From Variovorax sp. YR216 (GTDB taxonomy: Bacteria > Pseudomonadota > Gammaproteobacteria > Burkholderiales > Burkholderiaceae_C): a stretch of 64,000 nucleotides of DNA. This document shows, in pieces, positions 1 through 64,000 of this stretch (position 1 is the stretch's first letter; each line of letters starts with the position of its first letter). The stretch lies in the NCBI RefSeq assembly GCF_900107745.1, contig NZ_FNRO01000006.1:124001-188000 (forward strand), in the 5' to 3' direction. Under the pieces are notes generated by a model that saw nothing but the letters and a program-made list of their open reading frames with translations, did no database searches and was not told the DNA's origin. Both the position numbers and the translations under genes were made by a program.

Positions 1-472
1 CGCGATGAACCTGCTGCTGGCGGTGGCACCGCAGGCGGTGCCACTGTGCAGCCAGGTGGCGGCGATGGTCTCGATGACCGATCTCGCCGACCGGCCGCCG
101 CGCGCCATGGCCGACGGCGAGGAGCTCGACCTGGGCCAGCACACCATCCGCTGGTTCGACATGCCTCATGTGCCGCACGGCTGGGAATGCGGGCTGATGA
201 TGGACACCCGCACGCGCACGCTCTTCTGCGGCGATCTGTTCACGCAGGGCGGGCCGAGCGAGAGGGCGCTGACCGACGCCGACATCCTCGGGCCGAGCGA
301 GGCGTTCCGGCTGCAGATGGACTATTTCGCGCACGCACCGCAGACGGCACAGCGGCTGGCGGCGCTGGCCGCGCAGTCACCGCGCGTGATGGCGGTGATG
401 CACGGAAGCGCCTGGGAGGGGGATGGCGCCGCGCTGCTGCGGCATCTGTCGGAGGCTGTCTCGCCGCATTGA
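1..472 (+). CDS. MBL-fold metallo-hydrolase, C-terminal part (cut by window start)
   Basis: The reading frame is open from base 2 and gives the last ~156 residues of a metallo-beta-lactamase-fold protein; the true start lies outside the window. Visible motifs are HVPHGWE, FCGDLF (the metal-bridging Asp of the fold) and VMHGSAW (a late metal-binding His), in the order usual for the flavodiiron/ODP-like branch. An ATG at base 5 is internal to the fold and unlikely to be the real start. It ends 16 bp before the convergent Bug receptor gene. The substrate cannot be told from this fragment. Confidence 0.75.
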   Translation, partial: AMNLLLAVAPQAVPLCSQVAAMVSMTDLADRPPRAMADGEELDLGQHTIRWFDMPHVPHGWECGLMMDTRTRTLFCGDLFTQGGPSERALTDADILGPSEAFRLQMDYFAHAPQTAQRLAALAAQSPRVMAVMHGSAWEGDGAALLRHLSEAVSPH

Positions 473-488
473 CAGCCGCCGAGTGGGC

Positions 489-1445
489 TCAGTGCTGCTT
501 GGGCAGGTTCAGGCTCTGCAGCACCGGCAGCCAGCGGTCGGACTCGGCCTTGACGAACTTGGAGAGCTCTTCCGGCGTGCTGCCCTTCGGCTCCATGCCG
601 ATCGCGCGGGCGCGGGTCACGAACTCAGGATCGGCGATCACCTGGTTTACCGCCTTGTTCAGGCGGTCGATCGCCTCCCTGGGCGTTCCGGTCGGCACCG
701 AGAACGAATACCAGAGCGTCGCCTCGAGGTCGTAGCCCTGCTCCTTGAAGGTCGGCGCATCGGGCACCTGCGGCAGGCGCTTGGAGTCCATCACGCCGAG
801 CACGCGCAGCTTGCCGGACTTGATGTAGGGCAGCGATCCGGTGATCGAGGTGCCGTGGATGTCGATCTGGTCGCCCAGCAGCGCCTGCAGCGCCGGTGCG
901 TCGCCGTTGAACGGAATGTGCGTGGCGGTGATGCCGGCGCTCTTCTCGAACACCATCGGCGCGAGGTTGGTCAGGATCGCCGCGCCGGGCGAGCCGCGGT
1001 TGATCTTGCCGGGGTTCTTCTTCGCGTACTCGACCATCTCTTTGATGTTCTTGTAGGGCAGGTCGGTCCGGCCCACGATGATGGCCGGCTGGTAGGCGAT
1101 CTGCGTGACCGGCGCGAAATCCTTCTGCGGGTCGTAGGGGAGCTTGTCGTAGAGCACGCTGTTGTTGGCGAGCGTGCCGAGCGACGACACCAGCACCGTC
1201 TGGCCGTCCGGCTTGGAACGGGCCACGTAGTCCGCGGCGATGATGCCGCTCGCACCGGGCTTGTTGTCGATGATGACGTTCATGCCGTGCTTGTTGAGCT
1301 CCTGCGCCAGGATGCGGCAGTACTGGTCGGTGCCGCCGCCGGCGGCGAAGGGCACCACGATGCGGGTCACCTGCTGCTGGGCCAGCGCCGGGCCGAAGGC
1401 GCAGACCCCGAGGGCCAGGCCCATGACGAATTTCCGAAAGCTCAC
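489..1445 (-). CDS. Bug-family tripartite tricarboxylate transporter substrate-binding protein
   Basis: A 318-residue periplasmic receptor of the Bug/TctC family, which binds carboxylates for TctAB-type transporters. A signal peptide covers residues 1 to ~22 and ends at PALA before QQ. Family motifs follow: IVVPFAAGGGTD, NKPGASGIIAADYVA, KPDGQ and THIPFNGDAPALQALLG. I chose the GTG at 1445 because AAGGAGA lies a few bases upstream and the signal peptide begins there; a longer ATG-started frame adds 36 residues that look non-coding. No TctA or TctB membrane genes are near, so it is an orphan receptor. A LysR gene lies just upstream on the same strand. Confidence 0.88.
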   Translation of the reverse strand: MSFRKFVMGLALGVCAFGPALAQQQVTRIVVPFAAGGGTDQYCRILAQELNKHGMNVIIDNKPGASGIIAADYVARSKPDGQTVLVSSLGTLANNSVLYDKLPYDPQKDFAPVTQIAYQPAIIVGRTDLPYKNIKEMVEYAKKNPGKINRGSPGAAILTNLAPMVFEKSAGITATHIPFNGDAPALQALLGDQIDIHGTSITGSLPYIKSGKLRVLGVMDSKRLPQVPDAPTFKEQGYDLEATLWYSFSVPTGTPREAIDRLNKAVNQVIADPEFVTRARAIGMEPKGSTPEELSKFVKAESDRWLPVLQSLNLPKQH

Positions 1446-1571
1446 TGTGTCTCCTTGTTTCCGGTCCCGATTCGGACTCGCTCGGTCCAGTCTAGTTCTC
1501 GCCCGATGGCCGGAAACTGCAAGGAGTGAAAAGATGCTTTCCGCGTCCTGCACGTTCGGACGCGGCGTTGC

Positions 1572-2480
1572 TTAGGCCTTCTCGTCCCGCAGCGCCTCCG
1601 CCATGAAATCCACGAAAGCCCGCACCTTCAGCGGCAGCACGGTGCTCTGCCGGAACACCGCGAAGATGCCATTCGAATAGGCGCGCACCGCAAAGCGGTA
1701 GTCCGGCAGAAGGCGCACCAGCGAGCCGTCCTGCAGGTTGCTGCGCACCGTGGGTTCCGACAGCAGCGCAATGCCCATGCCGCCGAGCGCGGCCAGCCGC
1801 AGGAGTTCGCCGTTGTTGGCGCTCAGCACGCCCTGGATGGGCAGTTCCTGCTGCTCGCCGTTCTCGTCGACGTACTTCCAGCTCGTCGCCTCGTGCTCGC
1901 GCCGGTAGGTCAGGCAGCGCGCATGCGGCAGGTCCTTCGGGTGCTTGATGCGCGCGTAGGTCTTGACGAACGCGGGGCTGGCCACCAGCACCTCGTCGCT
2001 CGACAGCAGCCGCTTGATGACGAAGCCCGAGTCGTTCGATTCCCCGGTGCGGATGTCCACGTCGAAGTCGTGCTCGACGAGGTTGACCGGATGCTCCGAC
2101 AGCTCGATCTGCACCTGGATATCAGGGTAGCGCTGCGCGAAGCGCGGCAAGAGCGGCGCCACCACGCGCAGGCCGATGTGGGTGCGCGAATGCACCCGCA
2201 GCCGGCCTTCGGGCCGCTGGCGGGCATTGCGGGCGGCCTGCTCGGCCTCGGCCATCGCTTCCAGCACGCCTTCGGCCCGCTCCAGAAAGGCCTGCCCGGC
2301 CTCGGTCATCTTGAGGTTTCGGCTGGTGCGGTCGACCAGTTGCACGCCCAGCTCGTCTTCCAGCGCGCTGATGCGGCGCGAGATCGTGGCCGGCGACAGG
2401 CTGAGGCTGCGGGCCGCGGCCGAGAGGCTGCCTTTCCTCTGCGTGGTCACGAAGATCCGCAATGAATCGAGGGCCTTCAT
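1572..2480 (-). CDS. LysR-family transcriptional regulator
   Basis: 302 residues. The N-terminal winged helix (residues ~1-60) has the pattern SLSAAARSLSLSPATISRRI followed by LEDELGVQLVDRTSR; a LysR substrate-binding domain follows to the C terminus. The ATG at 2480 starts the helix-turn-helix at the usual distance. It is divergent from the acyl-CoA dehydrogenase at 2640 (159-bp shared intergenic region) and lies upstream of the Bug receptor on its own strand, so it may control either. It is also the nearest LysR gene to the tartrate operon, whose promoter carries LysR-like boxes. That link is inference. Confidence 0.9.
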   Translation of the reverse strand: MKALDSLRIFVTTQRKGSLSAAARSLSLSPATISRRISALEDELGVQLVDRTSRNLKMTEAGQAFLERAEGVLEAMAEAEQAARNARQRPEGRLRVHSRTHIGLRVVAPLLPRFAQRYPDIQVQIELSEHPVNLVEHDFDVDIRTGESNDSGFVIKRLLSSDEVLVASPAFVKTYARIKHPKDLPHARCLTYRREHEATSWKYVDENGEQQELPIQGVLSANNGELLRLAALGGMGIALLSEPTVRSNLQDGSLVRLLPDYRFAVRAYSNGIFAVFRQSTVLPLKVRAFVDFMAEALRDEKA

Positions 2481-2639
2481 TTCGAAAGATGCAAAGAAGC
2501 TGTGCGCACGTTGGTGATTCGCGGAGAAGCGCCGTCTTACGATCGATCGAACGCGACCCGATTCGATCTGGCGCAACGGCAATGGATGTCGGAATCCTAC
2601 CGGGTGCTGGCAGGTGCGCGAAGGAAGAAGGCCGCAAGC

Positions 2640-3791
2640 ATGATCCGCGAAAAGCAGAAATTCGATACGTTGCTCGCCGAGGTGCGCGCCTTCGTGCGCA
2701 GCGAGTGCCTGCCGCTGGAGGAAGAGATCGACCGGACCGACGAGATCCCCGAGCCGCTGGTGCAGCGCATGCGGCAGCTCGGCCTGTTCGGCCACAGCAT
2801 TCCCGAAGCCTTCGGCGGCGCGGGGCTCACTACCGAGGAACTGGCGCTGGTGAACATCGAGGTGTCGCAGGCCGCGACCACCTTCCGCGCCCGCTTCGGC
2901 GGCAACACCGGCATCGCATCGGAATCACTGGTCGTCGACGGCACCCCCGAACAGAAGGATCGCTACCTGCCGCGGATGGCCAGAGGCGAGCTCACCGGCT
3001 GCTTCGCGCTCACCGAGCCCGAGGCCGGCTCCGACGCCACCGCGCTGAAGACGGTGGCGGTGCGCGATGGCGGCGACCACGTGATCACCGGCAGGAAGTG
3101 CTTCATCACCAACGCGCCGGTCGCGAACCTCTTTACCGTGTTCGCGCGCACTGATCCGCAGGGAAAGGGTGCGAACGGCATCAGCGCGTTCCTGGTGGAG
3201 CGCGGCGCGCCGGGGCTTTCGACGTCACAGCCCTATCGCAAGATGGGCCAGCACGGATCGCCGGTCGGCGAGGTGGTGCTGGACGGTGTTCGCGTTCCCG
3301 CGTCCGCCATCGTCGGTGGCGTCGAGGGGCAGGGCTTTCGCACCGCGATGAAGACGCTGAACAAGCAGCGCATCAACCTGGCTGCACTCTGCGTGGGGCC
3401 GGCGATCCGTCTGGTGGACGAAATGGTGCGCCACGCGCGCTCGCGCCGGCAGTTCGGCCAGCCGATTGGCGAATTCCAGCTCGTGCAGCAGTTCATCGCC
3501 GAGAGCAACACCGAAGTGCACGCGGCGCGCGCTCTGGTGCTGGAGACCGCGCGCATGCGCGACGAGGGTGCGGACGTGACGATGGAAGCGTCGATGTGCA
3601 AGCTCTTCGCCTCCGAGATGTGCGGCCGCGTCGCCGACCGGGCGGTGCAGGTGTTCGGCGGCAGCGGCTACATCGCCGGCAACGTGGCCGAGCGCTTCTT
3701 CCGCGATGTGCGCCTCTTCAGGCTCTACGAGGGAACGAGCCAGATCCACCTCATCAACATCGCGAAGCGGACGATCGCGCTGGCTGCCTAG
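2640..3791 (+). CDS. Acyl-CoA dehydrogenase
   Basis: 383 residues, full length for the family. Acyl-CoA dehydrogenases use FAD to put a 2,3-double bond into acyl-CoA thioesters. The N-terminal helical domain, the middle beta domain (CFALTEPEAGSDATAL, the flavin and substrate signature, and CFITNA) and the C-terminal helical domain (RRQFGQPIGEFQ, then QVFGGSGY and YEGTSQIH) are all present. The ATG at 2640 follows a GAAGGAAGAAGG-type ribosome site. The gene shares a CTAG tetranucleotide with the convergent VOC gene, so the two stop codons overlap. The chain length of the substrate is not evident. Confidence 0.93.
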   Translation: MIREKQKFDTLLAEVRAFVRSECLPLEEEIDRTDEIPEPLVQRMRQLGLFGHSIPEAFGGAGLTTEELALVNIEVSQAATTFRARFGGNTGIASESLVVDGTPEQKDRYLPRMARGELTGCFALTEPEAGSDATALKTVAVRDGGDHVITGRKCFITNAPVANLFTVFARTDPQGKGANGISAFLVERGAPGLSTSQPYRKMGQHGSPVGEVVLDGVRVPASAIVGGVEGQGFRTAMKTLNKQRINLAALCVGPAIRLVDEMVRHARSRRQFGQPIGEFQLVQQFIAESNTEVHAARALVLETARMRDEGADVTMEASMCKLFASEMCGRVADRAVQVFGGSGYIAGNVAERFFRDVRLFRLYEGTSQIHLINIAKRTIALAA

Positions 3792-4180
3792 CCGGTGCGT
3801 CCACCACTGCCGTAGGGGCGCGTGAGCAGCTCCAGCACGTGGCCGTCGGGGTCGTCCCAATACACCCCGCGGCCGCCGTCGTTGTGGTTGATGCGGCCCG
3901 CCTGCGCGTGGCGCGGATCGGCCCAGTAGTCCAGGCCGCGCGCACGGATGCGCCCGAAGATCACGTCGAACTCCTCCTCGCTCACGAGGAAGGCGAAGTG
4001 CTGTACCGGGAATTCAGCGTCGTCGCGGATGTAGTCCAGCGTCACGCCGTTGTCCACCGTGACCCCCTGGAAGGGACCGAAAGGCACCGGCGCGGCGCAG
4101 CCGAGGATGTCCGACAGGAAGGTGGCGGACGCGAGCGGATCGCGGGCCGAGACGATGGTGTGGTTGAGCTGGATGGCCAT
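3788..4180 (-). CDS. VOC (glyoxalase/extradiol dioxygenase fold) protein
   Basis: 130 residues, a single VOC unit made of two beta-alpha-beta-beta-beta modules. Candidate metal ligands are His7 (LNHTIV), the His in VQHFAFLV and the Glu in HVLELLTRP, which is the usual H-H-E arrangement. The segment GRGVYWDDPDGHVLE is typical of glyoxalase-like proteins. Translation starts at the ATG at 4180. Its stop overlaps the acyl-CoA dehydrogenase stop on the other strand. The exact reaction cannot be assigned. Confidence 0.85.
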   Translation of the reverse strand: MAIQLNHTIVSARDPLASATFLSDILGCAAPVPFGPFQGVTVDNGVTLDYIRDDAEFPVQHFAFLVSEEEFDVIFGRIRARGLDYWADPRHAQAGRINHNDGGRGVYWDDPDGHVLELLTRPYGSGGRTG

Positions 4181-4513
4181 GGTGGTGATCGACCTCGCTG
4201 CGACGTGTCGTCGACCATTCTGAACGGCCGGCTCCGCGCACCCGGCATCGTCCTGGGAAAGACCATGACGAGACCCATCGACGAGCGGTAGCAAAGCGGC
4301 TTGAGTGATGCCCACCCGGCGCGCAGAATGGCCGCAGACCGCGCAGCAGCCCATCATCGGCTTCGCCTTGGGCAATGCCGGGTTGATGCCGAACCTGAGC
4401 CGCGACGGTACGAAGATCAGCCGGCTCGATCTCTGAGCCGTTCGCAGCTTTTCGCTGCACCCGGAACCCGGAGCGGTTCCGGCGTGCGGTACTGCATCAA
4501 GGCGCGATCACTA
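4181..4513. other. Intergenic region with no supported gene
   Basis: Upstream of both the VOC gene (minus) and the tartrate operon (plus). Short frames exist on both strands but none has a ribosome site plus a recognisable protein. I see no gene here. The conserved promoter block begins at 4514. Confidence 0.5.
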
Positions 4514-4578
4514 TTGAATTCAGGTTAACGATGGATTCACTTTGCCGGCGATCCCGGTGTGGCGGGGACTTCTACAGT
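4514..4578 (+). promoter_or_regulatory. Tartrate-operon promoter with LysR-type box, copy 1
   Basis: This block lies 48 bp before the tartrate dehydrogenase start and matches 9959-10023 without gaps at 40 of 65 positions by hand count. Identical elements at identical spacing are TTGAA (4514), GTTAA (4524), TGGATT (4532) and TCTACAGT (4571). TTGAA-N5-GTTAA contains a T-N11-A match typical of LysR boxes. If TACAGT (4573) is the -10 element, the box is centred near -63, where LysR recognition sites usually lie. No good -35 is seen, which fits an activator-dependent promoter. Confidence 0.6.
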
Positions 4579-4625
4579 TCATCCCACGTTCCCCTCAACC
4601 CACGCACCCATCACCGGAGACATTC

Positions 4626-5714
4626 ATGAAGACGTACAAGATCGCGACCATTCCTGGCGACGGCATCGGCAAGGAAGTCGTGCCTGCCGGCCAGCAGGTC
4701 CTGCAGACGCTGGCTTCGACCAGCAAGGCCTTTGCCTTCGAGTTCGAGAACTTCGACTGGGGCGGCGACTACTTCCGCGAGCACGGCGTGATGATGCCGG
4801 ACGACGGCCTCGATGCCCTGCGCGACAAGGACGCGATCCTCTTCGGCTCCGCCGGCGATCCGCACATCCCCGACCACATCACGCTCTGGGGCCTGCGCCT
4901 GAAGATCTGCCAGGGCTTCGACCAGTACGCCAACGTGCGCCCGACGCGCATCCTGCCCGGCATCGATGCGCCGCTGAAGCGCTGCAAGCCCGAGGACCTG
5001 AACTGGGTCATCGTCCGCGAGAACTCCGAAGGCGAGTACTCCGGCGTGGGCGGCCGCGTGCACCAGGGCCATCCGATCGAGGCGGCGACCGACGTGTCGA
5101 TGATGACCCGCGTGGGTGTCGAGCGCATCCTGCGCTTCGCCTTCAAGCTCGCGCAGTCGCGTCCCCGCAAGCTGCTCACCGTGATCACCAAGTCCAACGC
5201 ACAGCGCCATGCGATGGTGATGTGGGACCAGATCGCGGGCGAGGTCGCCGCCGAGTATCCCGATGTGAAGTGGGACAAGGAACTGGTCGATGCGGCGACC
5301 GCGCGCATGGTCAACCGCCCGGCGAGCCTGGACACCATCGTGGCCACCAACCTGCACGCCGACATCCTGAGCGACCTCGCGGCGGCGCTGGCCGGCAGCC
5401 TGGGCATCGCGCCCACCGGCAACATCGATCCGGAGCGCCGCTATCCGTCGATGTTCGAGCCCATCCACGGCTCGGCCTTCGACATCATGGGCAAGGGCCT
5501 GGCCAATCCGGTCGGCACCTTCTGGTCCGTGGTGCTGCTGCTGGAGCATCTCGGCGAGCATGAAGCGGCGGCCCGCGTGATGGAGGCGGTCGAGCGCGTG
5601 ACCGCCAACACCGCGCTGCACACCCGCGACCTCGGCGGCACCGCCACCACCGCGCAGGTGACCGAAGCCGTCTGCAGCCAGCTCTCGGCCGGCGTCCAGC
5701 GCAAGGCTGCCTGA
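4626..5714 (+). CDS. ttuC: Tartrate dehydrogenase/decarboxylase
   Basis: 362 residues, a beta-decarboxylating dehydrogenase of the isopropylmalate/isocitrate family, closest to TtuC/TDH. Such enzymes oxidise tartrate with NAD+ to oxaloglycolate and decarboxylate meso-tartrate to D-glycerate in the cytosol. Seen motifs: IPGDGIGKEV (residues ~8-17), RENSEGEYSGVGG (substrate loop), ITKSNAQRHAM (catalytic Lys), ATNLHADILSDLAAALAGSLG-type metal-binding Asp segment and EPIHGSAFDI (nucleotide site). The ATG at 4626 follows CCGGAGACATTC. It is first in an operon with DctA, glycerate 2-kinase and pyruvate kinase, which is the ttu gene content and strengthens the call over a leuB assignment. Confidence 0.9.
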   Translation: MKTYKIATIPGDGIGKEVVPAGQQVLQTLASTSKAFAFEFENFDWGGDYFREHGVMMPDDGLDALRDKDAILFGSAGDPHIPDHITLWGLRLKICQGFDQYANVRPTRILPGIDAPLKRCKPEDLNWVIVRENSEGEYSGVGGRVHQGHPIEAATDVSMMTRVGVERILRFAFKLAQSRPRKLLTVITKSNAQRHAMVMWDQIAGEVAAEYPDVKWDKELVDAATARMVNRPASLDTIVATNLHADILSDLAAALAGSLGIAPTGNIDPERRYPSMFEPIHGSAFDIMGKGLANPVGTFWSVVLLLEHLGEHEAAARVMEAVERVTANTALHTRDLGGTATTAQVTEAVCSQLSAGVQRKAA

Positions 5715-5731
5715 CCGGCAGCCAGGCCCGA

Positions 5732-5751
5732 CCCCGGCTCGCACGCCGGGG
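5732..5751 (+). other. GC-rich hairpin between ttuC and dctA
   Basis: CCCCGGC (5732-5738) and GCCGGGG (5745-5751) form a perfect 7-bp stem with a 6-base loop. No T-run follows, so it is not a standard intrinsic terminator. It may stabilise the ttuC message or lower expression of the genes downstream; this is inference. Confidence 0.4.
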
Positions 5752-5858
5752 CCATTCCCGAATCCGGGCGCCTTCATCCCCCGCTGCGCTCTCCCGCCAA
5801 AGCAGCCGAACGAGCTGCGGGAGCGCGCTCGCGCCCACTTATTCCTCAGGAGACAGTC

Positions 5859-7214
5859 ATGCGGCGCTTTTTCGGAAAACTCTACGTCCAGGTGCTGATC
5901 GGCGTCTTCGCCGGCATCGCGCTCGGCGTCTTCGCACCCAACTTCGCGAGCGACTTCAAGCCGCTGGGCGATGTGTTCATCAAGCTCATCAAGATGGTCT
6001 TCGCGCCGATCATCTTCGCGACCGTTGTGCTCGGCATCGCGCGGATGGAGAGCATGAAGGAGCTCGGCCGCGTGGGCTTTCGCGCGCTGATCTACTTCGA
6101 GGTGCTGTCGACCTTCGCGCTCGCGCTCGGGCTGGTAGTGGTCAACGTCGTCGGCCCGGGCCGGGGCATGAACATCGACGCGAGCCATCTTGATACGAAG
6201 GCCATCGCGACCTACACCGCGACCGCCGCGAAGCCGCAGGGCTTCATCGATTTCATGATGAACCTCGTGCCGACCAGCCTCTTCGATGCGCTGGCGCGCA
6301 ACGACATCCTGCAGATCCTCGTCTTCGCGACGCTGCTCGGCGTGGCGCTGTCGCACATCGGGCCGCGTGCGAAGCCGGTGGTGGATTTTCTCGATTCATT
6401 CACGCATGGCGTGTTCGCCATCGTCGGGATGATCATGCGGCTGGCACCGATGGCGGCCTTCGGCGCGATGGCCTTTACCGTGGGCAAGTACGGTCTCGGC
6501 TCGGTGGTCTCGCTCGGCAAGCTGATGGGGACGATGTACATCACCTGCTTCCTGTTCGTCACGGTGGTGCTCGGCGTGATCGCGCGGCTGTCGGGCTTCA
6601 GCCTCTGGAAGTTCCTCAAGTACATCAAGGACGAGCTCTTCACGGTGCTGGGCACCAGCTCGTCGGAATCGGTGGTGCCGCAGCTCATGCGCAAGCTGGA
6701 GCACGCCGGCGTGTCGAAGCCGGTGGTCGGCCTGGTCGTGCCTTCGGGCCTGACCTTCAACCCCGACGGCCAGTGCATCTACTACACGATGGCCGCGATC
6801 TTCATCGCGCAGGCGACCAACACGCCGCTGACTTTGACGGACCAGCTCGTGGTGCTCGGCGTGCTGCTGCTGACCTCCAAGGGGTCGGCGGGCGTGACCG
6901 GATCGGGCTTCATCACGCTGGCGGCGACGCTCGCGTCGATGGGCAAGATCCCGGTGGCCGGCATGGTGCTGCTGCTGGGCGTGGACCGCTTCATGTCCGA
7001 GGCGCGGGCGATCACCAACACCATCGGCAATGCGGTGGGCACGATCGCGATTGCGCGCTGGGTCGGCTCCGTGGACCGGCAGCGCCTCGCGCGGGTGCTG
7101 GACGGCCAGGCCGATCCCGAGGACCTGCACGAGCTGTACGAGGGCGATGACGACAGCAACGTCAAGCCGATCCGCGCCGATCTCGGCGAGCTTGGCGTGC
7201 GCGCCGCAGCCTGA
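5859..7214 (+). CDS. dctA: Dicarboxylate:cation symporter, DctA type
   Basis: 451 residues with about eight hydrophobic membrane segments and two re-entrant loops, as in the DAACS family. The serine-rich loop GTSSSESVVPQL and the late PSGLTFNPDG motif are the substrate and cation signatures. The ATG at 5859 follows AGGAGACAGTC. DctA proteins import C4-dicarboxylates across the inner membrane with protons. Here it takes the place of the TtuB carrier of known tartrate operons, so tartrate is the likely substrate. Its TGA overlaps an ATG at 7214, which suggests coupled translation with the next gene. Confidence 0.92.
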   Translation: MRRFFGKLYVQVLIGVFAGIALGVFAPNFASDFKPLGDVFIKLIKMVFAPIIFATVVLGIARMESMKELGRVGFRALIYFEVLSTFALALGLVVVNVVGPGRGMNIDASHLDTKAIATYTATAAKPQGFIDFMMNLVPTSLFDALARNDILQILVFATLLGVALSHIGPRAKPVVDFLDSFTHGVFAIVGMIMRLAPMAAFGAMAFTVGKYGLGSVVSLGKLMGTMYITCFLFVTVVLGVIARLSGFSLWKFLKYIKDELFTVLGTSSSESVVPQLMRKLEHAGVSKPVVGLVVPSGLTFNPDGQCIYYTMAAIFIAQATNTPLTLTDQLVVLGVLLLTSKGSAGVTGSGFITLAATLASMGKIPVAGMVLLLGVDRFMSEARAITNTIGNAVGTIAIARWVGSVDRQRLARVLDGQADPEDLHELYEGDDDSNVKPIRADLGELGVRAAA

Positions 7215-7231
7215 TGCCGGTGGAGGATGCG

Positions 7232-8521
7232 ATGAATCACGCCGCGCCTGACAGTCTGCTTCGTGCCATGTTCGATGCGGCCGTTGCCGCTGCGCAGCCC
7301 GCCTTGTGCGTGCCCCGGCATCTTCCCGCCGCGCCCCAAGGCCGTCTGGTCGTCATCGGCGCGGGCAAGGCCTCTGCGGCGATGGCGAAGGCGGTGGAGG
7401 ACCATTGGCCGGGAGACCTCTCCGGATTGGTGGTGACGCGCTACGGCTATGCGGTCCCGTGCAGCCGGATCGAGATCGTCGAAGCCGCGCATCCGGTGCC
7501 GGACGAGGCGGGCGAACGCGCGGCGAAGCGGCTCTTCGAAACGGTCGCAGGCCTCGGCGCCGACGACCTCGTGCTGTGCCTGATGTCGGGCGGCGGCTCG
7601 TCCCTGCTGCCGCTCGCGCTGCCCGGCCTCACGCTGGCCGACGAGCAGGCGCTCAACCGGGCGTTGCTGGCAAGCGGGGCGAGCATCTCCGAGATGAACT
7701 GCGTGCGCCGGCACCTGTCGGCCATCAAGGGCGGCCGGCTCGCGGCTGCGTGCAAGCCGGCGCGGGTCATCAACCTCGTGCTGTCCGATGTGCCGGGCGA
7801 CGATCCGGTGGACATCGCTTCCGGACCGACGGTGCCCGACCCGACCTGTTGCAGCGATGCGCTCGAGATCCTGCGCCGCCATGCGATCGAGGTGCCGTCG
7901 CGCGCGCTGTCGCTGCTGGAAAGCGGCGAGGGCGAAAGCCTCAAGCCCGGCGACCCGCGCCTGCCCGCGATCGAGACGAGGTTCATCGCCACGCCGCAGA
8001 TGGCGCTGGAGGCGGCGGCGAAGGTCGCGCGCGACGCGGGTTTCGCGGCCCACATCCTCGGCGATGCCATCGAAGGCGAAGCGCGCGAGGTCGCGAAGAC
8101 GTTGGCCGGCATCGCACTCCAGGTTTCGCGCCGCGCACAGCCGGTGTCCCCACCTTGCGTGCTGCTCTCCGGCGGCGAAACCACGGTCACGGTGCGGGGC
8201 AATGGGCGAGGTGGGCGCAACGTCGAATTCCTTCTCGCGCTCGGCATCGCGCTCCACGGCGAGCAGGGCATCCATGCGCTGGCGGGCGACACCGACGGCG
8301 TCGACGGGCAGGAGGAAATCGCAGGCGCCTTGCTCGCGCCCGACACGCTCGCGCGCGCATGGCAGCGCGGGATGAATCCGCGCCGGCACCTGGACGATAA
8401 CGACGGCCACGGCTTCTTCCAGTCGCTCGGCGATTCGGTTGTCACCGGCCCGACGCTCACCAACGTCAACGACTTCCGCGCGATCCTGATCAGCGCACCC
8501 CACCCCAAGGAATCCCGATGA
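7232..8521 (+). CDS. ttuD: Glycerate 2-kinase (MOFRL/DUF4147 family, TtuD)
   Basis: 429 residues from the ATG at 7232, chosen because GGTGGAGG lies 5 bases before it; an ATG at 7214 overlapping the dctA stop adds 6 residues. Family motifs are VVIGAGKASAAMAKAVE, LMSGGGSSLL, SDVPGDDPVDIASGPT and, in the C-terminal MOFRL part, LSGGETTVTVRGNGRGGRN. The enzyme phosphorylates D-glycerate to 2-phosphoglycerate; older annotations call it hydroxypyruvate reductase. In this operon it would take glycerate made from tartrate into lower glycolysis. It overlaps the pyruvate kinase start by 4 bp (ATGA). Confidence 0.9.
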   Translation: MNHAAPDSLLRAMFDAAVAAAQPALCVPRHLPAAPQGRLVVIGAGKASAAMAKAVEDHWPGDLSGLVVTRYGYAVPCSRIEIVEAAHPVPDEAGERAAKRLFETVAGLGADDLVLCLMSGGGSSLLPLALPGLTLADEQALNRALLASGASISEMNCVRRHLSAIKGGRLAAACKPARVINLVLSDVPGDDPVDIASGPTVPDPTCCSDALEILRRHAIEVPSRALSLLESGEGESLKPGDPRLPAIETRFIATPQMALEAAAKVARDAGFAAHILGDAIEGEAREVAKTLAGIALQVSRRAQPVSPPCVLLSGGETTVTVRGNGRGGRNVEFLLALGIALHGEQGIHALAGDTDGVDGQEEIAGALLAPDTLARAWQRGMNPRRHLDDNDGHGFFQSLGDSVVTGPTLTNVNDFRAILISAPHPKESR

Positions 8522-9933
8522 GAAGAATCAAGCAAGCCAAGATCGTCGCGACGCTCGGACCCGCGAGCGACGAGGGCGGCACCATCCGCGCGCTGTTCGA
8601 AGCCGGCGCCGACGTCTTCCGGCTCAACTTCAGCCACGGCACGCGCGAGGACCACAAGCGCCGGCTCGACCTGATCCGCGAGGTGGAGCGCGAAAGCGGC
8701 CGGCCCATCGGCGTGCTCATCGATCTGCAGGGACCGAAGCTGCGCGTCGGCACCTTCCGCGACGGACCTGCCATGCTGGTGGAGGGCAAGGCGTTCCGGC
8801 TCGATCTCGATGCGAAGACGCCGGGCGATGCGAGCCGCGTGGCGCTGCCGCACCCTGAAATCTTTGCCGCACTGCAGACAGGCGCCGAACTGCTGCTCGA
8901 CGATGGCCGCCTGCGTCTCTGCGTAGAGCGCTTCGGCCCCGACTTTGCGCAGACGCGGGTTGTGGTCGGCGGCAAGCTCTCGGACCGCAAGGGCGTCAAT
9001 GTGCCCGGCGTGGTGCTGCCGCTCTCGGCGATGACCGACAAGGACCGCGCGGACCTCGACTACGGTCTTGCACTCGGCATCGACTGGGTGGCCCTGTCCT
9101 TCGTGCAGCGCGCGGAGGACATCGCGCAGGCGCGCGAGTTGATCGGTGCGCGTGCCGGCATCGTCGCCAAGCTGGAGAAGCCGGCGGCCATCGCATCGCT
9201 GGATGCGATCGTCGCGGAAGCGGATGCGGTGATGGTCGCGCGCGGCGATCTCGGCGTCGAGATGCCGGCCGAGCAGGTGCCATCGATCCAGAAGCGCATC
9301 GTCAGTGCCTGCCGTCGCGCGGGCAAGCCGGTGATCGTCGCGACGCAGATGCTCGAATCGATGGTCAACGCACCGGTGCCGACGCGCGCGGAAGCCTCGG
9401 ACGTCGCGACCGCGATCTACGAAGGCGCGGATGCGGTGATGCTCTCGGCCGAATCCGCAAGCGGGCGGCATCCGGTCGAGGCGGTGAAGATGATGAGCAA
9501 GATCATCACGCACACCGAAGGCGACCCCTACTACCGCAGCGCCATCGATGCCTCGCGCTCGCAGCCGCGCGCACTGGCCGCCGATGCGATCGGCTCGGCG
9601 ATGCGCGACATCACCGGCCTGCTGAACGCAGCCGCGGCGGTGGCCTACACCAGCTCGGGCTACTCGGCCCTGCGCATGGCGCGCGAGCGTCCGCAGGCGC
9701 CCATCATCGGCATGACGCCACGCCTGGCGACCGCGCGCCGCCTTGCGCTCTGCTGGGGCGTTCATGCGGTGCTCTGCCACGAGGTGGCCGACGTGCCGGA
9801 GATGAGCGACCTCGCGAGCCGCACTGCATTGAAGGAAGGTTTCGGCACGGCGGGCCAGACCGTCGTGATCTCCGCCGGCATGCCATTCGGTGCGTCGGGC
9901 ACCACCAATCTGCTGCGCATCGCGCAGATCTGA
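8518..9933 (+). CDS. pyk: Pyruvate kinase
   Basis: 471 residues, standard length. Pyruvate kinase converts phosphoenolpyruvate and ADP to pyruvate and ATP. Seen: KIVATLGPAS at the N terminus, FRLNFSHG, GVLIDLQGPKLRVG, the active-site signature MVARGDLGVEMPAEQVP, and ATQMLESM. The start overlaps the glycerate kinase stop and follows CAAGGAATCCC. As the last gene of the tartrate operon it corresponds to ttuE of known tartrate regions and completes the route glycerate, 2-phosphoglycerate, phosphoenolpyruvate, pyruvate (enolase supplied elsewhere). Confidence 0.95.
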   Translation: MRRIKQAKIVATLGPASDEGGTIRALFEAGADVFRLNFSHGTREDHKRRLDLIREVERESGRPIGVLIDLQGPKLRVGTFRDGPAMLVEGKAFRLDLDAKTPGDASRVALPHPEIFAALQTGAELLLDDGRLRLCVERFGPDFAQTRVVVGGKLSDRKGVNVPGVVLPLSAMTDKDRADLDYGLALGIDWVALSFVQRAEDIAQARELIGARAGIVAKLEKPAAIASLDAIVAEADAVMVARGDLGVEMPAEQVPSIQKRIVSACRRAGKPVIVATQMLESMVNAPVPTRAEASDVATAIYEGADAVMLSAESASGRHPVEAVKMMSKIITHTEGDPYYRSAIDASRSQPRALAADAIGSAMRDITGLLNAAAAVAYTSSGYSALRMARERPQAPIIGMTPRLATARRLALCWGVHAVLCHEVADVPEMSDLASRTALKEGFGTAGQTVVISAGMPFGASGTTNLLRIAQI

Positions 9934-9958
9934 AGACGCGATGAGCGCTTCGGCATTG

Positions 9959-10023
9959 TTGAACGCCAGTTAAGACTGGATTGACTTCGGGGCCGATTCC
10001 GAGAGCCCTTGCCTATCTACAGT
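9959..10023 (+). promoter_or_regulatory. Tartrate-type promoter with LysR-type box, copy 2
   Basis: Near-duplicate of 4514-4578. TTGAA (9959), GTTAA (9969), TGGATT (9977) and TCTACAGT (10016) recur at the same offsets (10, 18 and 57 bases). It lies between pyruvate kinase and the Bug receptor and shows that the receptor gene has its own start of transcription, probably under the same regulator as the ttuC operon. Confidence 0.6.
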
Positions 10024-10050
10024 GCCCTCATAAATCAAAGGAGACAGTTC

Positions 10051-11031
10051 GTGAAGACATGGATCATTTCCCGCCGCCTGGCGGTCGCGACCGGGGTCGC
10101 GCTGGCCTTCGGCGTCACGGCCGCATCGGCGCAGACATGGCCTACGAAGCCCATCAGCCTCGTCGTGCCTTTTCCTCCGGGCGGCAGTTCCGATGTGCTC
10201 GCACGCACGCTGACCGACAAGCTTTCGCAGAGCCTCGGGCAGACGGTCATCGTCGAGAGCAAGCCCGGCGCCGGTGCGACGCTCGGCGCCGACTACGTGG
10301 CCAAGGCGAAGCCCGACGGCTACACGCTGCTGATGGGCGCGGTGCACCACACGGTCGCGACCAGCGTCTACAAGAAGCTGCCGTACGACTTCGAAAAGAG
10401 CTTCGCGCCCGTCACCGTGCTGGCGATGGTGCCCAACGTGCTGGTGGTGAATGCGAAGAATCCGGCCACCGATGTAAAGAGCCTCGTCTCGCAGGCCAAG
10501 GCGTCGTCGAGCAAGCTCTCGTATGGCTCGAACGGAAACGGCACCGTGCAGCACCTGATCGGCACGCAGTTCGCGAGCCTGGCCGGCATCGAACTGCTGC
10601 ATGTGCCCTACAAGGGCAGCGCGCCACTGACCACGGACCTGCTCGGCGGGCAGGTCGACATGTCCTTCGACACGATCACGCCGGTCATCCAGCACATCAA
10701 GGCCGGCAAGCTGCGCGCGCTGGCCGTGACCACGGCGAAGCGGTCGAGCTCGCTTCCGGATGTTCCGACGCTGGCCGAATCAGGGTTGAAGAACTTCGAT
10801 CAGGGCACCTGGTTCGGCATCCTGGCGCCGAAGGACACGCCGCTGGAGATCGTGCAGAAGCTCAACGCCGAGATCGTGAAGATCACGCAGTCGCCGGAGT
10901 TCAGGAAGCGCATGGAGGAGATCGGCGCGGAGCCGGTCGGCAGCACGCCCGCCCAGATGGCCGATCAGATCCGCAGCGACACCGCGAAGTACGCTCAGCT
11001 CGTGAAGGACGCGAAGGTCACCATCGACTGA
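10051..11031 (+). CDS. Bug-family receptor, probable tartrate binder
   Basis: 326 residues. The GTG at 10051 is preferred because AAAGGAGA ends 6 bases upstream and a signal peptide starts there (ending SAQ, residues ~1-28); the upstream ATG at 10009 overlaps the promoter. Bug motifs: LVVPFPPGGSSDVLART, SKPGAGATLGADYVAKAKPDGY, HVPYKGSAPLTTDLLGGQVD and FGILAPKDTP. No TctAB genes are near. A promoter nearly identical to that of ttuC implies that it is induced together with tartrate catabolism. Its stop is immediately next to the stop of the convergent gene. Confidence 0.9.
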   Translation: MKTWIISRRLAVATGVALAFGVTAASAQTWPTKPISLVVPFPPGGSSDVLARTLTDKLSQSLGQTVIVESKPGAGATLGADYVAKAKPDGYTLLMGAVHHTVATSVYKKLPYDFEKSFAPVTVLAMVPNVLVVNAKNPATDVKSLVSQAKASSSKLSYGSNGNGTVQHLIGTQFASLAGIELLHVPYKGSAPLTTDLLGGQVDMSFDTITPVIQHIKAGKLRALAVTTAKRSSSLPDVPTLAESGLKNFDQGTWFGILAPKDTPLEIVQKLNAEIVKITQSPEFRKRMEEIGAEPVGSTPAQMADQIRSDTAKYAQLVKDAKVTID

Positions 11032-11628
11032 TCAACGCGGCACGTACAGCACCTGCTCCAGCACCGCGGGCGCGCCGGTCACGGTCTTCACCTTGCCGGC
11101 GTCGTCGAAGGACACCTGGTACTCCGACCACGAGTCCGTCCAGTAGCGCCACACCTTGGCATCCAGGCGCGGGTTCTCGCTGGTGATCGGCCAGCCGACG
11201 GCCATGGTCACCTGTTCGCGCGTCATGCCCTCGGCGATCCTCGCGTCGCGGATGGCTTCGCGGATCGCGGGCTCGAAGGTCGCGATGCGGGCCTTGGGGT
11301 CTTCCTTGACGATGTAGCGCTCGGCGAACGGCGTCATCGCGATGTCGCGGCTGTAGTCGTTCTTCAGGCGCTGCACCTTGCCGCCGATCTGCGCGTAGAC
11401 GAAGCGCATCTCATAGCCGGTGACCTGCGCCGGCGTGCCGACCGGCACGAGGCTGGTGCCGGCTTCACGGTAGTTGCCGTCGCCCATCTGCGTGCCGTAG
11501 GTGTACATGTTGCAGCACAGGTAGCCCGCGAACAGAGGGCCCTGCGGCGCTTGGGGGCGCTGTGCGTGTGCGACGGAAAGAGGAAGCGCAAGCGCGCAAG
11601 CGGCGGCCAGGGCCAGACGACGGGGCAT
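11032..11628 (-). CDS. BamE/OmlA-like exported protein
   Basis: 198 residues. The ATG at 11628 follows AAGGAGAATCTTCCCG. A signal peptide covers ~1-22 (ends VAHA before QR) with no clear lipobox. The C-terminal part has the SmpA/OmlA pattern IAEGMTREQVTMAVGWP followed by WRYW, a beta-strand region and VSFDDAGKVKTV, as in BamE-type folds. A Cys-Cys pair in the N-terminal part (YLCCNMYTYG) is unusual. It probably acts in the periplasm or cell envelope, but it lacks the context of the true bamE gene, so function is open. Confidence 0.7.
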   Translation of the reverse strand: MPRRLALAAACALALPLSVAHAQRPQAPQGPLFAGYLCCNMYTYGTQMGDGNYREAGTSLVPVGTPAQVTGYEMRFVYAQIGGKVQRLKNDYSRDIAMTPFAERYIVKEDPKARIATFEPAIREAIRDARIAEGMTREQVTMAVGWPITSENPRLDAKVWRYWTDSWSEYQVSFDDAGKVKTVTGAPAVLEQVLYVPR

Positions 11629-11727
11629 CGGGAAGATTCTCCTTGGGTTGATCGAGCCCGCCGATGCGGGCGCGGCAGTCTAGGAGATTCCGTAACAGCC
11701 GCGCAACCTGGGTAACGCGAGGTGTCC

Positions 11728-11958
11728 CTAGATCAACCCACGCAATCGGCGCTGTGCCCGTTCGAGTCCGACGACCAGGCGGTTCTCGATGCTTTCGGCT
11801 TCGGTGATCCGCTCGTCGAACCATTCGGCTTCCGGACTCGCGACCTGCGACATCCGCTGCAGCATGGCACCGATGAGCGCGTTGTGGTCCTTGATGAGTC
11901 CGTCCCAGAGATCGATGTCCGCCTGGGCGCCCTGGATTTCCACGTAGCTGGCCGTCAT
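11728..11958 (-). CDS. Small conserved-looking protein of unknown function
   Basis: 76 residues from the ATG at 11958, which follows GGAGACAAAG; a longer frame reaching 12039 adds 27 residues that look like leader. It is rich in acidic and aliphatic residues and predicted mainly helical (QADIDLWDGLIKDHNALIG, MLQRMSQVASPEAEWFDERI). No signal peptide or membrane segment. It lies between the BamE-like gene and a LysR gene, all on the minus strand. I do not recognise the family. Confidence 0.6.
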   Translation of the reverse strand: MTASYVEIQGAQADIDLWDGLIKDHNALIGAMLQRMSQVASPEAEWFDERITEAESIENRLVVGLERAQRRLRGLI

Positions 11959-12055
11959 CTTTGTCTCCTGTGCCCGTGTGGGCCGCAGCGTAGCACCGGC
12001 GGCCGGCAAGCCAAAGAGAAGAACGCAGGGGAGCGGCAAGGCGGTAAGCCTGCGC

Positions 12056-12970
12056 TTACCGGGCGCCGGGAGCCGCGATTTGCGCGAACTTCATCGCGAG
12101 AAAGTCCACCAGCGCCCGCACGCGCGCCGGCACGAAGCGCCCGCTCGGCAGGAGCGCGTGCAGCGGGTAGGGCTCGGTGTCCCATTCGGGCAGCAGCCGG
12201 ACGAGCGCGCCGGACGCTTCGTCGTTCCGCACGTCGAGCGCGGACTTGAGCGTGATGCCGCGTCCCGCCAGCGCCCATTCGCGCGCCAGCGACGCATCGT
12301 CGGCGACGCGGTCCCCGTCCACCCGCACGTCTGTCCACTGACCGCCGCGCGCGAAACGCCACACGCGCTGGCGGCGGCCGCTGCGGTGGAAGGTCAGGCA
12401 GTTGTGGTGCGCGAGGTCCTGCGGCGTCTGCGGCGCGGGATGCCGGCGCAGGTAGTCCGGCGACGCGCACAACACCGGGCGGGACTCGGCCAGGCGGCGC
12501 GCGACCAGGCGTGAATCCGACAGCACGCCGTAGCGCAGCGCGACATCGACTTCGTCGCGGGTCACGTCCAGCGGGCGGTCGCCGACCGACAGCGCCAGCT
12601 GCAGGCCCGGGTGCAGGTCCAGGAACTCGTCGAACCACGCCAGCAGCGTGACGCGGGTCAGGTCGGACGGCGCGGCCACGCGAACCGTGCCGACCAGCGC
12701 GCCGCGATCGGCCGACACCTGCGACTCGGCTTCCTCCAGCAGTTCGAAGGCGCGCGCGGCGTAGTCGAGCAGGGTCTGCCCCTGCGGGGTGAGGCGCATC
12801 GCCCGGGTGGAGCGCTCGAAGAGCCGCGCACCCAGTTGCGCCTCCAGCCGCTTGAGCGCCGCACTTGCGGCCGCCGGGGTGATGCCAAGCGCACCCGCGG
12901 CGGCGGTGAGTGTTCCGTTGCGCGCGGTGTGCACGAGCACGCGCAGGTCGGCCAGATTTTCAATTTTCAT
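12056..12970 (-). CDS. LysR-family transcriptional regulator
   Basis: 304 residues. Winged helix at residues ~1-60 (GTLTAAAGALGITPAAASAAL, then LEAQLGARLFERSTR) and a PBP-fold effector domain after it, with the DVALRYG segment of the CrgA-like branch. The ATG at 12970 is 91 bp from the divergent ATG of the quinone-reductase-like gene at 13062. This is the classic arrangement of a LysR regulator and its target, so it probably controls that gene and possibly itself. Confidence 0.9.
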   Translation of the reverse strand: MKIENLADLRVLVHTARNGTLTAAAGALGITPAAASAALKRLEAQLGARLFERSTRAMRLTPQGQTLLDYAARAFELLEEAESQVSADRGALVGTVRVAAPSDLTRVTLLAWFDEFLDLHPGLQLALSVGDRPLDVTRDEVDVALRYGVLSDSRLVARRLAESRPVLCASPDYLRRHPAPQTPQDLAHHNCLTFHRSGRRQRVWRFARGGQWTDVRVDGDRVADDASLAREWALAGRGITLKSALDVRNDEASGALVRLLPEWDTEPYPLHALLPSGRFVPARVRALVDFLAMKFAQIAAPGAR

Positions 12971-12990
12971 TTGAAACTGAAGCTATTTAC

Positions 12991-13011
12991 ATCCGGTTAT
13001 CAAACTCGGAT
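12991..13011. promoter_or_regulatory. Candidate LysR operator
   Basis: ATCCG (12991-12995) and CGGAT (13007-13011) form a perfect inverted repeat separated by 11 bases, midway between divergent LysR and oxidoreductase genes. Size and position fit a LysR recognition site. There is no experimental support. Confidence 0.4.
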
Positions 13012-13061
13012 TGTGTCTCTACATTCGTGGCATTGTTCATCTGCCGCATTGAAAGGACCCC

Positions 13062-14072
13062 ATGAAAGCCGTCGGCTACCGCCAATCCCTTCCCATCGAC
13101 GACCCCGCATCGCTCGAGGATCTCGAACTGCCCGAGCCGACGCCGGCCGCGCGCGACCTGCTGGTCCGCGTGAAGGCGATCTCGGTGAACCCGGTCGACA
13201 CGAAAGTGCGAAAGAACGCAGCGCCCGAGGCCGGGCAGGTCAAGGTCCTGGGCTGGGATGCAGTCGGCATCGTCGAAGCGGTCGGGCCGCAGGTCGGCGG
13301 CTTCAGGCCGGGCGACCGCGTGTACTACGCCGGGTCGGTCATCCGTCCCGGCGCGAACAGCGAACTGCACGCGGTCGACGAGCGCATTGCCGCCCTCGCG
13401 CCGCGCACCCTCGACGATGCGCAGGCGGCCGCGCTGCCGCTGACCACGATCACCGCCTATGAGTTGCTCTTCGACCGGCTCGGTGTCGCCAAGGGCGGCG
13501 GTGCCGGGCAGACGCTGCTGGTCACGGGGGGCGCGGGCGGCGTGGGGTCCATCCTGATCCAGCTCGCCCGGCAACTGACTCAGTTGCGCGTGATCGCCAC
13601 CGCCTCGCGGCCGGAGACGCGCGACTGGTGCCTGTCATTGGGCGCGCACGCAGTCATCGACCATTCGCGACCGCTCGCGGCCGAGCTCAAGGCCGCGGGC
13701 ATCGGCCAGGTCGATAGGGTGGCCAGCCTGACGCAGACCCAGCAGCACTACGCGCAGATCATCGAAGCGCTCAAGCCGCAGGGACAGCTCGCGGTGATCG
13801 ACGACATGCCGGTGCTGGACGCCATGCCGCTGAAGACCAAGTCGATCTCGCTGCACTGGGAGATGATGTTCGCGCGGTCGCGCTTCGAAACGCCGGACAT
13901 GCCACGCCAGGGCGAGCTGCTGGCCGAAGTCGCGGCGCTCGTCGATGCCGGGCGCATCCGCACCACGGCCAATGCCAGCTTCGGTGCGATCAACGCGGCG
14001 AACCTGCGCCGTGCCCATGCGTTGATCGAAAGTGGCAGGGCGCAGGGCAAGGTGGTGCTTGAGGGGTTCTGA
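13062..14072 (+). CDS. Zinc-type alcohol dehydrogenase-like / NADPH:quinone reductase family protein
   Basis: 336 residues of the medium-chain dehydrogenase/reductase superfamily, matching the length of the 'zinc-binding ADH family' subgroup. N-terminal GroES-like domain (VKAISVNPVDTKVR, VLGWDAVGIVEAVG, GDRVYYAGS) and a Rossmann domain with GGAGGVGSILIQLARQL. The Cys/His ligands of the catalytic zinc are not evident, so it is more like a quinone or enone reductase than a true alcohol dehydrogenase. ATG at 13062 follows AAAGGACCCC. It is divergent from its probable LysR regulator; a peroxiredoxin gene follows. Confidence 0.85.
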   Translation: MKAVGYRQSLPIDDPASLEDLELPEPTPAARDLLVRVKAISVNPVDTKVRKNAAPEAGQVKVLGWDAVGIVEAVGPQVGGFRPGDRVYYAGSVIRPGANSELHAVDERIAALAPRTLDDAQAAALPLTTITAYELLFDRLGVAKGGGAGQTLLVTGGAGGVGSILIQLARQLTQLRVIATASRPETRDWCLSLGAHAVIDHSRPLAAELKAAGIGQVDRVASLTQTQQHYAQIIEALKPQGQLAVIDDMPVLDAMPLKTKSISLHWEMMFARSRFETPDMPRQGELLAEVAALVDAGRIRTTANASFGAINAANLRRAHALIESGRAQGKVVLEGF

Positions 14073-14182
14073 GTTCGCGGAGATATGCGAAATCGCCATA
14101 CCGAAAGAACAACTCATTCGTTTCCTTGCGGCAGGTGCTCCAGACAATCGAAGCGCTTCCACACCCGAATCCGGACATCCAC

Positions 14183-14824
14183 ATGACAACGCTTCGTCTC
14201 GGCGACACCGCCCCCGATTTCACCCAGGACTCCAGCGAGGGTCCGATCGCGTTCTATAACTGGGCAGGCGACTCTTGGGTCGTGCTGTTCTCGCACCCGG
14301 CCGACTTCACGCCGGTCTGCACCACCGAGCTGGGCAAGACGGCTGCGCTGTCGGGCGAGTTCGCCAAACGTGGCGTCAAGCCGATCGCGGTCAGCGTCGA
14401 TCCGGCCGACAAGCACAAGGAATGGATTGGCGACATCAACGACACGCAGAACACGACGGTCGATTTCCCGATCCTCGCGGATGCGGACCGCAAGGTGGCC
14501 GATCTGTACGACCTGATCCACCCGAATGCCTCCACCACCGCGACGGTGCGCAGCGTGTTCATCATCGATCCGAAGAAGGTGATCCGCACCACCATCACCT
14601 ATCCGGCGAGCACCGGCCGCAACTTCGACGAGATCCTCCGGGTCATCGATTCGCTGCAGCTCACCGACAGCCACAAGGTGGCGACGCCGGTGAACTGGAA
14701 GGACGGCGACGACGTGGTCATCCTTCCCAGCCTGCAGGACCCGGCGGAACTCGCCGAGCGTTTCCCGAAGGGCTACAAGGCAGTGCGTCCGTACTTGCGC
14801 GTCACCCCGCAGCCGAACAAGTGA
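14183..14824 (+). CDS. 1-Cys peroxiredoxin (Prx6 type)
   Basis: 213 residues, usual for Prx6-type enzymes, which reduce peroxides in the cytosol. The peroxidatic Cys is in SHPADFTPVCTTELG (residue ~46). The long C-terminal extension ending RVTPQPNK is typical, and there is no second resolving Cys in the usual 2-Cys position. The ATG at 14183 begins MTTLRLGDTAPDF; an upstream in-frame ATG at 14126 would add 19 unrelated residues. About 110 bp separate it from the preceding oxidoreductase, so a separate promoter is possible. Confidence 0.93.
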   Translation: MTTLRLGDTAPDFTQDSSEGPIAFYNWAGDSWVVLFSHPADFTPVCTTELGKTAALSGEFAKRGVKPIAVSVDPADKHKEWIGDINDTQNTTVDFPILADADRKVADLYDLIHPNASTTATVRSVFIIDPKKVIRTTITYPASTGRNFDEILRVIDSLQLTDSHKVATPVNWKDGDDVVILPSLQDPAELAERFPKGYKAVRPYLRVTPQPNK

Positions 14825-15044
14825 GCCTCGGCGCGACGCGGCCCGGTTGGGCACACGCACCGTTGGCCAGGCGAGTGAGTCAGCCTCCAGCAAGGTTTGC
14901 GAGAGCGCAATGAATCGTTGATCGACCCCTCGTCCGGCGGTTGCGAATCGCGGGGTTCGGGGGCACGATATCGCGGCACTGCCGAGACGGGTCGACACCC
15001 CCGTCGTCGTCTGCGGCACGGTGCTAAACCGCACGACGACGCCG

Positions 15045-16079
15045 ATGTTCTTCCTCTGGCCTGACGTCCTCTGGGTGCTGATCCTGCTGCCACTGCTGCC
15101 GGCGGCCTACGTCTGGTTGCTGCGGCGCCGCAGCAGGGCGGCGTTGCGCTTCAGCAGCCTGAGCGTGGTGCGCGGCGCGGTGGGGCGCACATGGCGGCGG
15201 CATCTGCCGCCGGCGCTGTTCCTGCTGGCGCTCATCGGGCTGGTCCTTGCGGCGGCGCGACCGGTGGCACGCGTGCCGCTGCCCTGGATGCGGTCATCGG
15301 TCATGCTGGCCATCGACGTGTCGCTCAGCATGCGCGTCAGCGACGTCAAGCCGACACGGATCGCGGCGGCGCAGGAGGCCGCGAAGTCATTCCTGCGCGA
15401 GTTGCCGAAGAACATCGAAGTCGGCCTGGTGACCTTCGCAGGCAGCGGCCAGGTCGCCCAGCGCATGACGCTCGACCGCGAGGCGCTCGTCACCACCATC
15501 GATGGCATCCAGATGCAGATGGGCACCGCGATCGGGAACGGGATCGTGCTGTGCCTGGCGGAGCTCTTCCCGGAGCAGGGCATCGAACTCGACGACCTCG
15601 ACACGCCGAGCACGCGCTACGGGCGCAGCCTGGACAAGAAGGAGAAGTCGCCGGTCAAGGAATTCACGCCGGTGGCGCCGGGGTCGTACGACTCCGCTGC
15701 CATCATCCTGCTCAGCGACGGCCGCCGCACCACCGGTGTCGACACGCTGGAAGCCGCGAAGATGGCCGCCGATCGCGGCGTCCGCATCTACGTGATCGGG
15801 CTCGGCACGGTCGACGGCGACGTTCCCACGGCCGATGGGCTGGCGATCTACATGCAGCTCGACGAGCCGACGCTGCGCGAAGTGGCGCGCATGACCGCCG
15901 GCGAATACCACCACGCAGGCACCGCGGAAATGCTGCACAGCGTCTACCGGAACCTCGGCACGCGCGTGCAGGTGCTGACGCGCGAGACCGAGCTGTCCGG
16001 CATGGTGACGCTGATCTCGGCCGTGTTCGCGATCGCTGCGGGGGTGCTTTCGTTCGTGTGGTTCGGGCGCACCGGTTGA
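15045..16079 (+). CDS. VWA-domain membrane protein, BatA-like
   Basis: 344 residues from the ATG at 15045 (a GTG at 15021 would add 8). Two N-terminal membrane segments (residues ~4-25 and ~55-75), then a von Willebrand A domain with the MIDAS motif AIDVSLSMRVSD and later SDGRRTTGVD, and a final membrane helix (residues ~320-340) leaving a short tail. This is the BatA/BatB plan. The usual partners (MoxR ATPase, DUF58 protein) are absent here, so it stands alone. A stretch around SLDKKEKSPVKEF is a charged insertion in the A domain. Confidence 0.85.
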   Translation: MFFLWPDVLWVLILLPLLPAAYVWLLRRRSRAALRFSSLSVVRGAVGRTWRRHLPPALFLLALIGLVLAAARPVARVPLPWMRSSVMLAIDVSLSMRVSDVKPTRIAAAQEAAKSFLRELPKNIEVGLVTFAGSGQVAQRMTLDREALVTTIDGIQMQMGTAIGNGIVLCLAELFPEQGIELDDLDTPSTRYGRSLDKKEKSPVKEFTPVAPGSYDSAAIILLSDGRRTTGVDTLEAAKMAADRGVRIYVIGLGTVDGDVPTADGLAIYMQLDEPTLREVARMTAGEYHHAGTAEMLHSVYRNLGTRVQVLTRETELSGMVTLISAVFAIAAGVLSFVWFGRTG

Positions 16080-16088
16080 TGAAGGCCG

Positions 16089-16832
16089 TCAGGTGCGCTC
16101 TTCGTGCCCGAACAGCCGCGCGATGCCCCCGCGCAGGTGCGCCTCCATCGCGTGCCGCGCGGCATCGGCATCCTGCCGCTCGATGGCCTGCTCCACGGCC
16201 GCGTGTTCCTGGCACACCCCGGCCCGGCGCTCGCCTTGCGGGCGCCCTGCGAGGCTGCGCGAGAGCCCGATGCTGAAGCGCGTCTGCGGCGCCAGTGCCG
16301 TCATCGTCATGCTGAAGAAGCGGTTGCCGCAGGCCTGCGCCACCGCGTCGTGGAAGGCGACGTCTTCTTCGATGGCATCGCTGCCGGCCGCCAAGGCCTG
16401 ATCGAAGCGCTCGCGGCAGCGGCGGATGTGGTGCATTTCGTCGGCGGTGCGCATCCGCGCCGCCCGGGCGGCGGCCTCGCCTTCCATGAAGCACCGGAAT
16501 TCCAGAAAGGCGCGGATGTCCGCGATGTTCTTCAAGGTGCTCATTGAAACGGGCCTGGCTTGCGGCAACGCGTCGGTGACGAAGTTGCCCGAGCCTTTGC
16601 GCACGTAGATGCGGCCTTCTTCACGCAGGCGCGCAAGCGCCTGTCGCAGCACCGGGCGCGATACGCCCAGGCGCTGCGACAGGGCGGTCTCGCCGGGCAA
16701 GCGTGCACGCGGCTCGAAGCCCGGGGTGCCCAGCAACTGGAGCAGGTCTTCATAGACCTTGTCGCCGAGCAGGCGGTCCGCCTTGTGCGTTGGCGGGGTC
16801 GCGTCCGCGGCGTCTGAAACGCTTGTATTCAT
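16089..16832 (-). CDS. GntR/FadR-family transcriptional regulator
   Basis: 247 residues from the ATG at 16832. N-terminal winged helix at ~30-90 (LPGETALSQRLGVSRPVLRQAL then LREEGRIYVRKGSG) and a C-terminal all-helical FCD ligand domain with candidate metal-binding His residues (EDVAFHDAVAQ, HAAVEQAIE, ARHAMEAHL). FCD-type GntR proteins sense organic acids and usually repress. It is divergent from the enolase-superfamily gene at 16949, whose cluster it probably controls. An in-frame ATG at 16904 is 72 bp upstream but would run through the shared operator region. Confidence 0.9.
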   Translation of the reverse strand: MNTSVSDAADATPPTHKADRLLGDKVYEDLLQLLGTPGFEPRARLPGETALSQRLGVSRPVLRQALARLREEGRIYVRKGSGNFVTDALPQARPVSMSTLKNIADIRAFLEFRCFMEGEAAARAARMRTADEMHHIRRCRERFDQALAAGSDAIEEDVAFHDAVAQACGNRFFSMTMTALAPQTRFSIGLSRSLAGRPQGERRAGVCQEHAAVEQAIERQDADAARHAMEAHLRGGIARLFGHEERT

Positions 16833-16841
16833 ATAACAGCT

Positions 16842-16947
16842 ATTTACAGGGAAATCGTGAGAAGCAGGCGCTCTCCGTGTGAGGACAATTTGCGTCAGGC
16901 GCAAACCGGTCTGCGAATCGACCTCAAAGATATAAAAAGCTGTAAAT
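16842..16947. promoter_or_regulatory. Divergent promoter region with paired CTGTAAAT sites
   Basis: CTGTAAAT occurs on the minus strand at 16842-16849, just before the GntR gene start, and on the plus strand at 16940-16947, just before the enolase-family start. Each copy is within ~10 bp of its start codon, so a bound repressor would block both genes. AGCTGT accompanies both copies. This is a candidate GntR operator pair. Confidence 0.4.
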
Positions 16948-16948
16948 C

Positions 16949-18145
16949 ATGTCAACCATCCGCTGCCTCCGAACCTACCGGGTGCCGGACAGGCCCAGCC
17001 TGATCTGGCTCGAACTCGAGACGAGCGACGGCCTCGTCGGCCTTGGCGAAACCTTCCGCGGCGCGGTGTCGGTCGAGACCTGCCTGCACGACGAGCTCGC
17101 GCCCTGGCTGCTGGGGCGCGACGCGCGGCATATCGAAGGCATTTCGCGCCACCTGCTCACGCCGTACGTGGGCTACAACGGCTCGGGCGTGGAAGTGCGC
17201 TCGGCCAGCGCGATCGACATTGCCCTGTGGGACCTCGCCGGCCAGCGGCAGGGCGTGCCGATCCACGAGGCGCTCGGGGGCGCGGCGCGCGAGAGCGTGC
17301 CGGTCTACAACACCTGCGCGGGCTATGCCTACAACACGAACGGCAGGCGTCGCGACATCGGTGACGAGGACAGGCCCCAGGGCCCCTACGACGACCAGGT
17401 CGCCTTCATGCACGACGCCGGCGAACTCGCGCGCAGCCTGCTCGACGAGGGTTACAAGGCCATGAAGATCTGGCCGTTCGACATCTACGCGCCCAAGAGC
17501 GGCGGCCACCTCATCAGCCTGCCCGATCTCGAAAAGGGCCTGGCGCCGTTCCGCAAGATCCGCGAGGCGGTCGGCAACCGGATCGAGGTGATGTGCGAGC
17601 TGCACAGCCTCTTCGGCGGCCACTCGGCCCTGCGCATCTGCCAGGCGCTGGAGGACTACGACGTGTTCTGGGTCGAGGACCCGCTGTGCAAGATGGACGA
17701 TTACGTCGCGCTCGCCGACCTGCGGCGCCGCACGCGCGTGCCGGTGTGCGGCAGCGAGACGCTGGGCGGCCTGCGCCCTTTCCGCGACCTGCTGGCCAAC
17801 GATGCCCTCGACGTGGTGATGCTGGACCTCGCGTGGTGCGGCGGCTTCAGCGAAGGGCGCAAGATCGCGGCGCTGGCGCAGGCCTACAACCGGCCGCTGG
17901 CGCCGCACGACTGCACCGGCCCGGTCACGCTGATGGCCGGCCTGCAGATGGCGCTGCATGCGCCGACGGCGATCTACCAGGAGGTGGTCCGCGCCACGCT
18001 GGCCACCTGGTATCGCGACATCGTCACCGACCTGCCGGTGATCCGCGACGGCATGGCGCAGCCCACCGTGGCCGCCGGGCTGGGCACGCGTCTCGCGGAC
18101 AGCTTCAAGCGGCGGCCCGATCTCATCGTTCGCGAAAGCCGCTAG
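16949..18145 (+). CDS. Enolase-superfamily (mandelate racemase/muconate lactonizing type) acid-sugar dehydratase-like protein
   Basis: 398 residues. N-terminal capping domain, then a TIM barrel with the lysine-bearing strand YKAMKIWPFD, metal-binding acidic residues in VMCELHS, FWVEDPL and VCGSETLGG, and a late His in LAPHDCTGPV. This pattern is of the MR subgroup, where enzymes abstract the proton next to a carboxylate, most often dehydrating sugar acids. Followed after 2 bp by a 2-hydroxyacid dehydrogenase and then a Bug receptor, so the set probably imports and degrades a hydroxy or sugar acid. The substrate is unknown. Confidence 0.88.
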   Translation: MSTIRCLRTYRVPDRPSLIWLELETSDGLVGLGETFRGAVSVETCLHDELAPWLLGRDARHIEGISRHLLTPYVGYNGSGVEVRSASAIDIALWDLAGQRQGVPIHEALGGAARESVPVYNTCAGYAYNTNGRRRDIGDEDRPQGPYDDQVAFMHDAGELARSLLDEGYKAMKIWPFDIYAPKSGGHLISLPDLEKGLAPFRKIREAVGNRIEVMCELHSLFGGHSALRICQALEDYDVFWVEDPLCKMDDYVALADLRRRTRVPVCGSETLGGLRPFRDLLANDALDVVMLDLAWCGGFSEGRKIAALAQAYNRPLAPHDCTGPVTLMAGLQMALHAPTAIYQEVVRATLATWYRDIVTDLPVIRDGMAQPTVAAGLGTRLADSFKRRPDLIVRESR

Positions 18146-18147
18146 CC

Positions 18148-19107
18148 ATGCATATCCAGATCGTCGGGCTCCATGCGCCCAACGCGCCGCGCTTGCGCGA
18201 ACTCCTCGGCCCAGGGCACGAGGTCGAAGCGTTGCAGGCCTTTCCCGAAGCAGGCGCGATCCAGTCGGACGTCGTCATCAGCAACAGCATCAGCGCCGAG
18301 GAAGCGGCCCGCCTGCGCTGCCGGCTGGTCCATGTGCCCGGCGCCGGATCGGAGCAGATCGCCTGCCGATCGCTGCCTGCCGGCACGACGGTGTGCAACG
18401 TGCACGGCCACGAAGTGCCGATCGCGGAGTTCACGCTCCACGCCATCCTGGAGCACGGCCTGCAACTCTGGCAGTACCCGTCGCGCCTGGACGCCGACGC
18501 CTGGGCGACGGCCTACGCCAACCGGCCGCAGCATGAAGAGGCGCACGGCAAGACGCTTGCGATCGTGGGCTTCGGCCACATCGGACAGGAGATCGCGCGC
18601 CGCGCGCGGGCCCTGGGCATGCACTTGATCGCCGTGACGCGCAGCGGCCGGCCGGGCCCGGCGGAACTGGCCGACGAGTTCGTCGCCGTGTCGGCGCTGG
18701 ACGATGTGCTGCCCCGCACCCGGTTCCTCGTGATCTGCTGTCCGCTCGACGACAGCACCCGGGGCCTGGTCGGCGCACGCCAGCTCGCGCTGCTGCCCGC
18801 GGAGGCCCTGCTGGTGAATGTGGCGCGCGCCGAGGTGGTCGACGAGCAGGCGCTGTACGAAGCCCTGCGCGACCAGCGCCTCGCACGGGCGGTGCTCGAC
18901 GTCTGGTACCAGTACCCGAAGAAGGGCCAGCCGCCCGTGAACCCTTCGCGCTGGCCGCTGCACGCGCTGCCCAATGTCCGCGCCACGCCCCACATCTCGG
19001 CCCTGACGCCGGCGCTGCTCGACCGGCGCTACCGGTTCATGGCCGACAACATCCTCCGGCTGCAACAGGGGCAGCCGCTGCGGAACGTCATCTACCAGGC
19101 GACCTGA
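18148..19107 (+). CDS. D-2-hydroxyacid dehydrogenase family protein
   Basis: 319 residues. The Rossmann segment LAIVGFGHIGQEIARRA binds NAD(P)H; the catalytic Arg is in VNVARAEVVDEQAL and the His in ATPHISALT. The place where the catalytic Glu normally lies (DVFEPEP) reads DVWYQYP, so the standard Arg-Glu-His triad is incomplete; I recall a subfamily with this motif, so it may be a lineage trait. The ATG is 2 bp after the enolase-family stop, so the two are translated together. Likely role: reduction or oxidation of a keto/hydroxy acid in the same pathway. Confidence 0.87.
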   Translation: MHIQIVGLHAPNAPRLRELLGPGHEVEALQAFPEAGAIQSDVVISNSISAEEAARLRCRLVHVPGAGSEQIACRSLPAGTTVCNVHGHEVPIAEFTLHAILEHGLQLWQYPSRLDADAWATAYANRPQHEEAHGKTLAIVGFGHIGQEIARRARALGMHLIAVTRSGRPGPAELADEFVAVSALDDVLPRTRFLVICCPLDDSTRGLVGARQLALLPAEALLVNVARAEVVDEQALYEALRDQRLARAVLDVWYQYPKKGQPPVNPSRWPLHALPNVRATPHISALTPALLDRRYRFMADNILRLQQGQPLRNVIYQAT

Positions 19108-19151
19108 TCGCGCACGGCTTCCTTCGCGTCCACACATCCACGGAGACATCC

Positions 19152-20171
19152 ATGAAAGCAGAGATTTCCACCACCCCGCCCGTCCCCGCCATGGCCCGGC
19201 GCGCGCTGCTCGGCATGGCCGCCGTGGCGATGCTGGCGGGTGCGTCCCTGCCGGTCCATGCGCAGGACGCGGCGGCGAACTACCCCAACAAGATGATCCG
19301 GATCATCGTGCCCAACCCGCCGGGCGGCACCTCCGACGTGCTGGGGCGCCTGCTCGGCAAGGAGCTGGGCGACGCGTTCAAGCAGACGGTCATCGTGGAG
19401 AACAAGGCCGGCGGCAACGGCCACATCGGCGCGGCGTTCGTGGCCAAGTCCGCGCCCGACGGCTACACCCTGCTGCTGCTCGACATGAGCGTGCTGACCA
19501 TCGGCCCGAGCGTGGTGCCGCAGCTCACCTACAACCCGGAGAAGGACCTCGCGCCGATCGCGATCCCGGCCTATTCGCCGCACCTGCTGGTGGTGCGCAA
19601 GGACCTGCCGGTGAAGAACATCGACGAGCTGGCCGCCTACGCGAAGAAGAGCGGCAAGCCCGTCAGCTTCGGCACGCCGCTGGCGTCCATCAGCCAGCTG
19701 GCCGGCATCCTGCTCGCGCAGAACCGGGGCTTCGAGTTCAACGTGATCGGCTACAAGGGCGGCTCGCAGGCCCTGGCCGATCTCGCCGGCGGCCAGATCG
19801 ACAGCGCCATGGCGAGCGTGGTCGCCACCAACCCGCTGGTGCAGGGCGGCAAGGTCAAGGCGATCGCGGTCACCAGCGCCAAGCCGTTCGCGGCGACGCC
19901 GGGTGTGCCGACCGTGGCATCGCAGATCCCCGATTTCGTCACCGGCTCGTGGCAGGGACTGCTGGCGCCCGCCAACACGCCGCCGGCCGTGCTCGACAAG
20001 CTGCAGACGGCCGTTGCGCGTATCGTGGCGCAGCCCGAGTTCGCCAGGCATCTGCAGGAGCTCGGCTCCGAGCCGTCGCCGATGACCCGACAGCAGATCG
20101 CCGAATGGATGCGCGCCGAATCCCAGCGCTGGGGCAAGGTGGTCAAGGACAACAACATCAAGGCGGAGTAG
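19152..20171 (+). CDS. Bug-family tripartite tricarboxylate transporter receptor
   Basis: 339 residues; ATG at 19152 follows GGAGACATCC. N-terminal export signal (~1-38, with ARRALLG before the hydrophobic core, a weak Tat-like pattern) ending VHAQ. Bug motifs: IIVPNPPGGTSDVLGR, NKAGGNGHIGAAFVAK, APDGYTLLL, GYKGGSQALADLAGGQID and GLLAPANTPP. Third gene of the GntR-controlled set, 44 bp after the dehydrogenase. It probably binds the acid that this cluster degrades; no TctAB membrane genes are near. Confidence 0.9.
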   Translation: MKAEISTTPPVPAMARRALLGMAAVAMLAGASLPVHAQDAAANYPNKMIRIIVPNPPGGTSDVLGRLLGKELGDAFKQTVIVENKAGGNGHIGAAFVAKSAPDGYTLLLLDMSVLTIGPSVVPQLTYNPEKDLAPIAIPAYSPHLLVVRKDLPVKNIDELAAYAKKSGKPVSFGTPLASISQLAGILLAQNRGFEFNVIGYKGGSQALADLAGGQIDSAMASVVATNPLVQGGKVKAIAVTSAKPFAATPGVPTVASQIPDFVTGSWQGLLAPANTPPAVLDKLQTAVARIVAQPEFARHLQELGSEPSPMTRQQIAEWMRAESQRWGKVVKDNNIKAE

Positions 20172-20189
20172 GGAAGAGCGCGTGCGCCG

Positions 20190-20840
20190 TCACAGGCCGG
20201 CGAAGGCGCGACGCACGAGCAGCACCGCGAGAGCGGTCATGGTCAGGCCCACGAGCGCGTCCAGCGCCTGCCAGGCCCTCGGCCGCGCGAACCAGGGCGC
20301 GAGCCAGCGCGCGCCGTAGCCGAGCAGCCCGAACCAGCACAGGCTCGCCGCGCTCGCGCCCGCCACGAACCAGCCCCGCAGCGCCGCGGGCTGCTGAGCG
20401 CCGATGCTGCCGACGAGCAGCACGGTGTCGAGGTACACATGCGGGTTGAGCAGCGTGAAGCCCGCCGCCTGCGCCAGTACGGCGGCACGGCCCGGATTCG
20501 CCGTTCCCTCCGCCGCGTGCAGGCTGTTCGCGCGGCGCGCGCGCCGCAGCGCCTGGACGCCGTAGGCCGCGAGGAAGGCTGCGCCGGCCAGCGCGAGCAC
20601 CCGTGCCAGGCCGGGGCGATCCCCGAGCGCATGCGCCACGCCCAGCACGCCTGCCGCGATCAGGACGCCATCCGCCACCGCGCAGAACAGCACCACGCCG
20701 CCCACGTGCTCGCGGCGCAGACCCTGACGCAGCACGAAGGCGTTCTGCGCACCGATCGCGACGATGAGCCCGAACGAGAGGGCCAGTCCCTGGATGAAGA
20801 CGGGAAAGGCGAGGGAAGCGTTGGCCAGGAGCATGGGCAT
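20190..20840 (-). CDS. argO: LysE/ArgO-family basic amino acid exporter
   Basis: 216 residues with about six membrane segments. N-terminal GLALSFGLIVAIGAQNAFVLRQGL is the LysE family signature and FTLLNPHVYLDTVLLVG is the second conserved block. Such carriers export arginine or lysine across the inner membrane when these reach high levels. Divergent from an ArgP-type LysR regulator (73-bp gap), the standard arrangement for argO/argP and lysE/lysG. Arginine against lysine preference cannot be read from the sequence. Confidence 0.88.
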   Translation of the reverse strand: MPMLLANASLAFPVFIQGLALSFGLIVAIGAQNAFVLRQGLRREHVGGVVLFCAVADGVLIAAGVLGVAHALGDRPGLARVLALAGAAFLAAYGVQALRRARRANSLHAAEGTANPGRAAVLAQAAGFTLLNPHVYLDTVLLVGSIGAQQPAALRGWFVAGASAASLCWFGLLGYGARWLAPWFARPRAWQALDALVGLTMTALAVLLVRRAFAGL

Positions 20841-20885
20841 GTGCCGAGCTTGCCTGCGCGATGGGCTGAAGACAAACTATCTCTG

Positions 20886-20900
20886 CTAATCCAGATTTAG
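20886..20900. promoter_or_regulatory. Candidate ArgP/LysG binding site
   Basis: CTAATCCAGATTTAG is an interrupted dyad (CTAA...TTAG) that contains an exact T-N11-A LysR core (20887-20899). It lies between argO and argP, 14 bp before the argP start. Suggested operator for control of export by ArgP. Confidence 0.45.
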
Positions 20901-20913
20901 AGAAACTGATCCG

Positions 20914-21810
20914 ATGCTCGACTATTCGGCACTCTCCGCGCTGGCCGCCGTGATCCGTGAAGGCAGCTTCGATCGCGCGGCGCGCGCGCTGCACGTCACG
21001 CCCTCGGCCATCTCGCAACGCATCCGCCTGCTCGAGGAGCGCGTGGGCTGCGCGCTGGTCGTGCGTGGGCAACCTTGCACGGCCACCGAGACCGGCCGGC
21101 GCTTGTGCCAGCACGTGGACCGGGTCCGCCTGCTCGAGCAGACACTGGAGGGCGCGCTGCCGGCGCTTGCGCCCGCGGGCGTCGCGCGGGTCCCGCTGCC
21201 TGTCGCAGTGAACGCCGACAGCCTCGCGACCTGGTTCGCGCCGGCGGTGGCCGCGTTCGCGGCGGAGGCGCCGGTGCTCATGGAAATCGCCGTGGACGAC
21301 CAGGACCACACCGCCGAGTGGCTCCGCAGCGGCGCGGTGCTCGCCGCGGTGACCGGCACCGCGCGGCCGGCCGCAGGCTGCGACAGCCGGCCGCTTGGCG
21401 TGATGCGCTACGTCGCGGCGGCCAGTCCGGCTTTCGTGGCGCGGCATTTCCCGCGGGGCGTCGGGGCGCGCAGTCTGGCGGCCGCGCCCAGCCTGGTGTT
21501 CAACCGCAAGGACGCACTGCAGGCGCGCTGGGCGCGGCGCCTGTGCCATCGGCATGTCGAGCTGCCGCGGCACGCGCTGCCGTCCTCGCACGCCTTCGTC
21601 GCGGCGTCCCTGGCCGGCATGGGCTGGGGGCTGCATCCGCTGGTGCTGGTCGCAGCGCATCTTCGCGACGGGTCGCTGGTCGAACTGGTGCCCGACACGC
21701 CGCTGGACGTGCCCCTGCATTGGCAGCAGGCGCGCGCGGCCTCGGGCCTGCTCGACGGCCTGACCCGCCAGCTCGTCGCCGCCGCGCGGAAGGCGCTGCT
21801 GCCGGCCTGA
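20914..21810 (+). CDS. argP: LysR-family regulator ArgP/LysG type
   Basis: 298 residues, the size of ArgP. N-terminal helix-turn-helix SFDRAARALHVTPSAISQRI with LLEERVGCALVVR fits the ArgP/LysG group (RALHVTPSAVSQRI-like). Starts at the ATG at 20914. ArgP senses lysine or arginine and activates the exporter gene next to it; the divergent argO homologue supports this. Confidence 0.88.
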   Translation: MLDYSALSALAAVIREGSFDRAARALHVTPSAISQRIRLLEERVGCALVVRGQPCTATETGRRLCQHVDRVRLLEQTLEGALPALAPAGVARVPLPVAVNADSLATWFAPAVAAFAAEAPVLMEIAVDDQDHTAEWLRSGAVLAAVTGTARPAAGCDSRPLGVMRYVAAASPAFVARHFPRGVGARSLAAAPSLVFNRKDALQARWARRLCHRHVELPRHALPSSHAFVAASLAGMGWGLHPLVLVAAHLRDGSLVELVPDTPLDVPLHWQQARAASGLLDGLTRQLVAAARKALLPA

Positions 21811-21815
21811 GCGGT

Positions 21816-23114
21816 CTACGCGCCGTGTACCCGCGCACCTGGCGCGATGGTCGGCGGCGCCGAGTTCAGCGTCTCGATCGCAAAGCCGGCCGCGGCCTTG
21901 TAGCGTGCCATGAAGGCATCGCGCTCGGCCGCCGGGATGACCTTCTCGATGTCGTCGAACACGCCGCCGCAGCGTTCGTCCACCAGCCCGAGGATGCCGA
22001 ACGGGCCGGCGCCGCGATTGCGCAGCACCAGCGCCGAGATGTCCTCACAGAGCTTCGCGTCGTACGCATCGAGCGCCGCGGGCGTGACGCCGTGAGCCAG
22101 CATCGACGCACCGAGCACGCGCGCGTCGACGATGGCCTGGCTCGCACCGTTGGAGCCCACGGGATACATCACATGCGCCGCGTCGCCGAGCAGCGCAACG
22201 CGGCCGTCCACCCAGGTGGGCACCGGGTCGCGGTCGATCATCGGGTATTCGAAGACCTCCTTGGCGCCGCGCAGCATCGCGGGCACGTCGAGCCAGTCGT
22301 AGTTCCAGCCTTCGAAGTGGCCGATGAAGTCGTCCACCGAGACGCGGCGGTTCCAGTCGCCCTGCGTCCAGCCTTCGGAGTTGTCGACCGTGATCTCGGC
22401 GATCCAGTTGATGGTCGCCAGGCCTGTCGCCGGATCGGGCGGCGAGATCGGATAGAGCACCACGCGATGCCGCAGCGAGCCGACGCCGACGAACGAAGCG
22501 CCGCTGCGGATCGGCACCCCCGGCGTCGTGCCGCGCCACAGGATCGCGCCGCCCCACTGGATCGGGGGCTGCGCGGGGTGCATCTGCGCGCGCACTGCCG
22601 AATGCAGGCCGTCGGCCGCCACCAGCAGCCGGCCTTCGGCTTCGATGCGCCGGCCGTCGCGTGTTTCGACGAATGCGGTCACGCCGTTCCCGTCGTTGCG
22701 ATAGCCGGTGACCCGATGGCCGACCCGGACCGCATCGGGGCCGAGACGTTCGAGCGCGGTGCGGTAAAGCAGCATCTGCAACTGCCCGCGGTGCACCGAG
22801 TACTGCGGCCAGCAATAGCCCGCAAGCAGGCCGCGCGGCTCCGAATAGATGTCGTTGCCGTTGCGCCCGACCAGCGCCCATTCGCGCGCCTGGATGCCGA
22901 TGCGGTCGAGCGCGCGGTCGTCGATGCCGAGGTCGTACAGCTCGCGCACCGCGTTGGGCTGCAGGTTGATGCCTACGCCCAGCGGCTGCAGTTCGGGAAC
23001 GGCCTCGAAGACGACGCAGGGCACGCCGATCTGATGCAGGGTGAGCGCGAGGGCGATGCCCCCGATGCCGCCGCCGGCGATCAGCACCGGACGGGAATCG
23101 ATCGAATGAGTCAT
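21816..23114 (-). CDS. FAD-dependent monooxygenase (salicylate hydroxylase-like)
   Basis: 432 residues. FAD-binding IAGGGIGGIALALTLHQIG at the N terminus, an internal LLVAADGLHSAVR (the DG motif that binds NAD(P)H and FAD) and GDAAHVMYPVGSNGASQAI near the C terminus, the three signatures of class A flavoprotein hydroxylases. The ATG at 23114 overlaps the stop of the upstream 471-residue gene by 4 bp; a longer frame upstream is only the shadow of that gene. The natural substrate is not evident, but an aromatic or enol-type compound is usual. Confidence 0.9.
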   Translation of the reverse strand: MTHSIDSRPVLIAGGGIGGIALALTLHQIGVPCVVFEAVPELQPLGVGINLQPNAVRELYDLGIDDRALDRIGIQAREWALVGRNGNDIYSEPRGLLAGYCWPQYSVHRGQLQMLLYRTALERLGPDAVRVGHRVTGYRNDGNGVTAFVETRDGRRIEAEGRLLVAADGLHSAVRAQMHPAQPPIQWGGAILWRGTTPGVPIRSGASFVGVGSLRHRVVLYPISPPDPATGLATINWIAEITVDNSEGWTQGDWNRRVSVDDFIGHFEGWNYDWLDVPAMLRGAKEVFEYPMIDRDPVPTWVDGRVALLGDAAHVMYPVGSNGASQAIVDARVLGASMLAHGVTPAALDAYDAKLCEDISALVLRNRGAGPFGILGLVDERCGGVFDDIEKVIPAAERDAFMARYKAAAGFAIETLNSAPPTIAPGARVHGA

Positions 23115-24526
23115 GGCGCGGATTGTCGGGGAAGCACCATTCCGGCCTGCGCGACGGTGGCGAGGAGATCGCCCGTGTACAGCATCGCCTCCCGCGCGCG
23201 GCGCGCCGTGTCGTACTGGTTCAGCGTCGCGCGCAGCCGCGACTCGTGCGGCAGCGCGTTCCAGACGGCCGTCAGGCTGGCGTGCAGCGGCGCGGCGCCA
23301 TCGGCGAGCGCGCGGGCAAATTCCAGGCTGGCGGGTTCCGAGAGCAACACGGCCTTGGCCGCCGCGCCGAGCAGCGTGGGGCGCGATTCCGTCGGTGCCG
23401 GGCAGAGGTAGATCACCGGTTCCGGCAGCGACGGACCGATCGGCGCCAGCGCGCGCAGGGAACGACCGCGCAGCCGCACGGCGCCATCGAGCGAGGCGAA
23501 GGCAAAGGACGCATCGCCGTCCGCCTGTGCAAGCCGCGCGAGCCCGCGCAGCAGGCGCGGCATGTCGGAGGTGACGGCGGCCGGCGCAGCCTTCACTTCG
23601 GCCAGCAGGACGATGTCGCAGAGGCCGCCGCCGATGCTTCTCACGAGGGCCGCGTCCCACTCTTCCTTGGACCGGTCGCCGCCGCCGGACAGCACGCGCG
23701 GCGTGAGCAGGCTGCGCAGGACGCGGTACGTGCCGCGCTCATCGCCTTCCAGGTCGTTCAGGAACGTGGCCACCTGCCGGAGCGCCTCGGCCGCCGCGTG
23801 CTCGGCCTGCGCGCCCTCGCGCGCCGCGGCGCGGCCCTGGCCCCGCGCGACGTCGCTCCCCGCCGGTGGCACGCGCCGGGCGCGCAGCGCGCGATAGCGC
23901 CGGACCGGTTCCAGCGCCGTCATCGCTTCCGCGTGGATGCGTCGCTGCAGCGCGGGATGCGTGGCGAGATCGTGCAGAAGGGCGTGCAGCGCCGCGTCGT
24001 TTCCGATCAACGGGGCGCCGAGGGATCCGGCCTCCGAGGCGAGCGTGCGCCATTCGCCGGCCGCGGCCAGCGCATGCAGGTGCGACAGGTTGTCACGCCG
24101 CGCGCCTTCCGGCATGTCGCGCAGCTTGCCTGGGTGCGCGAAGGCATCGACCGCCGCACGCACCGACCGGGCGTCGGCGGCTGCGGAGCTCTCGATCTGC
24201 ACCCAGTCGCGAACCTGCGCGTCGCGCGAGTACAGCACCTGCGCCTGGAAGACCGGGTCGCCGCCGTCGGGCGTCATCGCGCGGTGGATCAGTGCGGCCA
24301 GCGCGGCGGTGAAGGCATCGCCCAGCGCGGCAGGCGTCGGCGTGCCGCGTTCCGCGGCGGCACGCGCCGACTCGATGGCGAACGCGAGCGTGGCCTCGGT
24401 GCCCGCGGCGACGGCCGCATCGAGGCCCGGCGGCAGCGGCGGCGACCGGTATCGCCGCGGCACCGTGCGCAGCAGATCGCGCAGCGCAGCCTGGGGCCGG
24501 TCGTCCGATGCCGGGAACGTTTGCAC
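23111..24526 (-). CDS. Unrecognised protein, 471 residues
   Basis: The start is a GTG at 24526, chosen for AAGGAGA 5 bases before it. The protein is Ala- and Arg-rich and looks soluble: no signal peptide, no membrane segment. Segments such as GGDRSKEEWDAALVRSIGG, CDIVLLAEVKAAP and PVIYLCPAPTESRPTLLGAA suggest a folded, conserved protein, but I do not recognise a family. It overlaps the FAD monooxygenase by 4 bp and must be co-translated with it, so a joint role is likely. Confidence 0.65.
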   Translation of the reverse strand: MQTFPASDDRPQAALRDLLRTVPRRYRSPPLPPGLDAAVAAGTEATLAFAIESARAAAERGTPTPAALGDAFTAALAALIHRAMTPDGGDPVFQAQVLYSRDAQVRDWVQIESSAAADARSVRAAVDAFAHPGKLRDMPEGARRDNLSHLHALAAAGEWRTLASEAGSLGAPLIGNDAALHALLHDLATHPALQRRIHAEAMTALEPVRRYRALRARRVPPAGSDVARGQGRAAAREGAQAEHAAAEALRQVATFLNDLEGDERGTYRVLRSLLTPRVLSGGGDRSKEEWDAALVRSIGGGLCDIVLLAEVKAAPAAVTSDMPRLLRGLARLAQADGDASFAFASLDGAVRLRGRSLRALAPIGPSLPEPVIYLCPAPTESRPTLLGAAAKAVLLSEPASLEFARALADGAAPLHASLTAVWNALPHESRLRATLNQYDTARRAREAMLYTGDLLATVAQAGMVLPRQSAP

Positions 24527-24755
24527 AAGAGTCTCCTTCCCCGCGGCGCATGGGCTGCGGGAGCGTTGCATTTTCGCTGCGTGGGCAGCGCGGCGCATGC
24601 AAGAAAAACGTATTCAAACGAAGGTTGGCCGTCGGATATTGACCACGGCTTGGGACGAAATCGGAGGTCTTTTCCCTGTTGCGCGGCTGTCGCCAGCGGG
24701 GCACGCGTACCATCCCCCGACCAGGAGCAATTCGATAGTGAAAAGAGGGAGCGAG

Positions 24756-25304
24756 ATGCCGGCGTTCGATCATGTGGAATGGTCGGAACGTATCGCGGCA
24801 GTCACCGCCGAGGCCTACGGGGTCGACGGTATTTCAGCCATCGAACGTTCGATCGGCGGCCTGTTGCGCATCGTGCGCGAGCAGATTGACCTCGAAGTGG
24901 TCTTCGTCGGCGAGTTCGCCTTTGGCCGGCGGATCTTCCGTCACGTCGCTGCCAGGGACGACGACGCGATCATCGAAGTCGGCCAGTCGCACGAGATCGA
25001 CAAGACCATCTGCCAGCGCATCGTCGACGGCCGCATGCCCAACGTCATGGAAAGCGTCGCGCGGGTGCGTATGCAATACGGCCTGCCGCCGGAGTACGGC
25101 GTGCTCGGAGCGCACATCGGCGTGCCGGTGCGCTTCGCCGATGGCGGCCTCTATGGCGTGCTGTGCGGATTCAGCCTCGAAGCGCGCGACCATCTCGGCG
25201 ATCGCGACGTCAAGCGCATGGAAATGGCAGCCAATGCGGCGGCCCGGCTGATCGCGCAGGCGCGCGGCCTCGATGTCGACCAGGCGGCGGAAGCGCTGAA
25301 CTGA
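24756..25304 (+). CDS. GAF-domain protein
   Basis: 182 residues. One GAF-type sensory domain fills most of the protein: LRIVREQIDLEVVFVGEFAFGRRIFRHV (first strands), AHIGVPVRFADGGLYGVLCGFS (core strands) and an ending helix. There is no output domain, so it would act as a free ligand or light sensor, or through a partner. ATG at 24756 follows AAGAGGGAGCG; a GTG at 24738 is possible. It is divergent from the 471-residue gene and precedes the storage/stress island. Confidence 0.75.
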   Translation: MPAFDHVEWSERIAAVTAEAYGVDGISAIERSIGGLLRIVREQIDLEVVFVGEFAFGRRIFRHVAARDDDAIIEVGQSHEIDKTICQRIVDGRMPNVMESVARVRMQYGLPPEYGVLGAHIGVPVRFADGGLYGVLCGFSLEARDHLGDRDVKRMEMAANAAARLIAQARGLDVDQAAEALN

Positions 25305-26003
25305 CGCTGGCCGCTCAGGCGGGCTCGCCCGCTGGTGGTGGCAGGGGCACTCGGGTCTCGAACTTCGAGCAGTTCAGCAACGCTCGGATAGGGATGCCTC
25401 CGTCTGTTTCGTCACTATGTGCGACAGCGCACAGAGGACAGCTGCGCCTTTGCTCTATCGTGGACTTTACGAACAGCGTTCCGAGAAGTCCGCGTGGAAT
25501 TGAAGTGATGCGTCGCGCCAGCCCGGGTGCGCCAAGCAGGAAATGAGTTCGCAGCGCTTGGCGAGGCACGAAAGTCGCGCGCTTTCATTGACGATTGGGA
25601 CATGAATCGCGGCGAGGGCAGCTCACCGTTCATCGACCCATAGCGCAGGGCGTGGCATCGCTGCAGTGAAAGCAGCTTGGAACGAGCGATAGCGCCGCCG
25701 GGCCACTCGCCGGCGAAGGATTCGTCCAGGCCTCACAAGACCGCCTGCTACGTGCGGTGCCACGTCGAGCATCGGCATCGGCCTGTCTGGCCTCTCGGCA
25801 TTTGGAATCCGCTTCGACACAAGCCTCTGCAAGCGGGTGACGAAGAGGCCCCAGGCGCTGAGATGGTCTCCGAGGTGTTTCGGTGAAGGTTTGGATCCTG
25901 TGATGCCGAGCGTCGGCTGCGACGGCGTCTGCGCCTCTTGCTATTCGCGCAAAGAGCGTTCCTATTTTGAACGATGACTTCTTATTGATCACCGGAGAAG
26001 AAA
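25305..26003. other. 700-bp region without a supported gene, holding a perfect palindrome
   Basis: Several short frames exist but none has convincing protein character. The only clear structure is the palindrome at 25418-25433 followed by a weak -10-like TCTATCG at 25454. The end of the region carries the ribosome site (CCGGAGAAGAAA) of the glycosyltransferase. The region may hold a decayed gene or a small RNA. Confidence 0.45.
25418..25433. promoter_or_regulatory. Island palindrome site A (TGTGCG-ACAG-CGCACA)
   Basis: Perfect 6-bp arms around a 4-base spacer. It has the same form as the site at 33847 and related ones at 29690, 30487, 32396 and 34664. No gene starts within 500 bp on the plus strand, so its target is unclear. 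Confidence 0.55.
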
Positions 26004-27053
26004 ATGAAGATCGCCCAGGTTTCGCCACTGTGGGAGGCCGTGCCACCGACGTTCTACGGGGGCACTGAGCGCGTAGTCGCCAATCTCAGCAATGCCTTGG
26101 TCGACCAGGGCCATGAAGTCACCCTCTTCGCGGCAGGAGGGTCGCACACACGCGCGACTCTGGTGCCCGTCCGACGGCAGGCGCTGCGGCTCGATCCGGC
26201 ACCGCTCAAGTCGGAGCTGGCCGCCCATCTGCTCCTCATGAGCGAAGTGAGGCGACGCGCCGACGAGTTCGATGTACTGCACTTTCACATGGACCTGTTG
26301 CATTTCCCTTTTTTCGAGGACATAGCCGATCGCACGCTCACCACGATCCATGGCCGGCTGGACCTGACGGACTTGGCCGAGGCGTACGGGAGGTGGAGTG
26401 ACTTCCCCCTTGTCTCGCTCTCCCATCACCAGCGCAAGCCGATGCCCTTGGCAAACTGGATCGGCACGGTGCACAACGGAATCGACGAAACGCATTTCCG
26501 GCCGGCGACGAAGCCGACGGGCGCATATCTCGCCTTTCTCGGTCGCATTGCGCCCGAAAAGCGTCCGGACCGCGCGATCGACATCGCGATTCGCGCGGGC
26601 CTGCCCCTCAGGATTGCAGCCAAGGTGGATGCCGTCGACCGCGCCTACTTCGAGAACTGCATACGCCCGCTGCTGCAGCATCCGCTGATCGAATACATGG
26701 GTGAAGTGAGCGATGCCGAGAAGCCCGGGTTCCTCGGGAACGCACGGGCGCTGCTGTTTCCGATCGACTGGCCCGAGCCCTTCGGGCTCGTGATGATCGA
26801 GGCGATGGCCTGCGGCACACCGGTGATTGCATGGCGCTGCGGATCCGTGCCGGAGGTGCTGGAGCACGGCCTGAGCGGGTTCATCGTCGACAACGAGGAA
26901 GAGGCCACGGCCGCTGTGAAGAATGTGGGGCAACTCGATCGGGCGCGCATCCGGGCGGCGTTCGAGCGCCGGTTCTCCGCCAAGGTGATGGCAACGGCCT
27001 ATGTCGAGCTCTACCACCGGCTGCTGGCCATGAGCTTGCCTGCTGCCGCTTGA
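26004..27053 (+). CDS. Glycosyltransferase family 4
   Basis: 349 residues of the GT-B fold. N-terminal IAQVSPLWEAVPPTFYGGTERVV is the acceptor-side glycine-rich motif, and the C-terminal domain has the E-x7-E retaining motif in PEPFGLVMIEAMACGTPVIAW. ATG at 26004 follows GGAGAAGAAA. A glycogen-debranching-type gene follows 14 bp later, so the pair forms an operon that probably makes or remodels a glucan or a compatible solute. The donor sugar is unknown. Confidence 0.9.
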   Translation: MKIAQVSPLWEAVPPTFYGGTERVVANLSNALVDQGHEVTLFAAGGSHTRATLVPVRRQALRLDPAPLKSELAAHLLLMSEVRRRADEFDVLHFHMDLLHFPFFEDIADRTLTTIHGRLDLTDLAEAYGRWSDFPLVSLSHHQRKPMPLANWIGTVHNGIDETHFRPATKPTGAYLAFLGRIAPEKRPDRAIDIAIRAGLPLRIAAKVDAVDRAYFENCIRPLLQHPLIEYMGEVSDAEKPGFLGNARALLFPIDWPEPFGLVMIEAMACGTPVIAWRCGSVPEVLEHGLSGFIVDNEEEATAAVKNVGQLDRARIRAAFERRFSAKVMATAYVELYHRLLAMSLPAAA

Positions 27054-27067
27054 GGAAAGGTGCTGCA

Positions 27068-29239
27068 ATGAGCCAAGGTCAGGGAATGGCGCAGGAGCCA
27101 GCGCTTCAGGGACTCGAAACGCAGGAACTCATCGAACGCAGCCCGCAGCGCCTGTTCGTGCTGAAGGAGGCAGACACCTTCCTGGTCGCCGACATCTACG
27201 GCGATGTGACGGGCGCGGCTGACGGCTTGTTCGTGAACGACACGCGGCTGCTGTCGACTTTCCGTCTTCGCTACGGCGGCCGCAGGCCTTCGCTGCTGTC
27301 GGGCGGCGTGAGCCAGGACAACGTCTTCTTTGCCGCCCATATGACCAACCAGCCGTTGCCGCCGCTGGGCGATGCCGCGACACCCGAGGGTGTGATGCAT
27401 GTGGAGCGGGAGCGACTTCTGTGGTGCGGCCGGATCTTCGAGCGGATCAGCCTGTTCAACTATGGGCGCGCACCGGTGAAAGCGCCGTTGACCATCCACT
27501 TTGGCGCCGACTTCCGCGACATGTTCGAGGTGCGTGGCCAGCAGCGCTCGCAGCGCGGCATCGCCCAGCCGGCCGTGGTGGAGGAGCGCACCGCGCGGCT
27601 CAGCTACGAAGGACTGGACAAGGTCCTGCGAACCGTGAGCATCGCGTTCTCGGAGATGCCCGTGAGGCTGGACGAATCCCAGGCAGAGTTTTTCGTCGAG
27701 GTTCTCCAACGTACGCCCTGGGTGCTCTATATCGAGGTCGGCCCTTCGCCCGCGATGGCGCCGGGCCGCGCCCGTCACCGACAGGCCGCCGCCTCTGCAC
27801 GGCGCAGCATGCGCTTGCGGCAGCGCCGGGGTGCGCGGATCTATTCGTCGGCCCGGCTATTCCAGCACTGGATGGACAAGTCGCGGGCTGACCTCGCGCT
27901 GCTGACCACCGAACTACCGACGGGGCCGTACCCCTACGCGGGCATTCCGTGGTTCTCGACGCCCTTCGGACGCGATGCGATCATCACCGCGCTGCAGACC
28001 TTGTGGCTCGATACCTCCCTCGCGCACGGCGTGCTCTCGTTCCTTGCGCACAACCAGGCGAAGCAGACCTCCACCTTCCGCGATTCGGAACCGGGAAAGA
28101 TCATGCACGAGACCCGCAAGGGCGAGATGGCAGCGGTGGACGAACTCCCGTTTGCCAAGTACTACGGCGGGGTCGACACCACGCCACTGTTCGTCATGCT
28201 CGCCGGCGCCTATGCAGTTCGCATGGGCGGCGCGAGCGAGATCGATGCCTATTGGCCCGCTCTGAATAGTGCGGCCCAGTGGATCGAACGCAGCAGCGGC
28301 GGCAATCCAGAGGGCTTCCTGACCTACGCGCGCGGCGAGTCCAGCGGACTGGCCAACCAGGGATGGAAGGACAGCGACGATTCGGTCTTCCACGAAGACG
28401 GCAGTTCGCCCGAAGGGCCGATCGCGCTCATCGAAGTGCAGGGCTACGCCTGGCGCGCCTATCTCACGATGGCCGAACTCGCAGGCATGCGGGGTGAAGC
28501 CGACGCGGCCGCGCACTGGAAGAGCCGCGCTGACGCACTCAGGCGTGCTGTCGAGCAGCACTTCTGGCTCGATGACCTGGAGTTCTATGCGCTCGCACTC
28601 GACGGCACGGGGCGGCCCTGCAGGGTGCGGTCTTCCAACGTGGGTCATCTCCTTTATTGCGGGCTGCCTTCCCCGAAGCGTGCGCAGGCGGTCATCCGGC
28701 AGTTGCTCACCGGCGCGTTTGACTCGGGCTGGGGCATCCGCACGCTGCCGCCGGAGGCTGCACGCTACAACCCCATGTCCTATCACAACGGTTCGGTCTG
28801 GCCCCATGACGTTGTGCTGTGCGCATCGGGCATGGCGCGCTACGGGGAACGCGACGGCATCGTCCACCTGATGAGCGGCATGTTCGAAGCAGCCACCTTC
28901 TTCGGCATGCGCCTGCCCGAATTGTTCTGTGGCTTCAAGCGCGAGGCCGGGGAGGCGCCCGTTGCCTATCCCGTGGCCTGTCTGCCGCAAGCATGGTCGG
29001 CCGGGTCAGTCTTCATGTTGCTGCAGGCAACGCTCGGCTTGCACATCGATACCGCACGTATGACCGTGCATGTGAGACAGCCACGCCTGCCGCATGACAT
29101 CGACCGCCTCCAGGTACGCCACATGAAGGTCGGCGACCAACTGGTGGATCTCAGCTTCCAGCGGGTGGCGCAGCGCGTGGTCGCCTTCATCGAGAACCAG
29201 CGCGGATCCCGGAAGGTACATCTTTCTGTGGACTACTGA
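27068..29239 (+). CDS. Amylo-alpha-1,6-glucosidase-type (glycogen debranching) enzyme
   Basis: 723 residues. N-terminal beta-rich domain (VADIYGDVTGAADGLFVNDTRLLSTF, the GDE_N_bis type) and a C-terminal (alpha/alpha)6 barrel with GIPWFSTPFGRDAIITALQ, GKIMHETRKGEMA and NQGWKDSDDSVFHEDGS, the acidic motifs expected for the active site. These enzymes hydrolyse alpha-1,6 branch bonds or related alpha-glucosides. Co-transcribed with the GT4 gene. The ATG at 27068 follows GAGGAAAGG. The protein lacks a signal peptide, so it acts in the cytosol. Confidence 0.9.
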   Translation: MSQGQGMAQEPALQGLETQELIERSPQRLFVLKEADTFLVADIYGDVTGAADGLFVNDTRLLSTFRLRYGGRRPSLLSGGVSQDNVFFAAHMTNQPLPPLGDAATPEGVMHVERERLLWCGRIFERISLFNYGRAPVKAPLTIHFGADFRDMFEVRGQQRSQRGIAQPAVVEERTARLSYEGLDKVLRTVSIAFSEMPVRLDESQAEFFVEVLQRTPWVLYIEVGPSPAMAPGRARHRQAAASARRSMRLRQRRGARIYSSARLFQHWMDKSRADLALLTTELPTGPYPYAGIPWFSTPFGRDAIITALQTLWLDTSLAHGVLSFLAHNQAKQTSTFRDSEPGKIMHETRKGEMAAVDELPFAKYYGGVDTTPLFVMLAGAYAVRMGGASEIDAYWPALNSAAQWIERSSGGNPEGFLTYARGESSGLANQGWKDSDDSVFHEDGSSPEGPIALIEVQGYAWRAYLTMAELAGMRGEADAAAHWKSRADALRRAVEQHFWLDDLEFYALALDGTGRPCRVRSSNVGHLLYCGLPSPKRAQAVIRQLLTGAFDSGWGIRTLPPEAARYNPMSYHNGSVWPHDVVLCASGMARYGERDGIVHLMSGMFEAATFFGMRLPELFCGFKREAGEAPVAYPVACLPQAWSAGSVFMLLQATLGLHIDTARMTVHVRQPRLPHDIDRLQVRHMKVGDQLVDLSFQRVAQRVVAFIENQRGSRKVHLSVDY

Positions 29240-29272
29240 CCTTCGCTGCAGGCGGTCATCAGTCGTGCTGCT

Positions 29273-29289
29273 CCGCCGGCGATCGGCGG
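29273..29289 (+). other. Short hairpin after the debranching gene
   Basis: CCGCCG and CGGCGG form a 6-bp stem with a 5-base loop 34 bp after the stop codon. No T-run follows, so it is at best a weak or Rho-assisted stop. Confidence 0.25.
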
Positions 29290-29346
29290 CCTGAAGGGAA
29301 GTCATTGGATGCTCCTCTTGGGGCACTTGCCGCACGAGTCGCGCCC

Positions 29347-29619
29347 CTATTCGATGCCCTTGCCCACCGCAGGGTGCAGGTCGTAGTCACGCAGCATCAC
29401 GGGTTCGACGGAGCCGCCCGCGACTCGCCTGCGCACGGCCTCATCGATATCCTTGGCGTGAACCTGGTAGGTGTCCAGCGGCTCGTCGTCGATGGCAGTC
29501 GACCGATAGCAGTAGTGCAGCGTTTCCTTGCCAATGCTCGCACCGACGAGCTGGCCATCGATGGACACCCAGAAATGGACGGCGCCTGAGGCCTCATGAA
29601 AGAAGGGAGGGTTTGACAT
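29347..29619 (-). CDS. DUF1488-like small protein
   Basis: 90 residues; ATG at 29619. The strand pattern EASGAVHFWVSIDGQLVGASI followed by a helical stretch (DTYQVHAKDIDEAVRRRVAG) resembles DUF1488 proteins, which are small and of unknown function. The assignment is from memory of the family pattern. A palindrome of the island type lies ~75 bp upstream with a TAGAAG -10-like element at the expected distance, so it probably belongs to the same regulon as the phasins. Confidence 0.65.
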   Translation of the reverse strand: MSNPPFFHEASGAVHFWVSIDGQLVGASIGKETLHYCYRSTAIDDEPLDTYQVHAKDIDEAVRRRVAGGSVEPVMLRDYDLHPAVGKGIE

Positions 29620-29689
29620 GGGATGTCCTTGGATGGGTTCGCGGCCGGAGCCGAATATTTCACTTCTACACCGGGCAGCCGCGGTTGTC

Positions 29690-29705
29690 GGTCCGGTAGC
29701 GCACA
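29690..29705 (-). promoter_or_regulatory. Island palindrome site D (GGTCCG-GTAG-CGCACA)
   Basis: The right arm is perfect and the left arm matches 4 of 6. Upstream of the DUF1488-like gene. The -10-like TAGAAG starts at 29668 on the minus strand, 29.5 bp from the centre, the same spacing as at the two phasin promoters. Confidence 0.45.
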
Positions 29706-29741
29706 GACGAAAGGCGTCGGCCGCAGGGGCGGAACATGAGG

Positions 29742-30431
29742 TCAAAGCACTCCCGCGTAGCTCTTCCTGTCCGCGGCATAACAGGCGCAAGCTGTCGCCT
29801 CGAGTCCCGGACGATCGAGCACGCTGATGGTGCCGCGGTGGTAGTGGATCAACCCGCTGCGCTGCAGCGAACCGGCGGCCTCGGTGATGCCGACACGGCG
29901 CACGCCCAGCATGTAGGCGAGAAACTCGTGCGTGACGCTGAAGCTGTCGGCATGGGCGCGGTCCTGGCTCATGAGGAGCCAACGCGCGAGGCGCGGGCCG
30001 ATCTGGTGAAAGCGCAGGCAGGCGGCCGACGCCGCAAGTTGAGACATCGAGACGTGGATGTAGCGGTCCAGCACTCGCTGCAGCGGCGCGTTACGTGCCA
30101 GTTCGCGTCGGAAGTCGACCGCGGTGACGCGCCAGGCCGAGCCCGCGCCTTGCACCAGTGCGCGCAAGGGCGCGATGTCCACGCCGAGAACGAGGTTCGA
30201 GCCCAGCATCCCTTCGCGCCCCACCATGCCGACTTCGATTCCGGGATGCTCGTCGATCCGAGCCACCAATGAAATGAAGCCGTCGACAGGAAAGTAGACA
30301 TGCCGGGTTGCTGCGCCAGGCTCGTGGATCACCTCGGCCAGGATCAGCAGGATCGGCTCGCAGACGTCCAGCAGGCGCCGGCGGTCGTTGCGCGGAAGCA
30401 ATTCGATGAGGTGGTTCTCGATCGTGGCCAA
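29742..30431 (-). CDS. Crp/Fnr-family transcriptional regulator, paralogue 1
   Basis: 229 residues from a TTG at 30431, chosen because CGGAG lies 6 bases before it; the frame continues upstream but would cross the promoter. An N-terminal cyclic-nucleotide-type beta-barrel (HVYFPVDGFISLV, GIEVGMVGREGMLG) precedes a long dimer helix and a Crp winged helix, EFLAYMLGVRRVGITEAAGSLQ. No Fe-S Cys cluster of Fnr type is seen. The recognition helix is nearly the same as in the second Crp/Fnr gene at 33899. It is divergent from phasin 1, with a palindrome between them. Confidence 0.85.
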   Translation of the reverse strand: MATIENHLIELLPRNDRRRLLDVCEPILLILAEVIHEPGAATRHVYFPVDGFISLVARIDEHPGIEVGMVGREGMLGSNLVLGVDIAPLRALVQGAGSAWRVTAVDFRRELARNAPLQRVLDRYIHVSMSQLAASAACLRFHQIGPRLARWLLMSQDRAHADSFSVTHEFLAYMLGVRRVGITEAAGSLQRSGLIHYHRGTISVLDRPGLEATACACYAADRKSYAGVL

Positions 30432-30486
30432 GGATCGCTCCGTGTGAGTGGTGCGAGCCACTCTGCGCGCAATTGCCCGGTGCGAC

Positions 30487-30502
30487 TGTCTGCCAGCGCA
30501 CA
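30487..30502 (+). promoter_or_regulatory. Island palindrome site C (TGTCTG-CCAG-CGCACA)
   Basis: Right arm perfect, left arm 4 of 6. Between the Crp/Fnr gene and phasin 1. The centre (30494.5) is 29.5 bp before the -10 box TATAAA (30524). With a start near 30536 the site is centred at about -41.5, the class II activator position of Crp-type proteins. Confidence 0.55.
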
Positions 30503-30523
30503 GACGCGATGGCGACGGCGTCC

Positions 30524-30529
30524 TATAAA
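30524..30529 (+). promoter_or_regulatory. -10 box of phasin 1 (TATAAA)
   Basis: Good -10 hexamer within CCTATAAATG, 36 bp before the phasin ATG. No -35 hexamer is seen; the palindrome occupies that place, as at the second phasin gene. Confidence 0.55.
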
Positions 30530-30564
30530 TGCCGATTGAACGGCACCCGCCGAGAAAGGCCACC

Positions 30565-30885
30565 ATGCAAGACCTCACCCAACCCTTCGTCAAGCTTTCT
30601 ACCGCGAATGCGGAACTCATCACCCGCTTTGCGCAGTCGCAGGAAATGGTCGACCTGGTCAACACCAGCGCACAGAAGTACCTCGAACTGGCGCAGAAGA
30701 CCTTTGGAGGAACGCCCGCATCCGAAGCCCAGGCGGACCTGATCCGCAGTCTGACCGACAACTATTCGACCTTTGCGCGAGAACATGCCGAGAGCCTCAT
30801 GGGAATGGCAGCCGAAGCCCAGACCCAGATCACTCAGCAGGTGGCGCAGGCCTCGAAGATGATGAAGCCCGAAGGTTCGAGTTGA
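30565..30885 (+). CDS. Short phasin-family protein 1
   Basis: 106 residues. ATG at 30565 follows GAGAAAGGCCACC; the upstream ATG at 30529 lies on the -10 box and cannot be the start of a normal transcript. Helical, amphipathic, with the phasin-like pattern QKYLELAQKTFGG and DNYSTFAREHAESL. Phasins coat polyhydroxyalkanoate granules; this one is shorter than the common ~180-residue PhaP. It is clearly paralogous to the phasin at 32604 (shared TQPF, FAQS, QKYxELAQ, NYSTFARE). Confidence 0.8.
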   Translation: MQDLTQPFVKLSTANAELITRFAQSQEMVDLVNTSAQKYLELAQKTFGGTPASEAQADLIRSLTDNYSTFAREHAESLMGMAAEAQTQITQQVAQASKMMKPEGSS

Positions 30886-30952
30886 GGCTTGTACCAGCGT
30901 CGCAGGCTCCACCGATCGACACCGGGAAGCAGTGAGGCAGGCTGAGCACCTG

Positions 30953-32095
30953 TCAAGGGCTGTCTCGCGAGTCAAGCGTCTTTCGTGGAAGCTTGATGGT
31001 GAAGACACATCCCGTGCCCGGGAGGTCCCGAACGGTCAATACGCCTCCGTCAGACTCCACGCTTCGTCGCGCGATGGAAAGGCCGAGTCCCAAGCCGCTC
31101 TTGTTCTCACCGACCTGGACAAAGGGCTGGAAGATACGCGCCGTGGCTCCTGGAGGAAGTCCACCGCAGTGGTCCCTGACGTCGACCAGGACATAGTCCC
31201 CTTCGGCATGGGCGCTCAGGGTGACTTCGGTATGGGCATGGGTGAACTTTATGGCGTTCTGCAGCAAGTTCACCAGGGCCGCCAGGAGCCGCTCGCGGTT
31301 TCCCGAGATGCCCAGCGTGGCATCGACGTCGAGGGCGCAGAGCGTGCAGCCCTTTGTGCTCGCATCGAGCGAGACGACATTCCTGGCCTCCGCAACGAAC
31401 GACGCGACCGAAAAGGCTGCCTCCTGAGGACCTTCGGCCGTGACCCTGACCTGAGACAGTGACAGACTCAGCAGGGCCGCCAACGACGTCAGGCTCCTTT
31501 TCAGCACGGCGCCGGTTGCGCCGCCAAGTGGAACCCTCCCCGATTCCAGCGCGGTGAACGCAAGCGTTGCGGTGTGCAAGTAGTTCCGCAACTCATGCAC
31601 CAGCACGCCCAGGCGCTCGTTCTCCTCGGCGGTCTGCTGAAGTGCGACGCTGGCGTCCCGCCAGGTGCTGAATTCGGTGACCGCGTCAGCGATGGCGTTG
31701 TCGAGGCAACGGTTCAAGGTGCGGAACTCGTCGACGGAGAACGGCGCATCGAGCTCGACGGCGAGGTCTGTGATGGCCTGGCAAAGGTCGCCGTAGTCGT
31801 GTACCACCTGGTCGACGGAAAAGCCGAGCTCCATCAACTGCTTGCCGTGCGCTGCTGCGCTCAGGCCCATTTCAGACAAGGCAGCGGCGTCACCGCCAGC
31901 GGCACCTGAAATCCTGAAGCTCTCGTCGACCTCGCCGTTCTCCTGCGCTTCCAGCGTTCTCATCAACTGGTCCAGAAAAATCGGAACGCCGTTGGCGAGC
32001 TGCGCAGCTGTGGCTTCTCGCCGGGGCCGCTGAGCAACCTTGGCTTTGCATCGATCAACGAGCTCTTCGCGATGGTTGTAGAGGAATCGATGCAT
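30953..32095 (-). CDS. Sensor histidine kinase with RsbRD-type N-terminal domain
   Basis: 380 residues. ATG at 32095 follows GAACGAGGACCCT. The N-terminal ~140 residues are helical (MHRFLYNHREELVDRCKAKV) and resemble the RsbRD/RsbR sensor domain of stress systems. The kinase part has the H-box LVHELRNYLHT (His167), N-box NLLQNAIKF (Asn280), DHCGGLP (Asp308) and GLGLGLSI. No membrane segment, so it is a soluble sensor. No response regulator gene is near, so its partner is elsewhere. It lies between the two phasin genes. Confidence 0.87.
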   Translation of the reverse strand: MHRFLYNHREELVDRCKAKVAQRPRREATAAQLANGVPIFLDQLMRTLEAQENGEVDESFRISGAAGGDAAALSEMGLSAAAHGKQLMELGFSVDQVVHDYGDLCQAITDLAVELDAPFSVDEFRTLNRCLDNAIADAVTEFSTWRDASVALQQTAEENERLGVLVHELRNYLHTATLAFTALESGRVPLGGATGAVLKRSLTSLAALLSLSLSQVRVTAEGPQEAAFSVASFVAEARNVVSLDASTKGCTLCALDVDATLGISGNRERLLAALVNLLQNAIKFTHAHTEVTLSAHAEGDYVLVDVRDHCGGLPPGATARIFQPFVQVGENKSGLGLGLSIARRSVESDGGVLTVRDLPGTGCVFTIKLPRKTLDSRDSP

Positions 32096-32395
32096 AGGGT
32101 CCTCGTTCAGCAGCCCCGGTTTCGAAAAAGTCGAAGCGCTCAGCCGGTAAGTTTGGCGACCACTGTGCGTCGGCGACGTCCAGCCCCAAGTCCACATCAT
32201 GCGCGCTCGGTGCACTGTCGAACATAGAGCCGTCGAGGAGCCCGTCTGTCAGGGCGGGCATTGCCATGCCCCAATAGTGGTTTCTGCTTGCCGCTTCGTA
32301 ACAGCGGGTGGAACGCGATTGGAAATCACGGCCTCGAGCGTCCGTGCATCAGCCACAGGCCGCATGTCGCCGGTCTGCAGCTTCGGCGGCATCTA
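32096..32395. other. Intergenic region upstream of histidine kinase and phasin 2
   Basis: No gene is supported. A TGTGCG half-site occurs at 32164-32169 but without a matching arm. The region probably contains the promoter of the histidine kinase, which I cannot place. Confidence 0.4.
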
Positions 32396-32411
32396 CGTGC
32401 TCCAACGCACC
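32396..32411 (+). promoter_or_regulatory. Island palindrome site F (CGTGCT-CCAA-CGCACC)
   Basis: Matches 9 of 12 arm positions of the TGTGCG-N4-CGCACA form. The centre (32403.5) is 29.5 bp before the TATAAA at 32433, exactly the geometry of phasin 1. Confidence 0.5.
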
Positions 32412-32432
32412 GACGCGAGACGAGTCGACCCG

Positions 32433-32438
32433 TATAAA
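32433..32438 (+). promoter_or_regulatory. -10 box of phasin 2 (TATAAA)
   Basis: TATAAA within CGTATAAAGG, ~165 bp before the phasin 2 ATG. Same hexamer and same spacing to the palindrome as at phasin 1. The implied untranslated leader is long (~160 bases). Confidence 0.5.
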
Positions 32439-32603
32439 GGCGGCAGAGGTTGGGCGCGACAGCTGGCGGCCTCTGTGAGCGAATCGGAATGCAAGGGCAG
32501 CACGCCCTGTCTTCCGGTTCGGTGCGCCGCTACCGAAGCTGCTGGTGGGGCACCTTCCCCCTGAGTAGCTTCGATGGCCGGCGGCAGCCGGTAAAAGGCA
32601 ACC

Positions 32604-32978
32604 ATGAACGATATGACCCAGCCCTTCACCCATCTGGCCGAGGCCAACGCGGCGCTCCTGACGAACTTCGCGCAGTCGCCCGCGATGTTCGAAATGGCAA
32701 ACGCCAATGTCCAGAAGTACTTCGAGCTCGCGCAGCAATCCTTCGAGCGCGTCGTCGTCTCCGACGTCTACGCGGACTTGATCCGCAAGCTCACGGAAAA
32801 CTACTCGACGTTCGCGCGCGAGTACTCGGCAAGCCTCCTGGACTGGTCCACACAGGGGCAGAGTCTGATGGCGCAACAGGCTCAGACAGCGTCGGATCTC
32901 CTCGCGGATTCGGGCAAGGCGACGCCGACCGCGCTGGGGAGGGCATCGGACACAGTCAAGCACTTGCGAGCCAGGTAG
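32604..32978 (+). CDS. Short phasin-family protein 2
   Basis: 124 residues; ATG at 32604 follows GTAAAAGGCAACC. Paralogue of the phasin at 30565, with the same order of motifs (TQPF, NFAQSPAMF, VQKYFELAQQSFE, ENYSTFAREYSASLL) and a longer, Ala/Thr-rich C-terminal tail. Probable granule-associated or stress-induced helical protein. Its 3' end overlaps the convergent zinc-ribbon gene by 23 bp. Confidence 0.8.
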   Translation: MNDMTQPFTHLAEANAALLTNFAQSPAMFEMANANVQKYFELAQQSFERVVVSDVYADLIRKLTENYSTFAREYSASLLDWSTQGQSLMAQQAQTASDLLADSGKATPTALGRASDTVKHLRAR

Positions 32979-33732
32979 AGTGAAGCTGTGAAGCCAAGCG
33001 GAGTCGGCACCATTCCGTTACACACGTATCGAAGAGCGCGATGTTCTCCGCGACTTCCGCTCGGAGCCATTGCCTGGCGCCTTCTTGCGCCTTGGCGTCG
33101 GCAGCAAACCATGCCTCCCGCGCGTCTTCGGGCCCAGGTGGCGCCGACGCACCCCAGATCTGAGCAAAGATCGACAGGGTTTCGCCTGCAGGAAGATCGG
33201 CCCAGATGATTCCCAGGCTCGAGAGTGCATCTCGACGCTCGCCCAGTTCGACGCTGCTGCGGAAGTGACCGTTGTCTTCCGCGATATTGGCGCTCAGCCC
33301 GCCGGCCAGGAGGACATGCAGCAACTCGCGGGCATCGGCGTGGCGAATCCATTGCTCCGCTCGCCGAACCAGCTGTGCCGCAGCGATGTCCATGTTGGTA
33401 TGGAGGCCTCGATCCGGCCCGACCTCGGGGTTGGCATCGCCCGGACCCGGGAACGCCCTCGAATTCGCGGAGCATTCAGTCCACTGCGATGCCCGGATCG
33501 GTTGGTCATGAGTCGAATGCGAGGCGGCCGCATGGAACGCCGGGAGCTTGCCACCACAGCCAGCGCAGAACCTGGCCTCGTCACGATTGACGGTACGACA
33601 GAGTCTGCAAACCGCCACAGGCTGGTCGCTCTGAATCCACATCCTCAACATGCTGGCGAAACCCGCGAAAGCATCGATGGATAGAGGGTTGCCGCGCGCA
33701 TGGGAGGGGGACTTCACCGGGGTGAACGTCAT
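32956..33732 (-). CDS. Zinc-ribbon protein of unknown function
   Basis: 258 residues from the ATG at 33732 (an internal ATG at 33642 also fits and would begin just before the ribbon). A four-Cys zinc ribbon, CRLCRTVNRDEARFCAGCG, lies at residues ~42-60. The rest is soluble, with LLHVLLAGGLSANIAEDNGHF and a Trp-rich helical C terminus (EWCRLRLASQLHSTWLASA). I do not recognise the C-terminal domain. A perfect island palindrome lies 115 bp upstream with a TACAAA -10-like element, so it probably belongs to the phasin regulon. Confidence 0.7.
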   Translation of the reverse strand: MTFTPVKSPSHARGNPLSIDAFAGFASMLRMWIQSDQPVAVCRLCRTVNRDEARFCAGCGGKLPAFHAAASHSTHDQPIRASQWTECSANSRAFPGPGDANPEVGPDRGLHTNMDIAAAQLVRRAEQWIRHADARELLHVLLAGGLSANIAEDNGHFRSSVELGERRDALSSLGIIWADLPAGETLSIFAQIWGASAPPGPEDAREAWFAADAKAQEGARQWLRAEVAENIALFDTCVTEWCRLRLASQLHSTWLASA

Positions 33733-33846
33733 GGCGAATCTCGTGCCGCGCTGCTCAGATCAGCCCTGCTGGGCTCGAGGCGGCGAAGGTCGGGGTCTGC
33801 ATGAAATTCTCATGCCCTTTTGTAAGGCGGACGCCGAGGCGCCGTC

Positions 33847-33862
33847 TGTGCGGCAGCGCACA
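33847..33862 (-). promoter_or_regulatory. Island palindrome site B (TGTGCG-GCAG-CGCACA)
   Basis: Perfect arms. Upstream of the zinc-ribbon gene on the minus strand; TACAAA (first base 33824) lies 30.5 bp from the centre and could serve as -10. It lies just past the 3' end of the second Crp/Fnr gene. Confidence 0.6.
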
Positions 33863-33898
33863 TCGCGCCCGACGCGCGACCCATGCCGTTCGGTTCTT

Positions 33899-34615
33899 CT
33901 AGATGGCGACCGTGTCCGGAAGGAGTCTGTCATATTCCTTCTTGACCACCGCATAGCACTCGCAAGAGCGCCGCTCCAGCCCTTGCCGGTCCAGCACCGA
34001 GATGCGACCGCGCGCATAACTGATGAGGCCGGCCCTTTGCAGCTTGAGTGCGCTTTCCGTGACGCCTTCGCGGCGCACACCGAGCATGTTGGCGATCAGT
34101 TCCTGCGTCATCACGAGTTCATTGCCCTGCAGCCGGTCCAAGCTCAGCAGGAGCCAGCGGCACAGTTGCTGATCCAGGGAGTGGTGGCGGTTGCAGACCG
34201 CCGTTTGCGCCATCTGCGTGATCAGCGCCTGGGTGTAGCGCAGCAGCAGGTGAAGGACTGGGGCCCGGTTGAACTCGTCCTTGATCACCTGTGCCTTGAG
34301 CCTGAAGCCTTGGCCTGCGCTTTGCACTACGGCTCGACTGGGAGTGGACTCACCCCCCATGAACAGCGAGATGCCCACGACACCCTCGTTGCCGACCACG
34401 GCGATCTCCGCCGAGGCGCCGTTTTCCATGACGTACAACAAGGAGACGATGGCGGTGCTCGGAAAGTAGACATGGCTCAACGTGGTGCCCGATTCATACA
34501 GCACCTGGCCCAATGGCATCTCGACCGCTTCGAGCTGAGGCAACCAGCGCTGCCATTCGCCATCGGGCAACGCAGCGAGCAGGCGGTTCTTTCTCGGTTC
34601 GGGTTGAAGGGCCAT
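33899..34615 (-). CDS. Crp/Fnr-family transcriptional regulator, paralogue 2
   Basis: 238 residues from the ATG at 34615, preceded by GGAGGAAGCG. N-terminal sensory barrel (SHVYFPSTAIVSLLYVMENGASAEIAVVG-type strands, NEGVVGISLFMGG), dimer helix, and winged helix ELIANMLGVRREGVTESALKLQ. It has no Fnr-type Cys cluster. The DNA-reading helix matches that of the regulator at 29742 (MLGVRR-x-G-V/I-TE), so both should bind the same kind of site. A degenerate island palindrome lies ~50 bp upstream of its start. Confidence 0.88.
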   Translation of the reverse strand: MALQPEPRKNRLLAALPDGEWQRWLPQLEAVEMPLGQVLYESGTTLSHVYFPSTAIVSLLYVMENGASAEIAVVGNEGVVGISLFMGGESTPSRAVVQSAGQGFRLKAQVIKDEFNRAPVLHLLLRYTQALITQMAQTAVCNRHHSLDQQLCRWLLLSLDRLQGNELVMTQELIANMLGVRREGVTESALKLQRAGLISYARGRISVLDRQGLERRSCECYAVVKKEYDRLLPDTVAI

Positions 34616-34663
34616 CGCTTCCTCCGGATGCTGGTTTCGAGGATGAGCAACATTGTCTGCTAC

Positions 34664-34679
34664 GTCCGCTACCGCACAG
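34664..34679 (-). promoter_or_regulatory. Island palindrome site E (CGTCCG-CTAC-CGCACA)
   Basis: Right arm perfect, left arm 4 of 6, close to site D in the GTCCG-(G/C)TA-(G/C)-CGCACA core. Upstream of Crp/Fnr paralogue 2, so possible autoregulation. Confidence 0.4.
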
Positions 34680-34744
34680 GCAAGCCCGCAGGCTTGCTAC
34701 CCGATCATGTCCCACCTCGAGATCGTCAGACCCCAACAGGCCAG

Positions 34745-34910
34745 CTCCCATCGCTTTGCTCAGCCTCCTGTACAACGGACTGAAAAGGATGGCCAAGGCG
34801 ATCGCCCACATCACTGCGCCAAAGAACGGTTGAAGGATCCAGAGAAATCCGACAGTGACTCCCGCAAGCAGGATGAAGAAGACGGCGCGCTGCACACTGG
34901 CGGTGTTCAT
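34745..34910 (-). pseudogene. Remnant of an AI-2E/PerM-family transporter (N terminus only)
   Basis: From the ATG at 34910 about 55 codons encode the typical first membrane segments of AI-2E family exporters (FFILLAGVTVGFLWILQPFF, then AVMWAIALAILFSPLYRRL). After ~34745 the likeness stops and the frame reads into the promoter of the Crp/Fnr gene. Full members are ~350 residues. This is a truncated fossil, probably left by the same event that placed the regulator gene here. Confidence 0.65.
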
Positions 34911-35086
34911 CGAAAGAATCCAGTTGGGAAGGGGGCCGCCCCTCACCAGTGTCGGCTTCCCGGAACTGCTGAGGGGGACGCGCAGCCGGAGATGTACAGT
35001 CGAGCATCGAGCCCACGGCCACGGTAGGCAGATTGGCGCTGGCAGCCGCCGAAGCCATACTGGGCTCTCCACGAATGGAGGTCGAG
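34911..35086. other. Intergenic region
   Basis: Between the AI-2E remnant and the 103-residue gene. It contains the divergent leader sequences; no gene or clear promoter seen. Confidence 0.35.
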
Positions 35087-35398
35087 ATGGCCCAGCATGC
35101 AATTACCGCTGTTCACTTAAGGGGCGGAAGGATTGATTTCGTCGCCATTCACCCGGTTGTGGACAAGGAGTTCGGTTCGACAGAATTTGCCCTTGGCACA
35201 GCACAGCGGATCAGCATCGGCGAATGCACCAAGCTCATTGCTTCCGGCGAGGAGGTGTGCCTTGCACGGCGCACTGAAACCCATGTCTGGGAAGTCATTT
35301 GCGACGTCGAACTCTTGCCGGGCGGAACTGACATCACTGGCGTCGACATTGTCGATCGTCCCAATGATGCCTTGCAAAACCTTCCCGTGTGGGACTAG
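35087..35398 (+). CDS. Small protein of unknown function, 103 residues
   Basis: ATG at 35087 is preferred because GGAGG (35077-35081) lies 5 bases before it; ATGs at 35075 and 35033 are alternatives. The protein is acidic and beta-rich (AITAVHLRGGRIDFVAIHPV, EEVCLARRTETHVWEVICDVEL) and ends VWD. Base composition is lower in G+C than in the surrounding genes. I do not recognise the family. It is the last gene of the stress/storage island. Confidence 0.6.
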   Translation: MAQHAITAVHLRGGRIDFVAIHPVVDKEFGSTEFALGTAQRISIGECTKLIASGEEVCLARRTETHVWEVICDVELLPGGTDITGVDIVDRPNDALQNLPVWD

Positions 35399-35406
35399 AA
35401 AGTCCC
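35391..35406 (+). terminator. Hairpin overlapping the stop codon of the 103-residue gene
   Basis: GGGACT-AGAA-AGTCCC is a perfect 6-bp stem with a 4-base loop; the gene's TAG stop lies in it. There is no T-run after it, so termination would be weak; it may instead protect the message end. Confidence 0.35.
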
Positions 35407-35569
35407 GGAATGGCGCGAGGCTTCAATTGACATGTTTCACTGAAGTCTAGGATGTGTGACTGAACTTGCGCCCCTCTTTCGAGGCGTGCTGGCAGTCATC
35501 GGGCTTGCCACGGGGGGCCGTGCGGTGGTCGCGACCTCGCCCCACTGAGCGACGCCGCGCCGCGCGTGA

Positions 35570-36154
35570 TCAGCCCAGCAGCGAGCCGCGGATCTCCGAC
35601 ACCGGCAGGTGCTCGCGGCGCGGCAGCAGGTCGGCTTCAGGCTCGCCGGCGCGAAGGCGCGCGAGCATCGACTCGGGATCGAACTCCACGCCGATCGGGT
35701 TGGTCTCGAAGTTCGGCCCGTACATGAACGCGTTGGCGTCGTCGTTGCTCGTGAAGCAGTCCGCCTGGAACTCCATCTGGTTGCCGTCCGGGTCGGCGTA
35801 GTAGAGCGAGACCGTGATGCCGTGATGGATGCACCAGTAGGGCAGGATGTCCTTGGCCTTCAGCTCCGTGTACTTGTCGAGCAACTCGCCCAGGCTGCGA
35901 TAGCCGTAGGCGACGTGGTCCATGCCGGGCTGGCCGCGAGGCGTGCGCGCATCCGACTCGCCCTTGATGACCGACAGGTTGAGCAGCGCGACCCGATGGT
36001 GCTCGTCGTCGTAGGTCACGAAGGCGATCACCGGGTTGTGGTATTGGATCTTGCCGTTGAAGACCGTCACGTACCAGTCCAGCATCTGCTGGAACCGGTA
36101 GGTGCGATAGACGACGTGCGCGAAGGTCTTGGGGCGGATGGATTGCGAGGACAT
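35570..36154 (-). CDS. VOC-family extradiol dioxygenase-like protein
   Basis: 194 residues. Candidate metal ligands are His13 (TFAHVVYRT), the His in GMDHVAYGY and the Glu in GNQMEFQAD, the H-H-E set of extradiol ring-cleaving dioxygenases. DPDGNQMEFQ is the usual late strand. It is the last gene of a five-gene minus-strand operon (flavin reductase, flavin monooxygenase, EthD-like, FAH, VOC), where it may cleave the ring of a catechol formed by the monooxygenase. Confidence 0.87.
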   Translation of the reverse strand: MSSQSIRPKTFAHVVYRTYRFQQMLDWYVTVFNGKIQYHNPVIAFVTYDDEHHRVALLNLSVIKGESDARTPRGQPGMDHVAYGYRSLGELLDKYTELKAKDILPYWCIHHGITVSLYYADPDGNQMEFQADCFTSNDDANAFMYGPNFETNPIGVEFDPESMLARLRAGEPEADLLPRREHLPVSEIRGSLLG

Positions 36155-36176
36155 GAGGACTGTCTCCTGGGAAGGG

Positions 36177-37016
36177 TCATACGACTTGCTGCCGCTGCGT
36201 GCCCAGCGGACCCGCGCTGAGCGTCATCACGTCGCCGCGTCGCAGGAAGACGGGCGTGGGCTTGATGCCCAGGCCCACACCCTGCGGCGTGCCCGTGATC
36301 ACGACGTCCCCGGGAAGCAGCGTCATGAACTGGCTCAGGTACGACACGAGCTGTGCGACCGGGAAGATCATGTCGGCAGTGTTGCTGCGTTGACGCACCT
36401 CGTCGTTGACCCTGAGTTCCAGCGGGATGGCCTGCGGATCGGCAATCTCGTCGCTCGTGACGAGCCAGGGGCCGACGGGGCCGAAGCCGTCGAAGCTCTT
36501 GCCTTTGCCCCACTGGCCGCCGCGCTTGATCTGCCAGTCGCGCTCCGACACGTCGTTGGCCAGGCAGTAGCCCGCCACATGCGACAGGGCGCTTTGCACC
36601 GGCACGTTGCGCGCGATGGTTCCGATCACGAAGCCAAGTTCGATCTCCCAGTCGCCGGCCTCGGAGCCCGGCGGCAGGCGTACGTCGTCGTCGGGGCCTG
36701 CGAGCGAGGTCAATGCCTTGGTGAAGACGACCGGCTCCTTCGGGATTTCCAGGCCGGCTTCTTCTGCATGTTTGCGGTAGTTCAGTCCGATCGCCACGAA
36801 CTGGCGAACACCAGCCACCGGCACACCGAGCCGCGTGCCCTTGGGCACCAGTGGCATGCGCCGCAGGTCGATCGCCGCGAGCGCCTGAAGCTTCTCGGGC
36901 GCAAGCCAGTCGGGGGTGAAGTCGGGCACCAGCAGCGAGAGGTCGCGCGCCTGTCCGTCGGCGTCGAGGGCGCCCGGTTTCTCCTGGCCCACGGGGCCGT
37001 GACGTAGCAGTTTCAT
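36177..37016 (-). CDS. Fumarylacetoacetate hydrolase-family protein
   Basis: 279 residues. FAH fold with substrate/metal motifs AIGLNYRKHAEE, EPVVFTKALTSL, the E-x-E pair in GDWEIELGFVIG and the Asp in CLANDVSERDWQ, and the late GTPQGVGLG loop. These enzymes hydrolyse or hydrate C-C bonds of diketo acids, commonly after extradiol ring cleavage (for example 2-hydroxy-hepta-2,4-diene-1,7-dioate isomerase or acylpyruvase). It lies 22 bp before the VOC gene and 11 bp after the EthD-like gene. Confidence 0.9.
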   Translation of the reverse strand: MKLLRHGPVGQEKPGALDADGQARDLSLLVPDFTPDWLAPEKLQALAAIDLRRMPLVPKGTRLGVPVAGVRQFVAIGLNYRKHAEEAGLEIPKEPVVFTKALTSLAGPDDDVRLPPGSEAGDWEIELGFVIGTIARNVPVQSALSHVAGYCLANDVSERDWQIKRGGQWGKGKSFDGFGPVGPWLVTSDEIADPQAIPLELRVNDEVRQRSNTADMIFPVAQLVSYLSQFMTLLPGDVVITGTPQGVGLGIKPTPVFLRRGDVMTLSAGPLGTQRQQVV

Positions 37017-37027
37017 GGTTCAGTCTT

Positions 37028-37348
37028 TCAGGAAAGGCTTTCGAATTCGATGTGGCTCAGGTGGCCGTCGAAGAGGGCGACCGCTTCAAGCACTCGCGGG
37101 CGCAGCGCTTTGCGCTCTTCGCTCGCGAGCATGCGCTCGGCGTCGCTGCGATCGGCGAACTCCACCAGCACCTGCAGCGCGATGGCCGGAGGTGAATCTT
37201 CGAACTTGCGCGGCCACAGGCCATGCACCGCGCGCACGCCGGGCATGCGGCGCATCGCGGGCAGTACAACGCTCTCGATCAGATCGTGGAAATGCTGGGC
37301 GGCGCCCATCCTGGGCGCGCCGACCCAATAGGCGGAACGGACGAACAT
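37028..37348 (-). CDS. EthD-like dimeric alpha/beta-barrel protein
   Basis: 106 residues; ATG at 37348 follows AAAGGAGACTCCGC. The pattern FHDLIESVVLPAMRRMPGVRAVHG, then LQVLVEFADRSDAERMLAS, fits small ferredoxin-like proteins of the EthD/Dabb group. Such proteins often accompany aromatic-degradation genes and may act as isomerase or stabiliser. It lies 100 bp after the flavin monooxygenase and is transcribed with the FAH and VOC genes. Confidence 0.7.
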   Translation of the reverse strand: MFVRSAYWVGAPRMGAAQHFHDLIESVVLPAMRRMPGVRAVHGLWPRKFEDSPPAIALQVLVEFADRSDAERMLASEERKALRPRVLEAVALFDGHLSHIEFESLS

Positions 37349-37448
37349 GCGGAGTCTCCTTTGTCAGGGGCGGATACTGCATCCCGGCCTGCGATAGGCA
37401 AAGATGCGAAGAACATTCGAGCGATGCGGATCGCGTATCGCTGTGCGC

Positions 37449-38651
37449 TCAAACGAGCGGCGTGACCAGCGTGTCGAGGCCGAGCAGCGCCTTGCCGTAC
37501 ACCTCCAGCGAGACCTGCGGCAGCGCCACCGCATGCCGGGCGCCGGTATTTGCGTCGCGCCACCAACGCTGCATGGGGCTCGACTCGGCAAAAGAGCCCG
37601 CGCCGTGCGCGGTGATCAGCAGATCGAGCGCCTCGGTGATGTGGCGGATCGCCCAAGAGGTATCGCAGCGCATGCGGGCCCGCGCCAGCACGCCGGGGTG
37701 CAGGTCGCGCTCGGCCCAGGCGTGGATCTCGTCCGCGCAACGGTACGCGTGCAGGTGCGCGGTTTCCACCTTCATCGCGGCTTCGGCCAACTGCATCTGG
37801 AAGGCCACGGAGTCGGACTGCTTCGCGTAGACCGTGTAGGTGATGGCGCGTTTGTCGGCGTGCGAGCGCACGTGCTCCAGCGCGGCGCGGCCCATGCCGA
37901 GTTGCGGGCCGGCCAGGATCAGCGCTGCCATCGGCACGAAGGCCGAGCGGTACAGCGGCTCGGCCGCCTTGTGCTCGCTCGCGTACTCGCCCGCGAGCAG
38001 GCGCGGCACCGAGTGCATGCGGTGATTGGGCACGAACACGTTCTCGGCCACCAGGCAGTTGCTGCCGCTGCCGCGCATGCCCACCGTGTGCCAGGTGTCC
38101 TCGATGCGCAGGTCCGACATCGGGATGTAGGCCAGGAACTGCTCGATCACGTTGCCCTGGGCATCGTGCTCCGCGAGGCCCACCAGGCCCCAGTCGGCAT
38201 GCAGGCAGCCCGAGGCGTAGTACCACTTGCCGGAGACGACCATGCCGCCTTCGACGTCCGTGCGCTCTGTCTGCATGCTAGGCGTGAAGACGCCGGCCAC
38301 CCGCGCCGCGGGGTTGCGCCCGAAGATCTCATCCTGCGTGCGGCCCGGCAGCAGGGCCGCGAACCAGCCGCAGATGCCGATGAGGTTGACCACCCAGGCG
38401 GTCGACGGGCAGGCCTCGGCGATTGCCGCGGTCACGTCCAGGTGCGCGGCCACCGGCAGTTCGAAGCCGCCATAGCGCTTGGGCAGCAGAGCGCGGAAGA
38501 GGCCGGCGGCCTCCACCGCGCGGATGTTCTCATCGGGCACGCGGCGGTCCTTCTCGGTCTGCGCGGCGTTGCGGCGCAGCAGCGGGTGCAGTTCGTGCAC
38601 GCACTTGACCAGTTCTGCGCGCAGGGCGGCGGTTTCGTTCGTCACGGGCAT
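37449..38651 (-). CDS. Flavin-dependent monooxygenase, acyl-CoA dehydrogenase fold (HsaA/HpaH-like)
   Basis: 400 residues; ATG at 38651 follows AAAGGAGACTCTC. It has the acyl-CoA dehydrogenase fold (ACPSTAWVVNLIGICGWFAALLP, SGKWYYASGCLHADW, SWAIRHITEALDLL) but lacks the catalytic Glu region and fatty-acyl signatures of true dehydrogenases. A flavin reductase lies 70 bp upstream, so the pair is probably a two-component monooxygenase that hydroxylates a phenolic ring with reduced flavin. The exact substrate is unknown. Confidence 0.88.
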   Translation of the reverse strand: MPVTNETAALRAELVKCVHELHPLLRRNAAQTEKDRRVPDENIRAVEAAGLFRALLPKRYGGFELPVAAHLDVTAAIAEACPSTAWVVNLIGICGWFAALLPGRTQDEIFGRNPAARVAGVFTPSMQTERTDVEGGMVVSGKWYYASGCLHADWGLVGLAEHDAQGNVIEQFLAYIPMSDLRIEDTWHTVGMRGSGSNCLVAENVFVPNHRMHSVPRLLAGEYASEHKAAEPLYRSAFVPMAALILAGPQLGMGRAALEHVRSHADKRAITYTVYAKQSDSVAFQMQLAEAAMKVETAHLHAYRCADEIHAWAERDLHPGVLARARMRCDTSWAIRHITEALDLLITAHGAGSFAESSPMQRWWRDANTGARHAVALPQVSLEVYGKALLGLDTLVTPLV

Positions 38652-38721
38652 GAGAGTCTCCTTTCGCTCGCGGGAGCGTTGCTTCGTTCGGGTGGATGGG
38701 AAGAGGAAGGAAAGTGCTGCG

Positions 38722-39240
38722 CTACCAGCCGTCGCCCGGCTGCCAGTGCACATGGGTAGGCGCGGGGTGCATGCGCCGGTAGGCGCCGCCCTGGAAGAGC
38801 AGCGGCGGTGCATCGCACCCGCAACGCAGGTGCTCGACTTCGGCGATGTAGAGCAGGTGGTCGCCGGCCGGATGCACGTCGGTCACGCGTGCCGTGAGTT
38901 GCGCGAGGCTGTCGGCAATCAGCGGGATGTCGTCGACATGGTCGAACTCGACGTCCAGCGTGTCGTCGCGCCGGCCGCCGAAGTGCGCGCTCAGCGCCTG
39001 CTGCGCGTCGCCGAGGATGCTCACGCCGTAGCGGTGCCCGACGTTCACATGCCCGGCGAAGCGCGAACCCTTGCGCACCGACACCAGCACCAGGGCCGGG
39101 TCCAGCGAGACCGACAGGAAGGAGTTCGCCGTCATGCCGGCGGCCTCGCCGCCGCAGCGGAAGGTGACGACGGTCACGCCGGACGCCAGCCGGCGCATGG
39201 TGGCGCGAAGGGCGGCGGGATAGATGCGGCTGCGGGTCAT
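38722..39240 (-). CDS. Flavin reductase, partner of the monooxygenase
   Basis: 172 residues of the HpaC/HsaB type; ATG at 39240 follows AAGGAGCCCCCG. The fold motifs RLASGVTVVTFRCGG, GMTANSFLSVSLDPALVLVSV and RYGVSIL are present; an HVDDIPLIADSLAQLTARV segment follows. It supplies reduced FMN or FAD to the downstream monooxygenase. First gene of the operon, 135 bp from the divergent TetR start. Confidence 0.92.
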   Translation of the reverse strand: MTRSRIYPAALRATMRRLASGVTVVTFRCGGEAAGMTANSFLSVSLDPALVLVSVRKGSRFAGHVNVGHRYGVSILGDAQQALSAHFGGRRDDTLDVEFDHVDDIPLIADSLAQLTARVTDVHPAGDHLLYIAEVEHLRCGCDAPPLLFQGGAYRRMHPAPTHVHWQPGDGW

Positions 39241-39327
39241 CGGGGGCTCCTTGTCGGGAATGGCTGCAGTGTCTTCGGCGGCCCGCCATGGCGCCATGCA
39301 GACCTTCCATACGTCAGAATGACCAAA

Positions 39328-39340
39328 CGTCACCGTGACG
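39328..39340. promoter_or_regulatory. Candidate TetR operator
   Basis: CGTCAC-C-GTGACG is a perfect inverted repeat between the divergent flavin reductase and TetR genes, 36 bp before the TetR start. ACGTCA is repeated at 39311. Likely repressor site. Confidence 0.45.
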
Positions 39341-39375
39341 ATGCGTCGCGGCTGGCGAGAGCAGGAGACATGCGA

Positions 39376-40074
39376 ATGCCGACAGATCCGAGCGGACCCG
39401 TCGCCGCGGGCGCGGCGCAGGATCACCGCGTGTTGACCGCCCAGAAGAAGCGCGAGGAGATGCGCGCGCGGATCCTCGACGCGACCATCCAGGTCTTCGC
39501 GCACATCCGCGACGACGCCCCGGTGATCGAGGACGTGGTGCGCGAGGCCGGCATCTCGCGCGGCACCTTCTACAAGCACTTCGACTCGCTCGACCAGGCG
39601 CTGGTCGCGGCCGGCGGCGAGGCGCACGAGCGGATGATGCGCGACATCCTCCCGCTCTACGATTTCCTGAAGGAGCCATGGCAGCGCGTGGCGGTGGGCT
39701 TCCGCGTGTTCATGGTGCGTGCCTGGCAAGACCCCAAGTGGGCCTTCTTCGTCACGCGGCTGGACACCTGGCAATACGACTCGCGGCTCGGCCAGGCGAT
39801 TTCGAGCGACCTCCGGCTCGGCCGCGAGCAGGGCTGCTTCACGGTCGATGACGTGACGGTGGCCACCGAGTTCCTGATGGGGGCCTCCGCCAGTGCGATC
39901 CACGCCTTCCAGCGTGGCGTGGCCGATCCGCAGGGCTACATGGAAGCGTCGATGCGCATGCTGTTCCGCTCCCTCGCGGCCGACAGCGAATTGGCCGAGC
40001 GCGCGATCACGTTCGCGCGCGGGCACATGGCCGAATGGGAGCGCGGCGAACGACGCGCATGGCAGAACCTGTAG
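39376..40074 (+). CDS. TetR-family transcriptional regulator
   Basis: 232 residues from the ATG at 39376 (AGGAGA lies 7 bases before; an ATG at 39370 is too close to it). N-terminal helix-turn-helix: ARILDATIQVFAHIRDDAPVIEDVV then AGISRGTFYKHFDSLDQAL. The C-terminal helical ligand domain is typical. Divergent from the flavin reductase operon, which it probably represses until an aromatic effector appears. Confidence 0.92.
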   Translation: MPTDPSGPVAAGAAQDHRVLTAQKKREEMRARILDATIQVFAHIRDDAPVIEDVVREAGISRGTFYKHFDSLDQALVAAGGEAHERMMRDILPLYDFLKEPWQRVAVGFRVFMVRAWQDPKWAFFVTRLDTWQYDSRLGQAISSDLRLGREQGCFTVDDVTVATEFLMGASASAIHAFQRGVADPQGYMEASMRMLFRSLAADSELAERAITFARGHMAEWERGERRAWQNL

Positions 40075-40079
40075 ACGAG

Positions 40080-41309
40080 CTAGAAACTGTGCGCGATGCC
40101 GAGGTCGTAGCCCATCGCCGAGCGCGGCGCATAGCCGGTCAACGCGGCGAAAGCACCTGTCGGTTGAGGCGGCACGCCGAGCACGGTCGGATTGTTCCGG
40201 CCATCGGTGATCCGGGTGTAAGCGCCGGTCACGTACAGGAGCGTGCGCTTCGACAAGTTGTACGTCGCACCCAGCGCGAACTTCGAGGTCGATGCGTCGG
40301 GATTGACGAGCCCCGACACATGGGGGTCGTACTTCACATAGCTGTAGCTGCTCTTCAATTGAAGCGCGCCGATCGGAATCGTCGCGGCGACCATCGCGCC
40401 GTCGTAGTCGGCGGATGTCGAAGCAGCGGGCCCGGGAAGCGCGTACTTCGAATCGTTGGTGGCACGCGAGAGTTCGCCTGCCAGCTTCAGGAAGCCGAAG
40501 TCATACGTGGCCATCAGGTTCACCGTCGTGATCTTGGTGTCCGTCAGCGGCGTGGTGTACGGCATCAATGCGTCGATCGCGGTGCTCACGGCATAGCTGG
40601 CAGCGACGTCGAACTTTTGATTTGTGTAGCCGACCCGCCCTCCATAGAACTGGCCACGTTTGGAAGGGCTGTCCGGCTGGGTCGTGGTCTTCGCGTTCTC
40701 ATGGAAGTTTGCGGTGAGCTGGCCGTAGAAGCCACCCAGGGAGTTCGGTGTGAAGTAGTTGACCGCGTTGTTGATGAAGATGTAATTCGCCGGGCCGCCA
40801 TTCGGTCCTGCCAGCAGACCGCCGCCGGGCAGGGCGGTGAAGACCGCCAGGCGGGCATTCACCATGCCGATGAGGTTGGCGCCGACGCCGCTGTTCAGGA
40901 ACGGGTCGACGATCGTGTCGGACCAGAATGTCGGGGAGACATCCCGACCGAGTCGCAGCTCCCCGTACACACCCGCCAGGCTGACCGTCGAACGACGCGA
41001 ATAGAGCGGCTGGCTGCCGTCGTCGACATTGAGCGATTGCTCGATCCAGAAGTTGGCGGATGTGCCGCCGCCCAGATCTTCCGTGCCGCGGAAGCCCCAT
41101 CGGCTCGGGACCCAGTTGCCGCTGGTCATCGCGGTCTGGCTCAAGGTGACGGATGGCGGACGCGATGGCGTGAGCGCGCCGACGTTATCGCTCTTCAGCC
41201 TGTAGTAGCTCACGGCGGTGTCGATGACGCCGAACAGCGTCATCGACGATTGAGCCGATGCGGCACCTGCGAGGGCCAGGAGTGCGAGCGATACGGAAGT
41301 CTTCTTCAT
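40080..41309 (-). CDS. Outer-membrane porin, Omp32 type
   Basis: 409 residues. Signal peptide 1-19 (MKKTSVSLALLALAGAASA before QSS), then SMTLFGVIDTAVSYY and SRWGFRGTEDLGGGTSANF, the hallmarks of Gram-negative trimeric porins of Burkholderiales, repeated amphipathic strands, and the C-terminal Phe of GIAHSF needed for assembly. It lies downstream of the aromatic operon on the same strand but after a 380-bp gap. It probably admits anionic substrates of that pathway. Confidence 0.93.
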   Translation of the reverse strand: MKKTSVSLALLALAGAASAQSSMTLFGVIDTAVSYYRLKSDNVGALTPSRPPSVTLSQTAMTSGNWVPSRWGFRGTEDLGGGTSANFWIEQSLNVDDGSQPLYSRRSTVSLAGVYGELRLGRDVSPTFWSDTIVDPFLNSGVGANLIGMVNARLAVFTALPGGGLLAGPNGGPANYIFINNAVNYFTPNSLGGFYGQLTANFHENAKTTTQPDSPSKRGQFYGGRVGYTNQKFDVAASYAVSTAIDALMPYTTPLTDTKITTVNLMATYDFGFLKLAGELSRATNDSKYALPGPAASTSADYDGAMVAATIPIGALQLKSSYSYVKYDPHVSGLVNPDASTSKFALGATYNLSKRTLLYVTGAYTRITDGRNNPTVLGVPPQPTGAFAALTGYAPRSAMGYDLGIAHSF

Positions 41310-41689
41310 CTTTGTTTGTCTCTTGAATCGTTGTTGAAGGAAAACGCGTCCGGGTCCATGCGGTGCCGAAAGAAGCGGCGCGCGCAGACCCGCCTCGCGT
41401 TGCTGCGCTGGCAACGCGGGGTGTTGTCTCTGTCGATGGGAATCAGGAGCGCGGGCTCCGTGCGTGCGGCCCTGGGGCCGAGCTTCCTCGCGGTCACTCA
41501 GTCCAGGCAGCAGCGCTTCAGATAGGGGGCGCCCGGCTCTGTTTGCTTGCGGTCAAGGTATGGCTCCGACGTCTGGTCTGATGGCTGGCCGCAATGTATG
41601 ACGCGGCCAGTGCGCAAGCGAGATGGCGAAATGCTGCGGTTGATCTACTTCCGGCATCGCCGCGAAGCGACTCGTCGCAGGCCGGAGCT
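41310..41689. other. Intergenic region upstream of the porin gene
   Basis: No gene supported on either strand. It should contain the porin promoter and leader (a TTGTTGAAGG-type stretch near 41330-41340). I could not place a convincing promoter. Confidence 0.4.
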
Positions 41690-42478
41690 TCAGCGCGGCA
41701 ATTCGGCCGCGCACTGCAGCGCAAAGGCCAGCTGCTGCAGCTGCAATGCACGACCTACGCGGTGGAAGTCCACGCAGTGGCCCGTGTTGCGCATCATGGC
41801 GGCGTCCACGCGCGGTGCATTGGCGAGCGCCTTGGCAAAGCTGTCGACTTCCTGTTGCCCGCAGATCCAGAGGTGATCGATCTCGGCCTGGCGGTAGTGC
41901 ACCGGCACCGCGATCCTGCCGAGCACCGAAGGCGCGCTGGAACTCCATGTGCTGACGATGTCCACCAGTTCGTCCTTCGGCGCGCCGGCACCTGCGACAC
42001 GCGCGGAAATATCGGGCATATCGACATCGAAGCTGCCGGGCGGGCCGAACATGAACTGCGCCTTGGCCTCGGGTGGGATCTCGACGAGGGGAACGTCCGG
42101 CAGTTGCTCCCACATGGGCTTGTGCTCGGGCGGCGTGTTCATGCAGACGCCCGAGACCGCCAGGCCGATGATCGGCAGCCCGTCAGGTTCGCTCGCGATG
42201 GTCGCGGCGATCGCGCCGCCGATCGAATGCCCGATGAGCACGATGCCGCGCGTGCCCGCGCCGTATCGCTGCCAGGCGTCATGCAGCGCCGCGGTGAGCG
42301 CCCTGGCCTGGCCGCGGATGGTGCCTTCTCGCGGCGGCAGGATGGGGCTGCCGCCGTAGCCGGGGCGGTCCGGCGCGACGATCGGGATGTGGCAGGCCGC
42401 CGCCTGCGCCATCAGCGACGCGCCCGGCACGTCGAAGTAGGCCGATGTGTAGGTGCCGCCATGAAGCGCGACCACCAA
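41690..42478 (-). pseudogene. Alpha/beta hydrolase lacking its N terminus
   Basis: 262 codons starting at a TTG (no ATG or ribosome site) with VALHGGTYTSAYFDVPG (oxyanion loop), the nucleophile elbow IGHSIGGAIA and the late His of NTGHCVDFH, so the catalytic part is complete. In-frame codons upstream read AAAPADTP and then merge, one base out of frame, with the amidohydrolase gene. About 20-25 N-terminal residues and the start are missing. It is best read as the 3' part of a gene joined by deletion to the amidohydrolase; residual translation through coupling is possible. Confidence 0.7.
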
Positions 42479-43616
42479 CGGCGTGTCGGCCGGCGCGGCC
42501 GCGAAGCTGCAGGTCGAAGAAGCGCCGGTACACCGCGCGGTCGGCCACCGAGATGCGCTGCGGAAACTGCGTGCCGAGTTCGCTCCACATCTGGCGCACC
42601 GGTGCCGGCATGAAGCGCAGGTTGGGGTCGTTGCGGTAGGCCGGGTCGTCCGCGACCTGCATGGTGCGCAGGCGGATCAGCGTCGGCACCTGCCAGGCGC
42701 CGTCGCGGATCAACTCGCCCGCGAGCTCCCTGCACTTCGTCTCGTCGTAGCTGTCGATCACGCGCTGCAGGCTGCGGAACTGCTCGGGCCGGGGCAGCAT
42801 GGCCGGGTTGGCGATGGCGCGGGCGATCATGGCCTGGGCGGCCGGCGAGGCCGGGCCGACCTGCGGCGGCTCGATGTGCACATGCGAGAACGCCTCGCGG
42901 ATCGGCGCCTCCTCGCGCGAGCAGCCCAGCAGCATGACTTCCAGCGGGCCCAGGTGCTCGATCGCGTGCATCACCTTGGCTGCCTCGCGCACGTTCACGT
43001 CCATGTTCATGTGGCCGGCGTAGGGCAGGCCCTGGGCCTTGGCCTCTTCGCCCGCGGCGTAGAAGTTCCTGTTCGACAGGCCGACCGTCTTGATGAAGTC
43101 CGCGCCGTCGGCCTTCTGCCGGCGCACCTCGGCACGCGCGGCATCCGGCGTGGGCGCGAGCGTGTCGGTGAGGATGGTGCCGGGCAGCAAGAGCAGCGCC
43201 GGCGAATCCGCGAAGTCCAGGCGGCCTTCGCGCCGCGCGCGCAGCAGCTCGGGCGAGCCCGACATCTGCCGGTAGCCGGTGATGCCGTTGGAGAGCATCA
43301 GCTTGAGCGTGGCGCGCGGGTCGGGAGCGTTGAGCGGGTGCGCGTGCATGTCGAGGTAGCCGGGCACCACGAACTTGCCCGAGGCATCGACGCGCTGCGC
43401 TGCGCCGGCGGAGGCGATCTGCGGCGCGATGCGCGCGATCTTTCCCTCATGGATGAGCACGCTCATGCGGGGCGACAGGCGGCCGTCCTTCACGTCGACC
43501 ACCGTCACGCCGTCAAGGATCAGGTCGGCTTGCGCGGCCTTGAGCGATGGCGAGCTGCACAAGGCGAGGGCCATGCAGGCGGCGGGAAAGAGGCGATACG
43601 CGGTTCGATTCTTCAT
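42279..43616 (-). pseudogene. Amidohydrolase truncated by deletion
   Basis: 445 codons with a signal peptide (residues 1-~27) and the metal motifs of the amidohydrolase superfamily: DMHAHP, the Lys in DFIKTVGL, GHMN and IEHLG. The family's later metal-binding Asp (usually GTDS/GTDA) is absent. Homology stops at VYRRFFDLQ (about base 42510); after this the frame reads Arg/Gly/His-rich shadow of the alpha/beta hydrolase to a stop at 42279. So ~100 C-terminal residues were lost and the enzyme is probably inactive. ATG at 43616. Confidence 0.75.
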
Positions 43617-43641
43617 GCGATGGACAGGTAGGGGGATGGGT

Positions 43642-44457
43642 TCAGGCCGCGCCGCGCTTCACACCGCTCTCGCGCATGAAGGTATCGAGCTCGCGGTTGA
43701 ATTCGTCGGACACCAGTTGGGGAAAGTGATGCGGCGCGGCGATGTCGAGCCTGCGCCCGCCGCCGATCGCGGCCACCGTGTCGCACACGATGTCGAAGGC
43801 AGGGCTCCAGCCCGCCGAGATCACCAGCAGCGGCACCCCAGCCTCGCGGACCGCGCGCAGTTGCCGCTCCAGCATGCCCTTGGAAGGCAGCCGCAGCCGC
43901 TTGATCGCCTCGCCCATGCGGCGCAGTTCCCCGTCGCTGGAGCCGCCGCGCACTTCGGGCGGGATATTGACCAGCCCGATGAAGCGCCGGATGCGCGCGA
44001 CCGGGCCGCGGCTGAGAAGCAGCGTGCCGACCATGCGCAGCACGAAGCGCAGCACCGGCGCGCGATTGACCGCCAGTGCGGCCATCGCCGGTTCGATGAG
44101 CGTGAGCGAGCGGACCTTGGAAGGATCGCGCGCCGCCGCCGCCAGCGCGACGCAGCCGCCGAACGAATGGCCGACCAGATGCGCGCCATCGCCCATCAGC
44201 GACGCCACGAGCGCGCCGTCGAGTTCCGCGTCGTCGGGCCGCCCGGGGTCCGGGCTTCGGCCGTGGCCGGGCCGGTCGGGCACGATGAGCTGCCAGCCGC
44301 GTTCCGCGAGGCGCTGCTGCGTCGAGAAGTGGCTGTCGCCGCCGAGTGCGCTGCCCTGCGCGCTGCCGTGCACCAGGATCACCCGGGGGCCGTGCCCGCC
44401 CCAGCGGGTCAGGTGCATCGCCGATGGCGAGACCTGCGGGTCGTCGTCGCGCTTCAT
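43642..44457 (-). CDS. Alpha/beta-fold hydrolase
   Basis: 271 residues. HG oxyanion segment VILVHGSAQGS, nucleophile elbow LVGHSFGGCVALAA (Ser ~100), an acidic residue in the VISAGW region and the late His of IAAPHHFPQL. Complete catalytic triad likely. In an aromatic operon, such a hydrolase commonly cleaves the ring-fission product. The ATG at 44457 is 73 bp after the Bug receptor stop. Confidence 0.87.
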   Translation of the reverse strand: MKRDDDPQVSPSAMHLTRWGGHGPRVILVHGSAQGSALGGDSHFSTQQRLAERGWQLIVPDRPGHGRSPDPGRPDDAELDGALVASLMGDGAHLVGHSFGGCVALAAAARDPSKVRSLTLIEPAMAALAVNRAPVLRFVLRMVGTLLLSRGPVARIRRFIGLVNIPPEVRGGSSDGELRRMGEAIKRLRLPSKGMLERQLRAVREAGVPLLVISAGWSPAFDIVCDTVAAIGGGRRLDIAAPHHFPQLVSDEFNRELDTFMRESGVKRGAA

Positions 44458-44530
44458 GCGGCCGGTCCCGCGCGGTGGTCGAGTTCGTGGTGCATTGCCG
44501 TCTCCGTCTTCTTCGTGTCCGTTGTCTCGT

Positions 44531-45508
44531 TCAGTCCGCGGTGATGCCCGCGGCGCTCACCACTTTCTTCCAGCGCGCCATGTCGGACTGGATGAGGCTG
44601 CCCAGCTGCGCCGGCGTGCCCGTGCTCACCTGAAGGCCCTGCTGCGCGAGCTCGGCCTTGACCTCGGCGGTGTTCATCACCGCGACGAAGTCGGCGTTCA
44701 GCCGTGCCACGAGCTCGGGCGGCGTGCGTGCCGGCGCGAGTACCGCGTACCAGGCATTGACCGCGTCCATGTCCGCGAAGCCCTGCTCGCGGAAGGTCGG
44801 TACATCAGGGACCTGGCTGCTGCGCCGCTCGCCCGTGACCGCCAGCAGCCGCACCTTGCCGGCCTGCGCATGCGTGCGCACCGACGGCACGGAAGCGAAC
44901 ATCAAGTCCACGTGGCTGCCCATCAGATCGGTCAGCGCGCCCGAGATGCCCTTGTACGGCACGTGCGTGAACGAGACGCCGTAAGAGGTCTTGAGCAGTT
45001 CCATCGCCAGGTGGTGCGGCGTGCCGTTGCCCGGCGTGGCGTAGTTCAGCCGGCCGGGGTTGGCCTTGCCGTAGGCGATGAGTGACTTCATGTCCTTCAC
45101 CGGCAGGTTCGGGTTGACCGCGAGCGTCAGGTCGGCATCGGCCAGCTTCGCGATGGGCGCGAAATCGCGCAGCGCGTCGTAGGGCAGGCTCCTGTAGATC
45201 GCCGGCGTGATGGTGTGCGTGTTGATCGCCATCAGCAGCGTGTAGCCGTCGCCCGGCGCCTTGGCCACGAAGGCGGTGCCGAGGTTGCCGCTGGCGCCGG
45301 GCCGGTTGTCCACCACCACGGGCTGGCCCCAGCGTGCCGCGAGGCGGGGGCCGATGATGCGCGCGATGATGTCGCTGCCGCTGCTGGGCGTGAAGGGCAC
45401 CACCAGCGTGACGGGCCGCGACGGGAAGGTCGAACCCTCGGCGAAGGCAGGCGCCGACGCGCCCATCGCGCAGGCGAGGGCGAGCGGGAGGAGAACGCCC
45501 CTCTTCAT
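44531..45508 (-). CDS. Bug-family tripartite tricarboxylate transporter receptor
   Basis: 325 residues; signal peptide 1-~23 ending AFAE. Bug motifs LVVPFTPSSGSDIIAR, NRPGASGNLGTAFVAK, GDGYTLLMA, HVPYKGISGALTDLMGSHVD and AVLAPARTPPE. The start at 45508 overlaps the amidohydrolase stop by 4 bp, so it is translated with the decarboxylase-like enzyme. It probably binds an aromatic or aliphatic carboxylate used by this operon. No TctAB genes nearby. Confidence 0.92.
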   Translation of the reverse strand: MKRGVLLPLALACAMGASAPAFAEGSTFPSRPVTLVVPFTPSSGSDIIARIIGPRLAARWGQPVVVDNRPGASGNLGTAFVAKAPGDGYTLLMAINTHTITPAIYRSLPYDALRDFAPIAKLADADLTLAVNPNLPVKDMKSLIAYGKANPGRLNYATPGNGTPHHLAMELLKTSYGVSFTHVPYKGISGALTDLMGSHVDLMFASVPSVRTHAQAGKVRLLAVTGERRSSQVPDVPTFREQGFADMDAVNAWYAVLAPARTPPELVARLNADFVAVMNTAEVKAELAQQGLQVSTGTPAQLGSLIQSDMARWKKVVSAAGITAD

Positions 45509-46524
45509 GCTGCGCTCCTGGCCGGCGCGGGCGACAGCTTCAGCAACCGCTCGGCGTTCCTGTGCGCCACCTTCTCGCGGTCGCTCTCTGCAATGGGAAG
45601 GTGCGAGAACCAACGCACCGCCTCCACGTTCGATTCGAACGGATAGTCGACCGAGAACAGGATGTTGTCCCACCCGACCACGCTCGCGGTGCACATCAGC
45701 TCGGGCGTGGAGAAGACCCCCGAGGTCGTCACGCTGAAATGGTCGATGAAGGTGTTGCGCACCGACTTCTTCAGGTGCGGCGACTTGGGCGTGAGCCGCC
45801 CGTCCGCACGCCACAGCGCGAAGGGCAGCAGCTCGCCCATGTGGCCGATGACCATGCGCAGGCCCGGGAAGCGGTCGAACACGCCCGAGAGAATCAGCCG
45901 CAGCACGTGCGTCGCGGTCTCGACCGCATAGCCCCAGGACGCGAAGCCCAGTTGCGGAAAGTCCTTGTAGTAGGCCTCGAACACCTGCGGATGGGGGTTG
46001 GACGGGTGCAGGTAGATCGGCACGCCGAGCGCTTCAGCCGCCTCGAAGATCGGCCAGAAGCGTTGCTGGTCGAGGTAGGCGCCGCGCGTGTGGCCGTTGA
46101 TCATCGCGCCCTTGAAGCCCATGCGCTGCACGGTGCGCTCCAGCTCGGCGGCGGCCGCTTCCGGCGCGCCGGTGGACAAGGTCGCGAACGCGGCGAGGCG
46201 CGTGGGATGGCGGGCCACCGCTTCGGCGAGGTAGTCGTTGGCCGCGCGGGCGAGCGCCGCGGCCTGCGCGCCGTCCTCGATCTCCTGCGCGCCGGGCTTG
46301 GTGTGCGAGAGCACCTGCAGGTCGATGCCTGCGCGGTCCATCTCGGCGATGCGCATGTCGCCGATCTCGTCGAGGCCGGGCACGCGCGAGGGCGCGAGCA
46401 AGGCGCGGTCGGTCTCGTCGTAGGTGGCGAGCAGGCCGTCGTAGAGGAAGTGTTCCTCCAGCGCGATCAGCCGCACGGGCGGCGGCACGTAGACCTGCGT
46501 GAGTTGCGGGCTGGGTGTAGTCAT
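45505..46524 (-). CDS. Amidohydrolase-family (ACMSD-like) decarboxylase or hydrolase
   Basis: 339 residues, a TIM-barrel metal enzyme of the amidohydrolase-2 branch that includes gamma-resorcylate and aminocarboxymuconate-semialdehyde decarboxylases. Seen: IALEEHF (where the branch has E/H-x-H), GAMINGHTRGAYL, IYLHPSNPHP, VIGHMGELLPFA and LFSVDYPFES (final Asp). It overlaps the VOC dioxygenase gene by 4 bp and the Bug gene by 4 bp, so the three are tightly coupled. A ring-carboxylate decarboxylase or hydrolase of a cleavage product is likely. Confidence 0.88.
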   Translation of the reverse strand: MTTPSPQLTQVYVPPPVRLIALEEHFLYDGLLATYDETDRALLAPSRVPGLDEIGDMRIAEMDRAGIDLQVLSHTKPGAQEIEDGAQAAALARAANDYLAEAVARHPTRLAAFATLSTGAPEAAAAELERTVQRMGFKGAMINGHTRGAYLDQQRFWPIFEAAEALGVPIYLHPSNPHPQVFEAYYKDFPQLGFASWGYAVETATHVLRLILSGVFDRFPGLRMVIGHMGELLPFALWRADGRLTPKSPHLKKSVRNTFIDHFSVTTSGVFSTPELMCTASVVGWDNILFSVDYPFESNVEAVRWFSHLPIAESDREKVAHRNAERLLKLSPAPARSAA

Positions 46525-47483
46525 GTGGTCTCCTTGGCGTGCGGCTGTTCGTGATTGGTGATGAAGTCCTCCGGCACGGCCGGACCCCAGACATAGAGCG
46601 AGTCTTCCGGCGCATGGTCCGCGACCGGCCAGTCGACGTCATGCGCGATGAAGTCGATGTCGAAGGAATACTCGGCGAAGCTGCCCCATGGATCGCGCAC
46701 GTAGTGGAAGTAGTTGGAGCCGAGCACATGCCGGCCCAGCCCCCAGCCCCGGTCGAAGCCGGCCGCGCGCATCTGCTCCGCGCCGCTGCCCACTTCGTCG
46801 ATGCTGGCGACGGTCCAGCTGGAATGGTGCAGGCCCGGCGCATGCGACTTGGCGAAGGCCACGAGGTGATGGTCGCTGCCGTGCGCGCCGTGCAGGAAGG
46901 CGATGATGTCCTGCGAGCGGTCGGACAGGCGCAGCCCGAGGATCTCGGTGCAGAACCTCAGCATGCGCGGCACGTCGGCGGTGAAGAAGAGCAGGTGCGA
47001 CAGCGCGCGCGGCCGCACCATGCGGACCTGGCTGCGCGCGGGCGCTGCGCCCTGCCCGGGTGCCGGGCTCGGCCGCGCGGCGGGGCGGCTCTTGGCGCTT
47101 GGCGAGACCTTCGGTGCGACCACGAGTTGCAGCGGCGTGCCGTCGGGGTTGCGCAGCCACAGGCCCGCGCCGTCCGACAGCGGATGCGCGGCACAGCCCA
47201 GGCTGTGGCGGTCGATGCGGTCGCGAAAGGCCGACACGTCCTCGGCATGGATGCCGTAGCTCAGGTATTCCAGCCGCTTCGGCGCATCGCCCGCGTGCAC
47301 CGATCCCCAGCAGTGCGGATGGCCCGCGGTGTAGAGATCGAGTCTTTCGCCGACCTGCCGGGGCTCGAGCCCGAAGGCGGTGTAGAAGCGGCGGGCTTCC
47401 TCCAGGTCCGGCACCGAGAAGACGAAGCGGTGGACCGAATGCACGCCAATGGCGCCGGCGCGGCGCGGGGTTTCGCTGTTCAT
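46521..47483 (-). CDS. Two-domain VOC extradiol dioxygenase
   Basis: 320 residues; ATG at 47483 follows GGAGGACCACACG. Two VOC domains are joined by a Pro/Ala/Arg-rich linker (residues ~125-150). The C-terminal, catalytic domain carries His in LSHLLFFTADV, His in GLHHSSWTV and Glu in GSFAEYSF, the Fe(II) ligands of type I extradiol dioxygenases such as BphC. It would cleave the catechol made by the FAD hydroxylase encoded 17 bp upstream. Confidence 0.88.
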   Translation of the reverse strand: MNSETPRRAGAIGVHSVHRFVFSVPDLEEARRFYTAFGLEPRQVGERLDLYTAGHPHCWGSVHAGDAPKRLEYLSYGIHAEDVSAFRDRIDRHSLGCAAHPLSDGAGLWLRNPDGTPLQLVVAPKVSPSAKSRPAARPSPAPGQGAAPARSQVRMVRPRALSHLLFFTADVPRMLRFCTEILGLRLSDRSQDIIAFLHGAHGSDHHLVAFAKSHAPGLHHSSWTVASIDEVGSGAEQMRAAGFDRGWGLGRHVLGSNYFHYVRDPWGSFAEYSFDIDFIAHDVDWPVADHAPEDSLYVWGPAVPEDFITNHEQPHAKETT

Positions 47484-47500
47484 CGTGTGGTCCTCCGGGT

Positions 47501-49126
47501 TCAAGCGGCGCGGCCCGATACGCGGCGCAGCAGCGCCTCGCCATCGGCCGGCCAGGCATGGCCACGCCAGGCCACGTGCTGGTCGGGGCGCACGAGCGTG
47601 TAGCGGGTGGGGTAGAGGCTCGCGATGCAGCCCTCGTCGGGCTGCAGCACAGTGAGCGGCAGGCCGCAGGCGGCGGCCGCGGCGCGCGCGGCTTCGAGTT
47701 CCGCGTCGGTGCCGCGCTCGGCGGCCATCAGCGTGAAGCCTTGGCCGAAGTGGTCGTACAGCGAGCTTCCGTCGTGCCGCCAGGCATGCGGCGCGAGGCT
47801 GCCGGGGCGCGAGCTCGGTACGTAGTTGATGAAGTCCGCCGGCGGCGCGGACGTGCCGTCCGGCACGATCACGGGCGAGTGCTCGTAACGGTAGCCCAGC
47901 ACCACGCCGAGCGTCATGAATTCGCGCATCTTGCTCGCGCCAATGCGGGCGCCAATCTCGCGCCGCACGGCCTCGCCTGCCTCGCCCGCATCCTCCAGAC
48001 CGGCGGCGGCCAACTGGTTGCCGAGGATCGCGTGGTTGGCCTCGGCTTCGGCCATCACCCATTCGTGCACCGGGCGGCGCTCGGCCTCGTAGCTCTCCAG
48101 CAGCGCGGGGCCGCCCCAGCCCTGCAGCACCGCGGCCAGCTTCCAGCCCAGATCCACGCCGTCGGCCACGCCCATGTTCATGCCATAGCCGCCGAACGGT
48201 GGATGCAGGTGGCAGGCATCGCCGGCGAGGAACACGCGCCGGTCGCGGTAGCGGTTGGCGATGAGGCGGCTGGCGACCCATTCGTCGCTGCTGAGCACTT
48301 CGTAGGGCAGGTCGATGCCGGTGGCGCGGCGAATCAGCGCGGGCGCTTCCAGGTCGGCCAGGCGCACGCCTTCGGGCACGTGCGTGGGCATGAAGAACCA
48401 GGTGTCGCCGCGGTCCATCGGGCCGATCAGGCTGGGGACGTCGCCATTGATCTGCCAGTACATGATGGCCGGGCCGTGCGGATGCGCCTCGGCGAGCCCC
48501 GGCGCGCGGAAGACGATGTTGTAGTTGCGCGAAAGGCCGTACCGGCCTTCCATGCGCGCGCCGATCTGCTCGCGCACCGTGCTGCGCGCGCCGTCGGCGC
48601 CGACCAGGTAGGCCACGCGCACGGTGCTGTCCTGGTCGCACACCTTGTCGTGCAGCCGGGCGGTCACGCCGTCGGCGTCCTGTTCGAGTCCGCGCAGCTC
48701 GCAGTTGAAGCGCAGCTCCACGCCCGGCAGCGACTGGGCATGCGCCCGCATCACTTCCTCGACGGTGTATTGCGGAATCCACTGCGCATGCTCGGAGTAG
48801 AGCGGATTGCGACCCGGGGCGCAGTACATCGCGTTCTCGAAGCGCGCCAGCTCGTGGCCCGCGAGCCGGGTGACGAACACCACGTTCGACGGGTACTGGG
48901 CGCCCAGGGGCGAGGCCGCGCGCAACTGGTCGGCGATGCCCCAGCGGCGCAGGTGCTCGCGCGTTCGGACGTTGGTGGTCTTGGCGCGCGGCGCATAGCC
49001 GACGCGGTCGTTGCGCTCGATCACCAGGCATGGCACGCCGCGATGACCCAGTTCGATCGCCAGTGCCAGTCCCACCGGGCCCGCGCCGACGATCAGCACG
49101 GGCAGCGGCGGAGTTGTCTCGTTCAT
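47501..49126 (-). CDS. FAD-dependent aromatic hydroxylase, MhpA-like
   Basis: 541 residues. VLIVGAGPVGLALAIEL (FAD), LVGADGARSTVREQ (DG motif) and GDACHLHPPFGGYGMNMGVAD (ribityl binding) are the three signatures of class A flavin hydroxylases; a C-terminal thioredoxin-like part with RPDQHVAWRG is as in MhpA and phenol hydroxylases. It uses NAD(P)H and O2 to hydroxylate a phenolic ring. First gene of the minus-strand operon under the divergent LysR gene at 49335. Confidence 0.92.
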   Translation of the reverse strand: MNETTPPLPVLIVGAGPVGLALAIELGHRGVPCLVIERNDRVGYAPRAKTTNVRTREHLRRWGIADQLRAASPLGAQYPSNVVFVTRLAGHELARFENAMYCAPGRNPLYSEHAQWIPQYTVEEVMRAHAQSLPGVELRFNCELRGLEQDADGVTARLHDKVCDQDSTVRVAYLVGADGARSTVREQIGARMEGRYGLSRNYNIVFRAPGLAEAHPHGPAIMYWQINGDVPSLIGPMDRGDTWFFMPTHVPEGVRLADLEAPALIRRATGIDLPYEVLSSDEWVASRLIANRYRDRRVFLAGDACHLHPPFGGYGMNMGVADGVDLGWKLAAVLQGWGGPALLESYEAERRPVHEWVMAEAEANHAILGNQLAAAGLEDAGEAGEAVRREIGARIGASKMREFMTLGVVLGYRYEHSPVIVPDGTSAPPADFINYVPSSRPGSLAPHAWRHDGSSLYDHFGQGFTLMAAERGTDAELEAARAAAAACGLPLTVLQPDEGCIASLYPTRYTLVRPDQHVAWRGHAWPADGEALLRRVSGRAA

Positions 49127-49334
49127 GTCGTATTTCCTCGGCTTCACTTCGCAGATGGAGCGGGATCGTAGAAATGGGCGACTGATCGCCAAAGATGCGG
49201 GAAATGCGCGAACGATGCTCAAATCACATCACTGCTGATTGCGTGGCGACTGGCGCGGGTTTGCACCGAGAGACGCGAGTGATTCAAAAACCGAACAATT
49301 TGCGCCCCGAAGTGTTTGCAATGAATCGGACGAG

Positions 49335-50228
49335 ATGAAACTCAACACAGTGCGCGACTTCCTGGCGGTCGCCGAGCGCGGCAGCATGCGGGCCGCGGCG
49401 CGCCAGCTCAGCCTGGCGCAGCCGGCGATGACGCGCAGCATCCAGGAGCTCGAAAAGGAACTGGGTGTGGAGCTGTTCGAGCGCCGCGCGCGCGGCGTCA
49501 TGCTCACGCCCATGGGTGAAGTCTTCCTGCGGCGTGCGCAGGCGCTGCGCAGCGAGATGCGCAGGGCGCAGGAGGAGATGGACCAGCTCAAGGGCCTGCG
49601 CCATGGCCATCTCCGCATCTGCCTCTCGAGCGGCGCGCACATGGCGCTGCTGCCCAATGCGCTGCGGCCTTTCCGGCAGCGCTTTCCCAACGTCGCGCTC
49701 GAAATCATCGACACCGTGTTGCCCCGTGTCGAGCGGGACCTGATCGATGGCACGCTCGATGTCTACATCGGCCCTTCCTACGACGAAGTGGGTGGCGAGC
49801 TGGTTTCGGAGCGGCTGTTCGACAACGAGCGCGTCATCCTGGCGCGCAAAGGCCACCCCCTCGCCGGTGCCAGGTCACTGGCCGAACTGGCGGACGCCGA
49901 ATGGGTCACCACCTCGGTCACGCACCGGGCTGAGGACGAGATCGTCCCCCTGTTCACGCAGCGTGGGCTGCCGGCGCCGAAGATCGTGGTGCAGGGCCAT
50001 TCGGCGCTCACCTTCTTCTTCATGATCGCGTACTCGGACCTGCTGATGATGCTGCCCATCCAGTGGGAGCGCTCGCCACCCTTCGCGGGGCTGCTCACGC
50101 GCATCGATGTGGGCGAGCGGCTGCTGGCGCCGCCGATCTCGATCGTGCGCCGCTCGTCGTTGCCGCTGACGCCGGCAGGCGAGTACTTCTGCGACATGAT
50201 CCGCCGGGCCGCGCTGCACCGGGACTGA
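49335..50228 (+). CDS. LysR-family transcriptional regulator
   Basis: 297 residues; ATG at 49335. Helix-turn-helix GSMRAAARQLSLAQPAMTRSI with LEKELGVELFERRARG, then the effector domain. It is divergent from the FAD hydroxylase operon (208-bp intergenic region), so it probably activates that pathway in response to an aromatic effector. A GGCGA-CTGA-TCGCC dyad lies at 49177-49190 in the shared region but is not of standard LysR size. Confidence 0.9.
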   Translation: MKLNTVRDFLAVAERGSMRAAARQLSLAQPAMTRSIQELEKELGVELFERRARGVMLTPMGEVFLRRAQALRSEMRRAQEEMDQLKGLRHGHLRICLSSGAHMALLPNALRPFRQRFPNVALEIIDTVLPRVERDLIDGTLDVYIGPSYDEVGGELVSERLFDNERVILARKGHPLAGARSLAELADAEWVTTSVTHRAEDEIVPLFTQRGLPAPKIVVQGHSALTFFFMIAYSDLLMMLPIQWERSPPFAGLLTRIDVGERLLAPPISIVRRSSLPLTPAGEYFCDMIRRAALHRD

Positions 50229-50473
50229 GCTGCCCGCGGGCCCGCCGCGGGCGACGCACCTCTTCAACCCTTCCACCGCTTTCCGCACCTGCCGGAGGGC
50301 GCGGCCGCGCGCCGACGTTCCCGCTCGGCGATGCCGAAGGGCTATCGCAGTCGGCATTTCTGCATCTTTTGCGCAGACCTCGGCGCTCCTACGCTTGCGC
50401 CCATTCCGACTCGCCATCCGCCGGTCGGCCTCGTCGAGATACCGGGGCAAGGCCCCGCACAAAAAGGAGACAC

Positions 50474-51652
50474 ATGCTTGATCTGCGCAAACCGCTGGCC
50501 GCGCTCGCGCTCGCCATGGCAGGCAGCTTCGCCGCCGCACCCGCGGCGGCCCAGTCGCCGATCCGCATCGGCTACCTGAGCACGTTCTCGGGCCCGATCG
50601 GCTCGCTCGGCCAGGACATGTACGACGGCTTCATGCTCGGCGTGGAGCAGGGCGGCAACAAGCTCGGGGGCGTGCCGGTGGAGATCCTGAAGCAGGACGA
50701 CCAGTTCAAGCCCGAAGTCGCCAATCAGATCGTCCAGAAGATGATCGAGAAGGACAAGGTGCCCATCATCACCGGCGTGGCCGGCTCGAACGTGATGATG
50801 GCCGTGCAGCGCGCCATCGCCGAGAAGGAAGTGTTCCTCATCGGCGCGAACGCCGGCCCTTCGGAACTCGCGGGCGCGCAGTGCTCGCCCTACCGCTTCG
50901 TCGCCTCGTGGCAGAACGACAGCTGGGCCGAGGCCGCGGGCAAGTACGCCAACGACAAGGGCTACAAGCGCATGCTGCTCGTGGCGTCCAACTACCAGGC
51001 CGGCAAGGACGCGGTGGCCGGCTTCAAGAAGTTCTACACGGGCCAGATCGTCGACGAGATCTATCCCGGCGTGACCCAGCCCGACTTCTCGGCCGAGCTC
51101 ACCCAGATCGGCGCCGACAAGCCCGATGCGGTGTTCGCCTTCGTGCCCAGCGGCGGCATCAACTTCATCCGCCAGTACCAGCAGGCGGGCCTCCTCAAGA
51201 CCGTGCCGCTGCTCACCGTGGGGATGGCCGACGGCACCACGCTGCCCGCGCTCAAGGAGTCGGCGCTGGGCATCCAGTCGGTGCACTTCTGGGCGCCCGA
51301 CACCGACAACCCCGTCAGCCGCCAGTTCGTCGAGGCATTCGAGAAGAAGTACGGACGCATCCCCTCCAACTTCGCGGCGCAGGGCTACGACTCGGCGCTG
51401 CTGCTCGACGCGGCCATCGGCCGCGTGAAGGGCGACGTCTCGGACAAGAAGGCCTTCATGGCCGCGCTCAGGCAGGGCAGCGGGAAATCGGTGCGCGGCA
51501 GCCTGCGCTTTGCCAACAACAACTTCCCCATCAACGACTGGTACGCCTTCGAGGTCGCCAAGGACGCCAAGGGCCGCGTCAGCCTGAAGACCGTCGCCAC
51601 GCCGCTGAAGAACTACCAGGACTCCTACCACGCCAAGTGCGCGATGAAGTGA
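50474..51652 (+). CDS. Branched-chain-amino-acid-type ABC transporter substrate-binding protein
   Basis: 392 residues; ATG at 50474 follows AAAAAGGAGACAC. Signal peptide 1-~27 ending PAAAQ. The type I periplasmic fold shows IRIGYLSTFSGPIGSLGQDM, VPVEILKQDDQFKPEVANQ and FAAQGYDSALLLDAA, as in HbaE/LivK-type receptors that often bind aromatic acids or amides rather than amino acids. It heads the liv operon, and the dehydrogenase genes follow it directly. Confidence 0.92.
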   Translation: MLDLRKPLAALALAMAGSFAAAPAAAQSPIRIGYLSTFSGPIGSLGQDMYDGFMLGVEQGGNKLGGVPVEILKQDDQFKPEVANQIVQKMIEKDKVPIITGVAGSNVMMAVQRAIAEKEVFLIGANAGPSELAGAQCSPYRFVASWQNDSWAEAAGKYANDKGYKRMLLVASNYQAGKDAVAGFKKFYTGQIVDEIYPGVTQPDFSAELTQIGADKPDAVFAFVPSGGINFIRQYQQAGLLKTVPLLTVGMADGTTLPALKESALGIQSVHFWAPDTDNPVSRQFVEAFEKKYGRIPSNFAAQGYDSALLLDAAIGRVKGDVSDKKAFMAALRQGSGKSVRGSLRFANNNFPINDWYAFEVAKDAKGRVSLKTVATPLKNYQDSYHAKCAMK

Positions 51653-51669
51653 CCGCGCCGACCACCGCC

Positions 51670-53172
51670 ATGACCGCCACGATGAACGCACTCCCGCCCC
51701 TCGCCGAACCCCGCGTCGAATCCCGCGCCTATCGCCAGTTGATCGCGGGCGAATGGGTCGCGGCCGACGATGGCCGCAGCTTCGACGACTTCGACCCCTA
51801 CACCGGCGAGCTCTTCGCGCGCATCCCCGCCTCCGGCGCCGCGGACGCGCAGCGCGCCATCGACGCGGCCGAGCGGGCCTTCGCCTCCTGGGCCGCGATG
51901 GGCGCGCGGGCGCGCCAGGCGATCTTCCTGAACACCGCGTCGATCCTCGAACGCCGCGCCGACGAAGTGGTGCTGCTGATGGCGCAGGAAACCGGCTGCG
52001 CCGCGCCTTTCGCCCGCTTCCAGATCCAGTGGGCGGTGGGCCTGCTGCGGCAGGCGGCCGGCTACCCCTACCTGCCAGGCGGGGAGATCGTCGCGTCGGA
52101 CACGCCGGGCGTGTTCGCCATGGCGGTGCGCAAGCCCGTGGGCGTGGTGTGCGGCATCTCGCCGTGGAACGGCTCGCTCGCGCTGGGCTTTCGCACCGTG
52201 GTCGCACCGCTGGCCTGCGGCAACACGGTGGTGCTCAAGCCTTCGGAAGATGCGCCGGTGTGCGCGGGCCTGCTGATGGGCGAGATCTTCCACGAGGCGG
52301 GGTTGCCGCCCGGCGTGCTCAACGTCGTCACGCATGCGCCCGGCGAAGTGGGCCCGGTGGCTGACCGCCTCTTTGAAAGCCCGAACGTCCGCGCCTACAA
52401 CTTCACTGGCTCGTCCGCCACCGGCGCGATGCTGGCGGAGCGCGCGGGCCGGCACCTCAAGCGCATCGCGCTGGAACTGGGCGGCTACAACCCGATGCTC
52501 GTGCTGGCCGATGCCGATCTCGACGACGCGGTGGACACGGCGGTCTTCGCGGCCTTCTTCCACCAGGGCCAGATCTGCATGAACACCCGCAAGATCCTGG
52601 TGCACCGTTCGCTGTACGACGCGTTCATCCAGCGCTTCGCGGCGCGGGCGGAGGCCATTCGCGCCGCCGATCCGGCCGATCCCGCCACGCGCATCGGTCC
52701 GCTGATCAACGATGCCGCCGTGGCGAAGGTCCAGCGCGCCGTCGATGCCGCCGTCGCAGGCGGCGCCCGGCGGCTGACCGGCGGCGCGCCTCGCGGCCGC
52801 TGCTTCGACCCCACCGTGCTCGTGGAGGTGCCGGCCGACGCGCCGATCCACTGCGAGGAAGTCTTCGGCCCGGTCGTGCTGGTCGAGCCCTTCGACGACG
52901 AACAGGAGGCGGTGTCACGCGCCAACGCGACCGCCTATGGCCTGTCGGCTTCCATCATGACGGCCGACGTCTGGCGCGGGATCAGCCTCGGCGGGCAGGT
53001 GCACGCCGGCATGGTCAACGTCAACGGACCGACCATGGGCGGCGAGCCGCAGATCCCGTTCGGCGGCGTCAAGGACAGCGGCTGGGCGCGCTTTGGCCGC
53101 TGGGCGATCGACATGTTCACCGACCTGAACCTGGTGACGGTCAGCCAGGCCAGGCGCCAATACCCGCTGTGA
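51670..53172 (+). CDS. Aldehyde dehydrogenase (vanillin/benzaldehyde dehydrogenase-like)
   Basis: 500 residues from the ATG at 51670; a GTG at 51649 overlapping the receptor stop is an alternative start. NAD-binding Asn in ISPWNGSLALGF, general-base Glu in IALELGGYNPM, catalytic Cys in HQGQICMNTRK, and GGVKDSGWARFG near the end: complete active site. It oxidises an aldehyde to a carboxylate, probably one formed by the adjacent alcohol dehydrogenase. Inserted between receptor and permease genes of the ABC system. Confidence 0.92.
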   Translation: MTATMNALPPLAEPRVESRAYRQLIAGEWVAADDGRSFDDFDPYTGELFARIPASGAADAQRAIDAAERAFASWAAMGARARQAIFLNTASILERRADEVVLLMAQETGCAAPFARFQIQWAVGLLRQAAGYPYLPGGEIVASDTPGVFAMAVRKPVGVVCGISPWNGSLALGFRTVVAPLACGNTVVLKPSEDAPVCAGLLMGEIFHEAGLPPGVLNVVTHAPGEVGPVADRLFESPNVRAYNFTGSSATGAMLAERAGRHLKRIALELGGYNPMLVLADADLDDAVDTAVFAAFFHQGQICMNTRKILVHRSLYDAFIQRFAARAEAIRAADPADPATRIGPLINDAAVAKVQRAVDAAVAGGARRLTGGAPRGRCFDPTVLVEVPADAPIHCEEVFGPVVLVEPFDDEQEAVSRANATAYGLSASIMTADVWRGISLGGQVHAGMVNVNGPTMGGEPQIPFGGVKDSGWARFGRWAIDMFTDLNLVTVSQARRQYPL

Positions 53173-53174
53173 GC

Positions 53175-54323
53175 ATGATGAATGCACTGCATCTCCCGCG
53201 CACCGTGTTCGGCGCGGGCGCCATCGGCCAACTGGCGGCCGAGCTCGTCGCGCTCGGCGTGCGCCGGCCGCTGGTGGTGGCGGACAAGGGCATCGTCGCC
53301 GCGGGGATCGCGCAACGGGTCGTGCGCGCCTGCGGAGAAAGTGCCGCGCCGGTGCTGTTCGACGCGGTCACGGAGAACCCGCTCTTCGCCGACGCGGATG
53401 CGGGCGCCGGCTGCTATGCGGCGCAAGGCTGCGATGGCGTCGTCGCTGTGGGCGGCGGTTCGGTGATCGACACGGCCAAGCTCATCGCCCTGCTGGCCGC
53501 CAATCCGGGGCGCGTCGCGGACTACGTCGGCGCCAATGCCTCGCGCCATGGCGCGGCCGCGCCGCTGGCCGCGATCCCGACCACCGCGGGCACGGGCAGC
53601 GAGGCTTCGCCCTCCGCCGGGCTGCATCCGGACGCGACCACGCCCTCGGTCGGCATCAACTCGCGCCATCTGGTGCCGCGCCTCGCGGTGCTCGACCCCG
53701 AGCTCACTGTCAGCCTGCCGCCATGGCTGACAGCCGCCACCGGCATCGATGCGCTGTCGCATTGCATCGAGGGCTGTCTGTCCGAGCGCGACCAGCCGCT
53801 GGGGAAGGCCATTGCGCTCGACGGCATCGCGCGCGTGGCGCGCCATCTGCGGCGCGCGGTCGATGCTGGTGCGGATGCGAATGCGCGCGCGGAAATGATG
53901 CTGGCCGCCTTCGCGGGCGGCGTTTCCATCGGCATGGGTCTCGGGCCGGCGCATGCCATCGCGCTCACCTGCAGCGACCAGGGCTTTCGTCACGGCGTGC
54001 TGAGCGGCATCGGGCTCGTGGCCACGCTCGACGCGACCGCGGTGCATGTCTCCGCGCGCATGGCGGCGATCAATGACGCGCTCGGCCTGCCCGCGTCCGT
54101 CTCCACCGCGCAGGCCGTGCGCGGGCTCATGCGCGATCTCGGCTTGCCGGGCTCGCTGGCGGAACTCGGCTACGCCGCCGGCGACCTGCAGGCGCTCGCG
54201 CAGGCGGCCGCGCGCAGCCACTTCAACCTGAGCGCGCCCTTCAAGCCCGATGCCGAGGCCTACGCCGGCTTCTTCCGGCAATCGCTCGGGCTCGGCGCCG
54301 ACGTTGCGGGGGTGTCGCCATGA
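53175..54323 (+). CDS. Iron-containing alcohol dehydrogenase / maleylacetate reductase-like
   Basis: 382 residues from the ATG at 53175; a GTG at 53169 overlapping the aldehyde dehydrogenase stop adds 2 codons. Family motifs: VAVGGGSVIDTAKLIAL, AIPTTAGTGSEAS, metal ligands around DALSHCIEG and GLGPAHAIALT, and the late His of GFRHGVL. It overlaps the LivH start by 4 bp. Together with the aldehyde dehydrogenase it would turn an alcohol into an acid, or it may reduce maleylacetate; the sequence alone does not decide. Confidence 0.88.
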   Translation: MMNALHLPRTVFGAGAIGQLAAELVALGVRRPLVVADKGIVAAGIAQRVVRACGESAAPVLFDAVTENPLFADADAGAGCYAAQGCDGVVAVGGGSVIDTAKLIALLAANPGRVADYVGANASRHGAAAPLAAIPTTAGTGSEASPSAGLHPDATTPSVGINSRHLVPRLAVLDPELTVSLPPWLTAATGIDALSHCIEGCLSERDQPLGKAIALDGIARVARHLRRAVDAGADANARAEMMLAAFAGGVSIGMGLGPAHAIALTCSDQGFRHGVLSGIGLVATLDATAVHVSARMAAINDALGLPASVSTAQAVRGLMRDLGLPGSLAELGYAAGDLQALAQAAARSHFNLSAPFKPDAEAYAGFFRQSLGLGADVAGVSP

Positions 54324-55240
54324 ACGCATCGCTTCTCTTCGCACAGGCGCTGAACGGCCTCCAGCTCGGCGTGCTGCTGTTCCTGCTGTCCGCCGGGCTC
54401 ACGCTGGTGCTGGGCATCATGAACTTCGTGAACCTCGCGCACGGCTCGCTGTTCATGATGGGGGCCTACTTCGGGGCCGCGAGCTTCGCCGCCACGCAGT
54501 CCTTCGCGCTGGCCGCGGTCGCGGCGATCGGCGGCACGATGGTGCTGGGCGTGCTGGTGGAGCGCCTCGTCCTCGCGCGCCTCTACGAGCGCGACCATCT
54601 CTACCAGGTGCTCGGCACCTTCGGCCTGATCCTGGTCTTCAACGAGATCGCGCGTTTCGTCTGGGGACAGGCGCCGGTGTTCATGGACGTGCCGCAGTTG
54701 CTCGCGGGCACCATCCAGCTCGGGCCGGTGGCCTACCCCGCGTACCGCTTCGCGATCATCGTGGTGGGGCTGCTCGTGGGGTTGGCGCTGTACCTCGTCA
54801 TCCACCGCACGCGGGTGGGCATGCTGATCCGCGCCGGCGCGTCCGATGCGCAGATGCTCTCGGCGCTCGGCGTCGACAACGGACTGGTGAGCGGCCTCGT
54901 GTTCGCCGTGGGCGCGGGCCTGGCCGGGCTCGCCGGGCTGATGGCGGGGCCGATCCTCACGGTGCAGCCCGGCATGGGTGAGCCGGTCCTCATCCTCGCG
55001 CTGGTGGTGCTCATCACCGGCGGCATCGGCTCCATCCGCGGAGCGTTCTACGGCGCGCTCATCGTCGGCGTGGTCGACACGGTCGGGCGCGCCTTCCTGC
55101 CGGGGCTGCTGCGCGACTTCGTGGAGCGCTCGTTCGCGCAGAACGCCGGGCCGGCCATCGCCTCGATGCTGATCTATTTCCTCATGGCCGCAGTGCTGGC
55201 TTTTCGCCCCGCGGGGCTGTTTCCGGTGAAGCATGGATAA
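54320..55240 (+). CDS. livH: Branched-chain ABC transporter permease LivH
   Basis: 306 residues, about eight membrane helices. Starts with LQLGVLLFLLSAGLTLVLGIMNFVNLAHG, the classic LivH N terminus, and holds GASDAQMLSALGVD, the EAA-type loop that contacts the ATPase. The ATG overlaps the preceding stop by 4 bp. Forms the inner-membrane channel with LivM. Confidence 0.95.
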   Translation: MNASLLFAQALNGLQLGVLLFLLSAGLTLVLGIMNFVNLAHGSLFMMGAYFGAASFAATQSFALAAVAAIGGTMVLGVLVERLVLARLYERDHLYQVLGTFGLILVFNEIARFVWGQAPVFMDVPQLLAGTIQLGPVAYPAYRFAIIVVGLLVGLALYLVIHRTRVGMLIRAGASDAQMLSALGVDNGLVSGLVFAVGAGLAGLAGLMAGPILTVQPGMGEPVLILALVVLITGGIGSIRGAFYGALIVGVVDTVGRAFLPGLLRDFVERSFAQNAGPAIASMLIYFLMAAVLAFRPAGLFPVKHG

Positions 55241-56294
55241 GAACCCGACCCTCGTCGCCACGGCGCCGGTCTCTCCGGTCATGGCCGCCGCGCTGCGCCG
55301 CATCGGCGCGGGCCCACTGCGCCTGGGCTTCGGCCTCGCGCTGCTCGTGGCGCTGGCCGTCGTGCCGCTTGTTTCGCTCCTCGCGGGACAGTCGTACTAC
55401 GTGACCCTCGTGTCGCGCATGATGGTCTTCGCGCTCGCGGCACTGGGCCTGAATCTCGTCGTCGGCTACGGCGGCATGGTCAGCTTCGGGCATGCGCTCT
55501 ACGTCGGCGTCGGCGCATTCGCGGTGGGCATCCTGTCCTTCCACGGCATCGGCAACGGCTGGGTGCATCTCGCGGTCGCGCTGGGAGCGGGCGCGGTGCT
55601 CGCGACGCTGATCGGCCTCGTGTGCCTGCGCGTGAACGGCATCGCCTTCATCATGATCACGCTGGCCTTCGCGCAGATGATGTACTTCGCCGCGGTGGGC
55701 CTGAAGCAGTACGGCGGCGACGATGGCTACGCGCTGCCCGCGCGCAGCGACTTCGGCGTGCTGAACCTGGAGAACGACGTGGCGCTGTACTACGTGATCT
55801 TCGCGCTGCTGGCTGTCACGCTGCTGGCGTTCCACCGGCTGGTGAATGCCCGGTTCGGCATGCTGCTGCGCGGCTGCAGGACGAACGAGCGCCGCATGCG
55901 CGCGCTGGGCTACGACACAGTGCGCGCACGCCTCGTCGCCTACGTCATCTCCGCACTGGTGTGTGTGCTGGCCGGCATGTTGCTGGCGAACCTCGCGCGC
56001 TTCGTCTCGCCCTCGTACATGCAATGGTCGGTCTCGGGCGAACTGATCGTGATGGCCGTGCTCGGCGGCACGGGCAGCCTTCTCGGTCCGGTGCTCGGCG
56101 CGATCGTGTGGCTCGCGCTGGAGGAACTGCTCTCGTCAGGCGCCTGGGGCCTGCCGGGCGATCTCGAAGCCCTGCTCAAGACGCACTGGCTGGGCGTGCT
56201 GGGCATCGTGGTGGTGCTGGTCACGCTGACGCTGAAGCAGGGCCTGTACGGCTGGCTGCAGCAGCGCGAGCAGCGTGAGGAGAAGACGCAATGA
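55233..56294 (+). CDS. livM: Branched-chain ABC transporter permease LivM
   Basis: 353 residues, about nine membrane helices. LNLVVGYGGMVSFGHALYVGVGAF and GCRTNERRMRALGYDTVRARL (EAA-type loop) are LivM hallmarks. It overlaps LivH by 8 bp and LivG by 4 bp. Confidence 0.95.
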   Translation: MDKNPTLVATAPVSPVMAAALRRIGAGPLRLGFGLALLVALAVVPLVSLLAGQSYYVTLVSRMMVFALAALGLNLVVGYGGMVSFGHALYVGVGAFAVGILSFHGIGNGWVHLAVALGAGAVLATLIGLVCLRVNGIAFIMITLAFAQMMYFAAVGLKQYGGDDGYALPARSDFGVLNLENDVALYYVIFALLAVTLLAFHRLVNARFGMLLRGCRTNERRMRALGYDTVRARLVAYVISALVCVLAGMLLANLARFVSPSYMQWSVSGELIVMAVLGGTGSLLGPVLGAIVWLALEELLSSGAWGLPGDLEALLKTHWLGVLGIVVVLVTLTLKQGLYGWLQQREQREEKTQ

Positions 56295-57052
56295 GTGCAT
56301 GCTTTCTGCTGCAGGTGCGCGGCCTGACGAAGCGCTTCGGCGGCCTGCGGGTCACGGACGGCTTCGACCTCGACATCGGCGAGGGCGAGGTGCACGCGAT
56401 CATCGGCCCCAACGGCGCGGGCAAGACGACGCTGATCAATCAGTTAAGCGGCGAACTGCGGCCCGACGGTGGCTCGATCCTCTTCGCGGGCGAGGAGGTG
56501 GTGCATACGCCGGTGCAGCGCCGCGTCGCAATGGGAATGGCGCGCAGCTACCAGGTCACCTCGGTGTTCCCGGATTTCAGTGCCCTGCAGAACGTCATGT
56601 TGGCGGTGCAGAGCGCGAGCGGCCACAGCTACGGATTCGTGCGCCCCGTGATCGCGGACCGTTCGCTGGTGGAGCCCGCGCAAGCGCTGCTGGCCAGCGT
56701 GGGCTTGGGCGGGCGGGGGAACGTTCCCGTCGCCTCGCTCGCGCATGGTGCACGCCGGCAACTGGAACTGGCGATGACGTTGGCGCTGCGCCCCCGCTTG
56801 ATGCTGCTGGACGAACCGATGGCCGGCATGAGCCAGAAGGAGTCGGCGGAGATGGTGGAACTGTTGCAGCAGGTTCGCGGCCGGCACGCGATGCTGCTGG
56901 TCGAGCACGATATGGACGCGGTCTTCGCGCTCGCCGATCGCATCACCGTGCTCGTGTACGGCAGGGCGATCGCCACCGGCACACCCGACGAGATCCGCGA
57001 CAACCCCGAGGTGCGACATGCGTACCTCGGCGACGAGGAGGAAGTCCTGTGA
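56291..57052 (+). CDS. livG: Branched-chain ABC transporter ATPase LivG
   Basis: 253 residues. Walker A GPNGAGKTT, Q-loop after SYQVTSVF, signature VASLAHGARRQLELAM (a deviant LSGGQ), Walker B LMLLDEPMAGM and H-loop VEHDMDAVF. The LSGGQ-equivalent reads LAHGA, as is common in LivG proteins. The 3' end contains a GAGGAGGAAG ribosome site for LivF. Confidence 0.95.
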   Translation: MSACFLLQVRGLTKRFGGLRVTDGFDLDIGEGEVHAIIGPNGAGKTTLINQLSGELRPDGGSILFAGEEVVHTPVQRRVAMGMARSYQVTSVFPDFSALQNVMLAVQSASGHSYGFVRPVIADRSLVEPAQALLASVGLGGRGNVPVASLAHGARRQLELAMTLALRPRLMLLDEPMAGMSQKESAEMVELLQQVRGRHAMLLVEHDMDAVFALADRITVLVYGRAIATGTPDEIRDNPEVRHAYLGDEEEVL

Positions 57053-57756
57053 GCCTGCTGGAAGCCCGCGACATCGAGACTTGCTACGGTGCGAGCCAGG
57101 TGCTTTTCGGCATGAGCTTCGACGTCAAGGCGGGCGAGGTGGTCACGCTGCTGGGGCGCAATGGCATGGGCAAGTCGACCCTGGTCAAGTCCGTCACCGG
57201 GCTGCTCGCCCCGAGGCGCGGCACGGTGCGGCTCGCCGGCGTCGACCTCGCGGGCCGGCCGCCGCACCATGTGGCGCGGGCGGGCATCGGGCTGGTGCCC
57301 GAGGGCCGGCGCGTGTTCCCCAATCTCAGCGTGCGTGAGAACCTGGTCGCCACCGCTGCCAACCGGCATGCGCAGCCGCAGCCCTGGACACTCGAGCGCA
57401 TCTACGGCCTGTTTCCGCGCCTGCGCGAGCGCGAACGCAACCTCGCCTGCAACCTGTCCGGCGGCGAGCAGCAGATGCTCGCCATCGGACGCGCGCTGAT
57501 GACGAACCCGCGGCTGCTGATCCTGGATGAAGCCACGGAAGGGCTTGCACCGCTCATCCGCCGCGAGATCTGGAACTGCCTCGCGCAGCTGAAGGCTGCG
57601 GGCCATGCGATGGTGGTGATCGACAAGAACATCGGCCCCCTGCTGCGCCTGGCGGACCGGCACTTCATCGTCGCGAAGGGCCGCACGATGTGGAGTGGCA
57701 CTTCGGCGCAATTGCGCGCCGAACCCGCGCTGCTGCACACCTACGTGGGCCTGTGA
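57049..57756 (+). CDS. livF: Branched-chain ABC transporter ATPase LivF
   Basis: 235 residues starting at a GTG (57049) that overlaps the LivG stop; GAGGAGGAAG lies just upstream. Walker A GRNGMGKST, PEGRRVFPNLSVRENL (LivF hallmark), signature NLSGGEQQMLAIGRAL, Walker B LLILDEATEGLAP. The H-loop reads VVIDKNIGPLL, with Lys in place of the usual His/Gln, a known LivF variation. Last gene of the ABC operon. Confidence 0.93.
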   Translation: MSLLEARDIETCYGASQVLFGMSFDVKAGEVVTLLGRNGMGKSTLVKSVTGLLAPRRGTVRLAGVDLAGRPPHHVARAGIGLVPEGRRVFPNLSVRENLVATAANRHAQPQPWTLERIYGLFPRLRERERNLACNLSGGEQQMLAIGRALMTNPRLLILDEATEGLAPLIRREIWNCLAQLKAAGHAMVVIDKNIGPLLRLADRHFIVAKGRTMWSGTSAQLRAEPALLHTYVGL

Positions 57757-57762
57757 AGAGCG

Positions 57763-57894
57763 TTAGTGCAGCACTTGCTCTTCAAGTGACCTCAGAGCTT
57801 GGCGAACGGAGTTGCGGCTGACGCCGAATTGCTCCGCGAGATCACGCTCGGGAGGAAGGCTGTCGTCAGCGCGAAGTCGCTGGTCATGGATGAG
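57763..57894 (-). pseudogene. GntR-family regulator remnant (helix-turn-helix only)
   Basis: 43 codons on the minus strand read LIHDQRLRADDSLPPERDLA then QFGVSRNSVRQALRSLEEQ, a textbook GntR winged-helix start, followed directly by a stop. No ligand domain follows and no start with ribosome site is clear. It is a truncated regulator left between the liv operon and the M20 gene. A complete GntR protein would be ~230 residues. Confidence 0.7.
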
Positions 57895-58134
57895 ACCTCG
57901 TTGCCGTCGTGCTCGATGCGGAATTCCTCGAGGCTTTCCGCCTATCTTGACGTCCCGCCGGAGTACTACGCCAAGGTCTGGAAGCGCGTTCATACGAGTT
58001 TTTGGGTCTTTGGCCGCGTGCGTCCCCTAAAGGCGGCCGCGCCTTGACTAGAGTTTCGACTACGACTTTGTTCTCGCCAGACAATGATGCACCGAGAATT
58101 CTGTCCATTGAACGACAGACAGGAGCCGGCCACC
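57895..58134. other. Intergenic region before the M20 gene
   Basis: Holds the leader of the M20 gene. TTGACT at 58045 followed by TTTGTTCTC-like sequence could be part of a promoter, but I see no good -10. No gene is supported. Confidence 0.35.
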
Positions 58135-59313
58135 ATGGAAACCACGAACGACATCGCGCCCGAAGCCGAGTGGGTGCGCTGGCGCCATGACTTCCACCGC
58201 TTTCCCGAGACGGGCTTCGACGAGCAGCGCACTGCGGGCCGCGTCGCACAGATCCTGGAATTGCTGGGGCTGGAAGTGCATCGCGGCATCGGCGGCACCG
58301 GCGTCGTCGCGAACCTGAAGGTCGGCACCGGCAGCGGCGTGATCGGGCTTCGCGCCGACATGGACGCGCTCGCGATGCACGAGACCGCGGAGCGTCGCGA
58401 CTACGTCTCGACGCACCCGGGCCGCATGCATGCCTGCGGTCACGACGGCCACATGGCGATGCTGCTCGGCGCGGCGCAGTTGCTCGCTGCCGGGCGCGAC
58501 TTCGACGGCACGGTGCGCCTCGTCTTCCAGCCTGCCGAGGAGCACGGCAAGGGTGCGGCCGCGATGCTTGCCGATGGCCTGCTGGAGCGCTTCCCGATGG
58601 ACGAGATCTACGGCGCGCACAACATCCCCGGCATGCCGGCCGGACATTTCGCGACCCGCGTGGGCGGCATCATGGCCAGCGAGGACAACTTCGTGATCCG
58701 CATCACCGGCCGCGGCGGCCATGCGGCCCGGCCGCACATGGCGGTCGATCCGCTGGTCATCGGCGCGGAGATCGTGCTGGCGCTTCAGACCATCGTGGCG
58801 CGTTCGGTCGATCCGCGTCATTCGGCGGTGGTGTCGTGCACCGAGTTCATCACCGACGGCATCCGCAACGCGATCCCGACTGAGGTGGTCATCAGGGGTG
58901 ACACGCGAAGCTATGCGCCGGAGGTGCAGGCGCTGCTGGAGAAGCGCATGCGCGAGCTGTGCGAGGGCATCTGCCAGGCGCACGGTGCGCGCTGCGTCGT
59001 CGAATACACCCACGAATTCGCGCCCACGGTCAACTGGCCGCAATGCGTGCCCGTCGCGGTGCAGGCCGCACGGGCCATTGCCGGCGCGGCGCACGTCGAT
59101 GGCGATGTACCGCCGATGATGATTTCCGAAGACTTCGGCCGCTTCCTGCAGAGCATTCCCGGTGCCTTCGTGTTCATCGGCAACGGCGATGGCGACAGCC
59201 CCGGCGCGGTGCCGTTGCACAACGCGCGCTACGACTTCAACGACTCGATCCTTCCCATCGGAGCGCGCTACTTCGCCGAGCTGGCGCGCATCCGGCTTCC
59301 CCGTTCCAACTGA
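58135..59313 (+). CDS. M20 aminoacylase / N-acyl amino acid amidohydrolase (hippurate hydrolase-like)
   Basis: 392 residues from the ATG at 58135 (CAGGAGCC upstream); an ATG at 58084 adds 17 residues. Metal-binding motifs of M20D enzymes: HACGHDGHMAMLLGAA (Cys101, His103), FQPAEEHGKGA (Glu135-Glu136), the dimer-domain GRGGHAARPHMAVDP and the final His of LHNARYDFND. It hydrolyses N-acyl or N-aroyl amino acids. The next gene starts 1 base after its stop, so both belong to one operon. Confidence 0.92.
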   Translation: METTNDIAPEAEWVRWRHDFHRFPETGFDEQRTAGRVAQILELLGLEVHRGIGGTGVVANLKVGTGSGVIGLRADMDALAMHETAERRDYVSTHPGRMHACGHDGHMAMLLGAAQLLAAGRDFDGTVRLVFQPAEEHGKGAAAMLADGLLERFPMDEIYGAHNIPGMPAGHFATRVGGIMASEDNFVIRITGRGGHAARPHMAVDPLVIGAEIVLALQTIVARSVDPRHSAVVSCTEFITDGIRNAIPTEVVIRGDTRSYAPEVQALLEKRMRELCEGICQAHGARCVVEYTHEFAPTVNWPQCVPVAVQAARAIAGAAHVDGDVPPMMISEDFGRFLQSIPGAFVFIGNGDGDSPGAVPLHNARYDFNDSILPIGARYFAELARIRLPRSN

Positions 59314-59314
59314 C

Positions 59315-61750
59315 ATGTTCCTGCTCAATTCCCACGCCACCCGTCGTCTGTACGACATCGATCTCCAGGCCATCTTGAACCTTGCCGAAGGGCGCGCAAG
59401 CCGGCAGCGGCTGTCGACATGGGACCGGCTCTCGCCGTGCCCGACCCCGGCGTGGTCGCTGCCGGGTCTCGCTGCTTCGCTGGGAATCGCGGGGCTCACG
59501 CTCAAGGACGAGTCCAGGCGTTCCAGCCTCGGCAGCTTCAAGGCGCTCGGCGCGCCCAATGCGCTCATCCGGCTGGTGCTGCGGCGCTGGCCCGATCGTG
59601 GATGGCGTGCGGATGATCTGTTTCGTGGAACGCACGCGGCCGAGTTGCGCGGCTTCGTCGTCATCAGCGCCACCGACGGCAACCATGGCCGTGCGCTGGC
59701 CGCTGCCGCGCAGAGCATCGGCTGCCGATGCGTGATCGTGCTGCACGCGCATGTCAGCCAGGAGCGCGAGGACGCGATCGCCGCGTTCGGCGCCGAGATC
59801 GTGCGCATCGCGGGCAACTACGACGAATCGGTGGAAGAGGCCGCGCGCCTCGCGCGTGTCAATGGATGGGAGGTGGTGTCCGACACCTCGTACGAAGGCT
59901 ACGAGGAGGTGCCGCGCGACGTGATGCAGGGCTACGGCGTCGTCGCCGAAGAGCTGCTCGAGACCGCGCCTTCCGACGCCTGTCCGTGGACGCATGTGAT
60001 TCTGCAAGGCGGTGTCGGCGGACTGGCCGCCGGCATCGTGAGCCACTTCTGGGAGCGCTATGGCGAACGCCGTCCGCGCTTCGTCGTCGCGGAGCCCGAG
60101 CAGGCCGATTGCCTCTGTCAAAGCGCGCTGCAAGGTCGGCCGGCGCGCGCGACCGGCAGCGTGGATTCGGTGATGGCGGGGCTGGCGTGCGGCGAGACAT
60201 CGCCGCTCGCGTGGCGCTTCCTGCAGCCGGCGGTCGATGTCTTCATGACGGTGTCGGATGCGCAGGCGGTGGAGGCGATGCGATTGCTGGCCGGCGGATC
60301 GCATGCCGATGTCCCGGTGGTGGCAGGCGAATCCGGCGTCGCGGGGCTGGCTGCGCTCGAGCGCATCGCGCGCAACGATGCGTGGCGGCAGCAGGCGGGC
60401 CTCGCCGCGGATGCACGCGTCCTCGTCATCAACACCGAAGGGGCGACCGCGCCGGCGGTGTACGAAAGCCTCGTCGGACGCTCGCACGATGAGGTGCTCG
60501 CCGCCCAGCAGCAGTGGCTGCGGCAGCGCTCGGTCGGCGAGGCGGCGCTGGTCGAACGCATCGAGGCGCATGCCGCCATCGGCGCGATCGAAGGCGGCGG
60601 CGTCTGCCGCATCGCGCTGACCGATGCCGACCGCGATGGACGCGACCGGCTCGTCGCGTGGATGCGCGAGCTCGGCCTCGCCGTGTCCATCGACCGCATC
60701 GGCAACATCTTCGGCGTGCGCCGCGGCAAGGCGGACCTGGCGCCGGTGATGACCGGCTCTCACATCGACACTGTCGCGACCGGCGGCCGCTACGACGGCA
60801 ACTACGGCGTGATGGCGGGGCTCGAAGTGGTGCGCTGGCTCAATGACCGCGGCATCGCCACGCATCGTCCGCTCGTCGTCGCGGCGTTCACGAACGAGGA
60901 GGGCGTGCGTTTCCAGCCCGACATGATGGGCTCGCTGGTCCATGCCGGCGGCCTGCCCTTGCAGCAGGCGCTCGACACCGTCGGCACCGACGGCGCGCGG
61001 CTGGGCGACGAGCTGGCGCGCATCGGGTACGCCGGCGGGATGGCGTGTGGATCGATCGTGCCGCATGCGTTCGTCGAACTGCACATCGAGCAGGGCCCGG
61101 TCATGGAGGCCGAAGGCGTGCAGATCGGCGCGGTCGAGAACCTGCAGGGCATTTCATGGCAGGAATTCACGATCACCGGCCAGTCCAACCATGCGGGCAC
61201 CACGCCCATGCGCCTGCGCCGCGACGCCGGCTATTGCGCGGCCGCGATCGCGGTGTTCGTGCGCGAGCTGGCGCTGCGCGAGGGCGGAAGCCAGGTTGCG
61301 ACCGTGGGCGCGATCGACCTGCACCCGAACCTCATCAACGTGATCCCGGCACGCGCGACGGTCAGCGTCGACCTGAGGAATACCGACGAGGCCACGTTGC
61401 AACGCGTCGAGCGGGAGCTCGCCGCGTTCGTCGGCAAGCTCGCCGACGAGCAATCGGTGCGCATCGACACACGCCGGCTGGTGCGATTCGAGCCGGTGGT
61501 CTTCGACGGGCGGCTGGTGCGCGTCATCGAGCGCGCAGCGCAGACGCGCGGCCACGCAACGCGGCGCATGACCTCCGGCGCCGGCCACGACGCGCAGATG
61601 ATGGCCCGCGTGTGTCCGGCGGCGATGGTCTTCGTGCCCAGCGCGCTCGGCATCAGCCACAACCCGCGCGAACACACCGCGCCCGCAGACCTGCTGCGGG
61701 GCGCGGACGTGCTGCTCGATGTGCTGCTGGCGCTGGCGGAAGAGGGCTGA
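59315..61750 (+). CDS. Fusion of diaminopropionate ammonia-lyase and M20 carbamoylase-type hydrolase
   Basis: One uninterrupted 811-residue frame. Residues ~1-398 are a PLP enzyme of the diaminopropionate ammonia-lyase type: the PLP Lys76 in GSFKALG, Asp121 in ATDGNHGRA and Asp190 in SDTSYEGYEE correspond to Lys77, Asp120 and Asp189 of the E. coli enzyme as I recall them; QGGVGGLAAG binds phosphate. Residues ~405-811 are a complete M20C amidase (hydantoinase/carbamoylase, allantoate amidohydrolase group): His483 in TGSHIDTV, Asp494 in GGRYDGNYG, Glu528-Glu529 in TNEEG, HIEQGPVME and the last His in GISHNPREHT. No frameshift or stop separates them. It probably frees 2,3-diaminopropionate from an N-substituted form and splits it to pyruvate and ammonia. 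Confidence 0.9.
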   Translation: MFLLNSHATRRLYDIDLQAILNLAEGRASRQRLSTWDRLSPCPTPAWSLPGLAASLGIAGLTLKDESRRSSLGSFKALGAPNALIRLVLRRWPDRGWRADDLFRGTHAAELRGFVVISATDGNHGRALAAAAQSIGCRCVIVLHAHVSQEREDAIAAFGAEIVRIAGNYDESVEEAARLARVNGWEVVSDTSYEGYEEVPRDVMQGYGVVAEELLETAPSDACPWTHVILQGGVGGLAAGIVSHFWERYGERRPRFVVAEPEQADCLCQSALQGRPARATGSVDSVMAGLACGETSPLAWRFLQPAVDVFMTVSDAQAVEAMRLLAGGSHADVPVVAGESGVAGLAALERIARNDAWRQQAGLAADARVLVINTEGATAPAVYESLVGRSHDEVLAAQQQWLRQRSVGEAALVERIEAHAAIGAIEGGGVCRIALTDADRDGRDRLVAWMRELGLAVSIDRIGNIFGVRRGKADLAPVMTGSHIDTVATGGRYDGNYGVMAGLEVVRWLNDRGIATHRPLVVAAFTNEEGVRFQPDMMGSLVHAGGLPLQQALDTVGTDGARLGDELARIGYAGGMACGSIVPHAFVELHIEQGPVMEAEGVQIGAVENLQGISWQEFTITGQSNHAGTTPMRLRRDAGYCAAAIAVFVRELALREGGSQVATVGAIDLHPNLINVIPARATVSVDLRNTDEATLQRVERELAAFVGKLADEQSVRIDTRRLVRFEPVVFDGRLVRVIERAAQTRGHATRRMTSGAGHDAQMMARVCPAAMVFVPSALGISHNPREHTAPADLLRGADVLLDVLLALAEEG

Positions 61751-61756
61751 GCGTCG

Positions 61757-62677
61757 CTACGACGGCTGCAGCCCCGGCGCGCTGTCGATCTCGGAGCCGC
61801 GGTAGAGCTTGTGCTGCGCCGCCGGCCCGGGCGCATCGCTGACCACCGCGAGGCGCCACGGATCGCCGGCCTTGGCGCACGCGCGTTCCGCGCTGGTGAG
61901 CTGGAAGCCGGGCCCGCCCGACTTCGTGCCCTTCACCGCGATCTTCAGCAGCGTCTTGCCCTTCTTGTCCGAGACCTCGATGTCGTAGCCCAGCCCCTGG
62001 GCTGCGACGTTCTCGGCCTTGTAGCCGTAGCCTGCGAAGTGCTTCGTGAGGTGCTCCATCGCGGCCGCGTGCAATTCTTCCGGCGATGCCGGGCCGGCGG
62101 ACGCATCCGCTTCCGGCGCCGGCTCGGGAATGGCGGCGCGTGCGCGCGCGGCCTGCAGCTCTTCGTCGCCCGGCATCCAGCCGGGTGCGCCGCGCACCAG
62201 GATCGCGAGCTGCCGGTCCGCATTCCAGTCGACGATGTGCCATTCGTCGTCGTCCGGCACGCGGACGGACACCTTGGCCGTCCTGTCCGACTCCATTTCG
62301 AGCACGGGCACGCGGTTGGTCTGCAACACCACGCGCACGCCCTGGCCCGCGTCGTGTGCGCGCTTGAGCAGGCCGTGCCGGTCCTTGGCGCGCTGCGCCT
62401 GCTGGGCGCTGCGGTCGCCGCCGCCGATGCGGATGAGCGGATTCAGCGATTCGATGTAGAACCAGCGCCCGCTGGCGCTCACGTTGACGAGTTCCGCCCA
62501 CAGCGTGGCGATGACGTTGAGGCTGTCGCCGGTGGCCAGCCATGCGAGGTCGCCGGCTTTTTCGCGGGCGTCGAACACGCCCATCCTCGCGATGATTTCG
62601 ACGGGCGTGCGCTTTTCGCCCAGGAGGCGCTTTTCATTGATGATCCCGAGCACCGCGGGGTCGACTTCCTTGTCCAT
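61757..62677 (-). CDS. Protein with C-terminal DUF3883/nuclease-like domain
   Basis: 306 residues from the ATG at 62677. The C-terminal ~100 residues (AMEHLTKHFAGYGYKAENVAA, GYDIEVSDKKGKTLLKIAVKG, then FQLTSAERACAKAGDPWRLAVV) follow the DUF3883 pattern, a PD-(D/E)XK-like fold often attached to restriction or defence proteins. The usual E-x-K of the active site reads A-V-K here, so nuclease activity is doubtful. The N-terminal part (~1-190) is not recognised. Convergent with the fusion gene (6-bp gap). Confidence 0.7.
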   Translation of the reverse strand: MDKEVDPAVLGIINEKRLLGEKRTPVEIIARMGVFDAREKAGDLAWLATGDSLNVIATLWAELVNVSASGRWFYIESLNPLIRIGGGDRSAQQAQRAKDRHGLLKRAHDAGQGVRVVLQTNRVPVLEMESDRTAKVSVRVPDDDEWHIVDWNADRQLAILVRGAPGWMPGDEELQAARARAAIPEPAPEADASAGPASPEELHAAAMEHLTKHFAGYGYKAENVAAQGLGYDIEVSDKKGKTLLKIAVKGTKSGGPGFQLTSAERACAKAGDPWRLAVVSDAPGPAAQHKLYRGSEIDSAPGLQPS

Positions 62678-62799
62678 TGGGCTTGATCTGACGAGTTGAA
62701 TTTGCGTCGAGTATGCCTTGCGTCGCCGCTCTCGCTGGCGGCGCACCCAGGTAGTCGCGCATGTCGCACGGGGCGTCGCGCTGTCCGGCGTCCGGCGGC

Positions 62800-63147
62800 T
62801 CAGGCGTCGCGTTCCTCGAGCCAGTGGGTCATGAGGCCGAACAGGCGCTGTCCTTCCGCGACGGTCAGCAGGAGCAGCAGCCGGTTGTATTCGGTGTCGG
62901 GATGCCAGAGGCCGCCGTTGCACGGCGTGCCGTCACCGTTCATGAGCAGGCCCTCGGTCCAGCCGACGCGTATCTCACGCGCGTGGAGGTAGGGCCGCAC
63001 GGTCCAGTTCGGCCCCTCGGTCGACGGAGACATCCCGTCGGCGGGTCCACGGCGGTCGTCGGGGCGGATCTCGCAGGTCGTGGCCGACGACTTCATCGCC
63101 GTCAGGGCGCGCTCGAGGAAGGTCCGCGGATCATCTGTGCGGGTCAT
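62800..63147 (-). CDS. Small unknown protein, 115 residues
   Basis: Starts at the ATG at 63147 and encodes a soluble protein with two Cys (TCEIRPDD, TPCNGGLW) and a hydrophobic helix near the end (YNRLLLLLTVAEGQRLFGLM). No family recognised. It lies between the DUF3883-like gene and the LuxR gene, all on the minus strand. A longer frame to 63348 exists, but the extra part is low-complexity. Confidence 0.55.
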   Translation of the reverse strand: MTRTDDPRTFLERALTAMKSSATTCEIRPDDRRGPADGMSPSTEGPNWTVRPYLHAREIRVGWTEGLLMNGDGTPCNGGLWHPDTEYNRLLLLLTVAEGQRLFGLMTHWLEERDA

Positions 63148-63344
63148 GAGGCGGCTCGGTGGTCGGATGGCGGATTCGGAATCGCAAACCTTCGGCCGGG
63201 CGGGCATGTCGCAACGTAGGAATCTTTCCCGTGCGGGTGGCGGAAGACGGCTGTTTCGGGGTTCTTGGATCGACGGCGACTGGAATGCGTCGGGCGCGAC
63301 CGGTTCGGTGGCTGTGTCCCTGTTCTGAGCGCCGGGCTGTTGCC

Positions 63345-64000
63345 TCACTGCACGCGCTCGGCGGCGCGAACCGGCGGCGTGGAGCGGTGCAGCAGGCTCA
63401 GCAGATCGGCCTGCCGCGACGTCCCGGTCTTCGCGTAGATGCGCTGCAGGTGGGTGCGAACGGTCGGTTCGCTGATGCCGAGCATCTCGGCCGACTCCAT
63501 CCCGCCGAGCCCCTGCGACAGGGCCAGCACGACGCGGAGTTCGGCGCCGGTCAGTCCGTGCAGCCGTGCGAAGGCCTCACCCGGCATGAGCGGAACCTTG
63601 ATGGGGTCCTGCATGAACACTGCGACCGACGCGGCGAACGGCGCGAGGATCCCGCTGCGCTGGCCGTTCTCGATCGGCAGCAGCGTGGCGACATAGCCGC
63701 CGCCGACGCCGTCCGGGATCGCCACGGAATGTTCGCTCCAGGGTGATGCGACATCCGCGCGCGTCGCGGCATCGATGCTCTTCGCAAGTGCCGCACGCGC
63801 CACGGGATCGATGGGGGACAACCGGTTCTGGGCGACGCGAATCGAACGGCCGGCCCTGACCTGGCGCTCGGCCGCGGCGTTCATGTAGACGACGTGGCCG
63901 TCGCTCGCCGTGAGGTAGACGCCGGCGGCGAGTCCGTCCAATGTCTTCTCGAGCATCTCGGACCGGAGCGCGCGGATGTCGAGCGCGTCGGAAATCGCGA
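63345..64000 (-). CDS. LuxR-family regulator, C-terminal part (cut by window end)
   Basis: The frame runs open to the window edge. A PAS-like segment (GVYLTASDGHVVYMNAAAE) precedes a C-terminal LuxR helix-turn-helix: LTGAELRVVLALSQGLGGMESA then LGISEPTVRTHLQRIYAKTGT. An ATG at 63956 is in frame, but coding character continues upstream (ALDIRALRSE), so the start is outside. The target genes are unknown. Confidence 0.85.
   Translation of the reverse strand, partial: AISDALDIRALRSEMLEKTLDGLAAGVYLTASDGHVVYMNAAAERQVRAGRSIRVAQNRLSPIDPVARAALAKSIDAATRADVASPWSEHSVAIPDGVGGGYVATLLPIENGQRSGILAPFAASVAVFMQDPIKVPLMPGEAFARLHGLTGAELRVVLALSQGLGGMESAEMLGISEPTVRTHLQRIYAKTGTSRQADLLSLLHRSTPPVRAAERVQ

Follow-up and report, generated by a model that had tools for sequence, protein, structure and literature searches.

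The 16-bp palindromes found in one island of the window, by which we mean the whole stretch of 64,000 nucleotides analysed here, are very probably operators of a Crp2-type subfamily of Crp/Fnr regulators, predicted to activate a stress-type island from positions near -41.5. The most likely reader of these predicted operators is the regulator that we call Crp2 (34615-33899). While the Crp/Fnr kind itself is already known, the operator specificity would be new. For a regulator that has a strong homologue in 100 genomes out of 300 sampled across the order, this proposes an operator with its probable reader and a layout of the promoter; it also predicts a regulon for many stress-type genes that are little understood (BON, CsbD, glycine-zipper, DUF1488, phasin-like and others).

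In the proposed mechanism, a Crp2 dimer would bind TGTGCG-N4-CGCACA, a site of the TGTG-N8-CACA type whose halves carry C and G as their fifth and sixth bases. With its centre at about -41.5, the bound dimer would overlap a residual -35 element (GAC) and act as a Class II activator. The genes switched on would be two phasin-like genes, the DUF1488 gene, a histidine kinase gene, a Zn-ribbon-like gene and those of both regulators, the last a positive feedback. Physical binding, activation rather than repression and the composition of the dimer are all inferred.

Genes and palindromic sites of the island

The genes of the island and their domain matches are as follows.

29347..29619 (-), DUF1488 protein (P0005); PF07369, 23.8 bits (cut-off 22)
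29742..30431 (-), Crp1 (P0002), second Crp/Fnr regulator; helix LGVRRVGITE; TTG start uncertain
30565..30885 (+), phasin-like gene 1 (P0003); weak Phasin_2 match, E 0.024, below the Pfam cut-off
30953..32095 (-), sensor histidine kinase (P0007); HATPase_c, 76.4 bits
32604..32978 (+), phasin-like gene 2 (P0004); homologue of P0003, no Pfam phasin match
32956..33732 (-), Zn-ribbon-like protein (P0006); double-zinc-ribbon E 0.0031, below cut-off; start uncertain
33899..34615 (-), Crp2 (P0001), Crp/Fnr regulator; helix LGVRREGVTE; likeliest operator reader

P0003 and P0004 are 47% identical and are called only phasin-like, since neither has a Pfam phasin domain above cut-off. Crp1 and Crp2 are 42% identical and both carry a Crp-type winged helix-turn-helix (HTH_Crp_2 above cut-off, with 53.3 bits in Crp1 and, against a cut-off of 27, 53.2 bits in Crp2). 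Crp2 also matches cNMP_binding (29.7 bits, cut-off 27.5), for which Crp1 gave no match at E 0.001.

All six 16-bp elements reported in the first-pass annotation were found, the last at 34663 rather than 34664, and a seventh site was added. Compared with TGTGCG-N4-CGCACA, those at 25418 and 33847 have no mismatch, those at 29690, 30487 and 34663 have two and that at 32396 has three. Scores are those of the site matrix described below.

25418..25433 (+), perfect, same operator family; matrix 26.3 (+), 24.7 (-)
29690..29705 (-), some 70 bp 5' of the DUF1488 gene; matrix 20.7 (-)
30487..30502 (+), unlike halves TGTCTG/TGTGCG, assigned by placement on (+) to phasin-like gene 1 and on (-) to Crp1; matrix 25.8 (+), 20.0 (-)
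32209..32224 (-), seventh site, 5' of the histidine kinase gene; matrix 14.0 (-)
32396..32411 (+), 5' of phasin-like gene 2; matrix 17.1
33847..33862 (-), perfect, 5' of the Zn-ribbon-like gene; matrix 31.2 (-)
34663..34678 (-), 5' of Crp2; matrix 13.7 (-), 15.3 (+)

Each target named at first (two phasin-like genes, the Zn-ribbon-like and DUF1488 genes and the regulators) indeed has an upstream site and, because the seventh site precedes the kinase gene, so do all seven genes between 29.3 and 34.7 kb. The three genes of the phasin-like family in this genome all have one. Kinase homologues at E<=1e-80 have an oriented upstream site in 5 of 6 relatives' loci, and all matched kinase ORFs outside the window in 11 of 32. 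Site 25418 is without a clear target, the next (+) gene beginning 571 nt away. A glycosyltransferase gene (26004-27053) was considered and rejected as its target: the single close homologue in the relatives' loci L018-L097, found in L021, lacks any site within 700 nt. An Rfam search of 24-37 kb gave no match at gathering scores.

Site models and enrichment

The plain pattern is not enriched. With up to 3 mismatches the window holds 64 matches against a mean of 85.2 in shuffles, and with up to 1 mismatch the whole genome holds 27 against 32 for the reversed pattern. The genome-wide count proposed at first for intergenic DNA, run here on all DNA, thus gave no excess at these thresholds, and judged on this pattern, the degenerate sites of the window, four in number, look like chance; since plain counts show no excess, such a test needs relatives or a full site model. 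Plain-pattern counting was therefore abandoned in favour of a comparison with relatives, and it is through them that the sites gain significance.

In 80 relatives' loci that carry Crp2 there are 21 perfect palindromes against 0 for each of six control patterns; with up to 1 mismatch there are 118 occurrences against 4-16 for control patterns, an excess specific to the N4 spacing. These conserved sites bear out the idea of a palindrome regulon tied to the Crp/Fnr genes of the island. Counts in relatives' loci keep duplicates, and some genomes are represented by two loci.

A matrix of 45 positions was learned from 91 sites of L018-L097, oriented by their flanks, with the window left out. Its seven best matches within the window are the six original sites and 32209-32224, with best-strand scores from 14.0 to 31.2; the next best is 10.1 at 59349, and the reversed window gave a single match of 11.4, the remainder being at or below 4.8. 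In the 80 loci, 415 matches reach at least 16 against 0 in reversed controls (a palindrome may count on both strands). Of the 27 own-genome sites with up to 1 mismatch, 15 were taken up as loci; a score of at least 12 at the site was reached in 6, two of which lie in the window. A separate genome-wide sequence-model search at E<=1, in which 150 of 2837 first-look candidates were scored, recovered 25418, 29690, 30487 and 33847 and missed 32209, 32396 and 34663; because of these three, our confidence in the main reading was lowered very slightly and stays high.

Promoter layout

Sites in relatives are accompanied by TAnnnT at site positions 38-43 and GAC at 17-19 (91 of 118 sites, oriented by flank alone). 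Given the fixed distance to this -10-like element, the site would lie near -41.5 from predicted starts, and a palindrome there, overlapping the -35, is the predicted layout of a Class II activator. Within the window the exact spacing is seen at sites 30487 and 32396 only:

30524..30529 (+), -10-like TATAAA, 29.5 nt from the centre of 30487; spacing conserved in relatives
32433..32438 (+), -10-like TATAAA, 29.5 nt from the centre of 32396

Site 29690 has a -10-like TAGAAG at the expected place, and 33847 has TACAAA one base off the consensus place. Sequence inspection revealed no recognisable -10 at the standard distance from 34663, 25418 and 32209, the window Crp2 promoter being weak and without a clear -10.

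Distribution among relatives and plasmids

The motif is above control only where a strong Crp2 homologue is present: among 300 genomes of the order, there were 252 matches against 54 for the control in the 100 genomes with a strong homologue, and 42 against 48 in 157 without (an automatic tally gives 129 genomes). Of 344 sites, 112 lie inside ORFs by rough gene calls, and the largest downstream class, with 88 sites in 63 loci, is that of Crp-type genes. Single P0001-like places with sites occur on the Cupriavidus pauculus plasmid (L160) and on pKLC102 of Pseudomonas aeruginosa (L157), where operator-like sites lie 5' of neighbouring genes. The predicted pair of switch and site thus recurs in related bacteria and on plasmids.

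Autoregulation of Crp2 through site 34663 is possible, judging from its placement. A site within 260 nt upstream (masked matrix at least 10) is found at 93 of 129 Crp2-like genes with Glu at residue 183. It is found at only 2 of 35 genes with Ser183, and an upstream site of at least 19 at 14 of 42 diverged homologues (48-74% identity), so that autoregulation is not general.

Residue 183 and base 4 of the half-site

According to an excerpt of PMC11253593, Glu181 and Arg185 of E. coli CRP contact base pair 4. At loci with Glu at the Crp2 equivalent of Glu181, base 4 of the half-site is G in 312 cases, T in 172, A in 96 and C in 32; at Ser183 loci it is A in 67, C in 13, G in 8 and T in 6 (Fisher p 2e-16 for G and 2e-27 for A, with half-sites taken as independent, which they are not). 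Natural variation of this kind could serve to test how the recognition residues of Crp-family proteins determine specificity. Because the Ser183 regulators form one clade (35 Ser and 2 Pro tips, support 0.954), the concordance of residue and base amounts to essentially one evolutionary change. The tree holds three Glu/non-Glu changes, and the Ser/Pro clade alone carries the base-4 signal; L085 (Gly) and L095 (Val) are discordant, keeping G, and the idea of many independent events was rejected. An Ala group has base A, but its loci where sites are seen also hold Ser or Pro copies. Sites are few at Glu183 loci of the family to which the Ser type belongs (A 5, T 4, G 1), and lineage or composition may contribute to the difference.

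A broader and rather doubtful reading is that this unnamed Crp/Fnr subfamily moves with the operators of its stress cargo as a private, portable code, base 4 having been re-set with Ser and a hybrid-operator paralogue added. Its range would be Burkholderiales, some Gammaproteobacteria and plasmids; the change from the Glu181 equivalent to Ser would insulate one lineage, and the second paralogue would belong to Variovorax-type islands.

Crp1 and the asymmetric operator

Both regulators had at first been taken as candidate readers, on nearly the same recognition helix. The RR-x-G-V/I-T stretch is indeed common, but its variable x is the residue equated with CRP Glu181, Glu in Crp2 and Val in the window Crp1; the evidence points to Crp2 as a reader, while the Crp1 promoter has a distinct, asymmetric operator. 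This operator, TGTGCGCTGGCAGACAGTC, is the (-)-strand form of site 30487 and is conserved upstream of Crp1 in relatives, being present with the same -10 spacing and up to 2 mismatches at 29 of 51 Crp1 genes (window counted); 16 of the 51, some truncated by contig ends, have no match with up to 3 mismatches. At N4 the half-site dinucleotide is AG, that of the CAGACA half, in 16 cases, beside GC (42), GA (30), GT (21) and AC (7), with rarer GG (3), AA (2), CA (1) and CC (1); the CAGACA half is thus over-represented, with 16 against 7 in twelve other spacings summed. A symmetric TGTCTG-N4-CAGACA, considered as a Crp1 homodimer site, was rejected, with 0 perfect matches and, at up to 1 mismatch, 6 against 6 for the control.

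Alternative explanations

The conserved asymmetric operator, the over-representation of its CAGACA half at N4 and the Val at the CRP Glu181 equivalent in 12 of 15 aligned Crp1 sequences all agree with an arrangement in which Crp2 would read TGTGCG halves and Crp1 TGTCTG halves, as homo- or heterodimers, site 30487 linking both. We nevertheless regard this as unlikely. The symmetric form is not enriched, 16 of the 51 Crp1 genes are without a match with up to 3 mismatches, and the asymmetric pattern in the 300 genomes gives 16 matches against 10 for the control, next to Crp1 in just two genomes, the own one and G007. Moreover, three Collimonas Crp1 have Glu and their promoters still keep a CAGACA or CAGACG half, so the residue fails to simply explain the half-site; because of this result both the two-reader arrangement and the portable code were marked down a little. 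That the bound regulator represses would suit the three sites without a recognisable -10, but Class II activators are placed as these sites are, near -41.5 and with a degenerate -35, and repression appears improbable.

It is slightly less probable still that an unrelated DNA-binding protein travelling with the islands reads the palindrome. Many of the diverged Crp2 homologues and the majority of Ser183 genes are without an upstream site, as such a protein would allow; the Crp-like TGTG-N8-CACA geometry, the position near -41.5, the co-occurrence with Crp2, the sites 5' of Crp2 genes and the concordance between base 4 and residue 183 argue for Crp2 instead. Finally, plain counts at or below control in the window and in the own genome are what chance or compositional palindromes in high-GC DNA would give, but the spacing-specific excess in relatives, the -10 spacing, the Crp2 co-occurrence and the matrix trained outside the window make this extremely improbable. 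Operators of Crp2-type regulators remain the preferred reading.

Comparison with known systems

The classical Crp site is TGTGA-N6-TCACA, and that of FNR, ANR and DNR is TTGAT-N4-ATCAA. The difference from classical Crp that was claimed at first holds for positions 5 and 6 of each half, C-G in the matrix, so that the sites do not conform to TGTGA-N6-TCACA, but the TGTG-N8-CACA geometry is the same and the likeness is closer than stated. Crp2 further resembles E. coli CRP in its HTH_Crp_2 and cNMP-binding matches, in the predicted Class II position and in R182 and E183, equated with CRP R180 and E181; it differs in its TGTGCG half-site, in E187 at the equivalent of CRP R185 and in targets that form a local stress-type island. 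FNR, ANR and DNR belong to the same Crp/Fnr superfamily, DNR being a weak profile match, but unlike FNR, P0001 has no N-terminal cysteine cluster (its first Cys is residue 141), and the FNR site is different.

Among the titles and first lines of abstracts searched, a collection to which most subscription journals do not belong, no operator of the form TGTGCG-N4-CGCACA came to notice. The lxa (low-oxygen-activated) locus of Burkholderia cenocepacia is reported as a stress-protein locus in Burkholderiales and, by this description, resembles the island; that the island belongs with it is a tentative idea. The regulator discussed for it in excerpts of PMC6127331 and PMC9104464, BCAM0049, is Anr/FixK-like. 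A further likeness is to the Crp/Fnr gene of pKLC102, which encodes a 72% identical Crp2-type regulator and has operator-like sites 5' of its neighbours; compared with the window island, pKLC102 has one such regulator and other cargo (glycoside hydrolase 94 and a fatty acid desaturase).

Conservation of the operator among relatives

Palindromes of the form TGTGCG-N4-CGCACA occur around the following genes:

29347..29619 (-), DUF1488 gene
29742..30431 (-), Crp1 (P0002), Crp/Fnr regulator
30565..30885 (+), phasin-like gene 1
30953..32095 (-), histidine kinase
32604..32978 (+), phasin-like gene 2
32956..33732 (-), Zn-ribbon-like gene
33899..34615 (-), Crp2 (P0001), Crp/Fnr regulator

Relatives were sampled as the best 80 loci (L018-L097; 1.40 Mb) of a larger set with P0001 homologues. 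Their record titles point mainly to Burkholderiales and less often to Gammaproteobacteria; a few genomes contributed two loci each. The closest named relative by Crp2, among the matches listed, is a Variovorax (95% identical). These loci contain 21 perfect palindromes, spread over 19 of them, and no reversed, swapped or N2, N3, N5 or N6 version. With up to one mismatch there are 118 occurrences, compared with 4–16 for control patterns. The palindrome is a real, conserved operator, most likely of a Crp/Fnr subfamily that would bind it.

Sites in the window and in the genome

All six 16-mers listed in the first-pass annotation are present (25418, 29690, 30487, 32396, 33847 and 34663, the last previously placed at 34664). 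The plain pattern shows no excess either in the window (64 matches at ≤3 mismatches against 85 expected) or in the 7.37-Mb genome (27 at ≤1 mismatch against 32 for the reversed pattern). The whole genome carries five perfect palindromes, two of them inside the window. A matrix trained on 91 sites from the relatives' loci, with the window left out, scores at least 12 at the six sites and at a seventh place, 32209-32224; no other place exceeds 10.1. A model search of the genome (E≤1) recovered four of these seven, without 32209, 32396 and 34663, together with places on C10 and C38 and three additional weak ones. C10 has two sites, one upstream of a third, partial phasin-like gene, and its cluster resembles a partial, decaying copy of the island. 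On C4, a matrix site lies beside a gene which we take to be DoxX-like. Since model search and matrix find so few sites, the regulon of this genome is small.

The C10 sites (C10:84000-95500, L154) lie at 5389 and 5752 and form a second small cluster. The C38 site (L153, position 3958), a strong operator-like one with a score of 30.1, lies about 1 kb upstream of a paralogue (4922-6193) of the window's histidine kinase. The perfect operator at 25418-25433 scores high on both strands; a convincing target gene for it was not found.

Crp2 as the candidate reader

We searched 300 genomes of the order for TGTGCGN4CGCACAGAC (≤1 mismatch) and a control pattern. Where a strong Crp2 homologue is present (E≤1e-40; 100 genomes), matches numbered 252 against 54; where the homologue is weak (43 genomes), 23 against 17; and where there is none (157 genomes), 42 against 48. 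A site lies directly upstream of 93 of 129 regulator genes with Glu at recognition-helix residue 183, and of 2 of 35 with Ser. Diverged homologues (48–74% identity) have an upstream site scoring 19 or more in 14 of 42 cases, which argues for autoregulation that is common near Crp2 and not general in the family. The proposal that the island's two Crp/Fnr regulators run a palindrome regulon holds in part: conservation, co-occurrence and placement support an operator most likely read by Crp2, while reading by Crp1 is a less likely possibility.

Four diverged homologues from one genus, g45 (L100, L101, L102, L104), whose helix reads RRESVTK, are preceded at about 62 nt by a site in which both halves are changed (TGTTAG on the left, CGTACA on the right), with TATAAT at the same spacing. 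In Crp2 alignment A2, CNRHH (C141-H145) is invariant, with a further Cys (C152) and a C-terminal CECY (C218-C220); these residues could possibly form a metal or redox sensing site.

Recognition residues and half-sites

Across 23 aligned Crp2 proteins R181, R182, G184, V185, T186 and E187 are invariant; at residue 183, 20 of them have Glu and three (L159, L160, L162) have Ser. Profile alignment to solved Crp-family chains matches R182-E183 to the R-E pair of 3dv8 and 4cyd. We equate R182-E183 with CRP R180-E181, and E187 with CRP R185. On TGTGA, according to PMC11253593, CRP contacts G2 through Arg180, and G4 and C4 through Arg185 and Glu181. GTxCG-N4-CGxAC occurs 306 times in 118 Glu183 loci (36–39 at other spacings) and 47 times in 33 Ser183 loci (2–12). 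Base 4 of the half-site, counted with two mixed loci left out, is G 312, T 172, A 96 and C 32 in the former and A 67, C 13, G 8 and T 6 in the latter. Compared locus by locus, G outnumbers A in 85 of the Glu183 loci and is outnumbered by it in 12, with 8 ties and 13 loci that lack an exact site; for Ser183 the figures are 2 and 25, with 1 tie and 5 loci lacking one. Several points count against over-reading this concordance: the Ser183 type forms one clade, L085 (Gly) and L095 (Val) retain G, the Glu183 loci sampled from the Ser type's own family have few sites (A 5, T 4, G 1), and sites directly upstream of Ser183 genes are scarce (2 of 35).

The recognition helices of Crp1 and Crp2 had been described as nearly the same. 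At the position of Glu183, 12 of 15 aligned Crp1 sequences have Val, and three, from Collimonas, have Glu. The operator upstream of Crp1 genes, TGTGCGCTGGCAGACAGTC, has unlike halves and is followed by a CACACT-like -10 in the same position as at other sites. It is found at ≤2 mismatches upstream of 29 of 51 Crp1 genes and at 3 in six more, and is unmatched at ≤3 in 16. CAGACA, its right half, is in excess at N4, with 16 occurrences compared with a total of 7 over twelve other spacings. In the window this operator corresponds to site 30487 on the - strand, which Crp1 shares with the divergent phasin-like gene 1. Collimonas loci L028, L030 and L034 speak against a simple residue rule, since they keep a CAGACA or CAGACG half in their Crp1 promoters despite Glu in Crp1. 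Beyond close relatives the asymmetric pattern weakens, with 16 matches against 10 for the control in 300 genomes. Crp1 and Crp2 may possibly read this operator jointly.

Genes behind the sites

Downstream genes were clustered for 344 sites scoring 12 or more (80 loci and the window); gene calls were rough, and 112 sites lie inside called ORFs. Crp-type genes form the largest class (88 sites, 63 loci), followed by sensor kinases (33 sites) and smaller groups which, by their sequence, we take to be BON, DUF4398/OmpA, DUF1488, CsbD, PRC-barrel, YSC84 and phasin-like. The annotation of plasmid regions bears this out in part; on L159, for example, a CsbD gene and two glycine-zipper genes lie directly behind sites. 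An oriented site lies upstream of close kinase homologues in 5 of 6 loci (11 of 32 for all matched ORFs), of both phasin-like genes detected among the relatives and of 3 of 7 DUF1488 genes; the 80 loci contained no homologue of the Zn-ribbon-like gene. One 13-site cluster, antisense to Crp2, was rejected as an artefact.

By tblastn (E≤1e-5), P0001-like proteins, many of them distant, are encoded on 348 plasmid records. A gene set closely resembling that of the window lies within 25 kb on a Cupriavidus pauculus plasmid: genes for amylo-alpha-1,6-glucosidase, glycosyltransferase 4 and PHB depolymerase, together with DUF1488, a Crp2-type gene and an annotated phasin. The regulator of pKLC102 is 72% identical to Crp2 and has sites upstream of neighbouring genes. 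On this Pseudomonas plasmid (L157), operator-like sites at 11167, 13167, 17305 and 17362, near the Crp2-type gene, precede small hypothetical genes and lie beside a fatty acid desaturase.

Promoter layout

Sites were oriented by the three bases 3' of the palindrome alone, which was usable for 91 of 118. In the oriented sites of relatives the spacer favours Y-R, GAC directly follows the palindrome, and a -10-like TAnnnT occupies positions 38-43. In the window, the TATAAA of both phasin-like promoters (30524, 32433) is exactly 29.5 nt away from the centre of the site, TAGAAG is at the expected place at site 29690 and TACAAA one base off it at 33847; no clear -10 was found at 34663, 25418 or 32209. 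A description of this subfamily's operator was not found in the literature searched. If the -10 occupies -12 to -7, the centre of the palindrome would lie near -41.5 and GAC would coincide with the position of a -35 element, which is the layout of a Class II activator. The predicted mechanism, activation of the Class II Crp type, is a known one; the half-site is new.
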